IMG/VR virus record: IMGVR_UViG_3300025914_000009
Coordinates: 60,984-124,983 of that record
Length of the DNA: 64,000 nucleotides
Strand: one strand, 5' to 3'
Source: a virus
The notes beneath the pieces are model-generated. The model did no database searches. It saw nothing but the letters and a program-made list of their open reading frames with translations, and was not told where the DNA came from. Shown here in pieces: positions 1 through 64,000 of the stretch; positions within the stretch are counted from its first letter, which is position 1, and each line of letters starts with the position of its first letter. The position numbers and the translations under genes were made by a program.

Positions 1-1
1 A

Positions 2-508
2 GTAGACTCCAACTACTTTGAATTCCATCTAAGAGCTGATATCTATAGAGGATGGTGGATATATGAACCTAATAGACAAGAAGCATGTCCATATTCACCA
101 ATAGTTACCTTTGAGAGATCCCCCCTTATGAAGCCTATAGAAAAACTATGCGTAATAGAATATGCCTATTATGCTGACAATGAAGAAATTGAGGGTGTAA
201 ATCCTCCACTGTGTCCTGTACCACAATATAAAACCAGTGTAATTTTTGTACAATTATTTAAAATGCCCATAAACAGGCTAGGGACTGTAAAAGGACAGAT
301 TATCTACCAGGCATTAGGAAGATATGTAATAGAACCTCCTATAACTGAGCAGTTTAGTATTAATGTAGGAGATGATTCAAACCTCGTGAGAACCAATTGT
401 ACTGCCGGTATTGCTACTATTTACCCCAAGAGGACTATGAGAAAAGTACTCTGGTGGATAAGACATCCATTTGGCCCATCTTATATCAGCAAAAAAATTG
501 TACCATAA
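2..508 (+). CDS. hypothetical protein, 5' end outside window
   Basis: The frame is open from the first bases of the window to a TAA at 506-508, giving 168 visible residues; a methionine at 128 is in frame, but the upstream codons read as ordinary protein (residues such as WWIYEP), so I treat the gene as truncated by the window edge. The product is soluble-looking and of mixed composition. I do not recognise the family. Confidence 0.6.
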   Translation, partial: VDSNYFEFHLRADIYRGWWIYEPNRQEACPYSPIVTFERSPLMKPIEKLCVIEYAYYADNEEIEGVNPPLCPVPQYKTSVIFVQLFKMPINRLGTVKGQIIYQALGRYVIEPPITEQFSINVGDDSNLVRTNCTAGIATIYPKRTMRKVLWWIRHPFGPSYISKKIVP

Positions 509-588
509 CTCTAGGGGAGCGAGAGGAGGGAATTGTTCATCCTTCAAAGGGTTAGCCCTCTATCACAAACTCCCCTATTCTTTAAATT

Positions 589-690
589 ATGAAACAAAAA
601 AGAAAACAACGCGAAGAGCCCCTATTTTGGGGTATCGTAGGAATATTACTAGCATTTTATATGATATATCAAACATATAATATGCGTTAA
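589..690 (+). CDS. 33-aa single-pass membrane protein
   Basis: A short gene starting MKQKRKQREE, a strongly basic N-terminus followed by one hydrophobic helix (about residues 13-27, FWGIVGILLAFYMIY). This charge pattern suggests one membrane span with the N-terminus inside. It is preceded by the A/T-rich TTTAAATT typical of starts here. Function unknown. Confidence 0.5.
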   Translation: MKQKRKQREEPLFWGIVGILLAFYMIYQTYNMR

Positions 691-693
691 AGA

Positions 694-893
694 TTGTCTG
701 CACTTGATGTTGAAAAATCCAAGTACCAGGGAATGATGTTCCCACAGCTCTGTGGAAGCTTAAGAGGGGGAAGGCAGACAAGAGTATAGACTTGTCCGTC
801 TGATAGTCCAGTTACATAAAAAGTGTTGTTCTGGTTGACATAACTATCAGGCTTTGTGCATCTCAACCATGGTTTGGTCTTAAGTGCACAGCC
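694..893 (+). ncRNA. three tandem stem-closed RNA units
   Basis: No gene fits here. Three successive segments are each closed by a perfect stem: TTGTCTGC/GCAGACAA (694-701 with 774-781), CTGATAGT/ACTATCAG (800-807 with 843-850) and TGTGCA/TGCACA (855-860 with 885-890). The first holds three inner hairpins (ACTTG/CAAGT, GGGAA/TTCCC, CCACAG/CTGTGG), so it could fold as a multibranched RNA. The tandem closed-stem layout resembles the array at 10.3-11.2 kb but lacks its ACAGCAAA motif. Strand is assumed from the neighbours. Confidence 0.4.
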
Positions 894-943
894 AATAGGT
901 GTCTTCTCCCTTTTTATTCAGTCATTTATTAAATCAACATAAA

Positions 944-1318
944 ATGAAGAAAAAAGACCAAACCAAAGAAGCAAGTGAGGGAATATCAATAATTGAGGTT
1001 CCCTTTACAGCACGAGAAAAGAAAGCTTTGGGTAAAATCCTCGAAACCCCTCACTGGGGAAGGAGGAAACTGAAGGACGAATTTATTGCCGACAATGGTA
1101 GGCTATCTGAAGAAGTAGATGCCTACATTATGGCTAATGGGAAGCGTAAGAGAGTTAATGAAGCAGTAAGTGATTCTGGATCAGCGAATGATCCTATAGG
1201 CTCTAAGGAGAATAAAAAGCTGAGTGAGCCTGTAAAAGCACCTACCTCTGAGCTCAGAATGCAAATCAAAGGTCTCAGAATAGAAGGTGATATTCTGGTT
1301 ATTGAGCTCAATAAGTAG
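944..1318 (+). CDS. hypothetical acidic/basic protein, 124 aa
   Basis: The ATG at 944 (MKKKDQTKEASEG) follows AATCAACATAAA, the usual start context here; an upstream in-frame start at 899 would lie in the RNA region and is less likely. The protein is rich in K and E, with a low-complexity middle (about residues 75-100) and a hydrophobic C-terminal strand (DILVIELNK). No family recognised. Confidence 0.6.
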   Translation: MKKKDQTKEASEGISIIEVPFTAREKKALGKILETPHWGRRKLKDEFIADNGRLSEEVDAYIMANGKRKRVNEAVSDSGSANDPIGSKENKKLSEPVKAPTSELRMQIKGLRIEGDILVIELNK

Positions 1319-1332
1319 TTTTAACTAATTCG

Positions 1333-1474
1333 GATCAGGAGTAGGACAAACTCCAGAGAGGGGGGCATTGATAATACCAACTTTGTCCACCTCTCAATTC
1401 ATTTCTGATTAGTAGCAACGATCAGAACCATCGGCAGAGCTGATGATATGGGCAAGAAACAAGCTAAACTGATC
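1333..1474 (+). ncRNA. structured intergenic RNA with pseudoknot potential
   Basis: Outer stem ATCAG/CTGAT (1334-1338 with 1405-1409) encloses GGACAAA/TTTGTCC (1344-1350 with 1382-1388). GAGAGG (1356-1361), inside that loop, pairs with CCTCTC (1390-1395) just outside it: an H-type pseudoknot. A second element is closed by GATCAG/CTGATC (1420-1425 with 1469-1474) with an inner CCATC/GATG-ATGG helix. The rest up to 1630 holds weaker hairpins (1608-1620 GACGT/ACGTC) and no gene. Confidence 0.35.
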
Positions 1475-1633
1475 CAAAATAGAGTACCTCTATAGAGCAG
1501 ATACACTTGAGGATCTAACTTCTGTATTTCTTCCCATATAAAGCCACACACCACATATTCAAAGTAGTGGGGCCAAAGATATTTAATTTTTCTACAGTAA
1601 GGGACGTCTGAAACGTCGATTTAACCAAGAAAG

Positions 1634-1660
1634 GAGGGGTGTTTCTACACTCCTCTTCTT
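1634..1660 (+). terminator. intrinsic terminator hairpin with TTCT loop
   Basis: GAGGGGTGT and ACACTCCTC form a 9-bp stem with one G-U pair around a TTCT loop, followed by a pyrimidine-rich TTCTTATTT. It closes the RNA-rich stretch before the gene at 1683. Confidence 0.6.
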
Positions 1661-1682
1661 ATTTAACTAAAAACATTAATAC

Positions 1683-1898
1683 ATGAAAAAGGAAAGATTT
1701 TTTAATATTGTTCATTGGGCATCATTCTGCTCTGTGGGACTTTTTGTGTGCTGGGCAATGATTATCTACTTCAGCCACTGGGATGAAGTTATGACTTCTA
1801 AAACACAGTTCATGTTGCAATGGAAGCCATTACTAGGCATATTCTTAAGCTTCGCATGTCAAATTGCTAGTAGTATACTATTAAACAGGGAAAAATGA
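1683..1898 (+). CDS. small membrane protein, two TM helices
   Basis: A 71-aa protein with hydrophobic segments at about residues 12-30 and 45-64 separated by a short polar loop. It overlaps the next gene by ATGA, so the two are translationally coupled. A two-helix membrane protein of this size could be holin-like, but the lysis genes sit elsewhere (49 kb), so I leave the function open. Confidence 0.6.
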   Translation: MKKERFFNIVHWASFCSVGLFVCWAMIIYFSHWDEVMTSKTQFMLQWKPLLGIFLSFACQIASSILLNREK

Positions 1899-2125
1899 AA
1901 CTAGAATTCCCTCTTACTGTAGCATACAATAAAGAAGACAAAAAGATTGGATGTGTCCTTTTGCAACCAGCAATGGGCGCCACACTTCCCTCAGGGGTAG
2001 TATCAAGCCTATTCGATACAGACAGTTGGGAATTAAGTCCTGTTAAATTAAAGCTGTATACCCTTCATAATCAAGAGCAGTTTGATCTCATGGTTAAAAT
2101 CACTAAAGAAGCCAGAAAATCATGA
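1895..2125 (+). CDS. hypothetical protein, 76 aa
   Basis: Coupled by ATGA overlaps to the genes before and after, which supports expression. The product has alternating hydrophobic strands (LEFPLTVAY, KLKLYTL) suggesting a small beta-rich domain. Family not recognised. Confidence 0.6.
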   Translation: MKLEFPLTVAYNKEDKKIGCVLLQPAMGATLPSGVVSSLFDTDSWELSPVKLKLYTLHNQEQFDLMVKITKEARKS

Positions 2126-2331
2126 ACAATCATTTGGAAGAAGTATGTCAAATGGGCCAAGGGGCTAAATGTTGTAAATTCTTAACATTAGGCCCTGAGG
2201 GGTTTGCTTGCGCAAAAACTGATCCAGCTTTGTATGCCGGGATTATTGCTACATGGCACCTTAGTCCACATGTTGCTCAAGGAGACAACTGTGAAGGAGC
2301 CCAAGGCTCTGTTTTAAACAAAAAAAGATAG
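2122..2331 (+). CDS. hypothetical Cys-containing protein, 69 aa
   Basis: Starts in an ATGA overlap. Five cysteines (CQMGQGAKCC, FACAKT, DNCEG) and two histidines suggest metal binding or a redox-active fold, but the spacing matches no finger I know. It lies directly before a vWA gene. Confidence 0.55.
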   Translation: MNNHLEEVCQMGQGAKCCKFLTLGPEGFACAKTDPALYAGIIATWHLSPHVAQGDNCEGAQGSVLNKKR

Positions 2332-2359
2332 TCTATTAATTCACATAAAATACACGAAA

Positions 2360-2992
2360 ATGGAAACAAACCAAGCAACACTTGCAGACCTTGCTAAGTA
2401 TGACATCTATGTAGTAGCAGACCGTTCAGGTTCAATGGGAAACACAGACATGCCAAATGGCAGAAGTCGTTGGAAAGCTGCTGAAGAAGGCACTATCGCA
2501 GTAGCTTCTAAAGCAATCCAGTATGATCAGGATGGTATTACTGTAGGCATATTTGGTGGAAACACTATCAAACTTATTGATAATGTGAAGGATACTGCTG
2601 CAATCCAGAAAATCTTCACAGAAAATGAGCCTGCTGCCGGCACTCCCACTGATCAGATGTTAAATCAGGTATTTGACAGGTACTTTGCTGCCAAAGCTGC
2701 AGGTAACAATCCTAAACCAATCTTACTGGCAGTAATTACCGACGGTGAGCCTAATGACAGAGGTGCTACTAAAAAGGCTATTGTTGAAGCTACCAAAAAG
2801 ATGGACAAAGATGAGGAAATTGCTATCTCTTTCCTGCAGATAGGAAATGATCCTTCTGCCGCCAGCTTTCTGGCTGAATTGGATGATGAACTGGTAGACA
2901 AAATGGGTGCTAAGTTCGACATTGTTGATACAAAGAAACTGGAAGATGTTGAAAACATCACAGAGACTCTGCTCGCAGCAATAAATGATTAG
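2360..2992 (+). CDS. von Willebrand factor A (vWA) domain protein
   Basis: A 210-aa protein that is essentially one vWA domain. The metal-ion-dependent adhesion site is intact: DRSGS at residues 21-25, a central G-T-P-T stretch (AAGTPTDQ) and TDGEPN as the last MIDAS loop. vWA folds mediate Mg-dependent protein-protein contacts and often partner with AAA ATPases or, as in Ro60, with an RNA-binding ring. There is no signal peptide, so it should be cytosolic. It is one of three vWA proteins in the window (with 7548 and 32417). Confidence 0.9.
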   Translation: METNQATLADLAKYDIYVVADRSGSMGNTDMPNGRSRWKAAEEGTIAVASKAIQYDQDGITVGIFGGNTIKLIDNVKDTAAIQKIFTENEPAAGTPTDQMLNQVFDRYFAAKAAGNNPKPILLAVITDGEPNDRGATKKAIVEATKKMDKDEEIAISFLQIGNDPSAASFLAELDDELVDKMGAKFDIVDTKKLEDVENITETLLAAIND

Positions 2993-3032
2993 TGATTCTT
3001 CCAAGCAGGTTAAGGATGAATAATTCTTAACT

Positions 3033-3209
3033 TTATCTCCTGCTCCCTGAGGGAAATGGGAGAGCTTAAGTCATTGAAGCTCATATACAACAATATCCCC
3101 ATAGCTTACCAGAGCCATTCCTGAAAGGAGATAAGGATCAAAATGCATACGAAGTTCACGTACTCCGTGGTATGCTAATACTTCACTTATTCTCTTGCTG
3201 GTACAAGAG
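3033..3209 (+). ncRNA. structured leader/intergenic RNA
   Basis: TTATCTCC (3033-3040) pairs perfectly with GGAGATAA (3127-3134), closing a 102-nt segment with inner hairpins (GCTCCC/GGGAGAGC). It is followed by GCATAC/GTATGC (3145-3150 with 3170-3175) and CTCTTG/CAAGAG (3192-3197 with 3204-3209). A second CAGGAGAT copy at 3211 could compete for the first strand, which would allow two alternative folds. No gene fits this 250-nt gap. Confidence 0.35.
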
Positions 3210-3246
3210 ACAGGAGATTATTTTCTAACACTAAAAATCATTTATT

Positions 3247-3363
3247 ATGGGATCTTTCTTATTTGGAGCAGTATGTGGTTTAGTTGTAGGAATGGTATTT
3301 GGCCACGGTATATGGACATGGATAAAAACCATAGCTGATAAAAATCAAACCAAAACTCCATAG
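3247..3363 (+). CDS. 38-aa membrane protein
   Basis: MGSFLFGAVCGLVVGMVFG begins a glycine-rich hydrophobic helix spanning about residues 3-25, followed by a polar tail. It resembles small phage inner-membrane proteins. It is followed 2 nt later by another small membrane protein. Confidence 0.5.
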   Translation: MGSFLFGAVCGLVVGMVFGHGIWTWIKTIADKNQTKTP

Positions 3364-3365
3364 TC

Positions 3366-3512
3366 ATGGCACTCTTAACTGGACTAATTCTCCTATTTGG
3401 TGCTGTTATAGGTTTTGTAGTAGCTTGGCATTGGCAAAGGGCAAAGTACGAGAAGGTTTTAAAGGTTTTAGGTAGTCAGATGCATGCTAGTAGCAATAGC
3501 ACACCGTCTTAA
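3366..3512 (+). CDS. 48-aa single-pass membrane protein
   Basis: One N-terminal TM helix (LTGLILLFGAVIGFVVAW), then a short basic cytosolic-type segment and a Ser-rich end. Tight spacing to its neighbours supports a polycistronic unit. Function unknown. Confidence 0.5.
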   Translation: MALLTGLILLFGAVIGFVVAWHWQRAKYEKVLKVLGSQMHASSNSTPS

Positions 3513-3517
3513 GATAT

Positions 3518-3730
3518 ATGGCTAAGCACAAGAATTACAGCGAAGAAGCAGTTGTAAGTCAACTGAATCAGAAGTCAGACATTCTGATCCCTAAGGATAC
3601 TAAGAAGATCCTCATGCTCTTTGGTAGTCAATCCAGAGGAGATGTGGGTATCAAATCCCGTGGGAAGATAGACTTCTTACATAAGTACCATGGATATGTA
3701 CGTCTGTGGGTAACCTCATTTAAAAACTAA
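3518..3730 (+). CDS. hypothetical protein, 70 aa
   Basis: Basic protein with a recurring small-phage-protein look: a helical N-terminus (NYSEEAVVSQLNQK), then GDVGIKSRGKIDFLHKYHG. I do not recognise a function. It sits in a run of closely packed genes. Confidence 0.55.
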   Translation: MAKHKNYSEEAVVSQLNQKSDILIPKDTKKILMLFGSQSRGDVGIKSRGKIDFLHKYHGYVRLWVTSFKN

Positions 3731-3733
3731 GTC

Positions 3734-4156
3734 ATGATCGACCACACAGCTATTTTAAGCGGAGCTTTATTCGATTACAATGATTGGGTAGTGAAGCAAA
3801 CCAATGTTTCTGTGGTTCCTGCTGAACTGAGAGGTATATTCTATAATAAGTTGATAACAAGACTTAAGGATGGATATGACTCAATTGACCTCAGAGCAGC
3901 AATTAAGCCCGATCATCTTGTTATATCCTTTACTTCCCGTGGGTACATTGCAAGCCTTTCTTTTGTTAATGAAAGACATGCTTATACAGCTTCCCTCAGG
4001 AATCAAATCTTGGATGGTCTTGAAAAGGCTCTAGTTGAAATAGATGTAACCAGTTTTCAGGACAAGTTTTCTTATGAGCTAAGTAAAGTGATTTTGGAAG
4101 CAAAAAAATGTTTCAATTATGGAAGACAACAAACCCCAAGGGGAGGATCAGAGTAA
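3734..4156 (+). CDS. hypothetical protein, 140 aa
   Basis: Soluble mixed alpha/beta protein; starts 3 nt after the previous stop and overlaps the next gene by 38 nt. The final residues (YGRQQTPRGGSE) are read from DNA that also encodes the next gene's N-terminus. Family unknown. Confidence 0.6.
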   Translation: MIDHTAILSGALFDYNDWVVKQTNVSVVPAELRGIFYNKLITRLKDGYDSIDLRAAIKPDHLVISFTSRGYIASLSFVNERHAYTASLRNQILDGLEKALVEIDVTSFQDKFSYELSKVILEAKKCFNYGRQQTPRGGSE

Positions 4157-4556
4157 AGAGGCTAAAAAGGTAGACGAAAGATACCAGAAGGGTCTCAGAA
4201 CTCTCACTGCCTTAATGGGAGGGCCTGATTGGGCAAAAGCAACAAAACTATCTAAGGCAGAAATGCCTGAGGTTCTTGCAAGAATTATCCAGAAGAAGAA
4301 AGAAGCTCTCATGGTAACCTTCGAACAAAGCTATGAGAAGATTGTAGAGAGAAAAAAGCATCTGGACAAAACTATTGCTGACAAGGAAAGAGAACTGCAG
4401 AAGATCATTACTGAAGAAAAGAAAGTCTTCAACAAGGAAGTAGATGTCCTTAGAACCCTCTTTACTAAAATTGATGAAATTGAAAAAGAGTATTTCGCAG
4501 ATTTGATGAGCGGAGATACTGAGTCAGAAGATTATACTGAACCTTCTAAAGAGTAG
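4119..4556 (+). CDS. coiled-coil protein, 145 aa
   Basis: Charged, highly helical protein. Residues about 60-125 form a continuous E/K-rich heptad stretch (KKHLDKTIADKERELQKI) consistent with a coiled coil. It starts inside the preceding gene. Likely an oligomerising or scaffold-like protein; function unknown. Confidence 0.6.
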   Translation: MEDNKPQGEDQSKEAKKVDERYQKGLRTLTALMGGPDWAKATKLSKAEMPEVLARIIQKKKEALMVTFEQSYEKIVERKKHLDKTIADKERELQKIITEEKKVFNKEVDVLRTLFTKIDEIEKEYFADLMSGDTESEDYTEPSKE

Positions 4557-4559
4557 CCT

Positions 4560-4826
4560 ATGCAACAAGGTAGCTTAATAATGCTGGCCAAACCTCTAAC
4601 AAAGAAGGACTATGAGTTGGCCAGAAAACTTGGCACCCCAATGCCTGCAAAGGATGTATTTTATACCATTTCGAGAGGGCCATTTTTGATCTATTGTCAT
4701 ATACAGAAAAAAAGTACTTTGACAATTCAAATTGAAGAATTGGGAACAGGTTTTTACGATCCATCGTTCTTTATTGAGGTACAGGCACCTATGAAAATTG
4801 ATCTAAATGAGATTTTAGTCATCTAA
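4560..4826 (+). CDS. small paralog family protein (MQxGSL type), copy 1
   Basis: 88 aa. It shares a plan with the genes at 4838 and 6660: an N-terminal MQQGSLI/MKKGSIV/MQKGSLV strand, a middle proline plus YTIS-like strand, an IEELG-type strand, and an F-E-V-Q-A-P then I-x-L-x-E-I-L ending. The pattern suggests a small all-beta barrel (SH3/KOW-like), but that is inference. Function unknown. Confidence 0.6.
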   Translation: MQQGSLIMLAKPLTKKDYELARKLGTPMPAKDVFYTISRGPFLIYCHIQKKSTLTIQIEELGTGFYDPSFFIEVQAPMKIDLNEILVI

Positions 4827-4837
4827 AACCATTTCGT

Positions 4838-5110
4838 ATGAAAAAGGGAAGTATCGTCGAACTAAAGGAAGACTTCTATTCAGGTACAGAAGAAATGCTA
4901 CTACTCTCTACTATGGGCTACCCTCTATTACTACATCATACTCCTTATGTACTCAGTAATGATCCTATTGAATACACTTGTGGAAGCTGTGGAAAAATCC
5001 ATGTAGCAATAGAATTAGAGGAATTTCCCGAACTAGCCTTCAATGGAGAACATTTTGAAGAAGTACTTGCACCCCAAGAGGTAGAACTTGCAGCATTATT
5101 AGATACTTAA
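4838..5110 (+). CDS. small paralog family protein, copy 2, with CxxC
   Basis: 90 aa and clearly related to the gene just before it (MKKGSIVEL at the start, FEEVLAPQEVELAALL at the end), so the pair is a tandem duplication. This copy also carries CGSCGKIH, a CxxC knuckle missing from the other copies, which may bind zinc. Confidence 0.6.
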   Translation: MKKGSIVELKEDFYSGTEEMLLLSTMGYPLLLHHTPYVLSNDPIEYTCGSCGKIHVAIELEEFPELAFNGEHFEEVLAPQEVELAALLDT

Positions 5111-5156
5111 ACACATTGACTCCAGGTACTATAGTCAAGTTAAGTGCAGAACACGG

Positions 5157-5191
5157 CGTAGAGCCAGTGTAATGCTGGTTCTACGTCTTTT
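5157..5191 (+). terminator. strong intrinsic terminator
   Basis: CGTAGAGCCAG (5157-5167) pairs with CTGGTTCTACG (5175-5185), 11 bp with one G-U, followed by TCTTTT. It separates the small-gene run from the NADAR operon. Confidence 0.75.
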
Positions 5192-5202
5192 AAAAGTGAG
5201 TT

Positions 5203-5751
5203 ATGGAATCATCCGATAAAGTAAAGGCGATTTATAATGTTACTGATACCCATATATATGGGTTCTTTAACGAATATAGGTACTTGTCCAACTTTCATTT
5301 ACATTCGATTGAATATGAAGGGATTCTGTATCCTTCGAATGAAAATGCTTACCAAGCAGCCAAGATTGACTATCAAGGGCATATGCAGCAAAAGTATCAA
5401 AGGATGAAGTTTGCTGAATTAACTCCAAGTCAAGCTAAAAGTGCTGGCCGCTCAGTGTCCTTAAGGGAAGACTGGTTACAAAAGATACCAAATGATCAGA
5501 TAGTATTTGATACATCTGGAGTCTTGATAGAGCAGGTAAGAGACAAGATAATGTATGACCTAAATGAAATCAAATTCTCCAATCCTCATCTCAGGAACCT
5601 TCTTCTGTCAACGGAGGATAAGTATCTTGAGGAAACCAATTGGTGGAGAGATGACTATTGGGGAGTACATAACGGTAAAGGTCTAAACAAACTTGGCAGA
5701 ATCCTGATGAAGATCAGAGATGAAGCTAAAGCTAAAAAGGAGGCAGCATGA
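5203..5751 (+). CDS. NADAR family protein (YbiA-like)
   Basis: 182 aa. Family signatures in order: GFFNEYRYLSNF (residues 20-31), YPSNENAYQAAK (43-54), KSAGRSV..REDW, LLSTEDKYLEE, DDYWG and GLNKLGRILMKIR. NADAR proteins bind and cleave ADP-ribose-linked substrates: YbiA/RibX-type act on riboflavin intermediates, and others remove ADP-ribose from DNA guanine in toxin-antitoxin systems. The glutamate in SNENAYQ is the expected catalytic residue. Coupled by ATGA to 5748. In this NAD-gene-rich phage a role in reversing host ADP-ribosylation is plausible, but not shown. Confidence 0.88.
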   Translation: MESSDKVKAIYNVTDTHIYGFFNEYRYLSNFHLHSIEYEGILYPSNENAYQAAKIDYQGHMQQKYQRMKFAELTPSQAKSAGRSVSLREDWLQKIPNDQIVFDTSGVLIEQVRDKIMYDLNEIKFSNPHLRNLLLSTEDKYLEETNWWRDDYWGVHNGKGLNKLGRILMKIRDEAKAKKEAA

Positions 5752-6068
5752 AAACTTTAACAGATGTCAGGAATTTCTTAAATGAGATTCCTGATGAAAA
5801 ATGGTGCATGAACAGCTTTGAAAATGCACAGGGTCAAAGATGTGCTTTAGGGCATATAAACCATGCACTTTGTGGAAATGCTGTACCATCCTTGCAGGAT
5901 TGCAGTGAAGGGACATATGGGCCTTCAATCTCACTCCTTCCTTCTGCAAGCTTTGCGCTGACAGTCGTAAAAGCCAATAATGGTCATTACACCTCAGCTA
6001 AAGGGAATACTCCGAGAGAAAGAGTAGTTAACCTCATTGATGAAGAACTAAAGAAGAAGAATACATGA
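5748..6068 (+). CDS. small phage protein with CALGH motif, copy 1
   Basis: 106 aa. It shares with 13933 a plan seen in many phage proteins: helix I-P-x-E-x-W, then C-A-L-G-H, then an N-N/N-D-G turn and T-P-x-x-R-V-x-x-L near the C-terminus. This resembles the DUF6197-type family (cysteine, asparagine and a final helix conserved). Biochemical role unknown. Start and stop overlap neighbours by ATGA. Confidence 0.6.
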   Translation: MKTLTDVRNFLNEIPDEKWCMNSFENAQGQRCALGHINHALCGNAVPSLQDCSEGTYGPSISLLPSASFALTVVKANNGHYTSAKGNTPRERVVNLIDEELKKKNT

Positions 6069-6640
6069 GTCTAAAATTCACCCGGTCAAAGACCGAAGAG
6101 CATTATTTTACTTCTGATTATCACTGGGGTCATACTAATGTCTTGAAATACGATGGTAGACCATTCGAAAGTATCGAAAATCATGACAAATATATTGTGG
6201 AATGCCACAACAGAGTTGTCAGACCAACAGACCATTTATGGTTCTTAGGTGACCTATCCCTTGGGGATCTAAAGGAGGCTGAACTCATGCTCAGAGATAT
6301 GAATGGGATTAAGCACTTCATCAAAGGCAACCATGATCATAATGAGACTATTGATATATACAAGAGATGTGGTATATATCATGGTGAACAGATCACCATT
6401 GTCATTGATGGGCAGAAGATCATTCTTAACCATTGCAGGATGTATGTATGGCCAAACTCCCATCATGGATCTTGGAATGTACATGGGCATTCACATGGTA
6501 CTCTTGACAATGCCCCCTGGGGGAAGAGTATGGACGTGTGCATCGCCATAAGGCATTATTACCCAATATCATACCCAGGGATAGGCACTATTATGACCAC
6601 CAAAGACATTTTGATAACTGATCACAGGAGAAAAGAGTAA
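6065..6640 (+). CDS. calcineurin-like metallophosphoesterase
   Basis: 191 aa. Metallophosphoesterase motifs are all present: SDYHWGH (D18, H20), LGDLS for the bridging metal Asp, KGNHDH, and HGHSHG near the C-terminus. Phage members of this group hydrolyse phosphodiesters of nucleic acids or 2'-3' cyclic nucleotides; the substrate cannot be read from the sequence. It is coupled by ATGA to 5748 and so shares an operon with the NADAR gene. Confidence 0.88.
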   Translation: MSLKFTRSKTEEHYFTSDYHWGHTNVLKYDGRPFESIENHDKYIVECHNRVVRPTDHLWFLGDLSLGDLKEAELMLRDMNGIKHFIKGNHDHNETIDIYKRCGIYHGEQITIVIDGQKIILNHCRMYVWPNSHHGSWNVHGHSHGTLDNAPWGKSMDVCIAIRHYYPISYPGIGTIMTTKDILITDHRRKE

Positions 6641-6659
6641 CTTGTTAAAAATCAGTGTT

Positions 6660-6920
6660 ATGCAAAAAGGATCTTTAGTAAAATATATAGGCGGCCAATG
6701 TGAATTTGGCAAGCTTGTATACCCTCTCTCTAAAGAAGAGGTATATACAATATCTGGTATATATCTCGGTCTCTTCTTAGGTCAAGCTAAGGGAGCAGTG
6801 ACTTTAGAAGAAGCTGATGGTTATGGATTCATAATGAATATGTTTGAAGAGATTCAACCACCTATAACTTCTGAAGAAATTTTGGAAGCCGTAGAAGAAA
6901 ATGTAGTTTTACAAGATTAA
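6660..6920 (+). CDS. small paralog family protein (MQKGSLV type), copy 3
   Basis: I chose the ATG at 6660, because from there the protein begins MQKGSLVKY exactly like copies at 4560 and 4838; an earlier TTG would add six residues. The ending FEEIQPPITSEEIL also matches the family. 86 aa, likely a small beta domain, function unknown. Confidence 0.6.
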   Translation: MQKGSLVKYIGGQCEFGKLVYPLSKEEVYTISGIYLGLFLGQAKGAVTLEEADGYGFIMNMFEEIQPPITSEEILEAVEENVVLQD

Positions 6921-6923
6921 ATT

Positions 6924-7499
6924 CTATCTGTAGAATCTGGACATATCCCTTTGTTTGGGAGATGACTGATAAGTACAAGATTCTCCATGATAGGTAAATG
7001 TGTAGCCTTTTGCAGATTTCCCTTTACCTGCAAGGATTCTATGAATAGTTGCTATGTGAAGAGAAAGTGCTTTGGCACAAGTCTTCATAGTTGGAAAAGT
7101 GGCAAAGAGAGACAAATCATGAATAAGATAAACATCAACTGACTTTACTCTTTTATGATGAGCTTCTCTGATCTTTTCGGCAGTTTTCTGAGAGCACTGA
7201 AAGTTTTCACCATTTGGTTCATAAATGTTGTAACCATATTCAGGAAGGTGAGAATTATGTTGTGAAATATAATAGACTTCTCTGGCTATCCTGTTCTCAA
7301 AAGTGCATTCTTCAAGTACATAGAAAGAAAATTTGTCTTTTCCATACTTGTTATAAGAACTTTGAAGATGGATAGAAAAATGGGTACCTTTACTCAACTG
7401 ACGAAAATGTGAATACTTTCTAGTCTTTGGAGATTTTGTAGAACCTATATAAACCTTATTGTTAACCAGGTTCTTTATTGCATATATGTAAGCTTTCAT
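6924..7499 (-). CDS. GIY-YIG homing endonuclease with NUMOD-type domain
   Basis: 191 aa, the only minus-strand gene in the left 47 kb. The N-terminus is a GIY-YIG nuclease domain (YIYAIKN..YIGST, with a conserved R-x-x-x-H stretch and NKYG). The C-terminal half (VYLIHDLSLFATFPTMKTCA then helix and KGYTF) is a NUMOD1/helix-turn-helix DNA-binding module. No intron is visible, so this is a free-standing homing endonuclease that has inserted between 6920 and the Ro60 gene; its orientation marks it as a recent mobile insertion. Confidence 0.88.
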   Translation of the reverse strand: MKAYIYAIKNLVNNKVYIGSTKSPKTRKYSHFRQLSKGTHFSIHLQSSYNKYGKDKFSFYVLEECTFENRIAREVYYISQHNSHLPEYGYNIYEPNGENFQCSQKTAEKIREAHHKRVKSVDVYLIHDLSLFATFPTMKTCAKALSLHIATIHRILAGKGKSAKGYTFTYHGESCTYQSSPKQRDMSRFYR

Positions 7500-7514
7500 A
7501 ACATGAAGTTACAC

Positions 7515-7564
7515 ATTTGACAGCAAAAAACCAAATATTTCGACAAGATGTTTGACAGCAAAAA
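7515..7564 (+). promoter_or_regulatory. duplicated TTTGACAGCAAAAA motif at the Ro60 start
   Basis: The 14-mer TTTGACAGCAAAAA occurs at 7516-7529 and again at 7551-7564, straddling the Ro60 start codon at 7548. It contains ACAGCAAA, the constant motif of the nine RNA units downstream. The first copy lies in a small hairpin (ATTTG 7515-7519 with CAAAT 7532-7536). I infer an RNA-level binding site, perhaps for autoregulation by Ro60. The TTGACA part could instead be a promoter hexamer. Confidence 0.4.
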
Positions 7565-9254
7565 GACACAGTTATTCTCCATGCCGGAGAAGAAGAAAAC
7601 GACATCTGACTCACCATTTGTGCAAGCAGGTCTCAAAAAGAAAGCTCAAGTCCTATCAGGAAATGGAGCTATCAAGTATTCTACAACAGGGAATGCTTTT
7701 GTAGACCAGTTTGGTAAGATGGGAGAGTACAAAAAGCCCAGATCTTTCTCTGATATAGAAAAAGATTGCGAAGCTCTATGGGCAATTGATCCTTTGAGGG
7801 CAATCAAGATGAGCTTTTACATACGTACAATTACCAGACCTACCGACTTATTAGGAAAAACTACTTCCATTACCCAGAGGGGTGCTGAGCTTAAGCATGA
7901 GGGTATAATGAGGCTTATATGGTTGGCTACTAAAGATCAGCAAGCTTTCATAAAGAATCTATGGGTTCTTCCAGTCCTCGGATCATGGAAAGATATTATT
8001 ACAATGCTTCAGTATGATCTTGTATATCATGGATGGGGAGGTAGAGTTTTACCATGGGTAAGATTTGGTGATCTACTATTATCTGCCCTTGGGGATAAGA
8101 ATACTTGTGAACTGGTAAAGAAATACATACCTAGTATCAAGACCAATTCAAAATGTACTACTGTAGAAGCACAGGCTGATACCATGATTGCCAAATGGCT
8201 TTGCGGACTTCTATATCCTGAATATGTAGATAGTCCTGATGAGGTGCATGGTAAGTTTCATAAAAAGTACAGGAAGATGAAAACCTCAGGTACTGCTCAT
8301 GAATGGCAAAAGCTTATTTCTCAGAAGAAATTCGATAGAATAGACTTTGGTAAGATTCATGGGCGTGCTTTATCACTCCTTGTAAGGAGTAAATTCCTGA
8401 AGCGTCAAGGCTTACAGGATAAATATGCGGCATGGGTTAAGAAGCCTACTACAGAGGTTAAATACACAGGATATGTCCATGAGCTGTTCTCAGAACTCTT
8501 CCGAGGAAGTATGAGTGCAAAATACCCAACCTTGGCAAGTGTTCCAGAACATATGAGAGATACTATCAACAAACAGTTTGTGACCCTGGTTAACAAAGGT
8601 AAATCAGAGGATCATACCACCTCTCTGATTGTTGTTAGAGATACCTCAGGCTCAATGATGTCCACAGCTACGGGCACTAACATGTCTTCCTATGGAATCT
8701 CAAAGGCATTAGGGTTATACTTTGCAGAGTTCTTGGAGGGCCCATTTGCAAACTCTTGGATAGAATTTAACAGCGGAGCCAAGATGCACCAATGGACAGG
8801 TAAGACCCCGATTGAAAAATGGTTCAATGACACAAGTTCTGTTGTGGGAGGTACTGATTTTCAATCAGTTGTGAAATTATTCTGCCAAATAAAGGCTCAG
8901 GGAGTTCCTGAATCTCAATTCCCCTCAGGGATTCTATGTATTTCGGATGGTGAGTTCAATCCTGCCATGGCAAGCAAGACCAATGTAGAAAGCATGCTAC
9001 TTACTCTAAGAAATGCTGGTTTCAGTGAGGATTATGTAAGTAACTTTGTTATTGTCTTCTGGAACATACCTAATCAGTATTATGGAGCCATGTCTAGAAC
9101 AAAGTTCGAAACATATGGAAGTATCTCAAATGTATTCTACTTTGGGAGTTATTCAGCCTCTATAGTAGCCTTCTTAACATCCAAAATTCGAACAGCTGCA
9201 GAGCTGGTAGATGTAGCTCTTGATCAGGAAGTATTAAACTTAGTAAAGCTTTAG
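7548..9254 (+). CDS. Ro60/TROVE-domain RNA-binding protein (Ro/SS-A homologue)
   Basis: 568 aa, the usual Ro60 length. Residues about 40-350 form the helical HEAT-like TROVE ring (DPLRAIKMSFYIRT, LPVLGSWKDI). From about 355 a vWA domain carries an intact MIDAS: DTSGS at 365-369, GGTDF, SDGEF. Ro60 rings clamp ends of misfolded RNA in the central hole and bind Y RNAs on the outer surface; bacterial Ro60 works with exonucleases in RNA decay. The stop codon lies at the start of the first Y-like RNA unit (9254), and eight more follow at 10.35 kb, so protein and RNA partners appear co-encoded. Confidence 0.92.
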   Translation: MFDSKKTQLFSMPEKKKTTSDSPFVQAGLKKKAQVLSGNGAIKYSTTGNAFVDQFGKMGEYKKPRSFSDIEKDCEALWAIDPLRAIKMSFYIRTITRPTDLLGKTTSITQRGAELKHEGIMRLIWLATKDQQAFIKNLWVLPVLGSWKDIITMLQYDLVYHGWGGRVLPWVRFGDLLLSALGDKNTCELVKKYIPSIKTNSKCTTVEAQADTMIAKWLCGLLYPEYVDSPDEVHGKFHKKYRKMKTSGTAHEWQKLISQKKFDRIDFGKIHGRALSLLVRSKFLKRQGLQDKYAAWVKKPTTEVKYTGYVHELFSELFRGSMSAKYPTLASVPEHMRDTINKQFVTLVNKGKSEDHTTSLIVVRDTSGSMMSTATGTNMSSYGISKALGLYFAEFLEGPFANSWIEFNSGAKMHQWTGKTPIEKWFNDTSSVVGGTDFQSVVKLFCQIKAQGVPESQFPSGILCISDGEFNPAMASKTNVESMLLTLRNAGFSEDYVSNFVIVFWNIPNQYYGAMSRTKFETYGSISNVFYFGSYSASIVAFLTSKIRTAAELVDVALDQEVLNLVKL

Positions 9255-9345
9255 GGGCAGCTACAGCAAACACTATATTATACAGATTAATGCTGAACAA
9301 AATCCTGAGTGTTCTGAAGTTTCCCAGACAGGTGAATGCTGTCCC
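9254..9345 (+). ncRNA. Y-like RNA unit 0, abutting the Ro60 stop codon
   Basis: GGGGCAGC (9254-9261) pairs with GCTGTCCC (9338-9345) with one G-U; it is followed directly by TACAGCAAA as in the main array. The 5' strand begins on the last base of the Ro60 stop codon. The interior is about 70 nt and I see no full tRNA-like domain in it. Position and motif tie it to the Ro60 gene. Confidence 0.6.
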
Positions 9346-9446
9346 GTATACTCTCTAAAAGCCTTTGGGTGAATGGATGGATTAAAAGGATTTAGAGGCA
9401 GGGGTGAAAATTGAGATCCCCTGTCTCTTTTTTTAAATTCTATATT

Positions 9447-10025
9447 ATGAAGCTATCTGAAAAGGGTAAAGATATCATTGAGGTCTTCATATTTAACATG
9501 AAATGGATCTTGCTTGCTTTCCTTATCAAATTAGGATGGGATCTTATGGTTCTAGCCTATTTTGTATACAGTCAGCCTGAACTCACTCAAGCCCAGCTGA
9601 TGCATTTCATTGAGGATGTGGATATTACAATGATTGCAATCCTTATAAAGATGATGATAGCAGGTGGTTATAACTCTTCTATATCCAAGAAACATGATTT
9701 TGATTCAGAGAATATTAGTAGTGGGCAGTTAAAGATTAAGATGGGTACATCTATCATAGGTATCTCTTCTGTTCATATGCTAAAAGTATTCATGGAGTCA
9801 GAGAATTTGACTGTGGAAGAAATATGGAAGAAAACTATTGTCCACTGTGCTTTTATTGTTGGAGGACTAGCACTATCTTTGATTGATTATTTACACTGTA
9901 AAACAGAATCTCATGAGACAATACCTACTTCTGGCTCTTTGCCTCATGTTAATAACATGGGGATGTCTGGAGAACACTCATTTCCACAGATACAAGAAAG
10001 CAAAGGTTTACACGGAGAGAAATGA
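9447..10025 (+). CDS. YqhA/UPF0114-like membrane protein
   Basis: 192 aa from the ATG at 9447 (a TTG at 9411 would add twelve residues in an A/T-rich leader). Hydrophobic segments at about 17-38, 55-75, 100-120 and 135-155. The stretch HFIEDVDITMIAILI and the later GQLKIKMGTSIIGISSVHMLKVF match the layout of the UPF0114 (YqhA) family (E-x-x-D then D-L-K-x-K). Inner membrane; family function unknown. Its C-terminal codons overlap the next gene in another frame. Confidence 0.6.
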   Translation: MKLSEKGKDIIEVFIFNMKWILLAFLIKLGWDLMVLAYFVYSQPELTQAQLMHFIEDVDITMIAILIKMMIAGGYNSSISKKHDFDSENISSGQLKIKMGTSIIGISSVHMLKVFMESENLTVEEIWKKTIVHCAFIVGGLALSLIDYLHCKTESHETIPTSGSLPHVNNMGMSGEHSFPQIQESKGLHGEK

Positions 10026-10341
10026 TGATGGATCAGTCTTTCTTTACTATTACATATTAGCTACCTCCAATAACTATGGAGGGTCAAGCTATTATTATTA
10101 CTCCAGTAGGACTGCTGTTACTACATTCTCCCCTGCGGGCTGGTCAAACTCATCAATTGACCCAGTGAGCAAATTTGAAAACCTCAAGGAGGAGGATAAG
10201 GAGGTTGATGTTGATCTTGATGAAGAAGTTAATGGAGATATGATGGAAGAGATGCAAGACGATCCTGATATTTCAGAGGTAGGAGATGACTCAGCAGGTG
10301 ATTCCTCTGGAGATTCATCAGGGGATGGTTCAGGTGACTAA
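9913..10341 (+). CDS. putative lipoprotein with acidic Ser/Gly/Asp tail
   Basis: Starting at the ATG at 9913, the protein begins with a lipoprotein signal (MRQYLLLALCLMLITWGC; Cys at 18). A Tyr/Ser-rich segment and a strongly acidic D/S/G repeat tail follow. The first 113 nt overlap the YqhA-like gene in the +1 frame, an arrangement reminiscent of embedded spanin lipoproteins, although the acidic tail is not spanin-like. Membrane-anchored, function unknown. Confidence 0.5.
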   Translation: MRQYLLLALCLMLITWGCLENTHFHRYKKAKVYTERNDDGSVFLYYYILATSNNYGGSSYYYYSSRTAVTTFSPAGWSNSSIDPVSKFENLKEEDKEVDVDLDEEVNGDMMEEMQDDPDISEVGDDSAGDSSGDSSGDGSGD

Positions 10342-10348
10342 TTTCAAA

Positions 10349-10407
10349 AGGGCACATACAGCAAACATTATAACAATTCACCTACATTTGAATTAAAAGT
10401 GTGCCCT
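10349..10407 (+). ncRNA. Y-like RNA unit 1 (minimal type)
   Basis: AGGGCACA (10349-10356) pairs with TGTGCCCT (10400-10407), 8 bp, followed by TACAGCAAA. At 59 nt it is the shortest form: closing stem, motif, A/T-rich loop with a weak TTCA/TGAA hairpin, and TTAAAAG before the 3' strand. GTTAA separates it from unit 2. Confidence 0.65.
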
Positions 10408-10411
10408 GTTA

Positions 10412-10531
10412 AGGTCTGCAACAGCAAATATATCCTTGTGGCACTGGGGGTCAGTGGTGGAAATCCACTCTGTGGGGAAACCCAAAGTAGCTTAGTACTT
10501 AGAGCACCAGTTGGAGAAAAAATGCAGACCT
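10412..10531 (+). ncRNA. Y-like RNA unit 2 with permuted tRNA-like domain
   Basis: Closing stem AGGTCTGCA/TGCAGACCT (9 bp), then ACAGCAAA. Inside, tRNA parts come in permuted order: anticodon-stem 3' strand ACTGG (10443-10447), variable GGGTC, T arm AGTGG-TGGAAAT-CCACT (10453-10469), acceptor 3' strand CTGTGGG, GAAA tetraloop (10477-10480), acceptor 5' strand CCCAAAG, TA, D arm (10490-10505), then CCAGT (10507-10511), which pairs with ACTGG. The acceptor stem is thus a capped hairpin, and the closing stem replaces the anticodon loop. One A-G mismatch in the acceptor. This is the clearest YrlA-like unit. Confidence 0.75.
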
Positions 10532-10535
10532 GTTA

Positions 10536-10649
10536 AGATACCTAACAGCAAACAATTTGATCCTCTTGTGGATTAGTAGCTTAATTGGTAAAGCGCCCAA
10601 TTGATAATTGGGAGATCCTAGTTCAATTCTAGGCTTTAAAGAGGTATCT
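10536..10649 (+). ncRNA. Y-like RNA unit 3 with tRNA-Ile(GAU)-like core
   Basis: Closing stem AGATACCT/AGGTATCT, then AACAGCAAA. The interior keeps normal tRNA order: D arm 10579-10594, anticodon arm CCCAA-TTGATAA-TTGGG (10596-10612; anticodon GAT), T arm CCTAG-TTCAATT-CTAGG (10617-10633). The expected acceptor strands (GGATTAG against CTTTAAA) do not pair, so the unit's own closing stem takes the acceptor position, with an extra ATCC/GGAT hairpin inserted before the D arm. A canonical aminoacylatable tRNA-Ile is unlikely. Confidence 0.65.
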
Positions 10650-10653
10650 GATA

Positions 10654-10842
10654 AGGGTTCTTACAGCAAATATTAGCAAATGGAAACCTTTGGTCGGAGG
10701 TTCAAATCCTCCCCTCCCAACCAGATTTGGTGTCACCCTAAGGTGTTCAGGACAGCCAAATCTGGTGACTAATCAACCTGACCATATCTGGTTGGGAGGT
10801 AGCTCAGTCTGGTTAGAGCAGAGGATGCAACAAAAGAACCCT
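10654..10842 (+). ncRNA. Y-like RNA unit 4: permuted tRNA with encoded CCA
   Basis: Closing stem AGGGTTCT/AGAACCCT, then TACAGCAAA. The 3' half of a tRNA comes first: T arm GGAGG-TTCAAAT-CCTCC (10696-10712), acceptor strand CCTCCCA (10713-10719), A73 and CCA (10721-10723). After a 69-nt hairpin-rich spacer comes the 5' half: TGGGAGG (10793-10799, perfect 7-bp match), TA, D arm GCTC..GAGC with GG in the loop, and GAGGA pairing partly with ACCTT (10686-10690). If the spacer were removed at CCA, a mature-looking acceptor end would result. Confidence 0.75.
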
Positions 10843-10846
10843 GATA

Positions 10847-10906
10847 AGGAGACTTACAGCAAAACAACTCAACTTTCAACCGTTTATTTGAAATAGAGAG
10901 TCTCCT
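10847..10906 (+). ncRNA. Y-like RNA unit 5 (minimal type)
   Basis: AGGAGACT/AGTCTCCT closes a 60-nt unit with TACAGCAAA directly after the 5' strand. The loop is A/T-rich with no stable inner domain. Same class as units 1 and 8. Confidence 0.65.
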
Positions 10907-10910
10907 GATA

Positions 10911-10999
10911 AAGTGCCACACAGCAAATATTAATTCTTTTTCAACAAAGACCGCCCCTGGATGGGAGGAAGCTAAAGAGGTTCGATTCCTCAGGCACTT
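10911..10999 (+). ncRNA. Y-like RNA unit 6 with T arm joined to the closing stem
   Basis: AAGTGCC (10911-10917) pairs perfectly with GGCACTT (10993-10999); CACAGCAAA follows the 5' strand. Directly before the 3' strand lies a T arm, AGAGG-TTCGATT-CCTCA (10976-10992), so here the closing stem is geometrically an acceptor stem stacked on the T arm as in a tRNA. The D-arm region is replaced by the motif and an A/T-rich stretch. Confidence 0.65.
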
Positions 11000-11003
11000 G
11001 ATA

Positions 11004-11150
11004 AGGTGAGCAGCAGCATTTAACTAAATAATGGCCCTAAGGTTGGGAAAACTGAAACAGTCATACCGATACTCTCATAGGTTAATACGAAAAGAGTAGT
11101 GTCAAAGGCCCCAAGGGGTACTGGCGGCTATACAAAGAATATGCTCATCT
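11004..11150 (+). ncRNA. Y-like RNA unit 7 (large, diverged motif)
   Basis: AGGTGAGCA/TGCTCATCT (9 bp with one G-U). The motif here reads GCAGCATTT, a variant of ACAGCAAA. The 130-nt interior has GGCC (11033 and 11107) and ACTG/CAGT (11052 and 11058) hairpin options but no tRNA-like loops that I can see. Confidence 0.55.
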
Positions 11151-11154
11151 GATA

Positions 11155-11214
11155 AGGTCACATACAGCAAAAAGCTAAAAGCAATCATCTTGTAAATGAT
11201 AAAAACTGTGACCT
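11155..11214 (+). ncRNA. Y-like RNA unit 8 (minimal type, last of array)
   Basis: AGGTCACA/TGTGACCT closes 60 nt with TACAGCAAA after the 5' strand and a small ATCAT/ATGAT hairpin inside. The trailing GATAAG is present but no further unit follows. Confidence 0.65.
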
Positions 11215-11251
11215 GATAAGTAGAGTCTGAAAACCTAAAACATTAATTACG

Positions 11252-11352
11252 TACCCCCACTACAGGTTGGACTATTTCTATTATCCTACGCCAAGTTCAT
11301 TGACATATGGTTGGTGAATTATCTCCTGTTTGATTTGATAGTAGTGGTGGTA
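11252..11352 (+). ncRNA. 101-nt structured RNA after the Y-like array
   Basis: TACCCCCACTAC (11252-11263) pairs with GTAGTGGTGGTA (11341-11352), 12 positions with one mismatch, enclosing CAGG/CCTG and CCAA/TTGG helices. It lacks ACAGCAAA, so it is a different element, possibly the leader of the gene at 11372. The gap 11215-11371 holds nothing else. Confidence 0.4.
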
Positions 11353-11371
11353 TGTCTAAAACCACATTAAC

Positions 11372-11749
11372 ATGACCCCTGAACAGGTAAGAGATCTATG
11401 TATCAATATAGACATGAAATGTCTTGGTAATGATTCGTTCTACCTAAGGATAGAAAGGGATAATGAGCAACCTGTCGATGGGAGAGTCTTTATTCAGGTT
11501 AATTACAGTGCTCCTTGCATAAAGACTGGTGAGTTGAGACAATGGAGTGGTAGAAAGTGGTATCTTTCCAGACACATGACTCAAGATGAAGTGATTAAGA
11601 CAGCATTTGCTGCTTTCAAGGCTGCAGTAGAACATGAGATTCTGGAAGGGTTTAGCGTAGGGGGAAAATTACTATTCAATCCTCATGTTGACTTTACAGA
11701 ATTATTATCTATCTCCCAGAGGGAGGTAAAAAGAACAGAACAAACTTAA
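11372..11749 (+). CDS. conserved phage hypothetical protein, 125 aa
   Basis: Contains GRVFIQVNYSAPC, TGELRQWSGRKWYLS, MTQDEVIKTAFAAFKAAVEHE and FNPHVDF, a layout I have seen in many tailed-phage genomes without a known function. The conserved tryptophans and EHE/NPH motifs suggest a compact alpha/beta domain. The start at 11372 follows CACATTAAC. Confidence 0.65.
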   Translation: MTPEQVRDLCINIDMKCLGNDSFYLRIERDNEQPVDGRVFIQVNYSAPCIKTGELRQWSGRKWYLSRHMTQDEVIKTAFAAFKAAVEHEILEGFSVGGKLLFNPHVDFTELLSISQREVKRTEQT

Positions 11750-11759
11750 AGATTTACTT

Positions 11760-12251
11760 ATGAAGCCGATGGTTATTACAGAAGACTTGGCAACAATTGG
11801 AATGAGAGTAATGAGAGGCCCTAGCTGGGCGTGAGGGGATCAGGATGGAGGGATAGGCGGTAAAGGAACCATTACTAAATTACTACAAAATGGTTGGGTA
11901 ATGGTAAAGTGGGATAATAGCACCTCTGATGCTCTATATAGAGTAGGACATGGTGGTGATTATGATCTTGTGATGTATGATCCCTTTACTAGCACTGGGA
12001 TTAATCTCGCAAACCCTTATTCCAAAAGAGTTAGCCAAGCAAACCAAGCTCTACAAAGCTTGTCGGAAAGTATTAAGAAAACCACTTCTTTAACAGAAAA
12101 ATCAAATACAAAACATGGAAACACAAACACAGGATCAGGCAGCAACAGACCAAACCCCATTAAAGTACGCCGCCCTATTAGCACAATCGAAGGATCAAAA
12201 AGACGAAGCAGAGCGCCAATTAAATGTGGAAGAGGCTCAGCAAGATCTTGA
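11760..12251 (+). pseudogene. MIB/HERC2-like domain gene with in-frame TGA
   Basis: From the ATG at 11760 the reading is MKPMVITEDLATIGMRVMRG-PSWA, then TGA (11832-11834), then GDQDGGIGGKGTI and GWVMVKWDN..YRVG..GDYDL. This is the MIB/HERC2 domain, whose consensus has W-K-W-G-D-Q-D-G-G; the stop sits exactly where the second tryptophan belongs (TGG to TGA). Either the gene is broken by one base change or the stop is read through. The downstream part is open to 12251 and its last 137 nt overlap the next gene in another frame. Confidence 0.7.
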
Positions 12252-12423
12252 TTCCGCGATCCTTAACCAGAAAAGATCCATTTCTGGAGCAACAAGAAGG
12301 CTGCAGGAAATTAAGGGAAGGTTCCCTCTGGACATTGATGCAATCATTGATGCACAGACAGAACTGAGAGATCTGCAATTAGGTCTTACTGACTTAAATG
12401 CCCTGAAAGTAGAGTTATTCTAA
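12115..12423 (+). CDS. coiled-coil hypothetical protein, 102 aa
   Basis: METQTQDQAATDQTP start, then long charged helices (DEAERQLNVEEAQQDLDSA and the LDIDAIIDAQTELRDLQ stretch) with heptad-like leucines. Starts inside the 3' end of the MIB/HERC2 frame. Ends just before a strong terminator. Function unknown. Confidence 0.6.
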   Translation: METQTQDQAATDQTPLKYAALLAQSKDQKDEAERQLNVEEAQQDLDSAILNQKRSISGATRRLQEIKGRFPLDIDAIIDAQTELRDLQLGLTDLNALKVELF

Positions 12424-12443
12424 GGTACACTATGTACTATTTT

Positions 12444-12483
12444 CTGGGAAGGAGAGCACACTTACTCTTTCCCAGTTTTTTTT
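12444..12483 (+). terminator. strong intrinsic terminator
   Basis: CTGGGAA..GAG pairs with CTC..TTCCCAG (12444-12475) around a short loop, followed by eight to nine Ts. Confidence 0.8.
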
Positions 12484-12496
12484 GTAAAGAAGGGAT

Positions 12497-12607
12497 ATGA
12501 GAGCAGCTAATATTCAACAGGGCCCCGAGGGAGAGAATGGAGGATGCTTAACATTGATTATCATTATCTTAATCATGATCCTTCTAAAAATATGTATTGG
12601 AAGATAG
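12497..12607 (+). CDS. 36-aa single-pass membrane protein
   Basis: Polar, Gly-rich N-terminus (MRAANIQQGPEGENGG) then one very hydrophobic Ile/Leu helix (CLTLIIIILIMILLKIC). Follows the terminator directly. Function unknown; the ORF is short, so confidence is moderate. Confidence 0.45.
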   Translation: MRAANIQQGPEGENGGCLTLIIIILIMILLKICIGR

Positions 12608-12666
12608 TTATGAAACAGGGTTAATTTTGAAGTCAACAAAAGGCTTAAACCACAAAATCCCTGAAT

Positions 12667-12900
12667 ATGGTAAAAGGAAGAAGATACAGGCTGGTTTATT
12701 CCAATAGGCCCCCTTTTGACACTAGACCATATGGTCTATATGTCTATACCAATAACTTCGAAGGTCTGGTAAGAGTGATATGCAGAACTGAGATTGAAGA
12801 GGCCCGAAAAAGAGTGAAGGCGAACAAAAGAGGAACCTTTTACAAGTATACTCCATCAAAAGAGTATATGCGTGCATTAAATAAATTTCATAGTCATTAA
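12667..12900 (+). CDS. basic hypothetical protein, 77 aa
   Basis: Arg/Lys/Tyr-rich (MVKGRRYRLVYSNRPP, EEARKRVKANKRG). Could bind nucleic acid by charge, but no motif is recognised. It lies 11 nt before the next gene. Confidence 0.55.
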   Translation: MVKGRRYRLVYSNRPPFDTRPYGLYVYTNNFEGLVRVICRTEIEEARKRVKANKRGTFYKYTPSKEYMRALNKFHSH

Positions 12901-12911
12901 AATTCAGACTC

Positions 12912-13703
12912 ATGTTAAAGTTAAACAAGTTACTGGCACTAGTAGAGTCCTCTACTCCTGTATTCAGAAAACTTATTGCAGAATACAAACTCTTTTTCGA
13001 AAAGAAACAAGGTGAATTTCAAGGTGTTCGAAAGACTTACACCCCAAGGGAAGGTACAAAGGATGAGCCTTCTATGCGACAGTTTAAACAAGTTGTTACT
13101 ACTATTCAGGAGAAGCTCAAATATATGGAACAAAACTCCTTTGAGCACCTAAATAATGTTATGTCTGTAGAAGCTACAAATGCTTCAGGTGCAGCAAAGG
13201 CAGAATTGGTAGTAAATGGTATCAGCTTTGGAAAGCTATCTACGCTAGAGCTTATGAAGCTTAAGTCTATTCTCGAAAAGGAGGGACTGGAAGCTATGTA
13301 TGCAACTATACCTGTAAGAAGTGATGCTGAGATATGGAACCCTACTATTGATCCTCTCTATCAAAATAGAGAGATCATGGAAACTCCAATGCAGACAGGT
13401 GTTAGTAAGAGTATTGAGAAAGAGGAGTATATTCTGGCAGATCCCAATCTAAAGAATATGGCAGACACTTCAAGATATACTCCGGTGAAATCTGTGAAGA
13501 ATACTATTGTTGATTTGGGAGATTATACACTGCAACACTTCTCAGGGGAATCTACTCATAAGTATAGAGCCAGCATACTTAAGAAAAGAAGTGATTTACT
13601 GGAAGCTATCAATGGTGCTATCAAAGAGGCTAATGATGTACCTGTAGTTCAATCAGAATTCAGTGCTTTCAAGTTATTTGATTATCTTCACGGCGAAGAT
13701 TAA
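12912..13703 (+). CDS. DUF7873-like phage protein, 263 aa
   Basis: The order of features matches a family widespread in large phages: LNKLLAL at the N-terminus, G-x-R-K-T-Y-T-P-R-E, a conserved NAS-AKAELVVNG strand, LELMKLKSILE helix, IWNP, and a C-terminal helix KKRSDLLEAINGAIKEAND. Length is normal for that family. It is usually a cytosolic phage protein of unknown function. Confidence 0.65.
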   Translation: MLKLNKLLALVESSTPVFRKLIAEYKLFFEKKQGEFQGVRKTYTPREGTKDEPSMRQFKQVVTTIQEKLKYMEQNSFEHLNNVMSVEATNASGAAKAELVVNGISFGKLSTLELMKLKSILEKEGLEAMYATIPVRSDAEIWNPTIDPLYQNREIMETPMQTGVSKSIEKEEYILADPNLKNMADTSRYTPVKSVKNTIVDLGDYTLQHFSGESTHKYRASILKKRSDLLEAINGAIKEANDVPVVQSEFSAFKLFDYLHGED

Positions 13704-13713
13704 ATTCTCTTTT

Positions 13714-13920
13714 ATGCCTAAATCTAAAAGGTTAAGACCTTCCAGTACCCCTGGGAGGCAAAAGAACTCCAACTGTCAGAAAAGTGTTGCTAAAAACTTT
13801 GTAACTTTGGACACCAAAGGGTTTAAAAAAGAACCCAATTTGTGGCTTCAAGGATGCATAGAGATTAGCAATATGAAGGGTAACTACCCTACGCAGGAGG
13901 TAATACAATCACGTAACTAA
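13714..13920 (+). CDS. doubtful small basic protein, 68 aa
   Basis: ATG at 13714 gives MPKSKRLRPSSTPGRQ and then a sequence with no clear fold. A TAACTTTG box inside it (13801-13808) and a GGGTTT/AACCC hairpin (about 13829-13846) hint that part of this stretch may be a promoter or RNA rather than protein. Kept at low confidence. Confidence 0.35.
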   Translation: MPKSKRLRPSSTPGRQKNSNCQKSVAKNFVTLDTKGFKKEPNLWLQGCIEISNMKGNYPTQEVIQSRN

Positions 13921-13932
13921 AAACATTGTGAG

Positions 13933-14406
13933 ATGGATGTACAATATTTTATAGATAAGTTTGGGGCTATTCCTGAAGAACAATGGACAACTGAGTGCTA
14001 TCAAGATAACCAAAACAGGAGATGTGCTCTTGGTCACTGCTCTCCAAATGTTATGAGTAAGTATAAAGATGAACGAGTGGAGAGCTTTGTTGAGATAGCA
14101 GAGAGTCAAGAGGAAGAAGGCAGAGTGCTTTTGCAGTTATTTTGGGATCATGAGCTCTGTGTTCCACCAGTGAATGATGGATACGAGATAAGGTACACAC
14201 AAGGTACCCCAAAGCAAAGAATCCTAGCTGCCCTAAGGGATATACAGAAGAAGGAACAGATGAAGACTGCTTCTATAATTCCTCTTTGCTCAGAGTGTGG
14301 CAAACCTATCACAGAATGTGATTGTGAAGAAGAGATTGACGAGGAAGAAGATTGGGGCGCAGGAGCTGCAGAAGAGGTAGATCATATAGTACTAGAAGTT
14401 ATTTAA
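13933..14406 (+). CDS. small phage protein with CALGH motif, copy 2
   Basis: 157 aa. Residues 1-110 resemble the gene at 5748 (IPEEQW, RCALGH, ND-G, YTQGTPKQRILAAL). A C-terminal extension adds a CSECGKPITECDC knuckle, a likely zinc ribbon, and an acidic tail (EEEIDEEED). The extension suggests fusion of the common phage domain with a metal-binding module. Function unknown. Confidence 0.6.
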   Translation: MDVQYFIDKFGAIPEEQWTTECYQDNQNRRCALGHCSPNVMSKYKDERVESFVEIAESQEEEGRVLLQLFWDHELCVPPVNDGYEIRYTQGTPKQRILAALRDIQKKEQMKTASIIPLCSECGKPITECDCEEEIDEEEDWGAGAAEEVDHIVLEVI

Positions 14407-14409
14407 ATA

Positions 14410-14482
14410 TTTGACCTAGACTTAGACTTAGACTTAAGCTCAAATCAGTCCCCAGACGATTTAGACTTAGACTTGTGTCAAA
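14410..14482 (+). repeat. TTAGAC hexamer repeats within a hairpin
   Basis: Two short runs of the hexamer TTAGAC (about 14418-14437 and 14461-14475) are flanked by TTTGAC (14410-14415) and GTCAAA (14477-14482), which pair. Repeats of this kind can be protein-binding iterons or replication slippage products; nothing decides which. Confidence 0.45.
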
Positions 14483-14590
14483 AGACTTAGGTTCAGAACA
14501 ACAAAATAAGATGTCAGGTAGTTAATTAAATCCATAGGTCGCAGGTTTGAATCCTGTCTCCGCCTCTGTTCCGTAGCATTTTTTGTTTAA

Positions 14591-14619
14591 ACGGCTGGTG
14601 TTTCTACATTAGCCTCATT
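14591..14619 (+). terminator. hairpin with TTCT loop inside the permuted RNA spacer
   Basis: GGCTGGTGT and ACATTAGCC pair (two G-U) around TTCT, followed by TCATTTT. The stem-loop core GTGTTTCTACA is the same as in the terminator at 1634, so a phage-typical terminator is likely. Confidence 0.5.
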
Positions 14620-14639
14620 TTAAACCAAATACTCATCAT

Positions 14640-14810
14640 ATGGCAGGAAAAGCTGGTGGTAAAGGTGGCAGAAAGATCGGAAGAAACAAGCGTAGAAATG
14701 AAAGAAAAGGTAGTCCAATCTCCCTTTTTGTTAGAGGAAAGATCACTGCGCACAAGTATTGGGAATTAACTGGGTTGTCTTCTCGTATTAAGCAGAGAGA
14801 AGCTGCCTAA
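14640..14810 (+). CDS. 56-aa highly basic Gly/Lys/Arg protein
   Basis: Begins MAGKAGGKGGRKIGRNKRR, a basic glycine-rich lead like those of small RNA-binding or ribosome-associated proteins and of many small Bacteroidetes-phage proteins, then a helical C-terminus (YWELTGLSSRIKQREAA). It lies between the two halves of the permuted tRNA-like RNA, so it would have to be translated from that precursor or from a separate transcript. RNA binding is inferred from charge only. Confidence 0.6.
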   Translation: MAGKAGGKGGRKIGRNKRRNERKGSPISLFVRGKITAHKYWELTGLSSRIKQREAA

Positions 14811-14968
14811 AGTATCTATTGTCCAATAATAGACAAGTCCAGAGAACTGAGTTTCTACTCCCTTCTCTGGCATTCAAGGCGGAGTAGTTCAGTTGACAGA
14901 ACAATGGAATAATATTAGCTTAAGGCTACTTGAAAACATCTTGACAGTGAAAAACTGTATTAATTACA

Positions 14969-15008
14969 GGGAGGGCGGATAGGATAGATTCCCCCCTCCC
15001 CTTTTTTT
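14969..15008 (+). terminator. strong intrinsic terminator
   Basis: GGGAGGG (14969-14975) pairs with CCCTCCC (14994-15000), followed by a seven-T run. It ends the permuted tRNA-like transcript before the next tRNA. Confidence 0.8.
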
Positions 15009-15025
15009 CTTCTTATCTATCACAA

Positions 15026-15119
15026 GGCGAAGTATGCAAATTGGTAAAGCAGTCCTCGTTGAGAGGATGGGACTAAATTCTGGGTAATGTCCATGGTAGT
15101 TCGAATCTATCCCTCGCCA
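15026..15119 (+). tRNA. class II-like tRNA, anticodon loop lacks U33
   Basis: Acceptor GGCGAAG/CCTCGCC (one A-C mismatch), D arm with GG, anticodon arm GTCCT-CGTTGAG-AGGAT, long variable arm (GGAC/GTCC, 15-nt loop) and T arm GGTAG-TTCGAAT-CTATC. A long variable arm points to Leu, Ser or Tyr, but positions 34-36 read TTG (Gln) and position 33 is G instead of U. Decoding is therefore doubtful and it may be another tRNA mimic. It ends 13 nt before the next start codon; no CCA is encoded. Confidence 0.6.
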
Positions 15120-15132
15120 CTAAAATTCTTTT

Positions 15133-15366
15133 ATGAAAAGACTTCTTTATTTATGTATCATTCTCCTATCCTTTGGGGGATGTGGTGAGAAAAAGCCTAT
15201 AAAGGGTGATTGGATCTGGGTTCATATTGATACAGATCTTAGTGAATTCAATGGTAAAATCATCTCACAAATGATTCCCGGAGATGGAGATCAGATAACT
15301 ATTGTTTTTACTGACACAACTAGAGTTACTCTTAAAGCCTGCTCTAATCTTAAACTCTACAAGTAA
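15133..15366 (+). CDS. small lipoprotein, 77 aa
   Basis: Signal peptide MKRLLYLCIILLSFGGC with a lipobox ending in Cys 17, then a short beta-rich domain (DWIWVHIDTD, DQITIVFTDTTRVTL). Probably exported and lipid-anchored, a type sometimes used for superinfection exclusion. Overlaps the next start by TAATG. Confidence 0.65.
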   Translation: MKRLLYLCIILLSFGGCGEKKPIKGDWIWVHIDTDLSEFNGKIISQMIPGDGDQITIVFTDTTRVTLKACSNLKLYK

Positions 15367-15863
15367 TGAAACCATATTTTGCTAAATATCTTCCTATAGA
15401 AGGAGAAATAAAAGAAGGGGATATAGTACTTATAAAGGGAATATTACAGTTCTACTTTGTTGATCGGGTGAAAGAAACCCCTAGTGAAAAGTATAAGCTC
15501 TTCCTCTGTGGTAGAGATATACAAATAGGAGACTATATTCATGGTTTGAGAGAAGGAGGATGGGATACTGAACATCAGGGAATTGCTTTGGAACAGGACA
15601 GAGGTTACTTTTTTATAGAAGGTATTATCGAAGGGGGGTTGCGCAAATTCAGACTTAGACAATGTTTCAAAGTAATAGGAGAAATATCTCCTGAAGCCAA
15701 AGTACAGGAAGGAGATGAGTTTGATTATGGAGAAGTATTAATAAGCTATTGTTGTGAGAAAGGAGATGAGTGTGATAAGCATTTTGGAGAGCAATTATGT
15801 TCAGCACCCCATGAAATACTAAATCTTATTAAGATTAAGTGTCCTTGGGGTCATTTTCATTAA
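15366..15863 (+). CDS. hypothetical protein, 165 aa
   Basis: Begins with a beta-rich IKEGDIVLIKG module; a Cys-rich end (SYCCEKGDECDKHFGEQLC) may bind metal. Not recognised. The TAATG junction couples it to the lipoprotein gene. Confidence 0.55.
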   Translation: MKPYFAKYLPIEGEIKEGDIVLIKGILQFYFVDRVKETPSEKYKLFLCGRDIQIGDYIHGLREGGWDTEHQGIALEQDRGYFFIEGIIEGGLRKFRLRQCFKVIGEISPEAKVQEGDEFDYGEVLISYCCEKGDECDKHFGEQLCSAPHEILNLIKIKCPWGHFH

Positions 15864-15874
15864 AAATTCATGCA

Positions 15875-16306
15875 ATGAAGACGTATAAAGGCTTGATTCT
15901 CAAGCGTTCAGATATCCCAGACAATGGGATATTTGTTTTTGGGGCCAATACTGAAGGTAGGCATAGCAAGGGAGCTGCTTTGGTGGCTTATAGGCACTTT
16001 GATGCAGAGTATCGTAATCCTCAAGGCCCCCAGGGAAGATCATATGCAATAATTACCAAAGACTTACGTAAAAAGGTTCATCCTTCTATTCCAAGGTTCT
16101 ATATAGAGTCAGAGATTAGAGCTTTGTATAAATTTGCAGAGCGCCATACTCATCTGGAGTTCTATATAGCTTATGGTACTGGAAAGAATTTGAATGCTTA
16201 TTCCCCTCAGGAAATGGCAGACATGTTCTCCAAATTCCCTATTCCTGAGAATGTAGTATTCAATGAGGAGTTCTCCAAATTGTTAACATTAAAAACTGCA
16301 GCATGA
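15875..16306 (+). CDS. macro-like phage protein (FVFGxNxxGRHxxGAA family)
   Basis: I chose the ATG at 15875 because the family starts about there. IFVFGANTEGRHSKGAALVA is the signature of a widespread phage and bacterial family that resembles macro/nucleotide-binding folds by its glycine pattern; C-terminal IAYGTGKNLNAYSPQEMADMF also fits. No enzymatic activity is established to my knowledge; ADP-ribose or NAD-derivative binding is only a guess, prompted by the NADAR and NAD genes nearby. Confidence 0.65.
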   Translation: MKTYKGLILKRSDIPDNGIFVFGANTEGRHSKGAALVAYRHFDAEYRNPQGPQGRSYAIITKDLRKKVHPSIPRFYIESEIRALYKFAERHTHLEFYIAYGTGKNLNAYSPQEMADMFSKFPIPENVVFNEEFSKLLTLKTAA

Positions 16307-16416
16307 GTGAAGAGATAAAGCCTGGTTGGCAAACCGCATTGTTCCTTATTTTCTTTGTATTATTGCAGTTGTTAGCTTTGCTCCCTATTTACTTAATTTT
16401 AAAAAGCTTACAATGA
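16303..16416 (+). CDS. 37-aa single-pass membrane protein
   Basis: Overlaps both neighbours by ATGA (16303 and 16413). One long hydrophobic helix (ALFLIFFVLLQLLALLPIYLI). The double coupling makes it credible despite its size. Confidence 0.6.
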   Translation: MSEEIKPGWQTALFLIFFVLLQLLALLPIYLILKSLQ

Positions 16417-16664
16417 GTGAACAACAAGAGAAAAAGACCACCCTTGGGGATCCTATGTATGTAGAGTCTCTAATGACCCCTGATGAGTGGTCAAGGAGAA
16501 GGAGGGAATACCCATCTACTAGCCACTTTCATTACCATGAGGTTAATAGATTGAAAACCAACTCATTCAAGTGGAGATTTGGTATGGGTGAACGCCTTAG
16601 CCCTACTGAGATTGGTAATATCAACATGAATCTTGATTATTTACGTAAAAAATTCAAAGTATGA
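16413..16664 (+). CDS. hypothetical protein, 83 aa
   Basis: MSEQQEKKTTLGDPMYVES start in an ATGA overlap; contains an aromatic, basic middle (HFHYHEVNRLKTNSFKWRF). Soluble, function unknown. Ends overlapping the next gene. Confidence 0.6.
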   Translation: MSEQQEKKTTLGDPMYVESLMTPDEWSRRRREYPSTSHFHYHEVNRLKTNSFKWRFGMGERLSPTEIGNINMNLDYLRKKFKV

Positions 16665-16861
16665 TAACACTTAACGTAGTATTAATAATGCTACTATGGT
16701 TAATATTAGGACTTTTCATCTGCCATAAAGCCAATTGGTTCAAACATTTTGGTAATGGTTATGATCCAGAGCCAGCTGCTTGTATATTTGCAGTATTATG
16801 TGCTCCAGTTGTATTCATAGTAAACTTTATAAACCGATTCTTCATCCAAAAATGGCACTAA
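16661..16861 (+). CDS. small membrane protein, two TM helices
   Basis: 66 aa with hydrophobic segments at about 1-21 and 40-58, separated by HKANWFKHFGNGYDPEP. ATGA-coupled on the left and TAATG on the right. Function unknown. Confidence 0.6.
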   Translation: MITLNVVLIMLLWLILGLFICHKANWFKHFGNGYDPEPAACIFAVLCAPVVFIVNFINRFFIQKWH

Positions 16862-17169
16862 TGAGAAAGAACAAAAAGCACCTTAGGTTTTATAATAGAT
16901 GTATAGAAGGACGTGACATGTGGAAGTTTACTAAGGAGGGTGGTATAAGTCCTCTTTATGGATTATGTCATGCAGTAGATTTAGGTCTGATTGATGAACA
17001 GACATTTGATCGTTTTCACCCAACTGAGGATGATATTAAGTGGCTCAACTGGGAGGGTTATAGCACAGCATTTTGGGGATTAGGTAAAGAAGATGCTGAG
17101 ATAATGGAATTTACTCCTTTAAGACAAACAATTGTACTTTTCATGGCTGCTATAAAAGGGGAGCTATAA
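16861..17169 (+). CDS. hypothetical protein, 102 aa
   Basis: I chose the ATG at 16861 (MRKNKKHLRFYNRC), which overlaps the previous stop. The protein has a helical, Trp-rich C-terminal half (DIKWLNWEGYSTAFWGLG). It may be a distant relative of the CALGH-type proteins but the motif is not intact (YGLCHAVD). Confidence 0.55.
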   Translation: MRKNKKHLRFYNRCIEGRDMWKFTKEGGISPLYGLCHAVDLGLIDEQTFDRFHPTEDDIKWLNWEGYSTAFWGLGKEDAEIMEFTPLRQTIVLFMAAIKGEL

Positions 17170-17180
17170 AAACACAACTT

Positions 17181-17606
17181 ATGAATCCAGAAATCAAAAA
17201 AAAGTGGCTAGAAGCTCTTAAAAGTGGTAGATATAAAAGGGTAAAGGGACAGCTAAAACACAGAGAAGGAGAGACTGTTAAACACTGTTGTCTTGGTGTC
17301 CTTTGTGAGCTTCATCATGAAATGACTGGTGAAGGAAATTGGGATAATAATAGCATGGAAGGATATTTCTCAAAAACTAACTCTATTGATAATAGTGCTC
17401 TTGTTCTCCCTGCGATAGTGAGAGATTGGGCAGGGTTAGATAGTCAAAATGCCCTTTTCGTACTAGATGATGATGAACTCAGGGAAAAGGCAAGGAAGAT
17501 GTCAAATGATTATATTCTGACAGAGGCTAGTCTTACTGAAATAAATGATCTGTCTGAAGAAAAAGACTTCTCTGATGTGATTCCTTTCATAGAAAAACTA
17601 TTCTAA
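17181..17606 (+). CDS. phage protein with CCLGVLC motif
   Basis: 141 aa. KKWLEALKSGRYKRVKGQL then HCCLGVLCEL and a C-terminal DFSDVIPFIEKLF helix. This is a phage family in which CLGVLC plays the role of CALGH in 5748 and 13933; the same N-terminal helix, Cys-Leu-Gly centre and D-F-x-x-V-I end are seen in many phages. Function unknown. Confidence 0.65.
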   Translation: MNPEIKKKWLEALKSGRYKRVKGQLKHREGETVKHCCLGVLCELHHEMTGEGNWDNNSMEGYFSKTNSIDNSALVLPAIVRDWAGLDSQNALFVLDDDELREKARKMSNDYILTEASLTEINDLSEEKDFSDVIPFIEKLF

Positions 17607-17607
17607 T

Positions 17608-18174
17608 ATGTATACAAATCATACAGGGGGAGCCAAAGGAGCAGATGCAACATGGAAGGAGCTAGGAAAACCCCATGGGGTGAATACGATAGACTGGAGA
17701 CCTCATCATGTGGCCAGAATAGCTCTTGGGGATGAAAAGTATAATCAAATGATTGAGGCAGTAAAGTCAGCAGCTGAGGTACTTAAGAGACCATGGCAGT
17801 TTCCTGGAGACACACTTGTTCACAGAAACTATCTTCAGCCCCTTAATGCTCAGGCCATCTATGCAGTTTCTTATATCATAGCCCCAGGGGAAATAGACTT
17901 CAAAGGCTTTGAGAACAAGACTGGTAAGGAGATAGTAGCTGGAGGTACTGGTTGGGCTGTAGAAATGGCTATTCAGATGAAGAAGCCTGTGTATGTCTAT
18001 GATATGAGTACTGATCATTGGTATAAATGGGATAGTGCATTTGGTAGATTCTTTGAGCTTCCTGAAGCTCCTACTCTTACAACAATCTTTGCTGGTATAG
18101 GATCAAGATTTCTAACCCCTAAGGGGTATTCTGCAATTGATGATGTATACAAAAAAACTTTCAAGTATGAATGA
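17608..18174 (+). CDS. SLOG-superfamily protein
   Basis: 188 aa. N-terminal TGGAKGADATWKELGK and central VAGGTGWAVEMAIQMKKPVYVYD match the Rossmann-like SLOG fold (SMF/DprA, LOG), which binds nucleotides or their derivatives. Some SLOG proteins act as sensors of NAD-derived signals in immunity. The arrangement (two glycine motifs and TTIFAGIGSR near the C-terminus) suggests an intact fold. The ligand is unknown. It overlaps 18167 by ATGA-like coupling. Confidence 0.75.
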   Translation: MYTNHTGGAKGADATWKELGKPHGVNTIDWRPHHVARIALGDEKYNQMIEAVKSAAEVLKRPWQFPGDTLVHRNYLQPLNAQAIYAVSYIIAPGEIDFKGFENKTGKEIVAGGTGWAVEMAIQMKKPVYVYDMSTDHWYKWDSAFGRFFELPEAPTLTTIFAGIGSRFLTPKGYSAIDDVYKKTFKYE

Positions 18175-18394
18175 AATATTTCTGATTCAGCGGATTTGGA
18201 TAGATTCTCTTGAAAATCAATCAAGCAATGCAGTAGGATATGAACCTATAGGATGGTTGCCCACTGAAAAAGAAGCTCAGGATTTTGTTTCCAAAGGTAG
18301 GATGTTCACTCGTGCAGATTGCTGGGCCATAGGTTATGTAGAGAAAGAGATGCCTCAATTCACCTATAAAAAGCTAACAAAGTGTACTACGTAA
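18167..18394 (+). CDS. hypothetical protein, 75 aa
   Basis: Starts inside the last codons of the SLOG gene. Aromatic, with W-L-P-T-E-K-E-A-Q-D-F and CWAIGY; probably a small alpha/beta domain. Function unknown. Confidence 0.55.
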   Translation: MNEIFLIQRIWIDSLENQSSNAVGYEPIGWLPTEKEAQDFVSKGRMFTRADCWAIGYVEKEMPQFTYKKLTKCTT

Positions 18395-19179
18395 TACAAG
18401 AAAACCTGTTCAGAGAATATGGTTTCAAAGCACTCATAAGTCATTTAAATAAAATGAGAGAGAGAAAGGGAGAAGGTTGTGAACCAATCTATGATCCTGA
18501 ACCTAATCATGAAATAGTTAAGTATATTCCCTTCTCTGAACACCTAGAGGTTAAAACCTCAAGAAAAGATGTATTCTTCTTTGGATCCACTAATGCTGGG
18601 CTAGTAGCCAGGAAGAAGTATGACTGGACTCCAGGTCATTTTATCAATGAGAACTTTACTATGGAGAAATACCTACCTGCCTTTGGAGAACACATGCTAA
18701 ATTCTGATGGGAAGATTATAGCAACTGACACTATTTTTACTGAGCCAGAGCATTTCTTTTGTAGACCCTTGGGGGATGGGAAAGAGTTCACAGGCCAATT
18801 ATTTAATATAAAGCAATGGTATGATTATGTATGGGATAATACCGATCTTTTAGAAAAGTGCCCAAATGTGCTTGTAGCTTCTCCAAAAACTACCCAACAG
18901 GAAATCAGGTGCTGGATGATTGATGGTGAACCAGTTACCATCAGTCAGTACAAAATAGGTTCTCGTGGTAACTACTTAAATATGGATCACAATGATGAAG
19001 CTATTATCTTTGCTCGTAAAATGGCTAAGATCTTCCAACCTGCCAGGGCTTTCTGCCTTGATATATGCCTCTATAATGATGAGTACTACATCGTGGAGTT
19101 GGGGTGTATTAACCACTGTGGCTTTTACGATGCTAATATGGGTAAACTTATTGATGCGCTTGAAAAAATGAAATTCTGA
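18382..19179 (+). CDS. ATP-grasp protein, R2K clade
   Basis: 265 aa from a GTG at 18382. The layout fits the R2K clade of ATP-grasp enzymes: VFFFGSTNAG, a lysine/EIRCWMIDGE strand (E-x-R motif), then FCLDICLYNDEYYIVELGCINHCGFYD with the metal-binding D and E-x-x-N region. R2K enzymes are predicted ligases that link amino groups to carboxylates, possibly modifying proteins. The partner substrate is unknown; the SLOG gene next door may form a functional pair. Confidence 0.75.
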   Translation: MYYVIQENLFREYGFKALISHLNKMRERKGEGCEPIYDPEPNHEIVKYIPFSEHLEVKTSRKDVFFFGSTNAGLVARKKYDWTPGHFINENFTMEKYLPAFGEHMLNSDGKIIATDTIFTEPEHFFCRPLGDGKEFTGQLFNIKQWYDYVWDNTDLLEKCPNVLVASPKTTQQEIRCWMIDGEPVTISQYKIGSRGNYLNMDHNDEAIIFARKMAKIFQPARAFCLDICLYNDEYYIVELGCINHCGFYDANMGKLIDALEKMKF

Positions 19180-19379
19180 TGAAAACAAAAAACTCCTATC
19201 TTGTTGAATATAAGATAGATAATGGTACACTTAGAAAAGAGGCTATAGATGTTGAGATAGAGGATGATATGTCAGCAGTCGATATAATGACATGTTTACA
19301 GAGAAAACTACACTATCAACCCGGAAATGTTTATATTTCACAAGTGTCATTACTTGCTTCTTTTCCAATTAACAAATAA
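19179..19379 (+). CDS. hypothetical protein, 66 aa
   Basis: Coupled to the ATP-grasp gene by TGATG. A small beta-rich product (YLVEYKIDN, IDVEIEDDM). A tiny acceptor protein for the ATP-grasp ligase would fit this position, but nothing in the sequence proves it. Confidence 0.55.
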   Translation: MKTKNSYLVEYKIDNGTLRKEAIDVEIEDDMSAVDIMTCLQRKLHYQPGNVYISQVSLLASFPINK

Positions 19380-19388
19380 AAATTATGT

Positions 19389-19805
19389 ATGACAGGAATT
19401 ATAATCGGGAGATTTCAAGTACCTTTCCTCCATCCAGGGCACCTTCACCTGATCGCAACCTCAATAAGGGAATGCGATGAGACAATCATTTTGCTGGGTA
19501 CCCCGGCTCCAACTGTTGAGTCTATAAATGATGAAAGAAATCCTTATGGACTCCCTTCCAGAATAAGGATGCTTCAACAGATCTTTCCTCAAGTGAAGAT
19601 CCAAGTTTTATATGATTCCCCTACTGATGAGTTTTGGTCAATGGATGTGGATCATATAGCATCCAAGTATAAAAATCCAATCCTTTATCACTCCAGGGAC
19701 AGCTTCAAAAATCACTATGTGGGGAAGATTCCCCTAAAGGAAGTAGAAGAGGTGCCTGGGTTTTCGGGCACCAAACTAAGACAGCATGGAAGTATTCAAA
19801 GTTAA
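19389..19805 (+). CDS. NMN adenylyltransferase-like nucleotidyltransferase
   Basis: 138 aa. IIGRFQVPFLHPGHLHLI carries the H-x-G-H motif of the nucleotidyltransferase fold, and FSGTKLRQ near the end matches the ISGTxIR substrate-binding motif. Similarity is to the NadM/NadR N-terminal domain that makes NAD from NMN and ATP; other cytidylyltransferases share these motifs, but the RFQ.P start is NadM-like. It could act with the NAMPT-like gene at 28863. The short length fits one domain without a Nudix part. Confidence 0.8.
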   Translation: MTGIIIGRFQVPFLHPGHLHLIATSIRECDETIILLGTPAPTVESINDERNPYGLPSRIRMLQQIFPQVKIQVLYDSPTDEFWSMDVDHIASKYKNPILYHSRDSFKNHYVGKIPLKEVEEVPGFSGTKLRQHGSIQS

Positions 19806-19851
19806 AGTACAGATAAAGTAGTTAGTGTTAAGGTTTGACAGCGAAATGGAA

Positions 19852-19952
19852 AGTCAGATAGCTCAGTTGGTTAGAGTACCTGCTAGGGCTTGATCGAAAG
19901 ATCAACGAAGCTGCCGCACAGGAGGTCAGGAGTTCGAATCTCCCTCTGACTT
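19852..19952 (+). tRNA. tRNA-like gene with hairpin insertion in the anticodon loop
   Basis: Acceptor AGTCAGA (19852-19858) with TCTGACT (19945-19951) is perfect; D arm GCTC..GAGT with GG; T arm AGGAG-TTCGAAT-CTCCC. Between CCTG (19879-19882) and CAGG (19919-19922) lie 36 nt instead of about 9, including a hairpin TTGATC-GAAA-GATCAA. If the extra 28 nt were removed the loop would read CTGCCGC (anticodon GCC). No CCA; ends 2 nt before a start codon. The motif TTTGACAGCGAAA, close to the Ro60-leader motif, lies upstream (19834-19846). Confidence 0.65.
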
Positions 19953-19953
19953 C

Positions 19954-20205
19954 ATGAAAAGAAGAAAGAAAGCTAGAGGTCTAAGGTACAAGTTAGATTA
20001 CATAGCCTTCTGGAAAACTAAAGGGATATATGGGCAAACTAGAATAGATCGCATGAGAGAAAGAAAAAGAAGAAGATTTGAAAAGTGGTTTGAAAGGAAG
20101 AAGCAGAGAAAATATGGCCCTTGGTGGCAGAATGGAAGAATGGTACAGTGGTGCGAATATCCAGAAGGTTCAATATGTGATTATCCTTGCAATGGTGATT
20201 GCTAG
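19954..20205 (+). CDS. very basic Arg/Trp-rich protein, 83 aa
   Basis: MKRRKKARGLRYKLDY start, then RMRERKRRRFEKWFERKKQ and a Cys-containing end (CEYPEGSICDYPCNGDC). The positive charge suggests RNA or DNA binding; the four cysteines may bind zinc. It is flanked on both sides by tRNA-like elements, so a tRNA-related role is possible. Confidence 0.55.
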   Translation: MKRRKKARGLRYKLDYIAFWKTKGIYGQTRIDRMRERKRRRFEKWFERKKQRKYGPWWQNGRMVQWCEYPEGSICDYPCNGDC

Positions 20206-20212
20206 GATTGAT

Positions 20213-20270
20213 AGGGGGATAGCTCAGTGGTAGAGCATTCTTGTCGGAAGTTCGATTCTTCCTCCCCCTA
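20213..20270 (+). ncRNA. tRNA-like element lacking an anticodon arm
   Basis: AGGGGGA/TCCCCCT acceptor stem (perfect), TA, D arm GCTC-AGTGGTA-GAGC, A26, then only eight bases (TTCTTGTC) before the T arm GGAAG-TTCGATT-CTTCC, and ACA at the 3' end. The anticodon stem-loop is absent, so it cannot decode. It ends 2 nt before the DNA polymerase start codon. It could be a processing signal for RNase P/Z or a tRNA mimic. Confidence 0.65.
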
Positions 20271-20272
20271 CA

Positions 20273-22285
20273 ATGGATGTAGAAATCTATGATATAGAAT
20301 GTTTAGCAGGAATGTTCCTGTATTGTGGGTTTAATCCCACAACTGAAACATGGGTAGAATTTGAGATTTCGGAGTACAGAAATGATCTTTTTGCGCTCTC
20401 AAAGCATCTACAGTCCCTAAGGGGTGTGTATGGCATATCCTATAATGGATTAAGCTATGATTGTCAGGTGCTGCAGTTTATTATGGATAATCATCAGAGA
20501 TGGATTGACTATGATAATATTAGAACCTTGAACATTATTAAAAAGTTCTCCAACAAGATTATTGACGATCAGAAGTATGATCTGTTTCCTCCCTATAGAG
20601 AAGAGGATATAGACAATACTCAGATAGATCTGCTAAAGATCCACCACTTCGACAATGAGAATAAGAGAACATCTTTGAAATGGCTAGAGTTCTCTATGGA
20701 CTTCTACAACGTGGAAGAGATGCCTTATCATCACACTCAGGAGAAATTCACTCCTGATGAGATACAGGAGATTAAGGATTATTGTAGAAATGACGTAGAG
20801 GCTACTTATGAATTTTGGAAGTACACCATTGGGGAAATTGAACATGACGAGTATAAAGGCAAGAACAAAGTACAGGACAGGCTTGATCTGATTGAGGAGA
20901 TGAAATTTCCTACCAAAGCTCTCTCATGGAGTGACGTTAAGATTGGTGATGAGATTAACAAGAAAGTGTATTGTGAGCTTACTAGCTTGACTACCAGACA
21001 GTTGTATGATCTTAAAAAGAAAAGGAAACCTACGAAGAGGTTCAATTATGGAGATTGTATACCAGATTATGTTACCTTTAGAACTAAACCCTTTCAGGAG
21101 TTCTTTGAGAAGATGAAAAAGGTGAGGGTAAATCTGGCTAAAAAAGAGGAATACCCTTTCAGTATCAATGGGTTACATCTGCTCATTGCTAAAGGAGGAA
21201 TCCATTCCAGCGAAAAGAATAGGATAGTAATACCCAAATGGAATGAGATTCTGATGGATGCAGATATTGGTTCTCAATACCCCTGGTCTATCATTAAGAG
21301 AAAGTTATTTCCTTCCCATTTGAGCACAGCATGGCTGGTAGGCTATGAGAGTACTTTTAAAAAGAGGATCAGCTATAAGAAGCTGGCTCAGAACCCAGAC
21401 ATTCCTAAGAGGGATAAAAGGAAATATAAAGGGCTCAGTGAGATGCTAAAGTTAGCCCTAAATGGAGGAGGTTTTGGTAAGACTAATGAGAAGAACTCAT
21501 GGCAGTACGATCCTTTCGTGCAATTTAGCTGTACCATAGGTAATCAGTTTGAGATCCTAATGCTTATTGAAGATCTGCTAATAGCTGGTATTCAGACTAT
21601 TAGTGCTAATACTGATGGTATAGTATGTTTATTTGACAAGAGTTTGGAAGAGACTTACTATAATACCTGCTACGCATGGGAAAAGAAGGTAGGAAACAAT
21701 GAACAGGGTAAGCTGGAGTATACTCAGTACAGTAAAATGATTCAGGCTACTGTGAATGACTATCTGGCTATAAAGCTTGATGGAGAGGTGAAGAAGAAAG
21801 GTGACTTCCTTACCAGTTTTCCGGTAGAGAAGAATAAGAGTAGAAAGATTATCAATCTCGCACTGGAGAAGTGGTTTGTTAATGGTATTAGAGCAGGCAT
21901 TACTATCAGACAGCATTTAAATATCTTTGATTTCTGTATAGGAGTAAAGGCTTCTAAACAATTCCATTATGAAACTATTGATAAAGAGGGGCAGAAAGAA
22001 GTGTTTGACAGAATGATAAGGTATTATGTGTCTACAGATGGAAAGAAGCTACTAAAGATCAAGAATGAGAACTCAGAAGCTGATGGTAATGATGTAACAC
22101 AATGTGAAGCAGGAGAGTGGAAGTGTACAGTGATAAACAAGGTAGATACCAATAAGCCTATAGCAGAGTATAATATCAACTATGATTATTATATAAACAA
22201 GGCTGAAGAGCGTATCTATGCAATTGAAAAAGGAAGGAAAAGAAAAGGTGGAAGACCAGATCCTAACCAAACAACATTATTTTGA
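20273..22285 (+). CDS. family B DNA polymerase
   Basis: 670 aa. Exonuclease motifs: YDIE (D7, E9), YNGLSYD, YCRNDVEAT. Polymerase motif A DADIGSQYP (D329), motif B KLALNGGGFGKT (K393) and motif C NTDGI (D448) are intact. The order exo then palm fits a replicative phage PolB. It carries out genome replication together with the helicase (25462) and primase (34759). The compact size and divergent motif A (SQYP for SLYP) are typical of phage enzymes. A glycosylase at 36552 may protect against uracil. Confidence 0.9.
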   Translation: MDVEIYDIECLAGMFLYCGFNPTTETWVEFEISEYRNDLFALSKHLQSLRGVYGISYNGLSYDCQVLQFIMDNHQRWIDYDNIRTLNIIKKFSNKIIDDQKYDLFPPYREEDIDNTQIDLLKIHHFDNENKRTSLKWLEFSMDFYNVEEMPYHHTQEKFTPDEIQEIKDYCRNDVEATYEFWKYTIGEIEHDEYKGKNKVQDRLDLIEEMKFPTKALSWSDVKIGDEINKKVYCELTSLTTRQLYDLKKKRKPTKRFNYGDCIPDYVTFRTKPFQEFFEKMKKVRVNLAKKEEYPFSINGLHLLIAKGGIHSSEKNRIVIPKWNEILMDADIGSQYPWSIIKRKLFPSHLSTAWLVGYESTFKKRISYKKLAQNPDIPKRDKRKYKGLSEMLKLALNGGGFGKTNEKNSWQYDPFVQFSCTIGNQFEILMLIEDLLIAGIQTISANTDGIVCLFDKSLEETYYNTCYAWEKKVGNNEQGKLEYTQYSKMIQATVNDYLAIKLDGEVKKKGDFLTSFPVEKNKSRKIINLALEKWFVNGIRAGITIRQHLNIFDFCIGVKASKQFHYETIDKEGQKEVFDRMIRYYVSTDGKKLLKIKNENSEADGNDVTQCEAGEWKCTVINKVDTNKPIAEYNINYDYYINKAEERIYAIEKGRKRKGGRPDPNQTTLF

Positions 22286-22308
22286 TAACAAAGAAGTGGA
22301 GGTTTTAA

Positions 22309-22662
22309 ATGAAAGAGTTTAGGTTTTACACAAAAGGGGAAGGACATGAGCAAACCTGGTGGATTGATCTATGTGCATACATTGCCCAAGGGGGTAACCC
22401 AGCTGATTTACAAATGGTAGCAGGGGCTGATGATTTTCTTGATATATTGAGCGGAGAAAACATGGAAGATGAAGTAAAACTCCAGATCTCTGAACAGAAA
22501 CAAAAAGGGTTCTATGAGCTCAAACGATGTGATGAGATACCTACTGTGTCTGGTAGGTACTATTTTGATGACATGTCAGACAATCTTATGTGGTTATGTC
22601 CAGTTATTATGTGGATATTTGAAGGAAGGTATCCAGAAACTATTTACTATAAACCAATCTGA
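22309..22662 (+). CDS. conserved phage protein (DUF6717-like), 117 aa
   Basis: Contains WWIDLCAYIAQGG, DLQMVAGADDFLDIL and a C-terminal SGRYYFDD. The M-V-A-G-A-D-D core resembles a small family found in phages and bacteria without a known function. Follows the DNA polymerase by 23 nt. Confidence 0.6.
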   Translation: MKEFRFYTKGEGHEQTWWIDLCAYIAQGGNPADLQMVAGADDFLDILSGENMEDEVKLQISEQKQKGFYELKRCDEIPTVSGRYYFDDMSDNLMWLCPVIMWIFEGRYPETIYYKPI

Positions 22663-22663
22663 T

Positions 22664-23122
22664 ATGAAGCCTCCATTCTATTCCTCGAAAGCATTTGTGA
22701 ATTTACCAGGTTGTAATTCCGATGCTTCGATTTTCTCCCAAATTGTCTTTTATTCAGATGATAGCTCAGGTTATGATGCTACTCTAAAGTTAAGAGACTG
22801 CGGGAACTCTATTCACTTCGCTGTTGGGTTAAACGATGAAGGGGATAGATCATATGAGAACAGCTTATTCAAAGTAGAAGCTCTTATTAAGGAGTTGGTA
22901 GCTTTCAGGGATGCTCTGGTTCAGGCTAAGAGCATTTATGATGAAAGAGCAAAGGTAGAAGAACTTGAGAGACAGCAATATATGAGTAAAAATGAAAATC
23001 ATGAAATGGATCCAAGGCATAGCCATCCTCCTGATATCAGCAGTGTTAATTATTCCACTGATAATTCTGTTAGAGGATTGGAGGACTTACAGGCAGCAGT
23101 CAATGTTGTACCAAATCTTTAG
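22664..23122 (+). CDS. hypothetical protein, 152 aa
   Basis: Start at 22664 (MKPPFYSSKAF) directly after the previous stop. Beta-rich N-terminal domain (YDATLKLRDCGNSIHFAVGL), then a helical linker (KVEALIKELVAFRDALVQ) and a His/Pro-rich tail. Probably a small cytosolic phage protein; function unknown. Confidence 0.6.
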   Translation: MKPPFYSSKAFVNLPGCNSDASIFSQIVFYSDDSSGYDATLKLRDCGNSIHFAVGLNDEGDRSYENSLFKVEALIKELVAFRDALVQAKSIYDERAKVEELERQQYMSKNENHEMDPRHSHPPDISSVNYSTDNSVRGLEDLQAAVNVVPNL

Positions 23123-23127
23123 TGATA

Positions 23128-23430
23128 ATGAAGACTACAACACAGATAGTAGACGAAGAGTTTGAGTATCTTAGAGACAAAGCATATTTGGAAGCTGAGA
23201 AATATGAAAGAGAAACCAGACTTATGCAGGAGATCTTCGAAGTGGAGCACGCAAGAGTGGTATTAGGAAAAGTGAGAAAAACTCGCAAAAATGTCCAATA
23301 TGCAACAGTCTCAACAAGAGCAAAACGCCCAAGGTTTATCCGTGTTCAATCTTACCATAGAAGGATTCAGGCAGCTACAGACTTATGGAATAGATCTAAA
23401 CCATCTATTCATACTGGAATGCCTTTCTGA
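23128..23430 (+). CDS. hypothetical protein, 100 aa, overlapping the next gene
   Basis: Helical, charged N-terminus (EEFEYLRDKAYLEAEKYERE). The last 140 nt overlap the gene at 23291 in another frame, and from that point on the translation (arginine-rich, low order) no longer looks conserved. The gene may have lost its original stop codon. Confidence 0.5.
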   Translation: MKTTTQIVDEEFEYLRDKAYLEAEKYERETRLMQEIFEVEHARVVLGKVRKTRKNVQYATVSTRAKRPRFIRVQSYHRRIQAATDLWNRSKPSIHTGMPF

Positions 23431-23962
23431 AGGCACTGATGTAGAAAAGCACATGAGTTCTTCTAAGGTAGCAGCATGGAAACAAAATTTGTATAGGAAA
23501 AGCCTCATAACTGAAAAAGGAGAGGTTACTGTCTTAGGTAAAGAATTACTTGTAGCATTATCTTCTGCCAGACCCCCGGGGGAAGTAGTGAGGAAGATTA
23601 GGAAGGAGGTAGATGAGTTATTCGAGTTGTGGTGGAAAGCTTATCCTCCTACTGATATGTTTGAATACAAAGGTAGATCATTCAGTGGCTCAAGGGGTTT
23701 GAGGCAGAAAAAGGAGGACTGTAAGAAGAAATTCAATGAGATCTTACTTGAGGGAGAGCATAGTGCTGAAGATCTTATAAGAGCTTTAGAGAGGGAAATC
23801 ACTTTGAAAAAGGAGCAATCTGTGAAAGACAATGAGAATAAGATGAAGTATATGCAGAATAGTGCAACATATCTTAACCAAAGAACATATGAGAATTTTA
23901 TGTACCCTAAGGAAGGTTTTGTGATTGCTAAAATCACATCACCTGGAGCAGTGGACATCTAA
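23291..23962 (+). CDS. replication-initiation-like protein with winged helix
   Basis: 223 aa. The N-terminal half looks like a winged-helix domain (HLFILECLSEG, WKQNLYRKSLIT, GEVTVLGKELL). The C-terminal half has WWKAYPPTDMF, QKKEDCKKKFNEIL and MKYMQNSATYLNQRTYE, a signature of phage replication organiser proteins of the DnaD/gp16 type. Position beside the polymerase and helicase supports a role in replisome loading. Confidence 0.65.
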   Translation: MSNMQQSQQEQNAQGLSVFNLTIEGFRQLQTYGIDLNHLFILECLSEGTDVEKHMSSSKVAAWKQNLYRKSLITEKGEVTVLGKELLVALSSARPPGEVVRKIRKEVDELFELWWKAYPPTDMFEYKGRSFSGSRGLRQKKEDCKKKFNEILLEGEHSAEDLIRALEREITLKKEQSVKDNENKMKYMQNSATYLNQRTYENFMYPKEGFVIAKITSPGAVDI

Positions 23963-23993
23963 ACTCAGCTGAAAAAGGGATAATAGTAAGCAT

Positions 23994-24104
23994 ACCAACC
24001 CAGTATCCCTGCGAGAGTATAGGCTCAACACCCCGGAGGACTGCTTATACTGAAATATTCCTCTCGTAAATGAGAGGTCACAGTCCTGCCTGCTGTAGGT
24101 TGGT
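23994..24104 (+). ncRNA. 111-nt multibranched RNA
   Basis: ACCAACC (23994-24000) pairs perfectly with GGTTGGT (24098-24104). Inside: CAGTAT/ATACTG, CCTCTC-GTAAAT-GAGAGG and GGACTG/CAGTCC. The 3' strand runs into TTTTTAA, so transcription may stop there. No gene and no known RNA family recognised. Confidence 0.5.
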
Positions 24105-24116
24105 TTTTAACTAATT

Positions 24117-24278
24117 AAGATCTAAGGAGGATCGGATATCAACACTAAGATCACACCTGTCCCACGCTCCAATGGCTTAGTAGGAGAAGAGTCATTGCCC
24201 TGCAAGTTACGTTCAGACTACTAGCTTGAGGCACGGATCAGGCTCAACCCTTTGAGATATCCCACCTCCTTAGGTCTT
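24117..24278 (+). ncRNA. 162-nt RNA with 14+7 bp closing stem and cloverleaf interior
   Basis: AAGATCTAAGGAGG (24117-24130) pairs with CCTCCTTAGGTCTT (24265-24278; one G-U), continued by GGATATC/GATATCC (24134-24140 with 24256-24262). The interior has three helices: ACTAAG/CTTAGT, AGTAG/CTACT and TTGAG/CTCAA. The 3' end runs into TTTAAATTTT. It stands beside 23994 in a 330-nt gap between replication genes. Family not recognised. Confidence 0.55.
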
Positions 24279-24291
24279 TAAATTTTGACCT

Positions 24292-24423
24292 ATGAAAGGA
24301 TTAGTTTTTATCTTAATGTTACTATTTTGCGCGGTAACATTTCTTCCATTACTAGCCTTAATCATAGATGGATGTAGTTATGGGGAAGACAGTCTTATTT
24401 ATAAAATGTATAAACAAATCTAA
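24292..24423 (+). CDS. 43-aa membrane protein
   Basis: N-terminal hydrophobic segment MKGLVFILMLLFCAVTFLPLL, then a short polar tail. It may be a TM anchor or signal-like peptide. It overlaps the next start (TAATG). Confidence 0.5.
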   Translation: MKGLVFILMLLFCAVTFLPLLALIIDGCSYGEDSLIYKMYKQI

Positions 24424-25106
24424 TGAGTAATCTTGTCATCATTGTCCCTTCAAGAGGAAGACCTAGCTTGATGAAAAGGTTTCTGGATAGCTGGAAACTG
24501 ACAACTCAGGGGAAATCTACCATAAGAATAGGGTTAGATGCTAATGACCCTAATCTAATGGATTACATTAAATCTGAACGAAATGTCTATAAGACAGTGT
24601 TTACCAGCCAATTAGAGTTAAATCAAAAGAATAATTTGCTAGCAATGAGTGAGATAGAAGATGGTGCTAATATAGTAGGTTTGTTGAGTGATGATTTTAT
24701 ATTCCATACACTGGGATGGGAAGATAAGATCATTGAATGGCAGGATCAGAATAAGGGAATATGTTATGGAAATGACCTTTTACAGGGGGCTGCTTTACCA
24801 ACAGCACCTTTTATTCATGAAGATATTATTCTCCCTCTGGGGTATACAGCTCCTCCCATTCTAAAGCATTATTATATTGATAACTACTGGCTTGAGTTAG
24901 GTTTACGTCTTGAGAAGATCAAATATCTTCCAGATATTGTAATAGAACATAGTCACTGGAGCAACAAAAAAGCAATTAAAGATCTAACTTACAGCCAGTC
25001 AGAGGCCCTAATGGGTGAAGATAAGAAAGCTTGGGATCACTACAGAGAAACTAAATTATCTAATGACGTACAAAAAATACAATTATGGCACAAAAAACTA
25101 AAGTAG
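24423..25106 (+). CDS. GT-A fold glycosyltransferase-like protein
   Basis: 227 aa. LVIIVPSRGRPSLMKRFLDSW opens as in family 2 glycosyltransferases, GLLSDDFIF supplies the DxD-like metal motif, and HSHW a C-terminal histidine motif. Phages use such enzymes to glucosylate DNA bases or surface proteins. Its position among replication genes favours a DNA-base or nucleotide-sugar role, but the acceptor cannot be read. Confidence 0.7.
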   Translation: MSNLVIIVPSRGRPSLMKRFLDSWKLTTQGKSTIRIGLDANDPNLMDYIKSERNVYKTVFTSQLELNQKNNLLAMSEIEDGANIVGLLSDDFIFHTLGWEDKIIEWQDQNKGICYGNDLLQGAALPTAPFIHEDIILPLGYTAPPILKHYYIDNYWLELGLRLEKIKYLPDIVIEHSHWSNKKAIKDLTYSQSEALMGEDKKAWDHYRETKLSNDVQKIQLWHKKLK

Positions 25107-25288
25107 AAGTGAAAGCAGGTTACAGCACTTGCACTCTATTATTTATCACTTTCCTGGTTCTCAAATTATGTGGAGTAATCAACTGGTCTTGGTGGTGGAT
25201 AACTGCACCAATATGGGGGCCTCTTGCAATCATTGCTCTGCTAATGCTTATTGGACTTATTGGTATGATAGTTACAAAGAAAATCTAA
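25085..25288 (+). CDS. small membrane protein, two TM helices
   Basis: 67 aa: a short basic lead, helix at 16-33 (CTLLFITFLVLKLCGVI), then W-rich turn and helix at 40-65. Overlaps the glycosyltransferase 3' end by 22 nt. Function unknown. Confidence 0.6.
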   Translation: MAQKTKVEVKAGYSTCTLLFITFLVLKLCGVINWSWWWITAPIWGPLAIIALLMLIGLIGMIVTKKI

Positions 25289-25289
25289 T

Positions 25290-25469
25290 ATGACAAATCT
25301 CGAAAAAGCAACCAGAGCTACTATCCTGCAGTTTGCTCTTGATAATATAGGGGCTACAGAGCTAAATCCTGTCAAGCAGGCAAGAGATCTGGGAGAGGCC
25401 CTCGAAGTAGAAATGGATGATGGAGTAAAGAAGATAGTAACAATCAATGTAACAGATTCAGATGAGTGA
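25290..25469 (+). CDS. hypothetical protein, 59 aa
   Basis: MTNLEKATRATILQFALDNIG then KQARDLGEALEVEMDDG. Small, acidic, helical. Overlaps the helicase start by 8 nt, which supports coupled expression. Confidence 0.5.
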   Translation: MTNLEKATRATILQFALDNIGATELNPVKQARDLGEALEVEMDDGVKKIVTINVTDSDE

Positions 25470-26544
25470 TTTTGATGACTTAGCAGGAGAAGTTCAGAGT
25501 GGCATGGATGGTGCCAATGCTGGTGTACCAATGGGGTTTCAGAGGCTGAACAATCACATAAGTATCAGAAAATCAACTAAGTATTTAATAGGAGGCTACA
25601 CTGGTAGTGGCAAAACTGCTCTACTGGATGATGCCTTTGTGTTAAATCCACTAGATTGGTACATTAGGAATTATAGTACTACGAGAATAAGACTGAAGTT
25701 AGTTTACTTTTCTATGGAGAGAAGAAAGAACTTCAAGTTGGCTAAGTGGATTTCCAGAAAGATATTCATGGATCATGGAGTACTTATTCCTGTGACCAGG
25801 TTAATGGGTTGGTGCCCAAGGGATCAGAGGCTAACTCCTGATGAGCATGATCTGTTCCTAATGCACAGAGAGTATATTGAGGCTCTTATGGAAGTGATTA
25901 TCATGATGGATTACCCAGAGAATCCCACAGGGATAAGGAAGTACATGAGGGAATTATATCTGAGGCACGGTAGGGAGGAACAGGTTACAGAGCATAAAAG
26001 GATATATATACCAAATGATCCTAATTTGATTATCATGAAGATCAAAGATCACTCTGGTCTGATAAAGAAAGAGAGTGGTCTTGCTACTAAAAAAGATGTG
26101 ATAGATAAAGCATCTGAAGATGATCGAATGGAAAGGGATTATTATGGGGGTTCTATAGTAGAGGTTTCTCAGTTCAATAGAGATATCTCAAGTCCCCTAA
26201 GGCTCAAATCAGGTGATGTAGAGCCAATGCTTGAGGATTTTAAGGACACTGGAGCTACTCAGGAGGATTCAGATGTGGTTTTATCACTATTTGATCCTAT
26301 GAGATATAAGGTTCCAGACCCCTCAGGGTATGATCTATCCTTACTCCGCTCCAGAGATGGAATGAAGATGTATAGATCCTTAAAAATCCTGAAGAATTCC
26401 TATGGCTCAGATGATATTAGGATAGGTCTTGCATTCCAACCTGTTGTAGGCATGTTTAAGGAAATGCCAAAGATAGGAGATATGACTCCAGAAGTCTATG
26501 AAACTATTTTGAACAATACGTTCTTTTTACCAGAAAACAGATAA
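25462..26544 (+). CDS. DnaB-type (SF4) replicative helicase-like ATPase
   Basis: 360 aa. Walker A GGYTGSGKTAL (about residues 44-54), a Walker-B-like stretch before DHSGLI, and a VVEVSQFNRDI-type strand (SIVEVSQFNRDIS) typical of the RecA fold of SF4 helicases, where Gln and Asn sense the nucleotide. The N-terminal DnaB domain is absent, as in several phage enzymes. It would unwind DNA ahead of PolB and interact with the primase at 34759. Confidence 0.75.
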   Translation: MSDFDDLAGEVQSGMDGANAGVPMGFQRLNNHISIRKSTKYLIGGYTGSGKTALLDDAFVLNPLDWYIRNYSTTRIRLKLVYFSMERRKNFKLAKWISRKIFMDHGVLIPVTRLMGWCPRDQRLTPDEHDLFLMHREYIEALMEVIIMMDYPENPTGIRKYMRELYLRHGREEQVTEHKRIYIPNDPNLIIMKIKDHSGLIKKESGLATKKDVIDKASEDDRMERDYYGGSIVEVSQFNRDISSPLRLKSGDVEPMLEDFKDTGATQEDSDVVLSLFDPMRYKVPDPSGYDLSLLRSRDGMKMYRSLKILKNSYGSDDIRIGLAFQPVVGMFKEMPKIGDMTPEVYETILNNTFFLPENR

Positions 26545-26545
26545 T

Positions 26546-27394
26546 ATGATTAAAACCATCAATTTGAACACAGGAGAGGGATATACTAAAACCGTATTCC
26601 CTGATTCTCAGCCTCATATTCACGTAGATGTAGCTTTGGAAGAGTACCTGGCCAGAGTAATAGTGTCTCTGGACTCCCCAGCAAAACTTCTTGAGCTATG
26701 TATGATATCTAGTGCTTTAGATCATCATAAGACTATCTCAAAGAGTGAGCTCCACATTACCTACTTATTGGGTGCCAGATCTGATAGAAATCATGATCTT
26801 CCCTTAGGGAGCAGCTTTGGTCTGAAAGTGATAGCAGATATCATTAATTCCCTTGAGTTCTTGGATGTATATCTCTATGATCCTCATTCAGATGTAGCCC
26901 CTGCTTTAATCAAAGGTTCAATTGTGGTTAATAATAGGGAGCTGGTGGAGGCTTATGATAAAAAGGATACAATTCTTATTGTTCCTGATGCAGGTGCTTC
27001 CAAAAAGGCACACAAATATGCTGAGTGGAATCCAAATATTAAAGAATCCATACAGTGTATAAAGCATAGAGACCTTTCTAATGGTAAAATAACTCTTGAA
27101 GTTCTTAACCCTGCAACATGTGCTGGGAGGCATTGTGTGATTATTGATGATATCTGTGATGGGGGTGGAACTTTCATTGCTATTGCTAAGCAGCTTAGAG
27201 ATCAGGGATGGAATCCTCTTTCTATGACTCTCATAGTTACTCATGGGATTTTCTCCAAAGGATTTGAGCCACTGGAAGAGTATTTTGATGAGATAATATG
27301 CTCAGACTCACTAGGAGTATGGATACATACAGGTAAAGTCAAAATAAAACAAATAGCTTATGACCCAGACAAATATGGAATTAATGCAGGATGA
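26546..27394 (+). CDS. PRPP synthetase-like enzyme (Prs or Adps)
   Basis: 282 aa. The PRPP-binding loop CVIIDDICDGGGTF and a second strand ILIVPDAGASKKA match Prs, as does LLGARSDR. Prs adds pyrophosphate to ribose 5-phosphate. A phage branch, Adps of the NARP1 pathway, instead pyrophosphorylates ADP-ribose, giving ADPR-PP for a NAMPT-like partner to make NAD. That partner is present four genes downstream (28863). Prs and Adps cannot be separated by eye. Confidence 0.82.
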   Translation: MIKTINLNTGEGYTKTVFPDSQPHIHVDVALEEYLARVIVSLDSPAKLLELCMISSALDHHKTISKSELHITYLLGARSDRNHDLPLGSSFGLKVIADIINSLEFLDVYLYDPHSDVAPALIKGSIVVNNRELVEAYDKKDTILIVPDAGASKKAHKYAEWNPNIKESIQCIKHRDLSNGKITLEVLNPATCAGRHCVIIDDICDGGGTFIAIAKQLRDQGWNPLSMTLIVTHGIFSKGFEPLEEYFDEIICSDSLGVWIHTGKVKIKQIAYDPDKYGINAG

Positions 27395-27803
27395 ATATCT
27401 AAGACCTGGGGCCTCTTATAGCAGACTCATAATGGAATATTACAAGCACAAGAGCCTCTGTGTAGGTTTTGACTTTGATGGTACTGTTCATGATTATCAT
27501 AATAATGGATCTACCTATCATCTTGTAATTCAATTACTAAGGGATTTAAAGGAAATAGGTTGCACTATTATCTGCTGGACTGCTTACAAGGATCATGCTT
27601 ATATAATGAGATTCCTTGAAGACAACAATATTCCTTTTGATGGAATAAATACAGATGGCATCAAACTCCCCTGGGAAAGCAGGAAACCATTCTTCAGTGC
27701 TCTTCTGGATGACAGGGCTGGTCTCATCCAGGTATATAATGACCTAAAAGACCTTGTGACAACAGTAAAAAGAGAAAAAAATGATAGACCAGAATGTGGT
27801 TGA
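27360..27803 (+). CDS. HAD-superfamily hydrolase
   Basis: 147 aa. VGFDFDGTVHDY is HAD motif I (D-x-D-G-T), CWTAYKDH supplies motif II (T), and LPWESRKPFFSALLDDRAG motif III/IV (K, D-D). Small phage HADs are often nucleotide phosphatases. Starts 35 nt inside the Prs-like gene; an ATG at 27375 is an alternative start. Operonic with the NAD genes. Confidence 0.75.
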   Translation: MTQTNMELMQDEYLRPGASYSRLIMEYYKHKSLCVGFDFDGTVHDYHNNGSTYHLVIQLLRDLKEIGCTIICWTAYKDHAYIMRFLEDNNIPFDGINTDGIKLPWESRKPFFSALLDDRAGLIQVYNDLKDLVTTVKREKNDRPECG

Positions 27804-28071
27804 TTACATGGTTGCTAACAATGGCAACTATAACTACCGTAAAGCAGCAGAAGAGTTAATGGAACTAGCTTTAGTCTTAATACAGACAAGTAACAAGAAA
27901 ATCTCAGGTGCTCCTGATGAACAAGAGATTATAGACGAGATAGGAGATGTGGAGATCAGGATGGAAGTATTAAGAAGGCTATTTCCAAAGGACAAAATTG
28001 AGAAAAGGATCGAGTTTAAGATGGATAAATTCCGAGGTTACATAACAACTAAAAAGTATTCTAAATTTTAA
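27781..28071 (+). CDS. MazG-like nucleotide pyrophosphohydrolase
   Basis: 96 aa, all helical. KAAEELMELALVLIQ and EIIDEIGDVEIRMEVLR give the E-E-x-x-E and E-x-x-D metal motif of all-alpha NTP pyrophosphatases, with RIEFKMDKFRGYI as the final helix. Such enzymes remove noncanonical NTPs or ppGpp. It lies between HAD and deoxyribosyltransferase genes, a nucleotide-metabolism context. Confidence 0.75.
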   Translation: MIDQNVVDYMVANNGNYNYRKAAEELMELALVLIQTSNKKISGAPDEQEIIDEIGDVEIRMEVLRRLFPKDKIEKRIEFKMDKFRGYITTKKYSKF

Positions 28072-28073
28072 TT

Positions 28074-28568
28074 ATGAAAGTAGTACAGGCACCACAAAGA
28101 GCAGACTGGTACATACCAGTCAGTATATTTTTGGCAGGATCAATTGAGATGGGACTAGCATCAGGATGGCAGGAAGAGGCAATTGAGTTATTTGAGAAAT
28201 TCATTCCAAAGAAGCTGAACAATAAGTATCAGATTCTCAATCCCCGAAGGGATGACTGGGACAATAGTTGGGATAACTCTTTTGAAGATCCAACATTTAG
28301 TCAGCAGGTAAACTGGGAGCTCAGAGGTCTTGAGAAGGCTGATATGAGACTCTTCTATTTTGATCCAGGAACAATCTCTCCCATCAGCCTACTTGAGTTA
28401 GGTAGATATGGATTCAGTGGAACGGTTGTAGTATGCCCTGAGGGGTATGAAAGGAAGGGAAATGTAGATATCTTCTGTGACAGAATGAGCATTATGCAAA
28501 AGGATACGCTTGAAGAAGCAGCAAAGTACATAATTAAACAAACTAAAAGCAGGGCAAGTTATGGGTAA
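28074..28568 (+). CDS. nucleoside 2-deoxyribosyltransferase-like protein
   Basis: 164 aa. IFLAGSIEMG, NPRRDDWDNSW and QVNWELRGLEKADMRLFYFDP..SPISLLELG correspond to the nucleoside 2-deoxyribosyltransferase-like family, including the catalytic-type glutamate (SLLELG). Members cleave or transfer glycosidic bonds of nucleosides or NMN-like compounds. In this operon a role in nucleotide or NAD-precursor salvage is plausible. Confidence 0.75.
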   Translation: MKVVQAPQRADWYIPVSIFLAGSIEMGLASGWQEEAIELFEKFIPKKLNNKYQILNPRRDDWDNSWDNSFEDPTFSQQVNWELRGLEKADMRLFYFDPGTISPISLLELGRYGFSGTVVVCPEGYERKGNVDIFCDRMSIMQKDTLEEAAKYIIKQTKSRASYG

Positions 28569-28860
28569 AACAGAAATCACACCTGGAGCCAAACTTAAAT
28601 GTATTTTCTCACAGAAGCTTCCTGGAAAAGAGTATGCTCCTGCATTGAAACAAGATCAAGAGTATGAATGTAAGAGTATCCATCTGGACTCTAAAGGTAA
28701 TCCTCACATTGATGTGGGTCTGCCTTTGGAGCTAAATTATGTAAAAAGTTATGCTACGGGAGAGGAACTTCCTGGTACAACTCATTGGTGTCACCCGAAC
28801 AGGTTTGTTGTAACTGAGCAACCTGCTCACAAATATGCTGATGGAGGTCAGTATTTTTAG
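28561..28860 (+). CDS. hypothetical protein, 99 aa
   Basis: Overlaps the previous gene by 8 nt. Beta-rich; EITPGAKLKCIFSQ and HWCHPNRFVV faintly resemble the small MQKGSLV-type proteins at 4560-6920. Function unknown; co-transcribed with the NAMPT-like gene. Confidence 0.55.
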   Translation: MGKTEITPGAKLKCIFSQKLPGKEYAPALKQDQEYECKSIHLDSKGNPHIDVGLPLELNYVKSYATGEELPGTTHWCHPNRFVVTEQPAHKYADGGQYF

Positions 28861-28862
28861 TT

Positions 28863-30428
28863 ATGAAAATCAATCCACTGAATCTGATAGATTTCTATAA
28901 GGCTGATCACAGGAGACAATATCCTAAGGATACTACTCTTGTTTTCTCCAATTTTACTCCACGGAAGAGCAGAATCCCTGGTGTTGATCATGTAGTATTC
29001 TTTGGTTTACAATACTTTATCAAAGAATATCTGATCAAACAGTGGAATGAAAACTTCTTCCAAAAACCACTAGATGATGTTGTTAAGTCTTTCAACCGTC
29101 GCAAGGATAGTTCACTTGGGCCCAATTCCATTGGTAGTGATCATATTGTTGCTCTTCATGAACTGGGGTATCTCCCTTTACAAATTATGGCTCTACCTGA
29201 AGGCTCGAAAGTCCCAATCAGAGTACCCCCTCTTATAATGTGGAATACCAGACCTGAGTTCTTCTGGTTGGTAAACTATCTAGAAACCTGTATGTCAGCC
29301 TCTTTATGGCAAGGTTCTACCTCTGCTACACTGGCTGCTGAATATAGGAAATTGCTCAATAGCTGGGCTCTTAAGACTGGTAGCCCTAAACAGATCAATG
29401 AGTTTGTGCAGTGGCAAGGCCATGACTTCTCCTTTAGAGGCATGAGCAGTATTGAATCTGCAGCAATCTCAGGAGCAGGACATCTTTTATCTTTCACAGG
29501 TACTGATACTGTCCCAGCCATAGATTTCCTTGAAGAGTACTACAATGCAGATGCAGATAGTGAGCTCATAGGTGGTTCTGTACCAGCAACCGAGCACTCT
29601 GTAATGTGTATGGGTATGCAGGGAGGCGAGTTTGAGACATTTAAGAGACTTATTACTGAAATATACCCCTCAGGGATAGTGAGTATAGTCTCCGACACAT
29701 GGGATCTCTGGACAGTTCTAACTGATTATTTACCAAGGCTTAAGGATGTAATTCTGGCAAGAGAAGGTAAGGTGGTTATCAGACCTGATTCAGGTGATCC
29801 TGTGGATATTATCTGTGGACTTCCTCCAGATTCAGCCAGTCTCCTAGGGAATGGTAAATGGCTACATACATACAAAGGTGGTGTAAAAGAGGGGAGTCCT
29901 CAACAGAAAGGTGTAATAGAACTCCTCTGGGACATCTTCGGAGGTAAAATCAATGAAAATGGATACAAAGAGCTTGACTCTCATATTGGCGCTATCTATG
30001 GGGATTCCATTAATTTGGATCGGGCTAACTCAATTTGTCAAAGATTGGAAGCTAAGGGCTTTGCTTCAACTAATATTGTTCTGGGTATCGGTAGTTATAC
30101 TTATCAGTATAATACTCGTGATACACAAGGCTGGGCTATGAAAGCTACCTATGGGGAGCTTCTCCCAACACCTTATCATAATGTCCCTGTAGAAAGAGAG
30201 ATCTTTAAGGATCCAATAACTGATGATGGAACTAAGAAGTCTGCTAAAGGTCTTATAGCTGTATATAAAGTATATGATGATCCAGAGTCAGATAATTATA
30301 GCTATCACATGACTGATCAGGCTACTTGGGATATGGTAAAAAATTGTGCTCTTAAGCCAGTCTTTATAGACGGAAAACTGATGATAGATGATAGTCTTGC
30401 TAATATTCGGGCAAGAGTAGCAATGTAA
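28863..30428 (+). CDS. nicotinamide phosphoribosyltransferase-like (NAMPT or Namat)
   Basis: 521 aa, close to NAMPT length. Start NPLNLIDFYKADHRRQYP and active-site landmarks are in place: D215 (GTDTV), H245 (ATEHSV), R307 and D309 (VIRPDSGDP), G380-D381 (YGDSI). NAMPT makes NMN from nicotinamide and PRPP. In phages with a Prs-like partner this fold also serves as Namat, joining nicotinamide to ADPR-PP to give NAD in one step (NARP1). The Prs-like gene at 26546 supports NARP1; the NadM-like gene at 19389 would support the two-step NARP2 route. Confidence 0.88.
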   Translation: MKINPLNLIDFYKADHRRQYPKDTTLVFSNFTPRKSRIPGVDHVVFFGLQYFIKEYLIKQWNENFFQKPLDDVVKSFNRRKDSSLGPNSIGSDHIVALHELGYLPLQIMALPEGSKVPIRVPPLIMWNTRPEFFWLVNYLETCMSASLWQGSTSATLAAEYRKLLNSWALKTGSPKQINEFVQWQGHDFSFRGMSSIESAAISGAGHLLSFTGTDTVPAIDFLEEYYNADADSELIGGSVPATEHSVMCMGMQGGEFETFKRLITEIYPSGIVSIVSDTWDLWTVLTDYLPRLKDVILAREGKVVIRPDSGDPVDIICGLPPDSASLLGNGKWLHTYKGGVKEGSPQQKGVIELLWDIFGGKINENGYKELDSHIGAIYGDSINLDRANSICQRLEAKGFASTNIVLGIGSYTYQYNTRDTQGWAMKATYGELLPTPYHNVPVEREIFKDPITDDGTKKSAKGLIAVYKVYDDPESDNYSYHMTDQATWDMVKNCALKPVFIDGKLMIDDSLANIRARVAM

Positions 30429-30457
30429 TCTATTAGTTAAAATTAAATTTTAATCAC

Positions 30458-31303
30458 ATGTTCAAATTACTAAGAAGAGTAGCTAACCCAATAGTAGCTA
30501 TTACTAAATCTGACGCTGCGATAGTTCGTGAAATTCACGATGATTTTGAAACAGCTTCTCAGAAAGCCTTAAATGAGGCTAAAAAGATCCTTGAGAGTTT
30601 GAATAATGCAGATGCTAAAGCTCAGGTAGATGCTTTAAAATCTGCAGGGTTTAATAATGTCCCTATAGTAAAGCAATGGCACGCAGAGGACTTGAAAAGG
30701 GCTGAGGCTGAGAAGAGAATTGCTGCTGTGGAAAAATATGCCATAAAATATCCTGGTCAGAAGTTCATCTTTATAGATCAGGTTAAGGCTATTTGCCAAA
30801 AGTACGGTCTTCTATGTGTTCCTGCATATAAATACAAAGGAGATGTTCCTCAAAAGAACATCTTGGAAATCAGCAAGTTCAAGGCTCTTCCAGAAGATAC
30901 TTATCTGGAACAAACTAATCGCTTTAGTGACAGAGTAGAGTTCGACTTTACTAAGAGGCACAACTTTGTTGATAGCAAACAAGCTCAAAAGATGAGAGAT
31001 GATGTCAACCGTAGAAACTCTTATCTACTGAATGACCAGAGCTTATGGCCTACTGGAACGGCTTTGCCTAGCTACCCTTCCTATACCTCTATGCCAACAT
31101 TCACCTCAGTCCCATTATTTATCTGTGCCCCTAAGGGAGATTTGATAGTGGATGATAATGACAAAGTGCACAATGGGGTCTTTATGAGTAGGGAGATCAA
31201 AGATCCTATTGTCCTGCACTATGTGGGTGATGGTTTCCTGATTGTCTCTAAATGGGGCCCTGAGGCTGAAGATAAAGATCTCGTGAATGAAAATATGAAC
31301 TAA
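30458..31303 (+). CDS. hypothetical protein, 281 aa
   Basis: Helical N-terminal half (ASQKALNEAKKILESLNNADAKAQV), then a conserved-looking KFIFIDQVKAICQKYGLL and a Pro/Ser-rich C-terminal beta domain (LFICAPKGDLIV). Family seen in Bacteroidetes phages next to replication genes, function unknown. TAATG junction to the next gene. Confidence 0.6.
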   Translation: MFKLLRRVANPIVAITKSDAAIVREIHDDFETASQKALNEAKKILESLNNADAKAQVDALKSAGFNNVPIVKQWHAEDLKRAEAEKRIAAVEKYAIKYPGQKFIFIDQVKAICQKYGLLCVPAYKYKGDVPQKNILEISKFKALPEDTYLEQTNRFSDRVEFDFTKRHNFVDSKQAQKMRDDVNRRNSYLLNDQSLWPTGTALPSYPSYTSMPTFTSVPLFICAPKGDLIVDDNDKVHNGVFMSREIKDPIVLHYVGDGFLIVSKWGPEAEDKDLVNENMN

Positions 31304-31542
31304 TGGGACTATTGGAAGCTCAGATAAAAGCTGCCTTGGCTATTCAAAGGACTGAGGCAGCTCTTTCAGAAGCAAGAGGTAATCTAGCTACGCATTTCCC
31401 TGCTGAAAGTAGAGAACATATGGATGCCTTTCTTGCCTATATAGATTCTCTAATCAGTATTTCCATATCCCTAGGGAGGGTAAAAGAACTTCACGAAAAC
31501 TGCCTAAAAGATGACCAAAGAAACACGCAAAAAGAGGGCTGA
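31303..31542 (+). CDS. helical hypothetical protein, 79 aa
   Basis: Starts on the preceding TAATG. Predicted to be nearly all helix (AQIKAALAIQRTEAALSEA; IDSLISISISLGRVKELHE). Function unknown. Confidence 0.55.
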   Translation: MGLLEAQIKAALAIQRTEAALSEARGNLATHFPAESREHMDAFLAYIDSLISISISLGRVKELHENCLKDDQRNTQKEG

Positions 31543-31699
31543 AATCCTCGAAAAGATTAGGAAATCTGAGGAAAAAGAGGTAAATTTGATACCTTTTTCA
31601 CCTCAATCTTCTAACCAATTCTTTCTGGGTTTCAAACTTAATAGTGACAAGGTAAATCAAATGTGGAGATGGGATACCCTCGAAGATGTTAAATTGTAA
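31511..31699 (+). CDS. hypothetical protein, 62 aa
   Basis: Overlaps the previous gene by 32 nt. Charged lead TKETRKKRAEILEKIRKSEEKE then NLIPFSPQSSNQFFLGF. Function unknown. Confidence 0.5.
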   Translation: MTKETRKKRAEILEKIRKSEEKEVNLIPFSPQSSNQFFLGFKLNSDKVNQMWRWDTLEDVKL

Positions 31700-31707
31700 A
31701 TTCATAT

Positions 31708-32403
31708 ATGGCTAACAAAACTATCAGAGATTATCACAAGATTTGCTTGGTAAGCCCCCCAGGGAAGGGTAAGACTTTCAGCTTTAGGAACATGAGTGAA
31801 TCTACTACAGGATTTGTGAATGCTGAGAATAAACCTTTGCCTATTGAGAGAACTTTCAAACACTATGCAAAGCCAAAGAAGTTTGCAGGAGCTTTAAAAG
31901 CTATTGAGGATTATGCAAAGAATCCAGAAATAGACTGCATAGTAGTAGATAGCATGTCTGAAATATTTAACATGTTACTTGAAGAGATGAGAGTTAACTT
32001 TAGGGGATTTGATGTATGGGATAATTATAATAGAGGTATTAGTAAACTTATGAACTTGGTCAAATCTGTGGAAAAGGAAATGTTCCTCACTGCTCACTAT
32101 GAAGTGATAAACATTGAGGGAGAACCTGAGAAAAGGATTAAGACTAAAGGTAAAGAGTGGGAAGGCATGATCGAGAAAGAGTTTACCATTGTCCTGTATG
32201 CTGATAGTAAGTTTGAAAATGATAAACCAAAGTACTTCTTCAAACTGGCTGCTGAAGGTACAAGCGCTAAGTGCCCTCCAGGGGTGTTTGGTACTGATGT
32301 GTTCAAAATACCTAATGATAGCAATGAAGTTCTGAAGAAAGTAGTCGAATTTGCAAAGAAGTCTGAGAGACAAGTAACTGATACAGAAGCTTTATTTAAT
32401 TAA
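31708..32403 (+). CDS. Sak4-like RecA-fold ATPase
   Basis: 231 aa. Walker A is SPPGKGKTFSF, Walker B is IDCIVVDSMSEIF, and KSVEKEMFLTAHYEVI is the sensor strand. Phage ATPases of this size with this motif order belong to the Sak4/AAA_24 group that works with single-strand DNA-binding proteins in annealing or recombination. A likely SSB (33830) lies two genes on. Confidence 0.75.
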   Translation: MANKTIRDYHKICLVSPPGKGKTFSFRNMSESTTGFVNAENKPLPIERTFKHYAKPKKFAGALKAIEDYAKNPEIDCIVVDSMSEIFNMLLEEMRVNFRGFDVWDNYNRGISKLMNLVKSVEKEMFLTAHYEVINIEGEPEKRIKTKGKEWEGMIEKEFTIVLYADSKFENDKPKYFFKLAAEGTSAKCPPGVFGTDVFKIPNDSNEVLKKVVEFAKKSERQVTDTEALFN

Positions 32404-32416
32404 TAAAAAGTAATAT

Positions 32417-33250
32417 ATGAGTAAGATCTTCGAAAAACTTTTAGAAGACTTCAAGAAAGCTAATTTGGCTGCTAAGGAAAAACTGGCAGCCAAATATGGC
32501 TTTTCTAGCACTAGTGAATATCTTAAATATCTGGAATCCCAGATTGCTGTAGATACAGCACTAGTTGAGGTGAAGACTACTACACCTAAAACAAAAAAGA
32601 AAACCAAGGTAGTAGAACGTATCACCGTACATAATGTACATATCCTTGATGCCTCAGGGAGTATGTCAGGCCCCAAGTTTAATGCAGCCCTCACAGGTAT
32701 AAATAAGGAAGTAGAAGAGATGAGAAAGGATAACTCTACTGACGTTACCCAAACTGTGGTACATTTCTCCGATCCTTATGATATCCAGACAGCTTTCTGG
32801 AAGACTCCTCTAGGGAAAGTAGGAACCTTTCATGCTGTGACAAGGGGTTCTACTGCACTCCTGCAGACTGTAGGTGAAACACTTACAAAGCTTCTCTCCG
32901 AGGCTAATGGTAAGGATAAAGTTCTAGTGAAGATCTTCACAGATGGTCAGGAGAACTCTACAGCAATGAACTCGCCATGGAGAAGCACTAAAGCAGTAGC
33001 AGATCTCATCAAAGAATGCGAGGCTAAAGGTTTCACTATTACCTTTGTTGGTACAGAGGAAGATGTAGCTTACGTCATAAGACTATTATCTGTTGACAAA
33101 ACCAATACCCTTTCTCATAAAAACACTGCAGAAAGCATTGGTGCTACTTATATGATGTCTACTGTGGCAACTGCTAAGTTCAGAAGTTCTGCTTCTCGCG
33201 GGGAAGATGTGAGCCGTGGATTCTATAGTAAGGAAACTGGTACATTATAA
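32417..33250 (+). CDS. vWA-domain protein with charged N-terminal extension
   Basis: 277 aa. Residues 1-65 form a Lys-rich lead, then a vWA domain with DASGS (D78), RGSTAL and FTDGQEN, so all three MIDAS loops are intact. Length and domain order resemble tellurite-resistance-type vWA proteins and the Ro60 C-terminus. It lies beside the RecA-fold ATPase, a common vWA partner. Cytosolic. Confidence 0.85.
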   Translation: MSKIFEKLLEDFKKANLAAKEKLAAKYGFSSTSEYLKYLESQIAVDTALVEVKTTTPKTKKKTKVVERITVHNVHILDASGSMSGPKFNAALTGINKEVEEMRKDNSTDVTQTVVHFSDPYDIQTAFWKTPLGKVGTFHAVTRGSTALLQTVGETLTKLLSEANGKDKVLVKIFTDGQENSTAMNSPWRSTKAVADLIKECEAKGFTITFVGTEEDVAYVIRLLSVDKTNTLSHKNTAESIGATYMMSTVATAKFRSSASRGEDVSRGFYSKETGTL

Positions 33251-33261
33251 ACTACACACAT

Positions 33262-33825
33262 ATGACAAAATTCAGAGATCTAAAAGTTGGTGAGAAACTG
33301 AGCGAAACTCAGTACTATTCAGTGGTTAAGATTGTGGGAGATAAGGTACAATTGAAAGCAGACAATGGAGAGGATATAGTTCTTAATAAAGGCTATGTAG
33401 AAAATCTCCTGACTTCCTCAACTCAGTTCGAAAGAGAGGAAGCCATAACTAAAACAGACGCAGCAGCCCTATTTCTGGCTTCCCCAGGGGTTGTTATGAC
33501 TGTTAATTTTAACACTCAGGTTAAGGAAAAAGATGCCATCGAGCAATTAAGAGACATCTATCCTAACAAAGGTGGGAAAATGACCAGTGAGGCAGATTAT
33601 ACAAAGAAAGTAAAAGAGATCATCTCTTCTGTAATCACTGGTAAAGAGAGAACAATGGTAGGAAGACACTATGGTTCTCAGAATGAGTTTGGAAGAGTTA
33701 GCTTCATTGATATGGAAGTTGATAAAGATCCTTCCAAACCTGACTATGATTCCAGAACAAGACAGGTTGACCCCCGCACAATTAACTGGATGATCATAAG
33801 AAGTGTTAAGTATAAAATAAAGTAA
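33262..33825 (+). CDS. hypothetical protein, 187 aa
   Basis: An SH3-like beta start (DLKVGEKLSETQYYSVVKI, DGEDIVLNKGYVENLL), then a helical middle and a C-terminal VSFIDMEV..RQVDPRTINWMII that is reminiscent of DNA-binding replication accessory proteins of phages. No firm family. It lies directly before the SSB candidate. Confidence 0.6.
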   Translation: MTKFRDLKVGEKLSETQYYSVVKIVGDKVQLKADNGEDIVLNKGYVENLLTSSTQFEREEAITKTDAAALFLASPGVVMTVNFNTQVKEKDAIEQLRDIYPNKGGKMTSEADYTKKVKEIISSVITGKERTMVGRHYGSQNEFGRVSFIDMEVDKDPSKPDYDSRTRQVDPRTINWMIIRSVKYKIK

Positions 33826-33829
33826 GCAT

Positions 33830-34687
33830 ATGAGTATCAAAGGTAAAGCAAGAGAGCAAAAGGAGTTTGTAAAGAAAACTGGGTTCTTTGAAGGAGAAGT
33901 GATAGCTATTAATCCTGACAGGGAAAAGCTGGAGAAGATTCTCAGTACAACACTGGAAAAAGATCCAGAATATTTAGGTAAGGAAGATAAAGATGGGAGA
34001 GAAATTGTGAAATTAAACATTGTGGCATGGATCAGGGATGTGAAAACAGGAGAACTTCGGAGTATCAGATTCTTTTTGAAAGATGTGGAGAAGGAAAATA
34101 AGGATAAGACCAAAAAGCAGTATATCAATGATGTTGGTATGACTACTTGGGCAGATGATCCCAAGAATCTTGCTGATTGGTTTACATCCAGGTCATATAG
34201 AGTGGCCCATGAAGGTGAAGAGGAATTATATAACTTTGCTATTACCTGGCTGAATAAGCTTGATACCAGAGATGCTGAGACAGTTTTAGCATTTGACTGG
34301 ACTAAACTGATGAGAGGAAATGTCAAGGAGATCGCAGACCAGATAAATGGTGAATATAGTGGTACAATATGCTGCCTGGTGACTATGAGGACTGTCGATA
34401 AGGAAGGTGCACCAATGGAGTATGAACAAGTGTATAATAAAGAGTTCCTGCCTGGTTATGCTATGAAGCAGATCAGATTGAGGAAGATTGATAATAGCTT
34501 CATAGAAGGAGCTAGAGGAACTGAGAAGAAGAAAAGAACCAAACTGCAGAAGTTTGTTCTAAACATTGTTGACCCTCAGTATGGAATAAAAGATCATTTT
34601 ACACTTGGAGAACTAACTCCATATGATTCTACTAAGAATATTACATCTGGAAATTCAGTGATCGCTGAAGACGATACAAGCTATTAG
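33830..34687 (+). CDS. putative single-stranded DNA-binding protein
   Basis: 285 aa. FFEGEVIAINPDREKLEKIL is a recurrent start of a large phage protein family found with recombination and replication genes and thought to bind ssDNA. A beta-rich core (VAWIRDVKTGELRSIRFFLKD) and an acidic C-terminal end (AEDDTSY) fit SSB behaviour. Followed by a terminator, so it closes this operon. Function is inferred. Confidence 0.55.
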   Translation: MSIKGKAREQKEFVKKTGFFEGEVIAINPDREKLEKILSTTLEKDPEYLGKEDKDGREIVKLNIVAWIRDVKTGELRSIRFFLKDVEKENKDKTKKQYINDVGMTTWADDPKNLADWFTSRSYRVAHEGEEELYNFAITWLNKLDTRDAETVLAFDWTKLMRGNVKEIADQINGEYSGTICCLVTMRTVDKEGAPMEYEQVYNKEFLPGYAMKQIRLRKIDNSFIEGARGTEKKKRTKLQKFVLNIVDPQYGIKDHFTLGELTPYDSTKNITSGNSVIAEDDTSY

Positions 34688-34715
34688 TTCATGATTCGGT
34701 TTTTTTTTCATTTTG

Positions 34716-34746
34716 ACCCTGCTATTCCTAGCGGGGTTTTTCTTTT
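34716..34746 (+). terminator. intrinsic terminator
   Basis: CCCTGCTA-TTCC-TAGCGGGG (34717-34736) with one mispaired/wobble position, then TTTTTCTTTTT. It stands immediately before the promoter of the primase gene. Confidence 0.75.
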
Positions 34747-34754
34747 TAACTTTG
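34747..34754 (+). promoter_or_regulatory. Bacteroidetes-type -7 box TAACTTTG
   Basis: Matches TAnnTTTG and lies 4 nt before the primase ATG (34759), right after a terminator. With a start site about 5-7 nt downstream the mRNA would have almost no leader. Confidence 0.65.
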
Positions 34755-34758
34755 TATC

Positions 34759-35757
34759 ATGATAAAAGGAGCTAAAAGAGTAGACCTCTCTATTGATACT
34801 ATCCTTGAGAAGGTGAGTGAGTATGAGATATACAGATACTATATTGGTCATGATTTTGTGCTAGGAAAGACATTCTGTTCCCCTTTTAGGAAGGAGAGCG
34901 ATCCTAGCTTCTCTGTAATAGTTTCTAAATCAGGGAGATTGCATCATCTTGATTATGGAGACTCTACAAAGAGGGGGGATTGTGTAGATCTTGTTAGGCA
35001 AATGTATATGGGTATTAGCTACTGGGCTGCCCTAAGGATGATTGCCAGAGACTTTGGACTACTCCAGTCCCATGGGGCTAAGAGAGAAAAAGTATCTGTG
35101 GCAGATCCACTGCCTAAAAAGGATTACCTTATTCAGGTTGTGACTAGAAGATTTGATAGTGCAGAGCTGGCTTACTGGGCATCCTACCACATTACTGAAA
35201 AGGAACTGGAACAGAATGATGTATATGCAGTTAAGAAGCTTTATCTGGATAGAGAAAGGATAATGATACCACCAACTGATATGGTATTTGGATATCTTAT
35301 GGGTGATAATAAGGACAAGTGGAAGATCTATAGGCCCCTTGGGGATAAGCGGAACAAATGGCTAACTAATGTACCTAATAGATACATTAATGGATTAGAT
35401 AGGATTATCAATAACTGTAAAGTTGGAGTAATAACCAAGTCTAAGAAGGATGAAATGGTTTTAGCTAAATTCCTACCCAATGTAGCTTCTGTGCAGAGTG
35501 AAAATGAGATAGCTATAACAAAAGAAAATATAGATCTTATTACTCAAAGATGTGGTAAAGTTTACCTTAATTTTGATAGTGATGATGTAGGTGTACAAGC
35601 ATGTAAGTACTACAATCAGTTTGGATTCAAGTGGATTAACTGTCCGAAAGGGTATACTACACCCGAGGGCAAAGCAATTAAGGACTTTGCGGATCTGGCA
35701 AAGTATCAAGGATTAGAAGTTGTTATCAATCATTTTAAGCAAAAAGGTGTTATATGA
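34759..35757 (+). CDS. DnaG-type primase
   Basis: 332 aa. A CHC2-like N-terminal module lacks most zinc ligands (CSPFRKESDPSFSV retained). The TOPRIM domain has VGVITKSKKDEMVLAKF in place of the usual E-G-x-x-D and LNFDSDDVGVQA for the D-x-D motif. It would make RNA primers for PolB together with the helicase at 25462. It is expressed from its own promoter. Confidence 0.8.
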   Translation: MIKGAKRVDLSIDTILEKVSEYEIYRYYIGHDFVLGKTFCSPFRKESDPSFSVIVSKSGRLHHLDYGDSTKRGDCVDLVRQMYMGISYWAALRMIARDFGLLQSHGAKREKVSVADPLPKKDYLIQVVTRRFDSAELAYWASYHITEKELEQNDVYAVKKLYLDRERIMIPPTDMVFGYLMGDNKDKWKIYRPLGDKRNKWLTNVPNRYINGLDRIINNCKVGVITKSKKDEMVLAKFLPNVASVQSENEIAITKENIDLITQRCGKVYLNFDSDDVGVQACKYYNQFGFKWINCPKGYTTPEGKAIKDFADLAKYQGLEVVINHFKQKGVI

Positions 35758-36359
35758 TTTCATATGGATCACAATTATCAACACTCAAGAGACAAACTAT
35801 TCAATATATACTTGAGAAGGTAAGAGAACCAGGATATAAGAATGATCCTGACCTCTTGAGGGTATGTCAATCTGGAGCTGTAATGGCTGTCTTAAATCTT
35901 GGCAATCTTCAAAAAGATGTGAGAAAGCTGGAAGAGTGTTCAATTGAAAGACTCTGCAATATTGCAGATAAAATACATTTCAAACCTGTTTATGAACCTG
36001 TAAAACCTGTTCTCCCGCACGAAGAGAAGAAAGAAACTATAACTACACAAACAGAAACTATGCCTTTCGAAATTAAACAGAACATCCCTTTGCCAGGAGT
36101 AATTATGGACAAAGCTCAGGTAGTACCTGTTGCCAAAAAGAGATGGAAAAAGACTAACTACAGAGAGCTTCCTCTCAAAGATATGAAAATAGGAGAGTGT
36201 ATCATCATATTCGATGATTGTAATGAACATACCATCTCTGGAAAACTGGCCAATGCTAAGAGTGGTGTAGAGAGATTTGTCAGTTTAATGGATACTAAAA
36301 AGAAGTTCAAAGTAGCCAAAACTGACGATTTTAAAATAGGTGTATGGAGAATAGATTAA
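35754..36359 (+). CDS. hypothetical protein, 201 aa
   Basis: ATGA-coupled to the primase. A helical N-terminal domain (SQLSTLKRQTIQYILEK, SVERLCNIAD-like) is followed by a Pro-rich linker and a small beta domain (LKDMKIGECIIIFDD, RFVSLMDTKKKFKV). It could be a helicase- or primase-accessory protein by position only. Confidence 0.6.
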   Translation: MISYGSQLSTLKRQTIQYILEKVREPGYKNDPDLLRVCQSGAVMAVLNLGNLQKDVRKLEECSIERLCNIADKIHFKPVYEPVKPVLPHEEKKETITTQTETMPFEIKQNIPLPGVIMDKAQVVPVAKKRWKKTNYRELPLKDMKIGECIIIFDDCNEHTISGKLANAKSGVERFVSLMDTKKKFKVAKTDDFKIGVWRID

Positions 36360-36547
36360 TCAAAAAAGAGTACCATACTTGTACTGAGAATGATCCATGG
36401 AAGGAAGGAATGGGGCCTTGTGAGCATCCTGATGCTAAAGAAATAGAGGAGGATTATGGGAAAGGAGGAGGAGTAGCAGATGGAGATTATGTGAGATATG
36501 AGTGCCCTAATTGCAAACTTAAATTTTGGGTTGAACTTCCAAATTAA
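36344..36547 (+). CDS. small zinc-ribbon protein, 67 aa
   Basis: MENRLIKKEYHTC then GPCEHPD and YECPNCKLKFWVELPN: a CxxC knuckle plus an earlier Cys/His pair, consistent with one zinc site. Overlaps the previous gene by 16 nt. Function unknown. Confidence 0.6.
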   Translation: MENRLIKKEYHTCTENDPWKEGMGPCEHPDAKEIEEDYGKGGGVADGDYVRYECPNCKLKFWVELPN

Positions 36548-36551
36548 CACT

Positions 36552-37358
36552 ATGGATTATGAAAAGATAGCACCACAACTGGGAGACTGGGCTCCAAAGT
36601 TCAAGGAGTTCATAGAATCCCCTGATTTCCAGGATATATATAAGTTCCTGAAGAAAGAGGGTAGAAAACCTCCAGAAGGTGAAGGGAAGATCATATGCCC
36701 GGAGCACTGTAATACCTTTAGAGCTTTCAGGGAATGTCCTTTCTCAAAACTCAGAGTAATCTTCATTCTTCAGGATCCCTATCCATGGGTTAAGGCTGAC
36801 AAAGAAGGTAAACTCATATATACAGCTGATGGTATGGCCATGAGCTGTAGTAATACTGGAGTATGCCAACCTTCTCTGGAACTATTCTATCAAGGTATGG
36901 AAGACAATCTTGGAGTTCCGGTTCCCAGACATCCTGATTTGTCCTATCTAGCCAATCAAGGAGTTCTTCTTCTCAATACCTCTCTTACCGTAGAGATGAA
37001 TAAACCATCTTCCCATGGGGGATTATGGGATAAGTTCATCTTGTATATGTTTGAAAATGTGATCAATTTTTATACAAAGGGACTTATATATGTTTCTTTT
37101 GGTAAGAATGCTCATATCATGGCCAAAACCATCGTTCCTTTCCTGCACTGGGGCTTTGAGATAGAACATCCGGCTGCTGCTGCACATAAAGGAAGAGAAT
37201 GGGAGCATGATAAGATCTTCACTAAGATCAATAAGATTCTGAAGGATTGCAATGAAGAACAAATAAATTGGGTTTATGGGGCAGATAATTCCATGGTGGA
37301 TGAGGGAGCACGCACAGTTCCCAAAACAGGAGTTGGAGGAAAGGTCAGAAAAGACTAA
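36552..37358 (+). CDS. uracil-DNA glycosylase (family 1 type)
   Basis: 268 aa from the ATG at 36552, 5 nt after the previous stop. ILQDPYPWVKADKEG carries the catalytic Asp (D75), LLLNTSLTVE the uracil-binding Asn strand, and EHPAAAAHKG (H206) the DNA-minor-groove motif (usually HPSPLS). Length and motif order fit family 1. The variant HPAAAA is unusual. It removes uracil from phage DNA. A 35-residue C-terminal tail overlaps the next gene in another frame. Confidence 0.85.
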   Translation: MDYEKIAPQLGDWAPKFKEFIESPDFQDIYKFLKKEGRKPPEGEGKIICPEHCNTFRAFRECPFSKLRVIFILQDPYPWVKADKEGKLIYTADGMAMSCSNTGVCQPSLELFYQGMEDNLGVPVPRHPDLSYLANQGVLLLNTSLTVEMNKPSSHGGLWDKFILYMFENVINFYTKGLIYVSFGKNAHIMAKTIVPFLHWGFEIEHPAAAAHKGREWEHDKIFTKINKILKDCNEEQINWVYGADNSMVDEGARTVPKTGVGGKVRKD

Positions 37359-37809
37359 ATACGTACAAAGAGATCTAGAAGACCAGATTGAAGAAGAGTA
37401 TGAAGCCCAAGGAAGGGAGTATCAAAGAACAGACATTAATTCTAATAATATGAGTACAAGTCGATTATTACCGACAATTGTAGTACAGGATGTACTAGAC
37501 CTTTTGAAAAAAGGCTACACAAGACTGGCAAAAGATGACACGGGTTATGGAAGCATTCAGTATCATTATAGCTTGAGTGTTGCCCAAGTAAAAGCTTTGT
37601 TTAAGCATCCTAAACTGAAGGCTAAGAAGACAATGCCTCCTATGGGGATAAATATTGTAGATAGAGAAGAACCTGCTCCAAATGTTGCAGAGGTTCTTTC
37701 TACCGGGGGCTTTGCTCCTACACAAGACGTAGTGATATCAGGTACTGAGGAACCAGCAGAGAGTTCTCCTGCTGAATTTATACTTCAGAGAAATCAATTA
37801 TTTAGCTAA
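37276..37809 (+). CDS. hypothetical protein, 177 aa
   Basis: The first in-frame ATG is inside the glycosylase gene (83-nt overlap); 37303 and 37450 (MSTSRLLPTIVVQDV) are alternatives, and 37450 gives the best-ordered protein. The core VVQDVLDLLKKGYTRLAKDD is helical, followed by SLSVAQVKALFKHPKLK and an acidic Pro-rich tail. It precedes the ubiquitin-like cassette. Function unknown. Confidence 0.55.
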   Translation: MGQIIPWWMREHAQFPKQELEERSEKTKYVQRDLEDQIEEEYEAQGREYQRTDINSNNMSTSRLLPTIVVQDVLDLLKKGYTRLAKDDTGYGSIQYHYSLSVAQVKALFKHPKLKAKKTMPPMGINIVDREEPAPNVAEVLSTGGFAPTQDVVISGTEEPAESSPAEFILQRNQLFS

Positions 37810-37829
37810 ACATTCAAAAAACAAGTAAT

Positions 37830-38363
37830 ATGGCACGTAGAATTATCACTTACAGCACTCTTGGTGACAACATGAAAGAAGTTTTCTCTGATGCGACAAC
37901 ATGGGGGGATCTTCAGCCTGACTTAACAAGAGCAGGTGTTCGATTTGAAGGTATGAAAGCAATGACCAATCCTGGTCAGGTAACTCTGGAAAGCCTGCAG
38001 GCTGAGCTCCCTGATGGAGAATTTCAGCTGTTCATCATGCCTCAGAAGGTTAAATCTGGATATGATCTTATAGAAGATCAAGACTTGATTGATGAAGAAG
38101 ATGGAGAATCATGGAATGAGACTGATTGGAATCTGGATTATGAGAATCCTGAAGAACACATCTTTAAATCTTATAAAGATTTAGCAATTGCACGGGCTAA
38201 GAAAGCCTTTGCACTTTTAGAAAAATCTATCGGTTATTTGACAGGCACAATAAATCGTCCTGTTGGTAAACCTGGTAATGCAATACCAGCTGAAGATCCT
38301 ATTCTGGCTTCATTGAGATCAGAGGCTGCCAAGTTGCAGAAGAACATGGAGATATTTGGATAA
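37830..38363 (+). CDS. putative ubiquitin-like beta-grasp protein
   Basis: 177 aa. Residues 1-75 look like a beta-grasp: RRIITYSTLGDNMKE, helix TTWGDLQPDLTRAG, then QVTLESLQAELP and FQLFIMPQKVKSG. The order strand-strand-helix-strand-strand is that of ubiquitin and MoaD/ThiS. A C-terminal helical domain (KSYKDLAIARAKKAFALLEKS) follows, without a terminal GG; conjugation would need internal cleavage, possibly by the JAB peptidase at 39434. Assignment rests on fold-like pattern and neighbours. Confidence 0.5.
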   Translation: MARRIITYSTLGDNMKEVFSDATTWGDLQPDLTRAGVRFEGMKAMTNPGQVTLESLQAELPDGEFQLFIMPQKVKSGYDLIEDQDLIDEEDGESWNETDWNLDYENPEEHIFKSYKDLAIARAKKAFALLEKSIGYLTGTINRPVGKPGNAIPAEDPILASLRSEAAKLQKNMEIFG

Positions 38364-38371
38364 TCTAAAAT

Positions 38372-38395
38372 AGAGGGCCTTCGGGCTCTCTTTTT
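38372..38395 (+). terminator. intrinsic terminator with TTCG loop
   Basis: AGAGGGCC-TTCG-GGCTCTCT (38372-38391), 8 bp with one G-U and an extra-stable tetraloop, then TTTTC. It lies between the Ubl and E2-like genes, so Ubl would be more abundant than the enzymes. Confidence 0.75.
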
Positions 38396-38403
38396 CTTTT
38401 GTT

Positions 38404-39588
38404 ATGACAGTAAAAGAAAAGATAGAAAAGCTAATTGAGGAATCGGTTGAAGGTACTGATTTTAATGTGGTAACAGAGATAAAGGCAATGCTAAACTCAC
38501 TCTATGGTGAGGAGCGCAATCAGATAGTTAAACCATCATATGAGACTATTAAGAATAGGGCTTCAGAAGTAGGAATTGATGTGAGCAATATTGGAACATT
38601 AGCAGGTTTGACTCCTAATCAACTTCGTACCTATCTAACAAATTATGTCCCAGATGGCTTAAGTTACCAGATCATTATTCATTTCCCTGAGATCACTATA
38701 ACAAATGGCTCTCAGGAACACCTGATTCGAGATATATATGTAAGACTCTTCCTGCGTCCTAATGGTACACTATTCTCAGCAATACAAGGTATGAGGACTA
38801 CTTTCACAGAAGCAGAACTTCTATCCCAATACGTTCATTCTCATCTCCCCAAGGCAGACTTTAACTCTATAATATTCAATAACTTCTGTACAGGGATAGG
38901 TGAGATCAACCAGGTTCTTGCTCTATTGAACTCGAAATTCACATCTGCCAACTTTATGATGCTCTTAATGCATATAAAGAATTTCCTGGAATGGGAGTCT
39001 AAAGAAGGTCATCCTTACATGCTGATAGAGAATATATTCAGAAGAGACACTCGCAGAGGTAGCTATAATGGCGTTGCAGACTATATAGTTATCAAGGCAG
39101 CAGACTTGATTATGACCTGCATAAGAAATAAACTGACAGTCTCTGAAATCATGAATAAGTTCACTTTTACAGTCAGTGAAAGGAATATAGTAGCTACAGC
39201 AACTCTGGATATGGAGAAATGGATGGCAAAAGAGATGGAAAATTGGGATGTAGAGACTCTGTTTGGACACAGCTGGACTCCAAGTAACTTTGTATCCCTG
39301 AGAGATAGTGAGGGGAGGTACCACAATCTTCCCGCAGGGGTAGGGAGGTTGGTATACCAACAAGGATCAATTTTGAATTTTAAGGATCGAAATATAGAAC
39401 TTCAAATAATCGAAAGATCACAAACACAAACATATGAAACGTTCGCAAACCCAAAAATTACAAAAGAGACTTGTAAAAAGCTCTCACGAATCCTCACCAA
39501 AACAGCGCTTACCTCTGCAGGAATTAGGTCAGGTAGTGCCCTTGTTTATAGCGCCGGAACTCCAAGCTCAAATCACATATCTGTGTAG
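38404..39588 (+). CDS. putative E2-like (UBC-fold) protein
   Basis: 394 aa. After a helical lead come YQIIIHFPEITITN, the DIYVRLFLRPNG strand, then SQYVHSHLP..FNNFCTGIGEI: the pattern of beta-meander, histidine motif (HSHL) and a cysteine following a glycine-poor turn (FCTG) seen in prokaryotic E2-like proteins (HPH..FCLG). The final 50 residues overlap the JAB gene by 155 nt out of frame and look like noise. With Ubl, JAB and E1 neighbours this is the likely conjugating enzyme; Cys assignment is inference. Confidence 0.45.
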   Translation: MTVKEKIEKLIEESVEGTDFNVVTEIKAMLNSLYGEERNQIVKPSYETIKNRASEVGIDVSNIGTLAGLTPNQLRTYLTNYVPDGLSYQIIIHFPEITITNGSQEHLIRDIYVRLFLRPNGTLFSAIQGMRTTFTEAELLSQYVHSHLPKADFNSIIFNNFCTGIGEINQVLALLNSKFTSANFMMLLMHIKNFLEWESKEGHPYMLIENIFRRDTRRGSYNGVADYIVIKAADLIMTCIRNKLTVSEIMNKFTFTVSERNIVATATLDMEKWMAKEMENWDVETLFGHSWTPSNFVSLRDSEGRYHNLPAGVGRLVYQQGSILNFKDRNIELQIIERSQTQTYETFANPKITKETCKKLSRILTKTALTSAGIRSGSALVYSAGTPSSNHISV

Positions 39589-40693
39589 GGAGATCTGGAC
39601 AGATGAATGGTCAGGTATGCTCTTTTATGAGACAGTAGGTAACTTTGGAGAAGAAAACTTCCAGATAAACGCTAAAGGGCTGTTCTTATTGGATATAGGT
39701 TCAGCAGCATATACAGAGTATGATCCCAGTGATCCTGACTTAATAAAGTTCCTGATGTCTAATCCTGATGCCTTGATGATGAAAAAGGGTCATATTCATT
39801 CTCATAATAATATGGATGTTTTCTTCTCAGGCACTGATAATGGTGAACTTGTTGATAACTGCGGATTCCATAACTTTTATGTATCTCTGATTGTCAATAA
39901 TAAAAATGAGATGTGTGCCAAGATTGCCTTTAAGGCAAAGACCACTTCAGAGAATCATATAACTGTCAGTTATCTGGATCAGGAGGGAAAAGAGAGACAG
40001 AAGAGGCTCATGAACAAGAAAGAGGATGAGTCTATATATGTATACAAATGTAAGATCTTTAAACCCACAGAGGCCGTGGAGGACTCTTTTAAGGGCCGAT
40101 TTCAAGAGCTCAGAGAAGCCAAACAGTCTAAGGAAAAGTCTCGAAAAGCTTTTGAAACGGCTTATAAAGAAGGAACCTATAAAGGATTTAATGTTGACCA
40201 AAGATGGAAGCAATCAGGATTATTTGATGACGTTAAAGGATCAAGTAATCTCCCTAAGGGAAAAGAAGGGACAAAGGGCTGGACGGACGATGAAACAGTG
40301 GGATCAGGAGGAAAGAGAGCTTCAGTGGTGGAGCGAGTTGGAAATATAAAAACTGACCCAAGGGTCTATAGTATGCTCACTAAGTTACTCAGTATGGACT
40401 TCATATATGAAGGAACCCTAAGTTCTATCATGAAAAAGCTGAATAATGAGTTCTTTCCTGAGGAGGAAGAGACTACTGCATACCGTACATCTTATCAGCT
40501 TCATCTATATTGTGATGCTATTGAGACAAGAGCAACAGAGTTCTATATTGACTCTTTCCCGGAGGATTGCCAAAAGTTGCTGAATTTTGATGCTACAATG
40601 CAGAAGTGTGTTGAGATCCTGGAGACATATGATGATGAGTATCCAGAGCTTGTGTCCCATCTGACAGAATCATTAAATCTTGAATTAAATTAA
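39434..40693 (+). CDS. JAB/JAMM metallopeptidase, extended
   Basis: 419 aa. ETVGNF supplies the glutamate, GHIHSHNNMDVFFSGTD the H-x-H and S-x(7)-D zinc motif of JAMM isopeptidases. The C-terminal 220 residues (coiled-coil like QELREAKQSKEKSRKAFE, then a domain to the end) are not recognised. In bacterial ubiquitin-like systems JAB enzymes release the modifier or trim its tail. It lies directly before the E1 gene. Confidence 0.85.
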   Translation: MKRSQTQKLQKRLVKSSHESSPKQRLPLQELGQVVPLFIAPELQAQITYLCREIWTDEWSGMLFYETVGNFGEENFQINAKGLFLLDIGSAAYTEYDPSDPDLIKFLMSNPDALMMKKGHIHSHNNMDVFFSGTDNGELVDNCGFHNFYVSLIVNNKNEMCAKIAFKAKTTSENHITVSYLDQEGKERQKRLMNKKEDESIYVYKCKIFKPTEAVEDSFKGRFQELREAKQSKEKSRKAFETAYKEGTYKGFNVDQRWKQSGLFDDVKGSSNLPKGKEGTKGWTDDETVGSGGKRASVVERVGNIKTDPRVYSMLTKLLSMDFIYEGTLSSIMKKLNNEFFPEEEETTAYRTSYQLHLYCDAIETRATEFYIDSFPEDCQKLLNFDATMQKCVEILETYDDEYPELVSHLTESLNLELN

Positions 40694-40694
40694 T

Positions 40695-41423
40695 ATGTTT
40701 AAAGTCGAAGAAGTTGAATCTCAATTTGGTAGGGTAAAGGGAGCCAGTTGGTTCCCTTTGCTCTATAAAAAAGATGTAATGGTATTAGGACTAGGAGGTA
40801 TAGGAAGCTGGACAGCTCTTCTTTTATCAAGAATTGGCTGCACTTTGCATTTATTTGATATGGATAGATATGAAACACATAATATGACTGGACAGATTGT
40901 AGGGACTAAACATATTGGGGATAATAAAGCAGTGGCAGTAAGTGATGTAATATCGGAGTTTTCTCCAAATTGTAAAGTCAATTCCTATCCCCAGAGGTAT
41001 GATGAGGACAGTTTTACTAATAACATAATGATCTGTGGGTTTGATAACATGGTGGCCAGAAAAGTAGCTTTTGCTAATTGGAAGAAGAGCCTGGAAGGAT
41101 TAAGTATGGAAGATAGAACAAAGTACTTCTTCCAGGATGGAAGATTACTAGCAGAGCAGCTTCAGATATTCAGTATTTCTGGAGACTATTTAGATGGTAT
41201 ACGTGAATATGAGAGAGACTGGCTCTTTAATGATAAAGAGGTAGAGGAGGCAGAATGTACCTTTAAGCAGACTTCTCACTGCGCTGCCATGATTGCATCC
41301 CACATGGTTGGATTTTTGACTAATTGGGTATCAAATGTGGACATGGTAAGTAAGGGATTTCCTGCCATAAAGCAGGTTCCTTTCAAGTATGAATACTTGA
41401 TACCCGCAAATCTCATATCATGA
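40695..41423 (+). CDS. E1/ThiF-like ubiquitin-activating enzyme
   Basis: 242 aa. GLGGIGSWTALLLSRIGC (from G32) is the ATP-binding Rossmann motif, LFDMDRYETHNMTGQ carries the R and N-Q residues that contact ATP, and KYFFQDGRL follows; CTFKQTSHCA supplies cysteine candidates for thioester formation. ThiF-type enzymes adenylate the C-terminus of a ubiquitin-like protein. The short form fits phage E1s. It is coupled by ATGA to 41420. Confidence 0.85.
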   Translation: MFKVEEVESQFGRVKGASWFPLLYKKDVMVLGLGGIGSWTALLLSRIGCTLHLFDMDRYETHNMTGQIVGTKHIGDNKAVAVSDVISEFSPNCKVNSYPQRYDEDSFTNNIMICGFDNMVARKVAFANWKKSLEGLSMEDRTKYFFQDGRLLAEQLQIFSISGDYLDGIREYERDWLFNDKEVEEAECTFKQTSHCAAMIASHMVGFLTNWVSNVDMVSKGFPAIKQVPFKYEYLIPANLIS

Positions 41424-42145
41424 CAACACTTGATTTCAAAGATAAATTGACTGAGAATACATTCAGTTATGGTAATGATTTTGTGTATGATGAAAATACA
41501 AAGAAGTCATTTAGTTTGTATTTTAGTCGTGATAGTATCAATTACCCTTATATACTAAAGGGCGGACAGTCTAATGAGGAGGAACTTGAAGTTTCGATCT
41601 ATAGTTACCAGCTAAGAAGTAGAGTACTGAATACCAAGAAGATAAAGGAGATCATGGACAGTTCCAGGCTTCCTCTTTTATTCAATATAAAGAGAAGAAA
41701 CTATCTTCTTGGTAAAGGGTTCCTGGCTGAATATATACACGGGGAAGAAATAAACAAGATTCTCTTTGTTGCCTGTGTAGATGGCTCTAAGAGCGTGAGT
41801 TCAATGGAGCAGGTTAAGTTCTTCGTGTCTAAAGATATTTATACTGATGAACATAAAGCACTTCAGCCTGCAATAAAGGATTTCATAGGAGCTCATCCTG
41901 GAGATGTGATTATATGTAAGAATGTTTTGGACTATGTAGGAGAGAAGATTGTTTTCCCTCGGGGGGTACTTATCTCTGAGCTGATAACATACAAAGATGC
42001 TATTGTAAGAGCTACAGTAGAAAGGGAGTTTGATCTAGAGGCTCCATTAGTAGTAGATGCTACTTTTCAAGATACGACTGCACCTATAACAATTCACGCT
42101 GGTTCTTATATTGCAACTGATAATAGTACTGTTTCACCTTGGTAA
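41420..42145 (+). CDS. hypothetical protein in the Ubl cassette, 241 aa
   Basis: Coupled to the E1 gene by ATGA, so probably part of the same pathway. Contains a central domain (ILFVACVDGSKSVSSMEQV, RNYLLGKGFLAEYIHGEE) and a beta-rich end (APITIHAGSYIA). I cannot assign it; a target, adaptor or second modifier are options. Confidence 0.55.
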   Translation: MTTLDFKDKLTENTFSYGNDFVYDENTKKSFSLYFSRDSINYPYILKGGQSNEEELEVSIYSYQLRSRVLNTKKIKEIMDSSRLPLLFNIKRRNYLLGKGFLAEYIHGEEINKILFVACVDGSKSVSSMEQVKFFVSKDIYTDEHKALQPAIKDFIGAHPGDVIICKNVLDYVGEKIVFPRGVLISELITYKDAIVRATVEREFDLEAPLVVDATFQDTTAPITIHAGSYIATDNSTVSPW

Positions 42146-42151
42146 TTTTTG

Positions 42152-42159
42152 TATCTTTG
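42152..42159 (+). promoter_or_regulatory. Bacteroidetes-type -7 box TATCTTTG
   Basis: Matches TAnnTTTG and lies 4 nt before the ATG at 42164. Transcription would start at or next to the start codon. Confidence 0.6.
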
Positions 42160-42163
42160 TTGA

Positions 42164-42556
42164 ATGACAAGGTCAAAATCATATTCAAGAAACAAAGGGC
42201 ATAATTGTGAAAGGGATTTCGCTAAGAAGTTTAGAGATTTAGGATTCGAGTTCTGCAAAACCTCAAGGCAGGCAAGTAGATTACTTGATGACAGTGGAAT
42301 TGACCTTAGCGGAATCCCTCTCAATGTCCAAATTAAGTCTGGCTACAAAAAGGCCAGACCAAAGGCTGATGAACTATTTAAAGGAATGAAAGAGGTTCTA
42401 TCCAAGAACTTCCCTCCGGGAGATGGTATACATAAATACCCAAAAGTACTCATCCACAAACTGGATGGTATGGCACAGGAAAACCAACTTGTGACAATGA
42501 CATGGGAAGATTGGGTAGAGTTCCTGAAAGCTTATAAACAGGTAAAAAATCTATAA
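42164..42556 (+). CDS. PD-(D/E)xK endonuclease, Holliday-junction-resolvase-like
   Basis: 130 aa. NKGHNCERDFAKKF gives the first glutamate, DDSGIDL the metal-binding Asp, and LNVQIKSG the Q/E-x-K motif, in the order of archaeal-type resolvases and related phage nucleases. It would cut branched DNA during recombination or packaging. Has its own promoter. Confidence 0.75.
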   Translation: MTRSKSYSRNKGHNCERDFAKKFRDLGFEFCKTSRQASRLLDDSGIDLSGIPLNVQIKSGYKKARPKADELFKGMKEVLSKNFPPGDGIHKYPKVLIHKLDGMAQENQLVTMTWEDWVEFLKAYKQVKNL

Positions 42557-42557
42557 A

Positions 42558-42953
42558 ATGGGGTATAAATTATTTCTGGATGATGATAGGAACCCAGTTC
42601 ATTGTGTGACCTGGATGCATACCAGAATAGGTAGGAAGAACTCTATCTACCTTCAGAATGAATGGGTTATATGTAGAAATTACATCTGTTTTGTGAATAC
42701 CATAGAGCAAATGGGACTCCCCGACTTTATATCATTTGACCATGATTTGAGTGATACTATCTGGAGCCCTGATGAGGTATATGAAGATTCAGAAAAGACA
42801 GGCTATGAATGTGCCAAGTGGCTGGTTAACTATTGTCTCGATCATAAGCTACCACTACCTGACTTTGCCGTACATTCCCTAAACCCCGGAGGGGCAGAAA
42901 GGATTATGGGCTACCTAAAGCAAGCTGAAATATGGACAAGAAAGCAAAACTAA
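42558..42953 (+). CDS. cyclic-phosphate-processing receiver-like (cREC) protein
   Basis: 131 aa. LFLDDDRNP at the N-terminus, then ISFDHDLSD, TGYECAKWLVNYC and FAVHSLNPGGAERI: the pattern of the cREC domain, a receiver-fold family with D-D-x-R and D-H-D-L motifs predicted to process cyclic phosphates of nucleic acid ends or nucleotides. It may relate to RNA repair, fitting the many RNA elements here. Confidence 0.7.
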   Translation: MGYKLFLDDDRNPVHCVTWMHTRIGRKNSIYLQNEWVICRNYICFVNTIEQMGLPDFISFDHDLSDTIWSPDEVYEDSEKTGYECAKWLVNYCLDHKLPLPDFAVHSLNPGGAERIMGYLKQAEIWTRKQN

Positions 42954-43027
42954 TCTGGTGGATACTCCTCATTCTTGAGCTAGGATTATATACCTTTGCT
43001 GTATGGTTAATACTCAATCTCAAATGA
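42932..43027 (+). CDS. 31-aa single-pass membrane protein
   Basis: MDKKAKLIWWILLILELGLY then FAVWLILNLK: one helix with a basic start. It overlaps the cREC gene by 22 nt and the exonuclease start by ATGA, which supports that it is translated. Confidence 0.5.
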   Translation: MDKKAKLIWWILLILELGLYTFAVWLILNLK

Positions 43028-44112
43028 CAGAAGCACAGTATAGAGCACTGGACATAGACTCCTATTCCTCAATTAAGGTCTTTATTGAGGACAGAAAGAA
43101 GTATTATAAAAAATTTGTACTCAAGGAATCTGTAAGAGATGGTGATACTCCAAGTACAACCTTTGGATCTTTGGTAGATTGTCTAATGTTCACACCCGAT
43201 GAATTTGATTCCAGATTTGCACTCTCAATTTCTGACACTCCTAAGGGACAATACGCAAAGCTGATAGATGAGCTAATGAATGTAACAGAAAGATCAGTAG
43301 GGGAGTCAGGTGAAGTTACCAGAGAAATAGAGGATATGCTTGAGGAGGCTTACAATAATGTGAAATATGATAGAAATGGAACAATTGTGGATTTTAAGCG
43401 TGACAGCTTTGAGGTAGTCAAACGTAAGTTTGTGGGATCTGATCTGGAAATTTACTACAAGCAACTCAGAGAAGCTCATGGTAAAGATGTGATTGAGCCA
43501 GTAATGGTAGATAATGCCTTAAACATTATTAATGAGTTGAGAACCAATAGCATCACAGCAGAGATCATAAATATGGTAACAAACTCTAATCTGACTGTGT
43601 ATAATCAGTTCCCTATCATAGGTAATCTGAAAGACTGTTTAGGAGAAGAAATCACAGAAGAAGAATCTAAAGCTAAGTGCTTGGTAGACAAGTTAATCAT
43701 AGATCATACAGCAAGAGAAATACATATATATGATCTTAAGACTGCATGGGATAATGAAGGGGAGTTCCTGAATAATTACTTCAAGTATAAGTACTATATT
43801 CAAGCCTCTCTATATTTCTACTTAGTCGTAGAGTGGAAGAAGAAACAACCAGAGATTAAAGACTATACAGTGAGATGGCCAGCTTTTATAGTAGCTGATA
43901 GTAACAATTATAAAAGCCCTCTGATATATGTGACTGATAATACAAACATGAATCAGGGAATGAGAGGCTTCATAATAAGAGGAAAGTACTATCCAGGTGT
44001 GATAAATGCAGTTAGAGATATGATTTGGCACAAAAGAACAGGAATATGGAACATTTCGAGAGAGAACTATAGGAACAATGGGATAGTGCCAGTTAGAATA
44101 TTTGAGAATTAA
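43024..44112 (+). CDS. PD-(D/E)xK exonuclease (RecB/Cas4-like)
   Basis: 362 aa. I use the ATG at 43024, in an ATGA overlap with the small gene before it. FGSLVDCLMFTPDEF and KCLVDKLIIDHTAREIHIYDLKTAWD supply H-type lead, Asp and D-x-K motifs of RecB-like nucleases (PD-D/ExK group, as in RecE and phage exodeoxyribonuclease VIII). QASLYFYLVVEW is the QhxxY motif. It would resect ends for the annealing/recombination genes. Confidence 0.8.
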   Translation: MTEAQYRALDIDSYSSIKVFIEDRKKYYKKFVLKESVRDGDTPSTTFGSLVDCLMFTPDEFDSRFALSISDTPKGQYAKLIDELMNVTERSVGESGEVTREIEDMLEEAYNNVKYDRNGTIVDFKRDSFEVVKRKFVGSDLEIYYKQLREAHGKDVIEPVMVDNALNIINELRTNSITAEIINMVTNSNLTVYNQFPIIGNLKDCLGEEITEEESKAKCLVDKLIIDHTAREIHIYDLKTAWDNEGEFLNNYFKYKYYIQASLYFYLVVEWKKKQPEIKDYTVRWPAFIVADSNNYKSPLIYVTDNTNMNQGMRGFIIRGKYYPGVINAVRDMIWHKRTGIWNISRENYRNNGIVPVRIFEN

Positions 44113-44122
44113 AGTCAAAAAG

Positions 44123-44674
44123 ATGATAACAGAAAAGGATAAGAAGAATTGTACCACCATATTTCTGCTACCTGGTATAGGGCATACCAGACAGAAGCTG
44201 CTTCCTTATGGGTTCCTAGCTGCTTATCTGGATGATGTTAACCATGAGGTTCATTATGAGGAAGCTATATATCTCCTATTTAAGCCTGAGGACATAGCAG
44301 CTTTCCAGAAGTTTTTAGAAGATGAGTATAAGAAACCAAGTTTGATACTGGAAGATTATGATTATAGAGGAGGATACGTTGTTATTGTGTACAAGATAGA
44401 TGAGAGGTATCTCCCTGAGTATGAGTTATTTTTACAAGGTAAATATTCCAAGTTCAGACCAGAGTATATTGCTCAGTTTCCAGAAGAGATAGTCACACAA
44501 TCCCCCTCGGGGCTAACAGTAAAGCATTCTCTTCACTATCATATCTTCAATAGAACTGATAGAATAAAGGACTATTGGGAGAAGAAGATTGGGGAAAAGA
44601 TTCCCGATGATATGGAACTATGGAGCTCTCCTGATATGGACAAGGAGGTACTTGATATTATATCATTTCATTAA
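44123..44674 (+). CDS. conserved Bacteroidetes-phage protein, 183 aa
   Basis: I chose ATG 44123 (MITEKDKK) over an upstream TTG. TIFLLPGIG, GFLAAYLDDV, YLLFKPEDIAAFQKFLEDE and ILEDYDYRGGYVVIVYK form a pattern recurring in Bacteroidetes phages with no known role. Soluble alpha/beta. Confidence 0.6.
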   Translation: MITEKDKKNCTTIFLLPGIGHTRQKLLPYGFLAAYLDDVNHEVHYEEAIYLLFKPEDIAAFQKFLEDEYKKPSLILEDYDYRGGYVVIVYKIDERYLPEYELFLQGKYSKFRPEYIAQFPEEIVTQSPSGLTVKHSLHYHIFNRTDRIKDYWEKKIGEKIPDDMELWSSPDMDKEVLDIISFH

Positions 44675-44687
44675 AAATTATCATAAT

Positions 44688-45059
44688 ATGGCAGTATTTC
44701 CAACACTTGATTTTGTACAAATAAAAGCGAGGTATCCAAAGGCACTGGCAAAGATTCAGAAGTGGGTATTTGAGCAACCAGAACTGCAGAGTGTTACTGA
44801 TGAGTTTGTTGATCCAAAGAACCCCGAGAAGTCAAAGGAGATGTTTGTAGGCTTAATGATCCAGATGGATCCCAGGAAGTTGTATGATATCTTTGATTCA
44901 TTTAACATCTTCATTTCAGTCTCAAAAGGAGAGCTAGATTCATTCAGGTCTCATGTGCTTGGAGAAGATCTCCATGGAGGAAACATTGGCTCTAGTAGGC
45001 ACGAGGCTGAGGTTTCAGCCTTTCATGATGCATTTGAATTACTTGAAAAACAATCGTAA
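44688..45059 (+). CDS. hypothetical protein, 123 aa
   Basis: ATG 44688 follows ATTATCATAAT. Contains helix-rich FPTLDFVQIKARYPKALAK and a C-terminal HEAEVSAFHDAFELLE motif common in small phage proteins. Function unknown. Confidence 0.55.
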   Translation: MAVFPTLDFVQIKARYPKALAKIQKWVFEQPELQSVTDEFVDPKNPEKSKEMFVGLMIQMDPRKLYDIFDSFNIFISVSKGELDSFRSHVLGEDLHGGNIGSSRHEAEVSAFHDAFELLEKQS

Positions 45060-45060
45060 T

Positions 45061-45402
45061 ATGAGTTACCTAGATCGAATGTATGAAGCTGAAGAGGCAA
45101 AGGAGAAAAAGGCTCTAAGATATAACCAGGGGAAACCACAATGGTCTATGGTTCACTTTAGATCACTAGAGCCTATGGTCAAAGTACTTATGTATGGTGC
45201 AAATAAATATGCGAGAGATAACTGGAAAAAAGGATTGAACAGACAAGAGATTCTGGACAGCATGCAGAGGCATCTGGCAGCCTTGATTGATGGTCAGGAG
45301 ATTGATCCTGAGAGCCAAGAACATCATATTGGCCACATCATGTGCAACTGCCTTTTCTATTCCTACTTTAATATTGTAGGTGGAGAATTATCTTCCAAAT
45401 AA
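45061..45402 (+). CDS. dATP/dGTP diphosphohydrolase-like protein
   Basis: 113 aa. ALRYNQGKPQWSMVHF, VLMYGANKYARDNWKKG, SMQRHLAALIDGQEID and HHIGHIMCNCLFYSYF match the phage domain annotated as dATP/dGTP diphosphohydrolase, including the conserved E/H residues of an all-alpha pyrophosphatase. It would adjust the dNTP pool or block base misincorporation. Confidence 0.75.
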   Translation: MSYLDRMYEAEEAKEKKALRYNQGKPQWSMVHFRSLEPMVKVLMYGANKYARDNWKKGLNRQEILDSMQRHLAALIDGQEIDPESQEHHIGHIMCNCLFYSYFNIVGGELSSK

Positions 45403-45463
45403 CTTGTCTGGTTATGGGTTTGTGAGGTATATTTGAAGTTTTCATCACTAAACCTTTTACACC

Positions 45464-45610
45464 ATGGCAGAATATAAACCTGCACTAAATGAGGCAGAAT
45501 ATATTAGAATAGAAGAGCTTATGAAAGAGCTCGTAAGTGTACAACTTAAGGAAGATCAATTGAAAAAAGAACTTCGAAAGTTGGTTTATAAGACGGAATA
45601 CCCAAGATAA
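45464..45610 (+). CDS. 48-aa helical protein
   Basis: MAEYKPALNEAEYIRIEELM then a lysine/glutamate helix (KEDQLKKELRKLVYK). Probably a short coiled coil. Followed by a terminator. Function unknown. Confidence 0.5.
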   Translation: MAEYKPALNEAEYIRIEELMKELVSVQLKEDQLKKELRKLVYKTEYPR

Positions 45611-45630
45611 TTGGGAAGTTGTGTTTGTGT

Positions 45631-45662
45631 GGGGCTGGATTTCTATCTGGCCCCATTTTTTT
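45631..45662 (+). terminator. intrinsic terminator with TTCT loop
   Basis: GGGGCTGGAT-TTCT-ATCTGGCCCC, 10 bp with two G-U pairs, then A and seven Ts. It insulates the recA transcript. Confidence 0.8.
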
Positions 45663-45664
45663 CG

Positions 45665-45672
45665 TAAATTTG
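45665..45672 (+). promoter_or_regulatory. Bacteroidetes-type -7 box TAAATTTG
   Basis: Matches TAnnTTTG, lies just after a terminator and 6 nt before the recA ATG (45679). A nearly leaderless recA message is implied. Confidence 0.65.
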
Positions 45673-45678
45673 TATACT

Positions 45679-46677
45679 ATGGCAGAACAGAATCTTCTCG
45701 AAAAAGAGATTGCTAAACTGGAGAAGGATTATGGAAAAGGTTCTATAATCTCAAGAAAATCAGGGGCAGTCGAAGCAATAAGTACTGGATCACTTAAGTT
45801 GGATTTAGCAACTGGGATTGGAGGACTCCCTCGGGGAAAAGTAGTAGAGTTAATGGGATGGGAATCCTCTGGCAAATCTACTGTAGCTCAAAAGGTTGTA
45901 GCTAATGCTCAAGCTAAAGGTCTTAAATGCTTATATATGGATGGAGAATTTAGTCTCGATCCTACATATGCTAAAGCATTGGGTATCAACATGGAAGAGC
46001 TTATGGTATATCAGATAGATGAAGGGGGAGGAGAGAAATGCTATAATGTGGCTGAGAGATTAATACGAACAGGAGAAATTGGGGTGGCAATCATTGATTC
46101 TCAGACTTCTATGCTGCCTAAAAAAGTAATGGAAGGTGAGGTTGGAGATAGTGCTATAGGTCTACACGCCAGGCTTATGAGTACTGCAGTACCAAAGATT
46201 ATGAATGCTGCTGCTATAGGTAACTGTCTGGTTATCTTTATATCCCAGTTCAGAGAGAAGATAGGTGTGATGTTTGGTAGTCCTGAGACTACAAATGGTG
46301 GTAATGCTTTGAAATTCTATGCTCACATGAGAATAGAAGTTCGTAAGAGCATTGTGAAAGAAGGAGATCTGGCTGTAGCCAATAAGACCAAATGTAAGAT
46401 TATAAAGAATAAACTGTCAGAGCCCTTTGGGACAGCAGAGTTTAATATAATCTTCGGAAAAGGCATTGATAGGTTAGGGGAGCTTATAGACCTGGCTGTA
46501 GACTATGAGGTTGTAAAGAAGGGAGGAGCATGGTTCAGCTATGGAGAGGGAGAGAATCTTGTTAAGGCCCAAGGGGAAGATAAATTCAGAGAGCTGCTAG
46601 AGGCAAACTCTGACTTTGCACAAGAGATTGAAAATCAAGTAATACAGAAAGTCAATGCTAACACCACAAGCACTTAG
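45679..46677 (+). CDS. RecA/UvsX-type recombinase
   Basis: 332 aa from the ATG at 45679, immediately after the promoter (a TTG-type start at 45619 would overlap the terminator). Walker A GWESSGKST (residues 60-68), Walker B VAIIDSQT, loop L2 with SPETTNGGNALKF, and FISQFREKIG correspond to bacterial RecA. Catalyses strand exchange for recombination-dependent replication with the nuclease and annealing genes nearby. Confidence 0.92.
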   Translation: MAEQNLLEKEIAKLEKDYGKGSIISRKSGAVEAISTGSLKLDLATGIGGLPRGKVVELMGWESSGKSTVAQKVVANAQAKGLKCLYMDGEFSLDPTYAKALGINMEELMVYQIDEGGGEKCYNVAERLIRTGEIGVAIIDSQTSMLPKKVMEGEVGDSAIGLHARLMSTAVPKIMNAAAIGNCLVIFISQFREKIGVMFGSPETTNGGNALKFYAHMRIEVRKSIVKEGDLAVANKTKCKIIKNKLSEPFGTAEFNIIFGKGIDRLGELIDLAVDYEVVKKGGAWFSYGEGENLVKAQGEDKFRELLEANSDFAQEIENQVIQKVNANTTST

Positions 46678-46885
46678 AGATAAAGGATTTGTATACCATG
46701 CTGCGGGAATATCTGGAGCTGATCAGTGGCAGGGAATGTCTCACTGGATAAATAAAGAAAGAGGTATTCACCTAAGGGGGAATGTTTCAACTGCTAAAGG
46801 TGGAACACTAACCCTATGGGATTATCCACAGATCCAAATTGATAACATAGAGGAGTTGGACTTCCTTTTAAAACTAGTGAAATGA
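46655..46885 (+). CDS. hypothetical protein, 76 aa
   Basis: Overlaps the recA end by 23 nt and the next gene by ATGA. RDKGFVYHAAGIS, GADQWQGMSHWINKERGI: a compact alpha/beta domain. Function unknown. Confidence 0.6.
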   Translation: MLTPQALRDKGFVYHAAGISGADQWQGMSHWINKERGIHLRGNVSTAKGGTLTLWDYPQIQIDNIEELDFLLKLVK

Positions 46886-47253
46886 AAAGAACGCCACTTA
46901 AAAGGAAAAATAGTAGGATGAAGAATAGCTCTTTGAGGAGAAAGAGAAAAATAGCAGAAGAGAAAATTGAAGAAGAGAGTTTGAGAATGAAGAACTTCTT
47001 CCAAGGTCTCTGGAACAAAATACCTGCTTCCCTGAGACACTGCTGGTCTTGTGATAAGCTTCTATATGAGCCTGTAAGAAGCTATTACTTTGATCATTTA
47101 ATCGAAAAGAGTAAGAAACCAGAACTAGCATATGACGAGTATAATATATTCTTATGCTGTCTGGAATGTCATGCCCTTAAAACAGATGGGCATCCTACAG
47201 AAGTACATCAAAAAGCTATAGAAGCTGCAAAAAGAAGATTTGGTTTAGTGTAA
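46882..47253 (+). CDS. HNH-type endonuclease
   Basis: 123 aa. Basic N-terminus, then CWSCDKLLYEPVRSYYFDHLIEKS, N..L and CCLECHALKTDG: two CxxC pairs bracketing the DH motif (FDHLI) of an HNH/zinc fold, and final HQKAIEAAKRRF. Similar to NinG/Rap-type or terminase-associated HNH proteins. The target is unknown. Confidence 0.7.
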   Translation: MKRTPLKRKNSRMKNSSLRRKRKIAEEKIEEESLRMKNFFQGLWNKIPASLRHCWSCDKLLYEPVRSYYFDHLIEKSKKPELAYDEYNIFLCCLECHALKTDGHPTEVHQKAIEAAKRRFGLV

Positions 47254-47259
47254 ATTTTC

Positions 47260-47267
47260 TATATTTG
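47260..47267 (+). promoter_or_regulatory. Bacteroidetes-type promoter, TTTG-N17-TATATTTG
   Basis: TATATTTG fits TAnnTTTG; a TTTG lies 20 nt upstream (spacing slightly short of the usual 19-21). It sits 4 nt before the ATG of the Acb2-like gene, which is therefore transcribed on its own. Confidence 0.65.
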
Positions 47268-47271
47268 CACT

Positions 47272-47535
47272 ATGGCAACACTCGAAACATTACAAGCACA
47301 GGGACATCCTGTTACTTTAAGCTATGGTCAGAAAGCTGTAGGTCTTACATTCAATCCTGGTAAAGATCCAGCAGTAGAGTTAGTAAAACAGAAATATGCT
47401 GATCTCATTGATCTACTAGATTCTATGAGGACTGCAGCAGAAGGATCAGAGAAGAAAAGAATGTATTCTGTAGCTATCACAGATGCCCAAGCAAGCCAGA
47501 TGTGGGCAGTAAAAGCAATAACCTGGCAATATTAA
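47272..47535 (+). CDS. Acb2/Tad1-hairpin-like protein (anti-CBASS candidate)
   Basis: 87 aa. VGLTFNPGKDPAVELVKQKY, ADLIDLLDSM and AITDAQASQMWAVKAITW form the helical-hairpin pattern of the Acb2/Tad1-hairpin family, whose phage members are hexameric sponges that sequester cyclic di/trinucleotides made by CBASS or the signal of Thoeris. Length and the final Q-M-W-A-V-K-A motif fit. Binding specificity cannot be read. Has its own promoter. Confidence 0.65.
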   Translation: MATLETLQAQGHPVTLSYGQKAVGLTFNPGKDPAVELVKQKYADLIDLLDSMRTAAEGSEKKRMYSVAITDAQASQMWAVKAITWQY

Positions 47536-47539
47536 AACT

Positions 47540-47902
47540 ATGTCTAACATTTTCTTCTATCAGAGAGAAGTAACGAGAAAAGTAAAAGTGGAAGATCCGA
47601 AAGAAGGAGAGCCCACAGAAAAAGATGTAACAGAAACTTATTGGGATTGTTTCAACTTGAACAAGGTAATTAGAGGTCATTGGACAAGCCCTGACACCTT
47701 CACAATATTGATGGATGATGGGCATGAGCAGACAGATTCAGTAGATAACCCTGTATTTGGGAAGAGTGGAAAGTTAGTGAAGATTGATAAAGTGAGACAG
47801 AGAGATTGGTATATGTCCCAAATACCTCTCAACAAGCAGGATGCACTGAGGTACAGAGCAACAGTGGAAGCAAGGGTACAGACAGGTTTTATGGAGGGTT
47901 AA
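47540..47902 (+). CDS. hypothetical protein, 120 aa
   Basis: Last plus-strand gene, 4 nt after the Acb2-like gene. Acidic charged lead (KVEDPKEGEPTEKDV) and a beta-rich core (TFTILMDDGHEQTD, GKLVKIDKVRQRDW). Function unknown; may be co-expressed as a partner. Confidence 0.6.
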   Translation: MSNIFFYQREVTRKVKVEDPKEGEPTEKDVTETYWDCFNLNKVIRGHWTSPDTFTILMDDGHEQTDSVDNPVFGKSGKLVKIDKVRQRDWYMSQIPLNKQDALRYRATVEARVQTGFMEG

Positions 47903-47910
47903 AATGAAAA

Positions 47911-47941
47911 AGAGGGGTACAAAACCCCTCTTTTTTTTTTC
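47911..47941. terminator. bidirectional terminator at the convergence point
   Basis: AGAGGGG..CCCCTCT (47911-47917 with 47925-47931) with a T run on the right and an A run on the left, so it ends transcription from both strands where the two gene blocks meet. Confidence 0.85.
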
Positions 47942-48070
47942 TTACTGTCCTCTACCACCAGTTTTATAACCGTAGGGATTTTTCCCTGTACCAGTTCCAC
48001 TTCCAGGCTTTTTAGGGCCCCTAGGGGGAACTGGGGTGGCAGACATCTTCTTCGCTTTCTTTTTGGCCAT
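47942..48070 (-). CDS. 42-aa Lys/Pro/Gly-rich protein
   Basis: MAKKKAKKMSATPVPPRGPKKPGSG and a GTGTGKNPYGYKTGGRGQ end; strongly basic and disordered-looking. Such short basic peptides are common beside phage structural genes. Function unknown. Confidence 0.5.
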   Translation of the reverse strand: MAKKKAKKMSATPVPPRGPKKPGSGTGTGKNPYGYKTGGRGQ

Positions 48071-48076
48071 TTTTCA

Positions 48077-48394
48077 TTAGGATTTAGGCTTGAATAATTG
48101 ATTTACACCATCTTCCAGCTCTTCAAGATCATCTTTAGAAATATCACTAGCCTCTACGATTACTCCTTGCTCCACTCCATTTTTGAATATCTCCTGTACA
48201 GTATTAAAAGCCTCATATTTCAGAGCTATACTAGAACCTTCTGCAGTATTCACTTCTCTTGTAAGGCAGTGGTATAAAGCAGCTAGTTGCTGACCTGTGA
48301 TTTCAAATACATCTGTTGGCTCCCACTTGTAATTTGCATTGGGATTAAAAACAGGCTTAGTTTTGGAAGCCTTCATTGCTGTTACTTTTGCCAT
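48077..48394 (-). CDS. hypothetical protein, 105 aa
   Basis: MAKVTAMKASKTKPVFNPNANYKWE lead, a helical core (ITGQQLAALYHCLTREV), acidic end. Begins with the same MAK-K-A style as its small neighbour. Function unknown. Confidence 0.6.
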   Translation of the reverse strand: MAKVTAMKASKTKPVFNPNANYKWEPTDVFEITGQQLAALYHCLTREVNTAEGSSIALKYEAFNTVQEIFKNGVEQGVIVEASDISKDDLEELEDGVNQLFKPKS

Positions 48395-48399
48395 TGGTT

Positions 48400-48681
48400 T
48401 TAGAAATTTATTAAATATGAAATATTGTTTCCTGCCTTCATGCTCTTTGAGAACTCAACGTGTATTCCCAGCATAGTATGAAACCTTTTTATAACATCAA
48501 AGATAGTAAGAAAGGTCAATGGAGTAGAAGGGCATATTCTTACCAGAACTCCATCTTCTTTTCTATATATCATCATGTCAGAATCAAAATCTACTGCCTC
48601 TATAAGACCCTCAAGGTAGTTTAAGTAGGTAGATTCATTATCTGGAATTACTGGTGGAAAGTTAAGTCTCTGAACTTGCAT
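48400..48681 (-). CDS. hypothetical protein, 93 aa
   Basis: VQRLNFPPVIPDNES start and TFLTIFDVIKRFHTMLG helix. Overlaps the upstream gene's stop by one base. Function unknown. Confidence 0.55.
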   Translation of the reverse strand: MQVQRLNFPPVIPDNESTYLNYLEGLIEAVDFDSDMMIYRKEDGVLVRICPSTPLTFLTIFDVIKRFHTMLGIHVEFSKSMKAGNNISYLINF

Positions 48682-49085
48682 TAGGACAAAGTTAGTAAAT
48701 ATTTTACTCTGTACCCAAGTCCACTTAAATCTGCTGCTTTATTTGATAAGGCCCACCACTTAGTTTCTTCCCCATACTCATAGAGCTCATCTGCAAACTT
48801 ACAGAGCTCATCAAGAAGTTTATCATGGTTTGCATTTTTATCTACAGGAATCTTAGGAGAGTCAGTAAATCTTTTAGGTCTTATATACCCAAGGAGGAGC
48901 TCTGAGATCTCATCCTTAAACTCTACGAGGCCCTTATAAAGCTTATCAAGAGCTTTATGCTCAGCGAATGAAGTGGTCTGTAGATGCTTGAAATGAGCCC
49001 AGTCATGGAAGTAAAATAACATCTGCATTGCCCTATCGGGCGTCATCTTCCCTCCTCCCTGAGGGGTAGGTAAATAACTTGCCAT
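48681..49085 (-). CDS. hypothetical protein, 134 aa
   Basis: All-helical look (RAMQMLFYFHDWAHFKHLQT, DKLYKGLVEFKDEISELLLG). A helical phage protein downstream of the spanin; function unknown. TAATG-type overlap with the spanin gene. Confidence 0.6.
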   Translation of the reverse strand: MASYLPTPQGGGKMTPDRAMQMLFYFHDWAHFKHLQTTSFAEHKALDKLYKGLVEFKDEISELLLGYIRPKRFTDSPKIPVDKNANHDKLLDELCKFADELYEYGEETKWWALSNKAADLSGLGYRVKYLLTLS

Positions 49086-49567
49086 TACTTATTGATTATT
49101 GCTTTAAAGATAGGTGGCCCAAGAAAGTATAGAATAATACCTACAAGCATTATCCATGCCCATAGAGGAGTCTTTTTCTTCACAACAGGAACATCTATAG
49201 TCTTTGTCTCCGAATGATATACTTGTGCGGTCTTTAATTTGACCAAACTATCTATCACTCTAACTAAGCTATCTGTCTTGCAATTCACAGTCAATCTACC
49301 TTTACTTATATCCACTTTAGCCTTTACTCTCCCTGAGGGAGATGTAGCTTCGTTATGATACTGAATATCTGGATAGGGGATACTATCATGTATTATAACA
49401 GCATCTGCAGGAACGACGTCTGTAACTGTTACATAAATAGTAGTATCTTTCACCACAATACTATCTTTTGTGACAATTTGTGGAGGAAATTTCTGAAGGC
49501 ATCTCTTCTGAGTAACACAAGATGCAAGAAACAGTATCAGGAGTCCTATTGTGATTATCCTTTTCAT
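49085..49567 (-). CDS. unimolecular spanin (u-spanin)
   Basis: 160 aa. Lipoprotein signal MKRIITIGLLILFLASC (Cys 17), a periplasmic beta-rich stretch (TKDSIVVKDTTIYVTVTDVV) and a C-terminal TM helix (LWAWIMLVGIILYFLGPP). An outer-membrane lipid anchor plus inner-membrane anchor in one chain defines u-spanins, which fuse the two membranes in the last lysis step. Adjacent to the holin candidate and 4 nt overlapped with it. Confidence 0.8.
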   Translation of the reverse strand: MKRIITIGLLILFLASCVTQKRCLQKFPPQIVTKDSIVVKDTTIYVTVTDVVPADAVIIHDSIPYPDIQYHNEATSPSGRVKAKVDISKGRLTVNCKTDSLVRVIDSLVKLKTAQVYHSETKTIDVPVVKKKTPLWAWIMLVGIILYFLGPPIFKAIINK

Positions 49568-49752
49568 TCTTTTTCCTTTTCTTTCTTACCTCTTAGTGCC
49601 TTCACTATGACTATGCTATAGTGAACAATTGCTAATATTGATACGATTGAGCTTAACACAACTCCGATTGGTGGTAGGCTTGCGACCATGTTTAATAATA
49701 GTGTTACGGGCCACAGAACAGCACTGAAAATTTTGTCTATTTCTGAAGACAT
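49564..49752 (-). CDS. holin candidate, two TM helices
   Basis: 62 aa: short lead, hydrophobic segments at about 10-28 and 30-50, then a basic tail (RGKKEKEKE). Class II holin-like topology, and overlap with the spanin gene supports a lysis role. No endolysin is in this window. Confidence 0.65.
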   Translation of the reverse strand: MSSEIDKIFSAVLWPVTLLLNMVASLPPIGVVLSSIVSILAIVHYSIVIVKALRGKKEKEKE

Positions 49753-49778
49753 TATTTTGACTTTTTAGGTTAACAAAA

Positions 49779-49802
49779 TTAGGGGGGTTACTGCCCCCCT
49801 AA
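49779..49802 (-). terminator. intrinsic terminator (minus strand)
   Basis: TTAGGGGGG/CCCCCCTAA hairpin; on the minus strand it is followed by TTTTG. It ends the transcript of the poly-Thr gene at 49811. Confidence 0.65.
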
Positions 49803-49810
49803 TAAGGTCA

Positions 49811-50305
49811 TTAAGTAGTAGTTGTAGTAGTTGTTGTGCTGGTTGTTGTAGTAGTAGTTGTTGGGCCTGCATGTGCTACTATTGTATACACATCGCCTGC
49901 TGCAGTGAATGTATAAGTCAATGTGCCTGTAGTGCCTGTCTGGTTGGACAGGATAGCTCCTGTAGTGTCGTCAACAACAATGAGGCTCTTAGTAGTATCA
50001 GTTCCTGTCACAGTTACTGTAACGCTCTGTCCACTTCCTGCAGCAAATGTACCTGAAGCACTTGTAAGAGTATCTTCTACAGTTGCTCCACCTACAGTTA
50101 GTACAAATTCCCCATTTGAAGCAGGTGCCAGATAGGCATAATTTGACATTGGGAGAGCACAACATTCATCGTTGGTGATTTCTTTCCAGAAATATCCTCT
50201 ACCTCCTTCAGGGGGAGCATATCTTAATATTAATGTTCCTGGAACCACCTGTCCAAGTTTGTCGAACTTGACAAAAGCCCTTAATCTAGGGTTTCGCTTT
50301 GCCAT
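49811..50305 (-). CDS. protein with poly-threonine C-terminus
   Basis: 164 aa: a small structural-type N-terminus (LRAFVKFDKLGQVVPGTLIL), an Ig-like threonine/glycine-rich beta domain, and a C-terminus of sixteen residues that are all Thr except one Ser. The DNA is an ACN triplet run. Poly-Thr tails recur in Bacteroidetes phages, and Thr clusters can be O-glycosylated by Bacteroidetes hosts. Three glycosyltransferase genes follow upstream on the same strand. Confidence 0.7.
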   Translation of the reverse strand: MAKRNPRLRAFVKFDKLGQVVPGTLILRYAPPEGGRGYFWKEITNDECCALPMSNYAYLAPASNGEFVLTVGGATVEDTLTSASGTFAAGSGQSVTVTVTGTDTTKSLIVVDDTTGAILSNQTGTTGTLTYTFTAAGDVYTIVAHAGPTTTTTTTSTTTTTTTT

Positions 50306-50317
50306 TTTGGGTAAAGT

Positions 50318-51382
50318 TTAAATGGTTATTGGCGGTATGGCCTTATATGGATCATACCCTACAACATACCTTGCAGGGTTAGCTTCTTGAATTTCTTTTA
50401 CATAGTTTTTAGAGCAATATTTCTCATCCACATCGGAAAGATCATCTTCAAAAGGAGTACCTTGATTATTTACATACTTAAGTTCCCTTTTATGAAACAA
50501 GATTGCATTATCATGATTTCTGCTGGTAGCCCCAGCATCATGGTAGATCTGAACCTGATCCCATTTCCCTATGGGATCTGTAGCCCAGCAGAAGTCCATT
50601 TCCCAGGGGCAGTTAGTTTTGTACCCTTTTGCCCATAGGTTAAACAAGATGCTCCACATATCAGCACACCATGACTGGAATCCCTTATCTTCATTCTCAA
50701 AGAATCTTCTATTCACACTCCTTAAATTAAGGAGAACTTTAATACATCCCTGGAAAACATCCATCCAGAACTGGGCATCAATTCCTTTAAGGAGGTATTG
50801 TGCTCCTCCTGAACCCTCTTCATTCTTCACAGCGTCCTCTCTAGTCAGACCAAATTCTCCCATCAGCTCGTCCAGAACATCTATCTGGTTGTATGCTTCC
50901 AATCTCTCTGGCAGAACGTCTTTTACCTTACTATCAAAATATGAAGCAGCTATATAGCTCTTAGTGTCACTTAAGTAGCAGGAATTATCATATAGGATAC
51001 TGTCAAGCTTTGGTTTTCTGGTGAAAATCACATCACTATCTATGTATAAGATAGCATCATTTACCAGATCAGGTCTCTCTGTAAAGTACTTATGAAGAAG
51101 CCATGGTCTTAGCAGAGGGATATAGTTCATTACTCTTATAAGACGAAGTAGTTCTCCAGTTTCATCTTCATAGAATTTAAAGCTGGCCTCTGGATAATCT
51201 GACTGTAATGCCTTCCATTCTTTCTCAAACATCTCTCCCCCATTTCTATCACTATGTTTCCAAATGAGAGCTGTGTATTGGCCCGAAAGTCCATGTTTTC
51301 TGAGATTATGGAGTTGAACTCTTAGCTGCCAGTTAAAATAGAGATCATTAGGCTGGCAGGTTATTATTCTTAATTTCTTCAT
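50318..51382 (-). CDS. glycosyltransferase (GT-A, nucleotide-sugar type)
   Basis: 354 aa. An ILYIDSDVIF strand carries the D-x-D metal motif, with YTALIWKHSD and W-rich HAGATSRNHDNAILFHKREL at the end. Resembles GT8/GT34-like phage glycosyltransferases. In the virion-gene block it probably modifies a surface protein or glycan. Overlaps the methyltransferase by 35 nt. Confidence 0.75.
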   Translation of the reverse strand: MKKLRIITCQPNDLYFNWQLRVQLHNLRKHGLSGQYTALIWKHSDRNGGEMFEKEWKALQSDYPEASFKFYEDETGELLRLIRVMNYIPLLRPWLLHKYFTERPDLVNDAILYIDSDVIFTRKPKLDSILYDNSCYLSDTKSYIAASYFDSKVKDVLPERLEAYNQIDVLDELMGEFGLTREDAVKNEEGSGGAQYLLKGIDAQFWMDVFQGCIKVLLNLRSVNRRFFENEDKGFQSWCADMWSILFNLWAKGYKTNCPWEMDFCWATDPIGKWDQVQIYHDAGATSRNHDNAILFHKRELKYVNNQGTPFEDDLSDVDEKYCSKNYVKEIQEANPARYVVGYDPYKAIPPITI

Positions 51383-52076
51383 TCATCTTGGTTTTAAAGT
51401 CTTCTACTGATATAAGATTTAATATCTCATATCTGTCATTGTCAAGAGCTTCATAGTCTATTTCCTCTACAGGGAAATTCAGTGGCCTTGCTGGGATATT
51501 AGGATGAATTACTCCTACTCCCCAGTCAGTATCTATTGTATAAGTCAGATAAGGTAGCTCGATTCTGGCTTTTATAAAGGCTTTATATACATCCCCATTC
51601 CAGTTTCCATGCTTATCTCCAATTGTAGAGTGCTGTAGGGTAGGAGGGTTACAGTCATGCAGAACTATAGTTCCCCCAGGGGATAAGTGTTTAAGGGCAT
51701 TTTCAATATCTCTGCTTACCTGGGTCGCTTCATGAAGACCGTCTATAAATATGATATCCCACTTTTCATCTTCATCTATCTTGGAGAAGAAGTAGTCTGA
51801 AGTACACTTATGAATATCACATCCTCCATCTGACACTAGTATGGAGTTTGGAGGCATTGATTGTTGAAACTCATTCTTACATGGATTAGGGTCTGTGGCA
51901 GTCTTATCCTCACATTTAACCTGATCAAATGACCAGCCTTTGTAGTAACCTATCTCTAAATACGACTTGTAGTTATGCTTCTGTATGAAGCTATTGATTA
52001 TATCCCATCTGTTCATATCAAACTTTGGTTTTTTTGTCAGTTTAGATGATATGTATCTATGTAGTTTGCTTATCAT
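51348..52076 (-). CDS. class I SAM-dependent methyltransferase
   Basis: 242 aa. YLEIGYYKGWS is motif I, DIIFIDGLHEATQVSRDIENAL and GGTIVLHDCNPP the motif IV region of the Methyltransf_24-type fold. Such enzymes methylate sugars in surface polysaccharide genes. It lies between two glycosyltransferases, suggesting an O-methylated glycan on the virion. Confidence 0.78.
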   Translation of the reverse strand: MISKLHRYISSKLTKKPKFDMNRWDIINSFIQKHNYKSYLEIGYYKGWSFDQVKCEDKTATDPNPCKNEFQQSMPPNSILVSDGGCDIHKCTSDYFFSKIDEDEKWDIIFIDGLHEATQVSRDIENALKHLSPGGTIVLHDCNPPTLQHSTIGDKHGNWNGDVYKAFIKARIELPYLTYTIDTDWGVGVIHPNIPARPLNFPVEEIDYEALDNDRYEILNLISVEDFKTKMNEEIKNNNLPA

Positions 52077-52077
52077 C

Positions 52078-52731
52078 TTACAAAGATAGCGAATCTACAA
52101 ATCTCTTTGTGGTGGAAAATTCTGAGCTTGAGTGGGTTATGATATATAGTTCTTCCTCACTTAAGTTTTCATAATCCAAATACCAGGGAATATGTCTGGC
52201 AGTACAGTCTCCTGCGATCCTTATAGCCTCATAAGTAAAGCACTGACCGACTATAATAGTAGAGAAAGTTGTATCAACATCTGCCTTAAACACCTCAGGC
52301 TCAAGCTCTTGTCTCCAGAACTTCTGCTCTTCTCCCTTTACATAAGATCCATATATAGTTGAAGGAAGATCATCTATCCTGAGTGCTAGTCCAGCTTTTA
52401 CTTTTTGGTATTTCTCAGCCGTAGAGCACATCTTTTCTACAAACCCCCTAGGGGTGTTAGGGTTAAGCTCAATATCAGCATCGGAATAAGCTACCCACCC
52501 TTGGAATTTATTGATGTAGTCACTGTTATAGATAGCAAGTTGTCCAAGGTTTCTACCTAATAGTTCAACTTTGTAAGGGCAACTATTGTACCATTCCAGC
52601 AAAGGAGGGTAGGTTGAGTTATTGTCAAGGATGTGAATGTTGCTATAGCCCAGCTTTGAAAGATCGTCTGCCAGTTTTTTAGTCGTGCTTAACCTATTAA
52701 AATTATTTATTATAATTGGTATATCACTCAC
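52078..52731 (-). CDS. glycosyltransferase, family 2-like
   Basis: I start this gene at a GTG at 52731 (V-S-D-I-P-I-I-I-N-N-F-N-R-L), where it overlaps the stop of the next gene upstream (TAGTG). An upstream ATG would translate DNA that encodes another gene's poly-Thr tail. VAYSDADIELNP is the D-x-D motif; DNNSTYPPLLEW is typical of GT2. Completes the glycan cluster. Confidence 0.75.
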   Translation of the reverse strand: MSDIPIIINNFNRLSTTKKLADDLSKLGYSNIHILDNNSTYPPLLEWYNSCPYKVELLGRNLGQLAIYNSDYINKFQGWVAYSDADIELNPNTPRGFVEKMCSTAEKYQKVKAGLALRIDDLPSTIYGSYVKGEEQKFWRQELEPEVFKADVDTTFSTIIVGQCFTYEAIRIAGDCTARHIPWYLDYENLSEEELYIITHSSSEFSTTKRFVDSLSL

Positions 52732-52889
52732 TATGTTGTAGTTGTTGTGGTAGTAGTAGAAGTAGTTAGGGTTGGAAGCACTGCTCCAACATAACACAGG
52801 AATCTATGTATTATCCTAAAGCGTCTATCTATTTCCTGTCTGGACATAGTGCTTAGAGGCTCATATTGGCAGATGTTACTTGTTGACAT
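52731..52889 (-). CDS. 52-aa protein with poly-threonine tail
   Basis: MSTSNICQYEPLSTMSRQEI then IHRFLCYVGAVLPTL and an end of TTSTTTTTTTT before TAG. The same kind of tail ends the gene at 49811, and here too the ACN codons form a repeat. The small size and shared tail suggest a targeting or glycosylation tag. Start 52889 overlaps the next gene's 3' end. Confidence 0.6.
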   Translation of the reverse strand: MSTSNICQYEPLSTMSRQEIDRRFRIIHRFLCYVGAVLPTLTTSTTTTTTTT

Positions 52890-53631
52890 AGACTAAATCA
52901 TAATATTTTTGAACTTCTTCTTTCTTCCATGGTGTTAGAATCTGGTCTCCATGATCTCTTGAAAAGTTCCTATAGTTACTAAAGTTGTTTGGATGCCCCG
53001 CATTCCCTGAGGTCTTGAAGGTAGGAATGTCTGTATCGCCCCAGTTATAAATCAATGTAGGAGCACCAGAGTCATCCACACGTATCTTTTGCTCATATAC
53101 AAGAGGATTAACCCATTGGAGGTGTTGATCCGTAGTACCTTGGCTGTACCCATATTTTTGTATGTGTTCTGCTGCAACAAAGATTGATGGTTCCAAAGTG
53201 TTACTCATTAACTCTATCCCTCCAGGGTGTCTGTAATAAGACTTTGAAGGTTTATATGCGACTTTCCCTTCATCAATTCCTCTACGGAGACCTTTTATCC
53301 CCTCTGATATATGATTGGGAAGGAAAATATCATCATCATCCCAATGTATAATTACCTGTGTATCAGGAGAAACATATTTCAAAGCATCATTATATATATC
53401 TCCCAGGTTATTATAGGGCTCATTAGTCCTATTACAATTAGACTGATTTATAAGAGTAACTAACTTATTTGGTTTCTCTGTTGAGAAGTTGAATAGACTT
53501 TGAGAAACAGGTGAGTTATTATAGATAAGAAGCTCATGTATACCTTCATAGTCTTGTTCGAGGAACAATCTTATGCTTCTCTCCATTAGCTTATGTCTAC
53601 CACAGGTAGCAGCAATTGCACATACTTTCAT
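52876..53631 (-). CDS. family 2 glycosyltransferase
   Basis: 251 aa. MKVCAIAATCGRHKLMERS start, LLIYNNSP strand and VIIHWDDDDIF (D-D-D metal motif) are the GT2 signature. Third glycosyltransferase in a row; with the methyltransferase it forms a virion-glycan module. Stop overlaps the poly-Thr gene. Confidence 0.82.
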   Translation of the reverse strand: MKVCAIAATCGRHKLMERSIRLFLEQDYEGIHELLIYNNSPVSQSLFNFSTEKPNKLVTLINQSNCNRTNEPYNNLGDIYNDALKYVSPDTQVIIHWDDDDIFLPNHISEGIKGLRRGIDEGKVAYKPSKSYYRHPGGIELMSNTLEPSIFVAAEHIQKYGYSQGTTDQHLQWVNPLVYEQKIRVDDSGAPTLIYNWGDTDIPTFKTSGNAGHPNNFSNYRNFSRDHGDQILTPWKKEEVQKYYDLVYVNK

Positions 53632-53966
53632 TATGGTTTTTTGAATATGTGATTATAGAATACATTGAATGTCAGCATAATAATAAGTCCAATGATTAGA
53701 AAATCAAGGTACGAGTTGAACATTGGGCCATATTTATGATAAGCTATTGCCCCGAGGGATATAGAAGTCCACATAAGACTCTTAGCCAAATGCCATGCAT
53801 CTACAGGATAGCTAAATATCCTCTTGGCATACTTCCAGCTTTCCCATCTATACCAGAATCTTGGATTCCAGTTTCTGAATATAGAATTAGAAAAGTGCCC
53901 TTCATCTACACTATCCATGAAGGCATTACAGAGTCCTGCCAAAAAGAAGAAAAACAGACTTATCAT
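53631..53966 (-). CDS. membrane protein with several TM segments
   Basis: 111 aa. Hydrophobic N-terminus (MISLFFFFLAGLCNAFMDS), aromatic middle (WNPRFWYRWESWKYAK) and two C-terminal helices. May anchor or export the glycan-modified proteins; function unknown. Confidence 0.55.
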   Translation of the reverse strand: MISLFFFFLAGLCNAFMDSVDEGHFSNSIFRNWNPRFWYRWESWKYAKRIFSYPVDAWHLAKSLMWTSISLGAIAYHKYGPMFNSYLDFLIIGLIIMLTFNVFYNHIFKKP

Positions 53967-54175
53967 TATTGTCCCCCTTTACGAGTCCAGAAGTATATCC
54001 ATCCACCAACTACACCTAATCCACATACTACTGCAGCAACATCCCAGAACTTCCACCAGAAAGAGTGGTTTGCATAGTCACTAAGCCCAGGGAATATTAC
54101 AGCTCCGAAGATACCAACTAGTGCAGTAGCTACATAGAGCCAGTCTTTCAAGTACTCTTTAGAAAAAATTGACAT
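53966..54175 (-). CDS. small membrane protein, two TM helices
   Basis: 69 aa; helices at about 10-30 and 44-62. Overlaps the previous gene by one base. Holin-like topology, but the function is not shown. Confidence 0.55.
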   Translation of the reverse strand: MSIFSKEYLKDWLYVATALVGIFGAVIFPGLSDYANHSFWWKFWDVAAVVCGLGVVGGWIYFWTRKGGQ

Positions 54176-54196
54176 AAATTATAGTTTTTTGTAAAA

Positions 54197-54433
54197 TTAA
54201 GGTTTTTTATCATCTGCTGGAGGAACTTCCCCCATAAAAAATATACCAATAGCCTTCACAAAGAGTGTAAGGCCAGGAAGAATGACAAGGCTAATATCAT
54301 TTTTTAGATCAGGAGATATACCCTTCATTAGGGTTACAAGAGGTATTGCTCCCATAAAAAGGAAAATTAATGCTGTCTCAAGTCTCCTGAACCATAAAGG
54401 AGCAGGTTTATTCATATTATCATTGATTGCCAT
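54197..54433 (-). CDS. small membrane protein, holin-like
   Basis: 78 aa with segments ALIFLFMGAIPLVTL and LVILPGLTLFVKAIGIFFM; acidic-basic ends (PPADDKKP). The pattern fits class II holins, so there are two holin candidates in the block. Confidence 0.55.
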   Translation of the reverse strand: MAINDNMNKPAPLWFRRLETALIFLFMGAIPLVTLMKGISPDLKNDISLVILPGLTLFVKAIGIFFMGEVPPADDKKP

Positions 54434-54435
54434 AT

Positions 54436-57400
54436 CTACTTAATTGCACGTACTTTAAATGTCCCAGAGGCAGGGTCTTGTGCCCCTGAGGAATAATTAT
54501 TAAACCTTACAGTGACAGTGTTTGCACTGCTTACCCATGCACTAAATGAACTATTAGCAAGGGTTGAACCATTGGGAACCCCAAGCACTATTAAATCTCC
54601 ATCCACTGCTCCTGTAAGTGTAATAGTAAGGTCGCTACTACTTTGAGCACTTGTGCTTGGAAAATCAAGCGTAGCACTTGCAGTGGTTATAGGCACTCTT
54701 TCTACTAAACCGGGATTTGCGGATGCTGTATCAATAACTAGGTTAAACTGACTGGATGTACTAGTAATTATAGGTACACTATCTTTATTAATAGTCATAG
54801 CCCCACCTACCTGTAGTGTATGTCCATTATCTGTACCAGGTCTAAGTATGAAGTTTCCACTTGTTAATTTGAAGGTTCCGTAGGTAGGGGTATTGTTTAT
54901 CACACTACCACCAAATTCGATATCACCAGCTGTGGCAGTTAATCGCATACCACCAGTGCCACCATTACTCCATATATGAAAACAATCTGCTTTTTGTCCA
55001 AATAATGTAAATGCTGCATCAGTATGCATTATAAAAGATGTATGTACTGTAGTACCAAATCTGAGTTGCGCAGATGATGAAGTGGACGAACTATCATTCT
55101 GTATGTTCAAAGCCACGGCTCCCTTATATTTCATTCGCATATCAAGGTGAAATCCATTATATACTGTAGTCCCGATTCCAAAGAATGGATCATTAGCAGT
55201 ATTAATAGAGTCTCTTAACGCAAATTGATTTCCTATTAATATTGCCCCCGCATTTTTAATAGTAGTTATCGAAGAACCAGCAATCTTGAGTGCCCCATTG
55301 TATGTTTCTGATCCAATAATCACTGGTGAAACAAGGGTATCAGGTGTTCTTATTTTGCCTAAATTTGTGGTAATTAAATCAACTATATTATTAACATGTT
55401 TAATGTCGAATTTTTTATTATCAATTGCGTCATAAACAGAGAATGCATTTTTAGTATATCCTGACCCTGTAACAGTTACAGAATCGCCTACTATGCGCCA
55501 GTACATGTATTCCGGGCTCTTTGTACTACCTGTATAACCCCAATAATTATTTTGCTGGAATACGGTATTTGTGCAATTAACCACTATTATCGAATCGGAA
55601 TTACCGCCTATATCATTACCTGTAAGATGAATATTATCGCAACTCTCCATGTATACTTCACTCTTTATATTATTGCGAATAATATTTCCTATTATATTTT
55701 CCCCGTTTGAAACACCACTTAAAAATAATCCCGTGACTCTACTATGGGCAACAGTGTTACCAGATATTACATTATGACCGTTATTAGTTCCTCCAACAAT
55801 CATAATTCCATAGTCTGCCTCTGTTACCTTGTTTGATTGTATCGTATTATTCCCACCTGCCTTATAATAAGCTATATGTACCGAGTGACATGTATTATGG
55901 TTGATATCATTAAACTCAGCTCTTACATCTGCCATTATGCCACCATACGAACTATCAATAAAATTACTAGTAGCCTCATTTGCTATGGCAGCATACGCAT
56001 ATCCAGTATGTTTAAAATGTACCCCATAACCAGACACCCCATATATATGTATATTATTAATATAATTACCTAAACATGAATCTAATAATATACCATCTTG
56101 AGCTGTAGCTCCTGCTGTTGTATCCTGATTATAATTACCCTTGATTGAGAAATTTAAAAATGAACAATAACTACCCCCTAAAGACCACAATCCCTGTAAA
56201 ACAGGTTGATTCTGTGTAGTCTTTAAAACAGTCGCATTACCATCACCAATTATCATAATGCTGTCCTTCAACTGAATAGTGGAATTTAACAAATAATTAC
56301 CATGCGGGAAATATATTGTTTTACAACCACTATTAATCAATCCCTGGACTGTACTACTAACATCAGTGGTTCCAGTAGTATCGACTCCTGTTACTGTACA
56401 CCAACTTGCTGCTGGCCCTAATATACCAAAGGGTATTTTTTTATACAATAAATCAGATGAATCATGTACCAGTAAATTTTGCCCAGCTCTTAGTGATGTT
56501 AGCCATGGCAAGCTGTCCTTAGCCTGTGTCACCGCTCCTGTGATCTGTATTTTATGACCATTATCTGCAGTGGATCCAAAGAGCCAATGGCCACTATTGG
56601 TAATTCTTCCATGTTCGTTCGAGCCATTTAGTGTAGTTGATTTACCAAAACTAATTTGTCCCAGCTCAGAGACTATTCCTAAATAGTTCTGACCATCAAT
56701 CATAACACCACCATTGGGTGCAAATGGAGCTGAACCTGATCCTCCTATAAATGCTTGAAAAACTGCTCCCGCATCATTAGTAAATCTGAATCCGCTCAGA
56801 GATGTTGCACCTCTGTTAAGGGCGTTAGGTGCTAATAAAGTGCCGCTTTGTTTAATAATGTCTATTGGATAAACAGGGGCCCTGTTATTGATACCAAGTC
56901 GCATATTAGCCACATCATAAACTGTACTATCACTGAGATATATGTAACTTCCCGTTTTGTTGCTATTTGTTGTAGCCCCTAACTTAAGACTGGCTCCTGC
57001 TGTCTGACTTCCGTATAAAACTGGTGTGATGAGGGTATCTGGAATACGTACTAATCCTAAGTTGGTAGTAGTTAAATCGACAATATTATTAGTATGAGCA
57101 ATACTAAACGTTTTATTGTTGATAACATCATATATCGAAAACCCATTTTGTACATATCCTGATCCAGTTATAGTTGGAGCTTGCCCAACTGTCCTCCATC
57201 GGGGAAACTGATCTGGTGGCCCAGGTCTACCTGTATTTACATTCCATATTTTGTTGTTATATAAATTTGTGTTTGTACAGTTGATAAAAACGAGACTATC
57301 GACACCTAGGTCATTATTATCAAACCAGAGATTGTCTGAATTTTGTGCATATACATCATATACCGTATTGTTTCTTATAATGTTATGCCCAATCTGCTGT

Positions 57401-58401
57401 CCGTTTGTAACCCCATCACAAATTAGACCTGCGAAAAAGTTGTGGGCTATCAGGTTATCAGTCATTTCAGTATGGGCATCATTAAAGTCACCAGGAGGTA
57501 CAGCAGCATAACCAGATAAATACACCCCCACTGATCCTTTTGTTATATTATTATTATGTGCAATAACATTTCCTGAATTGATTTTCAGTCCAGTATCACA
57601 ATAGGCAATTGTGTTGCCTGTTATTTTATTAAATTCTGCAATATCAGCGTAAAATGCAACTTTACAACTATCAGCATAACATCCTAAGATAGTGCTTGCT
57701 TCAGTTGATACCTTATCTCTAAAAGCGTGAACCCCATATCCACCAATCTTGAAAAAATAAACATTGTTCAAATAAGCCCCTCTGCAGGTATCTAATCGTA
57801 TACCCTCCTGAGAAGCAGAATCTTTTACACCTGATATTGTAAAGTTTAAAAATGTGGCCCATTGGCCTGCTGTAGAGCCAGATCTAAACCCCTTGATATT
57901 TTTGTTTATCTGAATAACACTTGATTTACCATCACCAATTATGGTGATACTATCCGTCAGCTGAACAGTATTATTAAGCAAGTATTTCCCCTTAGGGAAG
58001 TAGATAACTTTACACCCGCTGTTTATCTTGGATTGAACAATAGCACTTGCATCTATGATTCCAGTAGTATCTGCACCAGCTTCTTTAATATTACACCAGT
58101 TTACAGGGTGGATATCATGAACAGAGGTTATCATCTCTAACCATCTATGCCCTCCTGGAATTGTATCTCTTATCCAAACTTTATTATTGAACCAATCGTA
58201 AACAAGTGCACCTAATGTATCTTTACCTCCATTTAGAGCATTCGTTGTATCACTCACCCTTGGGATATATAGATTCCAGGGTACATTTAACCTTGGATCA
58301 GTAGGTGTAAATGTGCCATTAGTTCTTGGCAAGAATGTCTGCCCACTAGCCCCTAGGGAAATGAGAAGTATAGATGCTAGTATAAATTTTAGGAGCTTCA
58401 T
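54436..58401 (-). CDS. beta-helix tailspike/fibre with duplicated domain
   Basis: 1321 aa. An N-terminal signal-like segment (MKLLKFILASILLISLGASG) is unusual for a virion protein. Two right-handed beta-helix modules repeat: INSGCKVIYFPKGKYLLNN / DSITIIGDGKSSV in the first and INSGCKTIYFPHGNYLLNS / DSIMIIGDGNATV in the second, each with a pectate-lyase-type rung array and the same VDLITTNLG strand. The C-terminus ends in a Ser/Thr-rich trimer-type domain (FNNYSSGAQD). The tailspike probably binds or degrades host glycans. Confidence 0.85.
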   Translation of the reverse strand: MKLLKFILASILLISLGASGQTFLPRTNGTFTPTDPRLNVPWNLYIPRVSDTTNALNGGKDTLGALVYDWFNNKVWIRDTIPGGHRWLEMITSVHDIHPVNWCNIKEAGADTTGIIDASAIVQSKINSGCKVIYFPKGKYLLNNTVQLTDSITIIGDGKSSVIQINKNIKGFRSGSTAGQWATFLNFTISGVKDSASQEGIRLDTCRGAYLNNVYFFKIGGYGVHAFRDKVSTEASTILGCYADSCKVAFYADIAEFNKITGNTIAYCDTGLKINSGNVIAHNNNITKGSVGVYLSGYAAVPPGDFNDAHTEMTDNLIAHNFFAGLICDGVTNGQQIGHNIIRNNTVYDVYAQNSDNLWFDNNDLGVDSLVFINCTNTNLYNNKIWNVNTGRPGPPDQFPRWRTVGQAPTITGSGYVQNGFSIYDVINNKTFSIAHTNNIVDLTTTNLGLVRIPDTLITPVLYGSQTAGASLKLGATTNSNKTGSYIYLSDSTVYDVANMRLGINNRAPVYPIDIIKQSGTLLAPNALNRGATSLSGFRFTNDAGAVFQAFIGGSGSAPFAPNGGVMIDGQNYLGIVSELGQISFGKSTTLNGSNEHGRITNSGHWLFGSTADNGHKIQITGAVTQAKDSLPWLTSLRAGQNLLVHDSSDLLYKKIPFGILGPAASWCTVTGVDTTGTTDVSSTVQGLINSGCKTIYFPHGNYLLNSTIQLKDSIMIIGDGNATVLKTTQNQPVLQGLWSLGGSYCSFLNFSIKGNYNQDTTAGATAQDGILLDSCLGNYINNIHIYGVSGYGVHFKHTGYAYAAIANEATSNFIDSSYGGIMADVRAEFNDINHNTCHSVHIAYYKAGGNNTIQSNKVTEADYGIMIVGGTNNGHNVISGNTVAHSRVTGLFLSGVSNGENIIGNIIRNNIKSEVYMESCDNIHLTGNDIGGNSDSIIVVNCTNTVFQQNNYWGYTGSTKSPEYMYWRIVGDSVTVTGSGYTKNAFSVYDAIDNKKFDIKHVNNIVDLITTNLGKIRTPDTLVSPVIIGSETYNGALKIAGSSITTIKNAGAILIGNQFALRDSINTANDPFFGIGTTVYNGFHLDMRMKYKGAVALNIQNDSSSTSSSAQLRFGTTVHTSFIMHTDAAFTLFGQKADCFHIWSNGGTGGMRLTATAGDIEFGGSVINNTPTYGTFKLTSGNFILRPGTDNGHTLQVGGAMTINKDSVPIITSTSSQFNLVIDTASANPGLVERVPITTASATLDFPSTSAQSSSDLTITLTGAVDGDLIVLGVPNGSTLANSSFSAWVSSANTVTVRFNNYSSGAQDPASGTFKVRAIK

Positions 58402-58403
58402 TT

Positions 58404-58841
58404 CTAAACTTTTGGAAATAAATATAAATGATAGTCTGCTGTGTTAGCATTAAACCCTGGCATAAGGATCTTAAACCCTCCTCCAGATACATAATCCCAT
58501 TCCTGGTTACCTACCTCATTGTAGATGAACCTGTTAAGATCATTAAAGAAGACTTCGAAGTTCACTCCTATCATAGAAGGAATATTACATGTAACACCAT
58601 CCCCTGAGAAATTAGAACTTATGATAGGAATTACAGAAGGGGGGAACTTCACCGAGCTATTTATATAACCTACTAGCTTGGTTACTAATGTATTAAGAGT
58701 ATCTCCAGGGTTTATTCCCGGAGGGTTAATGCTGCTACCTGAGTAGTATACACACCCCCCAGGGAGCCTAAACTGACACCCTGTGGTAGATGTAGAGACA
58801 CTGCAGGGTCTGCAGCTATTTCCTGGAACGGACATTGACAT
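58404..58841 (-). CDS. hypothetical virion protein, 145 aa
   Basis: Start at 58841 (MSMSVPGNSCRPC), 6 nt after a TAnnTTTG box; an upstream TTG start is in frame. Cys-rich lead (CRPCSVSTSTTGCQ), then NPPGINPGDTLNTLVTKLVGYI and a beta-rich end. Its TSTTG stretch recalls the poly-Thr proteins. Located next to the tailspike, so probably structural. Confidence 0.55.
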   Translation of the reverse strand: MSMSVPGNSCRPCSVSTSTTGCQFRLPGGCVYYSGSSINPPGINPGDTLNTLVTKLVGYINSSVKFPPSVIPIISSNFSGDGVTCNIPSMIGVNFEVFFNDLNRFIYNEVGNQEWDYVSGGGFKILMPGFNANTADYHLYLFPKV

Positions 58842-58847
58842 GGCCCA

Positions 58848-58855
58848 CAAATTTA
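58848..58855 (-). promoter_or_regulatory. Bacteroidetes-type -7 box TAAATTTG (minus strand)
   Basis: TAAATTTG on the minus strand, 6 nt before the ATG at 58841: same spacing as the plus-strand examples. It would start the tailspike/glycan/lysis transcript. Confidence 0.6.
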
Positions 58856-58911
58856 CTTATTAATCTGGTACATAAGGTTTTACATATGAAATATACTGCT
58901 TAATATAGCAT

Positions 58912-61900
58912 TTATCTCACCGATCCGTAGTTAGTATTCATTCTGATCCCATATTCCTTGGCTATATCATTATTAAAGATTGCCAGATAAGTGATTAACT
59001 CTTTGAAGAAAGGCAGACCTCTTGCTACATATTTGAGTGGATGTTGCCTTGCAGCTTGCTCATCATTTCCAGTTACTTCATAGAAGAGCTTTTTGATGAC
59101 TGAGGTGAAGAATCTTTCCGCTTCCACTAATATACCTACTGCAGGGAATACTGATCCATTCAGGATATTGGTAAAAGATGAGGGTGTGTACATGAAAGTC
59201 AACTCATCTGTCAGCTTATCTAGCCCCCTTAGAGCCCATCTATAGGCACCTTTTTGCTCATCATCATCATCTTTATCTGGAGCACTTAGCCTCATAGCTA
59301 TTAGGAGACCCATTAATCCAGCAGCCAGCATAAGCTCCTTCATCTCAGATCTTACACCTTTAATATACATGTCCACAAATTCAGCCTCATTCATCTCCAG
59401 ATCCTGCATTTCTTCAGCAAAAGCTTCTCTTTTCTTGGCATATTCCTTCTTTGCTACCTCTATCAGGGGCTCCGAGTTATTACCCAGAAGCTTAGTTAGA
59501 TTTGTTATGCTACTAAGTCCCATATGCCTAACTCCATTAAAGAGCATCCTAATTCTTCCATATTCATACTTATCAGTTCCAGGTGCATACTTCAGAGACC
59601 CAAATCTTACGTCAAACATTCTGGGAATCCAGTTCTTAAACATAAAGAAAGACTGCCATGTAATATACCTCTTATATAAAGATAAATCCTCATGTGAAGT
59701 ATTACCCAGAGCATCCTTAATGATCTCTAAGATCTGTTGTCTCAGATTAATGACGGCATCTCCATTTCTGTCAATATTAGGTAGCTCTATCTGATCATTT
59801 ACTACCTGAGCATAGTTTATAAGGGCCTGGGGGGACTTCTGCAGTTCTTCAACTCTCTTTTCCAGTCTTTCCTCAAAGGCTTTTGAATCAGCATATGTTC
59901 CAGCAAACTTATTAGCATGCCCAAGTTCCTTTCTTGCTACATCCCTGATATTCACCAGTTTACCATCCTGAACTATTGTATTTTTGATCATACTAAGAGC
60001 TATGATACTGTTTACCCAGTTATCTGAACCTCTCTGTAGATAAAAGAGATGGTCAGATGATAGGTATTCTACAGCCTTAGATACTGACATCTTTCTTATC
60101 ATATGCCCAGTTCTATCTTCCAGATAGGGATGTATGAAGGAAATTAACCCTGCAAGTTTCTTGTCCTCATTCGATCCATAGAACTTACCTGAAACGTACT
60201 TCAGCTCAGCCTCCAGAAGATCTTTCTTGTTAAAATACAGACCCTGGTTTATAGCAGCATTGGCAGTACCACCAAATAGCTGTGCTAAAGATGTCATCAC
60301 ATTCACCCCAAGGGTTTTAGTAACAAAGTATCTATTCATTGCCCCAACAGCCTTTATTCCAGAGATCTTAATATCCTCTTTCTCAGGCACAGTGATTATC
60401 TCTGAGCCAAAGAGCTTGTTTATTTTCTCAACTGCAGACTTATAGGGAATAGTAAGCACTACATCAAACTCATCCGACTTAGCTTTTCCATAATATACAG
60501 CATCCAAGTGCTGCTTTATATAGTCAGCGTTAACTTCATTTGAGATGAGAATAGGCTTGTTTGTAGAGCGTTCTTTCTTTAACTTACCTGTAGTAGTGCT
60601 CTCATAGGCTTTTCTACCAAGTTCTGTATAGTAGAGCATTCTGGCAAGACCTTCTGACTCAGTTCTAAGTTTATATTTCAGGATCTCTGCATCCCAAAGG
60701 GCAAGTACTTTGAATACATCCATGGACTTCTCGGAGTAATCCTTAAAGTAATTACCATCAGCATCTTGTACCCATTCGCCCAAGTCAGTCACATAGTTTG
60801 CATGGATTTCATCCAATGGTTTACCTGTAATTGGGTCTATCTTTCCAAACTCCTGATCCTCAGCCTCTATTCTAATACCTCCAAACAAAGCTCTAAATTT
60901 ATTCCCTGCAGGGGCAGATGAAAGCTTTTCCAATAAGCTTCTTCTTACATTAGGAAACCAACTCCATCCATTATGTTCATGGAGCATTCCAAGATTCCAT
61001 GATTCCTTCAATCTGTCTCTATAATACTTATAGAACTCACGTAGAGCTTCTACCTTCTCAATTTCCTGATACGCAGCAGATTTCCACTTATCTTTTAAAG
61101 GGAAATTCTGCAATGCCCAGTTATAACTTCCTACACCTTTCTTAAAGTCTATATGGAAAGTATCTACAAAGTTCTGCAGGTTCTGCTGTACAAGTATCTT
61201 ATTTTCAGCATCATCTGCTACTATTCTGGCAGTTTTAGCATCATCAATTCTTCTTTGGTGTTCTGCAGCAAACCATTTATTATACTCATCTATATCAATA
61301 TTTGCCTTAACCCACTTCTGATCTCTGTTCTCTTGGGCCTTTTTTAAGTCATCATAGAACTTTCTGTCAATCTCCTGGATCATCTTTCCTGTCCATCTCC
61401 CCTTACTATCATATTGGAAGACTTTCTTATATAATTCTTCTACTGGTCTACCTGCTCTCCATTCGTCCACTTTCTTTTCAATCTTCTGCAGCTCATCAAG
61501 TCTATCAAGAAACTCAAGCTTGAAACCATTATTTATTCTCTTCACAAGTGCCCATAGCTCAGCTCCTGCCTTAATAGAAGATTGTGAAAGGGAACGCACC
61601 ATTCTTCTGTACCAAGTGAGTTTCTTCTCTGGGGTAAATTCGTCCTTAATGCCCACTTTGGCAGCAAACTTCTTAGTTCTGAATTGAACAGCAGTCTTCC
61701 AGTAATCTTTGATAAGATCAGATGCATCGTCTGAGATATCTCTGGCTTCCTTTATAATGTCCTGAGAATCAACAGTTCCGTCATCAAAGGTAGCCTTATA
61801 GATATCATAGAGATCTTTATAGATTTCAATCTCATCTTTGTCAGACATTATCTCATCTGCAATCTTATTAAGCTCAGCTATGGTAGCCTTCTCTGGGTCA

Positions 61901-64000
61901 GTGTTAGCTATCTTTTCCTTTAGTGAAATACTCCTTTCCTTAGCTCTTTTGATGATAGTCTTGGCAGAAGATACAATACCCTTACCATCCTTCTTTATCT
62001 GCAACTTTCTTATAGCTCCTACTAACTCAGCTACCCTTGCAGCCCTATCTTGTCTTTGATCTGGTGGGACTCTTTCTGAAGCAATCCTTTGGGATAGAGC
62101 TCTCAGTTTTCGAATAAGCTCATCAAATTGCTCATTTTCAGTCACTTCTGATTCTGAAGAGATTGGTATAAGAGATTCATCCTGGATTAATGCCACATTC
62201 ACATTACCTATGCTCAGCTTGCTTAACTTCATATCTGAAATACCTGGAGCTACTCTTTGGTATTCAGCTTTGATAGGGATAGCTCTTGTTTGTCTGAAAT
62301 CACCTCTTGATACACCATATCCTGTTTGTAAAATCTTTCTAAGTGCTTCTATTTCAAGGTTATAGGCTTCTTGTGTATAAACAGGTATATCAGATGTGGT
62401 CTTTGCCAGCTGAGGCACTTTGAACTGAAACAGATCTACTCTTCCCTGAGGGGTAATAGCGATCAGGTCAGCTCTACCTGCAGTATTTATTCCATCATAC
62501 AGGTTTACTGAATGAACAAACTCAGTTCCTGGCTCATAGCTATTTAGCCTATCTTTTATGTTAGACTCAAGGGTCAAATAGAAGCTATTATCAGAAGGAT
62601 CTACTGCTGAAGGATTGACTTGATTTAAAGGATTTACTCTTACTTTGTGATCATCATCAATGTATCTATTAAGGATATCTTTAATATCTACTTGTATCTT
62701 ACTCTCAGTCTCTTGCTTGAATCCTCTCATAGCTTTATCAGCTCTTTCAGCTCCAACTCTTCTTTTCAGGAACTCTAGTATCTCTTTCTGTACAGTTTTT
62801 CTGATCTTATTTCCATTAATCTCAAACTCATCACCTTTTTTTGTAATATTAGTGTTTTTGTCAGTTATCTTCTGAGCAATATTCTCTTCTCCAAGTTGAG
62901 CAAATGGGCTACCCTCAAGTTCTTCTACTGTTCCAAAATCATCTCCTTTGAGTACCTTTTCAGCTACCTGTTCAAACGGGTTGAATTGAGCTTTTAAGAA
63001 TAGTCCCTTTAGGAAGTCAATAATCTTCTGCCACCAGTTTCTTGTCTGGTCTAATAGCTCTGGCTTCTCATTAATACCTTCATTTTTATTAATCACGGTT
63101 TGAGCAAGAACCTTACCAATGGCTTCTTTCTTGATTTTTGCTATATCAGGCTTCCCTTCTTTTGTCTGATAGAAAGGATTATTCTGATACTCAGAGAACA
63201 CCTGGTCTGTAAGATTGTATCTTCCTATTCTATCCATCATTTGCTTGAACAGAGCAGGATTCTTTTGCTCAATAAGCTCTACAGCCATGTGCATAGCTTC
63301 TTCAGGAAGAGCTACATCTTCCTTCCCCTGAACAACCTGAATAAGACCATTAAGAGGATCAGCCAAACCATTAACCCCAAGGGATTGCCCATCATAGGTA
63401 ATTTTTGCAAGTGATTGAACTTCAACTCCTATCCTATCGAGAAACTCCCTAACCTTCTTCATGGTGGCAGGAGAAGCCTGAGAAGGATTTATATTCTTTC
63501 TTACAGGCTCATCTGAAGTATAATAGTCCATTTTCTTCATCTGATCATTTGACTGATCTGACTCATCAAAGTAGTTATCAATAGCTTCCTGGTTCCATGC
63601 TCCGCCATTCTTTTGAAGAGCTTCTATGACCTTCAGGGATTTAGAGTGAGTAAGTACAGCTGGCTTTTTATCCGACTTCTGAATCTCATCCATGGCCTGC
63701 AATAGCCTGCTCTTGAATTGATTGAATGATTCCCCCCCAGGGACTTTGATATCAGGATTACTTAAGTAGTATCTTTCATCAAATTCACCCTCAGGGCGAG
63801 ATGAGAACTTGCCTAAGTCCCAGGCTTCCAACCCTTTATGCTCAATAATAGGGATTTTGAGATCTTTACTAATGACCTGAGATGTCTGTAAAGCCCTTTT
63901 AGTGGGAGAGGTGTATACCACTTCCACACCTTCAGGTCTTAAATCTCTTTCCAGAGCTTCTTTGGTTTCTCTATACCCCTCGGGGGTAATGGTTTCACCA
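58912..64000 (-). CDS. giant multidomain protein: histidine phosphatase + nuclease + long helical part (truncated by window)
   Basis: Over 1690 aa visible; the frame stays open to the window edge and begins G-E-T, the end of a histidine-phosphatase RHGET motif, with VVYTSPTKRALQTSQ and VPGGES following. Around residues 430-500 lies a PD-(D/E)xK-type stretch (GRADLIAITPQGRVDLFQFK). The remaining 1100 residues are helical (coiled-coil KEKIANTDPEKATIAEL), with a C-terminal TM segment (LAAGLMGLLIAMRLS). Fused enzymes in a giant phage protein suggest an ejected virion polyprotein; this is inference. Confidence 0.8.
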   Translation of the reverse strand, partial: GETITPEGYRETKEALERDLRPEGVEVVYTSPTKRALQTSQVISKDLKIPIIEHKGLEAWDLGKFSSRPEGEFDERYYLSNPDIKVPGGESFNQFKSRLLQAMDEIQKSDKKPAVLTHSKSLKVIEALQKNGGAWNQEAIDNYFDESDQSNDQMKKMDYYTSDEPVRKNINPSQASPATMKKVREFLDRIGVEVQSLAKITYDGQSLGVNGLADPLNGLIQVVQGKEDVALPEEAMHMAVELIEQKNPALFKQMMDRIGRYNLTDQVFSEYQNNPFYQTKEGKPDIAKIKKEAIGKVLAQTVINKNEGINEKPELLDQTRNWWQKIIDFLKGLFLKAQFNPFEQVAEKVLKGDDFGTVEELEGSPFAQLGEENIAQKITDKNTNITKKGDEFEINGNKIRKTVQKEILEFLKRRVGAERADKAMRGFKQETESKIQVDIKDILNRYIDDDHKVRVNPLNQVNPSAVDPSDNSFYLTLESNIKDRLNSYEPGTEFVHSVNLYDGINTAGRADLIAITPQGRVDLFQFKVPQLAKTTSDIPVYTQEAYNLEIEALRKILQTGYGVSRGDFRQTRAIPIKAEYQRVAPGISDMKLSKLSIGNVNVALIQDESLIPISSESEVTENEQFDELIRKLRALSQRIASERVPPDQRQDRAARVAELVGAIRKLQIKKDGKGIVSSAKTIIKRAKERSISLKEKIANTDPEKATIAELNKIADEIMSDKDEIEIYKDLYDIYKATFDDGTVDSQDIIKEARDISDDASDLIKDYWKTAVQFRTKKFAAKVGIKDEFTPEKKLTWYRRMVRSLSQSSIKAGAELWALVKRINNGFKLEFLDRLDELQKIEKKVDEWRAGRPVEELYKKVFQYDSKGRWTGKMIQEIDRKFYDDLKKAQENRDQKWVKANIDIDEYNKWFAAEHQRRIDDAKTARIVADDAENKILVQQNLQNFVDTFHIDFKKGVGSYNWALQNFPLKDKWKSAAYQEIEKVEALREFYKYYRDRLKESWNLGMLHEHNGWSWFPNVRRSLLEKLSSAPAGNKFRALFGGIRIEAEDQEFGKIDPITGKPLDEIHANYVTDLGEWVQDADGNYFKDYSEKSMDVFKVLALWDAEILKYKLRTESEGLARMLYYTELGRKAYESTTTGKLKKERSTNKPILISNEVNADYIKQHLDAVYYGKAKSDEFDVVLTIPYKSAVEKINKLFGSEIITVPEKEDIKISGIKAVGAMNRYFVTKTLGVNVMTSLAQLFGGTANAAINQGLYFNKKDLLEAELKYVSGKFYGSNEDKKLAGLISFIHPYLEDRTGHMIRKMSVSKAVEYLSSDHLFYLQRGSDNWVNSIIALSMIKNTIVQDGKLVNIRDVARKELGHANKFAGTYADSKAFEERLEKRVEELQKSPQALINYAQVVNDQIELPNIDRNGDAVINLRQQILEIIKDALGNTSHEDLSLYKRYITWQSFFMFKNWIPRMFDVRFGSLKYAPGTDKYEYGRIRMLFNGVRHMGLSSITNLTKLLGNNSEPLIEVAKKEYAKKREAFAEEMQDLEMNEAEFVDMYIKGVRSEMKELMLAAGLMGLLIAMRLSAPDKDDDDEQKGAYRWALRGLDKLTDELTFMYTPSSFTNILNGSVFPAVGILVEAERFFTSVIKKLFYEVTGNDEQAARQHPLKYVARGLPFFKELITYLAIFNNDIAKEYGIRMNTNYGSVR

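What the first reader, a model, noticed from the sequence alone, without database searches (positions are those of the whole stretch)
7515..11214. Phage Ro60 gene followed by nine tandem Y-like RNA units
The sequence shows a Ro60/TROVE gene, one RNA unit starting on its stop codon (9254-9345), and eight more units in a row (10349-11214). Every unit has a private 7-9 bp closing stem with different sequence, so pairing is preserved while bases change (GGGCACA, GGTCTGC, GATACCT, GGGTTCT, GGAGACT, AGTGCC, GGTGAG, GGTCACA). ACAGCAAA follows the 5' strand (variant GCAGCATTT in unit 7) and a GATAA or GTTAA spacer separates units. Known: Ro60 binds Y RNAs whose ends form the Ro-binding stem, and bacterial YrlA Y RNAs carry tRNA-like modules. 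A head-to-tail array of many Y-like RNAs with different payloads is, as far as I know, not described. I infer a set of interchangeable adaptors that tether phage Ro60 to different RNAs or enzymes.
Basis: partly seen in the sequence, partly recalled or inferred. Interest (0 to 1): 0.95.

Follow-up and report, generated by a model that had tools for sequence, protein, structure and literature searches.

The report
Phage Ro60 with tRNA-mimic RNA array
A phage gene for a Ro60-like RNA-binding protein sits beside a row of nine small RNAs that share one handle and carry different, mostly tRNA-like, pieces; the same protein-plus-RNA pairing occurs in many phages and some bacteria and resembles RNAs thought to exist only in social amoebae.

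Summary
Gene 7548-9254 encodes a DUF7788/DUF2828 protein (not Pfam TROVE) whose predicted fold best matches Ro60. Nine units (9254-9345; 10349-11214) each have a private closing stem, then ACAGCAA (one variant). A covariance model of this handle gives 140 sense and 1 antisense hits near viral DUF2828 genes, and 99 versus 4 near bacterial/archaeal ones not used to build it. Contigs chosen by the RNA pattern alone carry the gene in 15 of 17 cases with model hits, 1 of 33 without. The interiors are largely tRNA pieces: hairpins with anticodon-type loops (27 of 106 viral interiors against 0.6 in shuffles; 19 of 82 bacterial against 0.3), T-arms, permuted YrlA-like tRNAs, a tRNA body. The handle also resembles Dictyostelium Class I RNAs (best 39.7 bits, E=4e-4; gathering 41.5), reported as unique to social amoebae. 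I infer a Ro60-type RNP displaying interchangeable tRNA mimics, most likely decoys or adaptors for tRNA-recognising proteins such as anticodon nucleases. Binding, processing and function are untested. It differs from YrlA by its handle and anticodon-arm payloads: a new variant of Ro60/Y RNA systems.

The parts
7548..9254 (+). Ro60-like protein gene (DUF7788 vWA domain with invariant D365/S367/S369/T436/D467; N-terminal helical part DUF2828-like), 568 aa
   Evidence: Pfam DUF7788 40.1 bits over cut-off, DUF2828 21.8 bits below cut-off; invariant residues; AF2 model pLDDT 90.8; Foldseek best PDB hits are Ro60
7546..7607 (+). unit-like element overlapping the start codon of the Ro60-like gene; possible autoregulatory site
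   Evidence: R1 hit 20.3 bits, E 0.026; similar stem with the AUG inside it in L098 (exact motif) and L102, L108 (variant motifs)
9254..9345 (+). unit 0, stem GGGGCAGC/GCTGTCCC, starts on stop codon
   Evidence: R1 19.3 bits
10349..10407 (+). unit 1, stem AGGGCACAT/GTGTGCCCT
   Evidence: R1 40.5 bits (this unit was in the training set); fold z -3.2
10412..10531 (+). unit 2, stem AGGTCTGCA/TGCAGACCT; payload with D-arm-like and hairpin pieces in permuted order (read by eye)
10536..10649 (+). unit 3, stem AGATACCT/AGGTATCT; payload a tRNA body with Ile(GAU)-type anticodon loop
   Evidence: Rfam tRNA 10575-10635, 52.6 bits
10654..10842 (+). unit 4, stem AGGGTTCTT/AAGAACCCT; payload a circularly permuted tRNA (T-arm, acceptor, D-arm), YrlA-like
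   Evidence: Rfam YrlA positions 23-89, 31.9 bits, E 3.4e-4, below gathering 69
10847..10906 (+). unit 5, stem AGGAGACTT/GAGTCTCCT
   Evidence: R1 38.2 bits; Dicty_Class_I_RNA 24.7 bits; fold z -2.9
10911..10999 (+). unit 6, stem AAGTGCC/GGCACTT; payload ends in a T-arm abutting the closing stem
   Evidence: counterparts in L009 (7066) and L098 (7885) have anticodon-type hairpin plus T-arm
11004..11150 (+). unit 7, stem AGGTGAGC/GCTCATCT, variant motif GCAGCATTT; payload unidentified, shared in part with L098 unit at 7211
11155..11214 (+). unit 8, stem AGGTCACA/TGTGACCT; payload anticodon-type hairpin ATCAT-CTTGTAA-ATGAT (UGU)
   Evidence: R1 38.9 bits

Best explanation
A Ro60-type ribonucleoprotein system. 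Each small RNA has a constant handle (7-9 bp closing stem of free sequence, then ACAGCAA on the 5' side, usually A before and G after the stem) for the DUF2828/DUF7788 Ro60-like protein, and a variable payload. Most recognisable payloads are tRNA pieces: anticodon arm only, anticodon plus T-arm, permuted tRNA (as in YrlA), or nearly a whole tRNA. Private stems let tandem units fold independently. The RNP would present tRNA mimics to proteins that recognise parts of tRNA, most likely as decoys or adaptors against host tRNA-cleaving defence or tRNA-handling enzymes. Shown here: handle, covariation, strand- and gene-specific association, payload identity, predicted Ro60 fold. Inferred: binding, unit-length RNAs, decoy/adaptor role. 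Confidence is about 0.85 for the handle/protein pairing and about 0.35 for the decoy role; the figure below is for the whole.
For: Ro60 fold over full length. Handle model: 140 sense/1 antisense hits at viral DUF2828 loci; 99/4 at 65 bacterial/archaeal loci outside the training set, 94 within 1.5 kb upstream of the gene; reciprocal test 15/17 versus 1/33; in 119 genomes of one bacterial family, 6 of 10 with the gene but 6 of 109 without have a hit, and in the six the hits lie just upstream of the gene. Stem register fixed: outermost pair formed in 107/110, next position 34/110; linker-delimited ends, not chosen by pairing, give 15/19 fully paired 7-bp stems. Payloads: CTNNNAA loops 27/106 vs 0.6 shuffled, 19/82 vs 0.3 in the bacterial set; T-arm motif in 51/88 long units. 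In Listeria phage CKA15 the DUF2828 protein was found in purified particles (PMC12282133). PARIS AriB cleaves Lys(UUU), Thr(UGU), Asn(GUU), Thr(CGU) tRNAs in the anticodon arm (PMC12409363); UUU is the commonest loop here, 11 of 61, and these four make 18 of 61.
Against: No binding or RNA data for these units. The loops cover many anticodons, so no single nuclease explains them. Several payloads (units 0, 1, 5, 7) are not recognisably tRNA parts. Some DUF2828 phages (Vibrio nt-1, Campylobacter NCTC12673, Sinorhizobium phiM12) gave no handle hit near the gene.
Confidence: 0.6

Rival explanations
1. RYPER-like RNA-decay machine: the RNAs tether PNPase or another nuclease to the Ro60-like ring, as bacterial YrlA does, to degrade or check structured RNA.
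For: YrlA-like permuted tRNA payloads occur (L156 unit, YrlA 1-114, 50.3 bits; window unit 4; L224). Rsr-YrlA-PNPase is established (PMC8394870). The CKA15 authors proposed this for their phage (PMC12282133).
Against: Most short units carry anticodon-type arms or unrecognised payloads, not the YrlA module; one tether would not need nine different payloads.
Confidence: 0.2
2. Antisense small RNAs stabilised by a Ro60-like chaperone: payload loops pair with host or phage RNAs, and the handle only protects the ends.
For: Variable interiors, some without clear tRNA similarity.
Against: Enrichment specifically of 7-nt anticodon-type loops and T-arms is not expected of antisense RNAs.
Confidence: 0.1
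3. The elements are processing or regulatory signals of tRNA-rich operons and not RNAs bound by the neighbouring protein.
For: Many lie in phage tRNA clusters.
Against: T4 and T5 tRNA clusters, in records without DUF7788, have no convincing hit (17.0 and 14.7 bits); the association follows the DUF2828 gene also in bacteria.
Confidence: 0.08

Closest known systems
Bacterial Ro60 (Rsr) with YrlA Y RNAs (Rfam RF02553)
   Same: Ro60-fold protein; end-to-end stem; tRNA-mimicking module; in some units the same permuted T-arm/acceptor/D-arm module
   Different: Protein is DUF2828/DUF7788, not TROVE; YrlA consensus as printed has no ACAGCAA; many small units, often tandem; anticodon-arm and other payloads
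Dictyostelium Class I RNAs (Rfam RF01414)
   Same: Short end-joining stem of variable sequence, motif with ACAGCAA next to its 5' strand, variable rest, about 60 nt (PMC7919456); L098 unit 39.7 bits
   Different: Found in social amoebae only, own promoters, bound by RRM protein Rnp1A; scores stay below Rfam's 41.5; no DUF2828 partner reported in what I could read
Listeria phage CKA15 putative Y RNAs (PMC12282133)
   Same: Highly transcribed non-coding regions within 2 kb upstream of an Rsr-like gene; authors suggested Y RNAs
   Different: The one region given with coordinates (26,236-26,727) matches ROOL RNA (90.1 bits, gathering 99.1), not these units; the three handle units are at 25,289-25,553
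Phage tRNAs that evade tRNA-cleaving defence (T5 tRNAs versus PARIS)
   Same: Phage RNAs bearing anticodon arms of Lys(UUU), Thr(UGU), Asn(GUU)
   Different: Those are full tRNAs; here mostly isolated arms on a Ro60 handle

Membership tests
Ro60/TROVE protein family | TROVE domain (PF05731) by sequence | tested here: not met
   Window protein hits only DUF7788 and DUF2828 at E<=1e-3; no PF05731 in four related contigs
Ro60/TROVE protein family | Ro60 fold: helical-repeat ring plus vWA domain | tested here: met
   Best PDB hits of the predicted model are Ro60 1yvr, 9nfa, 2i91, 9nep, probability 1.0, whole length, TMq 0.42-0.45
DUF7788/DUF2828 family | Pfam models over cut-off | tested here: met
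   DUF7788 40.1 bits vs 27.1 (met); DUF2828 21.8 vs 29 in the window protein (not met on its own), but 88-130 bits in five other phage relatives
YrlA bacterial Y RNA | tRNA-mimic module (T-arm, acceptor, D-arm, permuted) | tested here: inconclusive
   Only unit 4 matches, 31.9 bits, below gathering 69; one relative unit 50.3 bits
YrlA bacterial Y RNA | YrlA Ro-binding stem | tested here: not met
   Unit 4 matches model positions 23-89 only
Dictyostelium Class I RNA | short closing stem plus adjacent ACAGCAA-containing motif | tested here: met
   against PMC7919456
Dictyostelium Class I RNA | Rfam gathering score 41.5 | tested here: not met
   Best window unit 24.7 bits; best relative 39.7
Y RNAs in general | bound by a Ro60 protein | not testable with these tools
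   Only genomic association is shown

The most novel reading that the evidence does not exclude
The phage and bacterial handle RNAs and the Dictyostelium Class I RNAs are one ancient class of RNA whose common partner is the DUF2828/DUF7788 Ro60-like protein, so that the amoebal RNAs, thought unique to social amoebae, would be eukaryotic members of a system now widespread in phages.
Probability: 0.4. Interest if true: 0.95.

Novelty: new variant of a known kind. Interest (0 to 1): 0.85.

Why it matters
It gives a partner RNA class to a widespread, uncharacterised protein family (681 records of the phage collection matched one member), extends Ro60/Y RNA biology to anticodon-arm displays, offers a testable phage answer to tRNA-cleaving immunity, and links phage RNAs to amoebal Class I RNAs of unclear function. 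Several carriers are cultured phages (Listeria P100, Staphylococcus SEP9, Mycobacterium CELFI), so it can be tested.

Tried and rejected
A single-protein search of viral contigs with the window protein found nothing; the profile was needed. A bias of the anticodon loops towards U36 was considered and not claimed: the CTNNNAA pattern itself favours such loops; with a looser pattern position 36 is U 31, A 18, G 10, C 2 of 61. The idea that the CKA15 transcribed region 26,236-26,727 is one of these units was dropped: it matches ROOL. Pair counts on alignment A4 (92.5% paired) are not independent evidence, since its units were chosen by pairing; the fixed register, the linker-delimited test, the strand asymmetry and the loci outside the training set are. 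Among the permuted control motifs one reached 88 stem-bearing occurrences, possibly a shifted form of the motif; not checked. Model hits in 6 of 109 genomes without the gene are unexplained. I ran no shuffled control for the RF01414 matches beyond Rfam's own E-values. No paper I could search describes DUF2828/DUF7788 with such RNAs, but the library lacks most subscription journals.

Full report
What is there. The window is part of a 125-kb virus contig. Gene 7548-9254 encodes 568 aa; the nearest named relative is in Leptolyngbya phage Lbo-JY46 (46% identity). Pfam gives DUF7788 over its cut-off and DUF2828 below it. An AlphaFold model on 46 relatives has mean pLDDT 90.8; its best PDB matches are Ro60 structures over the whole length, and its best matches among viral models are DUF7788/DUF2828 or vWA-domain proteins of phages and giant viruses. 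The D-x-S-x-S, T and D residues expected of a MIDAS metal site are invariant in alignment A2 (that such residues form a MIDAS is established knowledge of vWA domains).

The units. Nine units lie at 9254-9345 and 10349-11214. Eight have ACAGCAAA after the 5' strand, one GCAGCATTT. Tandem units are separated by GATA or GTTA. In the whole contig the handle model finds hits only here.

It is general. Leptolyngbya phage Lbo-JY46 has five such units directly after its gene, with similar linkers; Listeria P100 has three just before its gene. In 73 non-redundant loci, 133 stem-bearing ACAGCAA sites are on the sense strand and 11 on the antisense; the other permutations of the motif (104 distinct ones) average 13.5. 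A covariance model gives 140 sense and 1 antisense hits at viral loci, some of which trained it, and 99 sense versus 4 antisense at 65 bacterial/archaeal loci that did not: 50 loci have a sense hit and 94 hits lie within 1.5 kb upstream of the gene. Contigs picked by the DNA pattern GATAAGN6TACAGCAAA alone: 15 of 17 with model hits carry the gene, 1 of 33 without (a few of the 17 are near-duplicates or contigs also found by protein). In six bacterial genomes all seven hits at E<=0.01 lie at the gene (first-look candidates only partly scored). In 119 genomes of one family, 6 of 10 with DUF7788 and 6 of 109 without have hits.

The handle. The stem has a fixed register: pairs at -9 to -3 relative to the motif, with the next outer position usually an A/G mismatch. 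G follows the stem in 202 of 235 sense units and A precedes it in 171 (G was favoured in breaking ties between possible stems). Where linkers rather than pairing define the ends, 15 of 19 units pair at all seven positions.

The payloads. Among 106 short viral interiors, 27 hold a hairpin with loop CTNNNAA, against a mean of 0.6 and a maximum of 3 in shuffles; seven is the only strongly enriched loop length. In the bacterial set 19 of 82 do, against 0.3. Of 61 anticodon-type hairpins, UUU is the commonest (11), but many anticodons occur. Of 88 long units 51 contain a T-arm motif, 5 per kb against 0.08 on the opposite strand; 13 have T-arm then D-arm, as in YrlA, and 13 have the T-arm next to the closing stem. 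In the window, unit 8 carries a UGU-type arm, unit 3 a tRNA body, unit 4 a permuted tRNA, unit 6 a T-arm; units 0, 1, 5 and 7 are not recognised.

Comparison with known RNAs. YrlA matches concern mainly the tRNA-like module: window unit 4 (31.9 bits), L156 (50.3 bits). Class I RNA of Dictyostelium matches the handle: window units 21.9-24.7 bits, L098 39.7 bits at E=4e-4, L061 34.1 bits; its published anatomy is the same (PMC7919456). The scores are below Rfam's threshold, so common descent is open; convergence on a short motif is possible.

Function. Decoy or adaptor for tRNA-recognising proteins is my inference from the payloads and from what is known of anticodon nucleases and their evasion by phage tRNAs (PMC12409363). 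The main rival is a YrlA-like nuclease tether. In Listeria phage CKA15 the DUF2828 protein was detected in purified particles, though the authors caution that such detections may not mean true particle association (PMC12282133). In P100 a sigma-A-like promoter (TTGACA, TATCAT, 17-bp spacer, read by eye) stands just before the first unit.

Noticed in passing
window 7546-7607; also L098, L102, L108: A unit-like stem includes the AUG of the Ro60-like gene; the motif is exact in the window and L098, variant in L102 and L108. Possible autoregulation.
   Followed up: partly
window 20213-20270: A 58-nt tRNA-like gene with acceptor, D- and T-arms but no anticodon arm (Rfam tRNA, 49.7 bits).
   Followed up: no
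window 19852-19952: A tRNA-like gene whose anticodon loop is replaced by a longer insert (Rfam tRNA, 45.1 bits).
   Followed up: no
L104:3514-3599 and L071:3304-3454: Hatchet ribozymes above Rfam's threshold on contigs that carry a DUF2828-family gene.
   Followed up: no
L178:3696-4247 (-) and L010:2411-2962 (+): ROOL RNA, slightly below threshold, in Listeria phages between tRNA genes upstream of the DUF2828 gene; in CKA15 it coincides with a very highly transcribed region of unknown nature.
   Followed up: partly
window 11004-11150: Unit 7 payload of over 100 nt, partly shared with the L098 unit at 7211, matches no Rfam family.
   Followed up: no
window 5203-5751: NADAR-domain gene near the array.
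   Followed up: no

What the first reader, a model, noticed from the sequence alone, without database searches (positions are those of the whole stretch)
10412..10531. Unit 2 is a circularly permuted tRNA mimic with a capped acceptor stem and swapped elbow pair
tRNA parts appear in the order T arm, acceptor 3' strand, GAAA tetraloop, acceptor 5' strand, D arm, with the anticodon stem (CCAGT/ACTGG) continuing into the closing stem. The T loop reads TGGAAAT and the D loop AGTACTTA, so the normal G19-C56 contact becomes C19-G56: both sides changed together. That supports a real tRNA-like elbow rather than chance similarity. A GAAA cap at the acceptor means it cannot be aminoacylated.
Basis: seen in the sequence. 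Interest (0 to 1): 0.85.

Follow-up and report, generated by a model that had tools for sequence, protein, structure and literature searches.

The report
Phage array of tRNA-mimicking Ro60 RNAs

Summary
Unit 2 (10413-10530) has every stem of a tRNA in circularly permuted order with exact tRNA lengths. The same descriptor finds nothing else in the window, in 60 simulated windows, or in about 1.7 Mb of other viral DNA. It is one of about nine tandem units, each made of AAG, a 7-bp stem, ACAGCAA, a variable insert, and the stem's partner followed by CTG(A/T)TAAG. The neighbouring gene (7548-9254) is predicted to fold as Ro60. All 19 array-bearing viral records checked encode this protein; 2 of 19 controls do. 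29 other permuted tRNA units share the plan, and Rfam's Y RNA model YrlA hits many of them, so permuted tRNA mimicry is of a known kind (YrlA). Three things look new: the tandem array; short units whose hairpins are anticodon stem-loops (19 loops of form CUNNUAA against 0.06 expected); and units resembling 23S rRNA helices 69-71. The common stem also resembles Dictyostelium Class I RNAs. The elbow-swap claim is not supported: all 29 homologues keep GG and UUC, and only unit 2 differs. Most likely the array is a set of Y-RNA-like, Ro60-bound decoys; the decoy function is inference.

The parts
7548..9254 (+). Ro60-like protein (568 aa; DUF7788/DUF2828), HEAT-repeat ring plus vWA domain
   Evidence: AF2 with alignment A1 (pLDDT 75, pTM 0.76); best PDB matches are all Ro60 (Z 18.1 to 1yvp, 16.1 to TROVE 9kop, 13.9 to phage phiLo Ro60, next non-Ro60 Z 8.8); Pfam DUF7788 over its cut-off
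9256..9344 (+). U0: probable extra unit, stem GGCAGC 9256-9261 / GCTGTC 9338-9343, TACAGCAAA motif; starts just after the Ro60 stop codon
   Evidence: read from sequence; relatives also have a unit immediately after the gene (L237, L178)
10350..10406 (+). U1: short unit, closing stem GGGCACA/TGTGCCC
   Evidence: weak Dicty Class I RNA hit 21.9 bits
10413..10530 (+). U2 (the finding): permuted tRNA mimic, GAAA-capped acceptor, atypical T loop TGGAAAT and D loop AGTACTTA
10453..10469 (+). U2 T arm
10470..10487 (+). U2 acceptor stem, 3' strand - GAAA - 5' strand
10490..10505 (+). U2 D arm
10537..10648 (+). U3: unpermuted tRNA-Ile(GAT)-like body (10575-10635) whose acceptor stem is replaced by the unit stem
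   Evidence: Rfam tRNA 52.6 bits, model 6-65
10655..10841 (+). U4: permuted tRNA mimic with canonical elbow (TTCAAAT / AGTCTGGTTA), 7/7 acceptor pairs, 73-nt hairpin cap
   Evidence: YrlA RF02553 31.9 bits, E 8e-5
10848..10905 (+). U5: short unit
   Evidence: Class I RNA 24.7 bits
10912..10998 (+). U6: unit with a T-arm (GAGGTTCGATTCCTC); source RNA of the rest not identified
   Evidence: similar units in L234, L178, L244, L287
11005..11149 (+). U7: 23S rRNA-like unit; 11028-11050 matches 23S 1916-1938 and 11117-11131 resembles the strand before H69, so H69 (GGCTAT 11126-11131 / ATGGCC 11031-11036) is opened at its loop
   Evidence: homologue L234:10203-10349; unpermuted relative L244:10543-10716 matches 23S 1909-1934 at 23 of 26
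11156..11213 (+). U8: anticodon stem-loop unit, ATCAT-CTTGTAA-ATGAT (Thr UGU type) at 11184-11200
   Evidence: Class I RNA 24.6 bits

Best explanation
The region is a tandem array of Y-RNA-like RNAs made by a phage together with their own Ro60-like protein. Each unit has a common basal module (AAG, covarying 7-bp stem, single-stranded ACAGCAA, CTG tail) that most likely docks on the Ro60-like ring (inferred). Each also has a variable head, and several heads copy part of a host RNA: the elbow/acceptor half of a tRNA in permuted order (U2, U4), a tRNA body (U3), an anticodon stem-loop (U8), or the 23S rRNA H69-71 region (U7). The heads are most likely decoys: they hold host enzymes that cut or modify tRNA and rRNA, such as anticodon nucleases and other RNA-damaging defences, or the tRNA/rRNA modification enzymes, and so protect translation during infection. 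Shown here: the anatomy, its conservation and covariation, the mimicry, and the linkage to Ro60. Inferred: binding to Ro60, processing of the array into units, and the decoy action. (Identity as Ro60-linked Y-RNA-like array: about 0.9; decoy mechanism: the confidence given here.)
For: Ro60 fold. 19/19 array records encode the protein against 2/19 controls (9 of the 19 proteins built the profile). In the reverse search, 50 loci found by protein alone: 31 hold strict units, all on the gene's strand and none on the other. Motif controls: 63 units against 0, 4 and 0 with scrambled motifs. Basal stem covariation 0.864 against 0.25 in shuffles and <=0.165 when slid. Permuted heads: 95% of cells paired, 18 of 21 pairs with double changes. 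YrlA model: 15 matches at E<=1e-4 in 26 array records. Anticodon loops: 19 CUNNUAA among 57 short units against 0.06 expected. rRNA units. For the decoy idea: a Salmonella study proposed YrlA as a competitive inhibitor of an anticodon nuclease (PMC7790460), and bacterial immunity commonly attacks anticodon loops (PMC7824862).
Against: No expression, binding or phenotype data. YrlA was not cut by the Salmonella nuclease (PMC7790460), and permuted heads have no anticodon loop to cut. D. radiodurans Y RNA is known as a tether for PNPase rather than a decoy. The enzyme(s) engaged are unknown. Some units (U0, U1, U5, U6) match no identified host RNA. Shuffle controls ignore relatedness among phages.
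Confidence: 0.45

Rival explanations
1. RYPER-like scaffold: the units tether the Ro60-like ring to host RNA-processing or decay enzymes (PNPase and others), and the tRNA/rRNA heads are addresses that steer the machine to these substrates or enzymes.
For: D. radiodurans Rsr is tethered by Y RNA to PNPase and YrlA's tRNA-like domain is a substrate of DusA and TruB (PMC8394870); U4 and many units match YrlA.
Against: The variety of heads (anticodon loops, 23S pieces) is more than one tether would need; unit 2's G55 could not be pseudouridylated by TruB; no PNPase contact tested.
Confidence: 0.35
2. Captured tRNA/rRNA pieces act only as stable caps that keep Y RNAs structured or gate the Ro60 ring; sequence identity of the source has no function.
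For: Source RNAs differ between phages and cap lengths vary widely; some units carry only plain A-rich hairpins.
Against: Conserved UUCRA/GG elbow in 29 units and near-exact anticodon loops with U36-A37-A38 point to recognition, not bare stability.
Confidence: 0.13
3. Permuted tRNA genes: the units are matured by excision and ligation into working tRNAs, as in algae and archaea.
For: U4 has a full 7-bp acceptor followed by ACCA and ARAGORN accepts rotated sequences.
Against: The anticodon loop is where the unit opens and carries the Ro60-type stem, so no anticodon exists; acceptor capped by short loops, for example GAAA; other units are anticodon arms alone.
Confidence: 0.03
4. Chance resemblance or decayed tRNA genes.
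For: The phage also carries ordinary tRNA-like sequences.
Against: 0 descriptor hits in 60 simulated windows; strong covariation in both basal and head stems.
Confidence: 0.01

Closest known systems
YrlA, bacterial Y RNA (Rfam RF02553; Salmonella, mycobacteriophages)
   Same: tRNA-like head with T, acceptor and D arms in the same permuted order; next to a Ro60-type gene; CM matches at E down to 2e-8
   Different: Basal stem and motif differ from the YrlA consensus and scores stay below the gathering cut-off of 69 bits; here many units in tandem with several kinds of head
Dictyostelium Class I RNA (Rfam RF01414)
   Same: AAG start, 6-7-bp covarying end stem with an outer G-C pair, ACAGCAA-type motif beside the 5' strand, CUGU-type end (PMC7919456); CM hits in 18/19 array records against 1/19 controls, up to 39.7 bits
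   Different: Best scores just below the gathering cut-off of 41.5; eukaryotic genes have their own DUSE promoters; described as unique to dictyostelids; known partner there is an RRM protein and the paper does not mention Ro60
Ro60 / Rsr (TROVE) ribonucleoproteins
   Same: Predicted Ro60 fold over most of the protein
   Different: No match to Pfam TROVE; belongs to DUF2828/DUF7788, about 10% identity to solved Ro60
Listeria phage CKA15 Rsr-like protein with highly transcribed non-coding regions (PMC12282133)
   Same: Phage Ro60-like gene beside abundant putative Y RNAs
   Different: Related phage A511 shows a ROOL RNA and tRNAs near the gene rather than this array

Membership tests
Bacterial Y RNA (YrlA type) | tRNA-like head: T arm, acceptor, D arm in permuted order | tested here: met
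   U4 31.9 bits to RF02553; permuted descriptor and covariation for U2 and homologues
Bacterial Y RNA (YrlA type) | Score above Rfam gathering cut-off (69 bits), including the consensus basal stem | tested here: not met
   Best 39.4 bits; several basal-stem pairs broken
Bacterial Y RNA (YrlA type) | Encoded next to a Ro60-type gene | tested here: met
Bacterial Y RNA (YrlA type) | Bound by Ro60 | not testable with these tools
   Needs a binding experiment
Ro60 | HEAT-ring plus vWA fold | tested here: met
   Top PDB matches are all Ro60, Z 13.7-18.1
Ro60 | Pfam TROVE domain PF05731 | tested here: not met
   No match in 19 records while the Deinobacterium control rang
Dictyostelium Class I RNA | End stem plus adjacent ACAGCAA-type motif, AAG start, CUGU-type end | tested here: met
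   Motif-only set of 51 units; features from PMC7919456
Dictyostelium Class I RNA | Rfam gathering score 41.5 | tested here: not met
   Best 39.7 and 39.3 bits
Dictyostelium Class I RNA | DUSE promoter about 60 nt upstream | not tested
   Eukaryotic promoter, not expected in a phage
tRNA gene | Anticodon loop and free 3' CCA end | tested here: not met
   U2 lacks both; acceptor closed by GAAA, anticodon loop opened into the unit stem

The most novel reading that the evidence does not exclude
Phage Ro60-like proteins carry a library of dissected host RNAs (tRNA elbows, U36-A37-A38 anticodon arms, 23S H69-71) on a shared docking stem, as decoys against RNA-cutting host defences; and Dictyostelium Class I RNAs, whose function is unsettled, belong to the same family as Y-type RNAs of a DUF2828 Ro60-like protein.
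Probability: 0.25. Interest if true: 0.92.

Novelty: new variant of a known kind. Interest (0 to 1): 0.8.

Why it matters
Y RNAs are known as single tRNA mimics. An array that mimics separate parts of tRNAs and of 23S rRNA on one docking stem would be a modular decoy or address system in phages, and it links two RNA classes (bacterial Y RNAs and dictyostelid Class I RNAs) that, as far as I could find, have not been connected. A cultured phage, Leptolyngbya phage Lbo-JY46, carries the same gene and array, so it can be tested at once.

Tried and rejected
Query with the single window protein in viral contigs found no relative; the profile did. Single-sequence AF2 was useless. Pfam TROVE search of the array records: nothing. 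Phage DNA similarity to the array region gave only short matches; the 81% hit in Pseudomonas phage CRC2 lies in an unannotated record and was not followed further. U2 D-arm pattern in viral contigs: two hits, both judged chance. Gapped alignment of units to E. coli rRNA was noise; ungapped matching was informative for the L244 unit (score 17 against null maximum 13) but only weakly so for U7 and L234 taken alone. Blastn of U7 against E. coli genomes: nothing. Promoter/terminator scan of 9200-11400: no excess. The YrlA count at E<=0.1 (18 of 26 records) is not discriminating on its own, because 11 of 14 control genomes also ring weakly, presumably through tRNAs; I rely on the strong matches. 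The idea that unit 2's elbow swap is conserved was tested in homologues and rejected. Chen 2014, Wang 2018 and Sim & Wolin 2018 (YrlA papers) are not held in the library, so YrlA details rest on PMC8394870 and PMC7790460.

Full report
1. What was checked. The finding describes 10412-10531 as a circularly permuted tRNA mimic. The sequence confirms it: in the order anticodon-3' strand, variable loop, T arm, acceptor 3' strand, GAAA, acceptor 5' strand, D arm, anticodon-5' strand, every element has canonical tRNA length. One acceptor pair (A-G) is broken. A descriptor that demands all helices plus U8, A14, A21, U54 and A58 hits only this site in the window, none in 60 simulated windows on both strands, and none in about 1.7 Mb of other viral loci; the six listed hits there are copies of the window. 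Rotated into normal order with an artificial anticodon loop and variable loop, ARAGORN accepts 29 of 30 such units including this one, against 30 of 200 when halves from different units are mixed.

2. The unit is one of a tandem array. Eight units (10350-11213), and probably a ninth at 9256-9344, share AAG, a 7-bp stem, ACAGCAA, an insert of variable length, the stem's partner and CTG(A/T)TAAG. The minimum-energy fold of the whole stretch closes the units separately (z -3.0). Fifty-one units collected by motif alone, without asking for pairing, form 88% standard pairs in the stem, with a covariation score of 0.864 against 0.25 for shuffles and at most 0.165 when slid. Even the outermost pair covaries: AAG...CTG or AAA...TTG.

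3. The neighbour is Ro60. The protein at 7548-9254 matches only DUF7788 and, weakly, DUF2828 in Pfam as plausible families. An AF2 model from nine phage homologues has Ro60 structures as its best matches (Z 13.7-18.1; next fold 8.8), including Ro60 of Thermus phage phiLo. A profile of these proteins finds the gene in 19 of 19 array records and in 2 of 19 control records. Caveat: nine of the 19 proteins built the profile, while ten did not. In the opposite direction, 50 loci found by protein alone contain strict units in 31, all on the gene's strand and none on the other, mostly within 1 kb downstream of the gene.

4. What the heads mimic. (a) Permuted tRNAs: 29 units in related phages, with UUCRANN T loops and GG-containing D loops; in 22 of them plus U2, 95% of helix cells pair and 18 of 21 pairs show double changes (the units were chosen by pairing, so the double changes are the informative part). 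Rfam's YrlA model hits U4 (E 8e-5) and gives 15 matches at E<=1e-4 in 26 array records. Mycobacterium phage Moostard has a classical single copy 150 nt downstream of its Ro-like gene, and YrlA is hit there too. (b) A tRNA-Ile-like body without its own acceptor (U3). (c) Anticodon arms: of 57 short units, 36 have a 7-nt-loop hairpin and 19 of these read CUNNUAA, against 0.06 expected from shuffles (maximum 1 in 200); anticodons include Lys UUU, Thr UGU, Arg UCU, Met CAU, Ile GAU and Asn GUU, all with U36-A37-A38. U8 in the window is of the Thr UGU type. The unit set contains related phages and a few doubtful units, so the counts are not independent events. (d) 23S rRNA: U7 and its relative in L234 resemble the strands around helix 69-71 with the helix opened at its loop; L244 holds 23 of 26 bases of 23S 1909-1934 in normal order. 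For U7 alone the match is within the shuffled range and rests on the relatives. (e) U0, U1, U5 and U6 were not traced to a source.

5. The elbow claim. Homologues always keep G18-G19 / U55-C56. Unit 2 alone has G55-G56 and a D loop AGUACUUA. A C19-G56 pair is possible but unreplicated, and the D-loop register is free, so the claimed compensatory change is not evidence of its own.

6. A second family resemblance. The basal module is nearly that of Dictyostelium Class I RNAs (AAG start, end stem with a conserved outer G-C pair, 11-nt motif, CUGU end; PMC7919456). Rfam's Class I model hits 18 of 19 array records (best 39.7 bits, E 2e-7) and 1 of 19 controls; a unit of the cultured Leptolyngbya phage scores 39.3. 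All stay just below the gathering score of 41.5, so common descent is possible but not shown; convergence on a short stem-plus-motif is the alternative.

7. How it most likely works. Shown: anatomy, recurrence, covariation, linkage to a Ro60-fold protein. Inferred: the stem and ACAGCAA dock on the Ro60-like ring; the array is processed into single RNAs; the heads engage host proteins that act on tRNA and rRNA. I favour decoys because the heads cover separate targets (elbow, anticodon arm, H69-71) rather than one, and because bacterial immunity often attacks anticodon loops (PMC7824862). A decoy role was proposed for YrlA (PMC7790460), yet YrlA was not cut by the nuclease in that study. A scaffold role with PNPase, as in D. 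radiodurans (PMC8394870), remains close behind.

8. Known or new. Permuted tRNA mimicry in a Ro60-linked RNA is known (YrlA), and phage Ro60-like genes and Y RNAs are known (PMC12282133, PMC7824862, PMC12363180). I found no report in the searched library of tandem arrays, anticodon-arm or rRNA heads, or the Class I link; the main YrlA papers could not be read, so this is not proof of absence.

Noticed in passing
window 19852-19952: tRNA-like RNA (Rfam 45.1 bits) whose anticodon loop is replaced by a hairpin insert with a GAAA loop; not called by ARAGORN.
   Followed up: partly
window 20213-20270: tRNA-like RNA (Rfam 49.7 bits) that lacks the anticodon arm; possibly another tRNA mimic outside the array.
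   Followed up: partly
window 9344-9430: Stretch after U0 ending in a GC-rich hairpin and T run (CAGGGGTGAAAATTGAGATCCCCTG-TCTCTTTTTTT), conserved in relative L012 (about 2820-2730, minus strand).
   Followed up: no
window 10912-10998; L234:10877-10965; L178:8499-8590; L287:6803-6880: U6-type units share CCTG.C.GTGG...GGAA.CTAAA plus a T arm; the source RNA was not identified.
   Followed up: partly
L288:3237-3788: In Listeria phage A511 a ROOL RNA match (87.5 bits, below its cut-off of 99.1) lies about 1 kb upstream of the Ro60-like gene, among tRNAs, with a tRNA splicing ligase and an RNA ligase downstream.
   Followed up: no
L291:6852-6966: Citrobacter phage Ci1 has a tRNA-like RNA with a large insert downstream of its Ro60-like gene (gene ends at 6362), with a pseudo-tRNA annotated next to it.
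   Followed up: no
L287:6669-7013: Cultured Leptolyngbya phage Lbo-JY46 carries five such units in the unannotated gap after its Ro60-like gene, including two with a CTTTTAA (Lys) loop.
   Followed up: yes
window 6924-7499: GIY-YIG homing-type endonuclease on the minus strand next to the Ro60-like gene.
   Followed up: no
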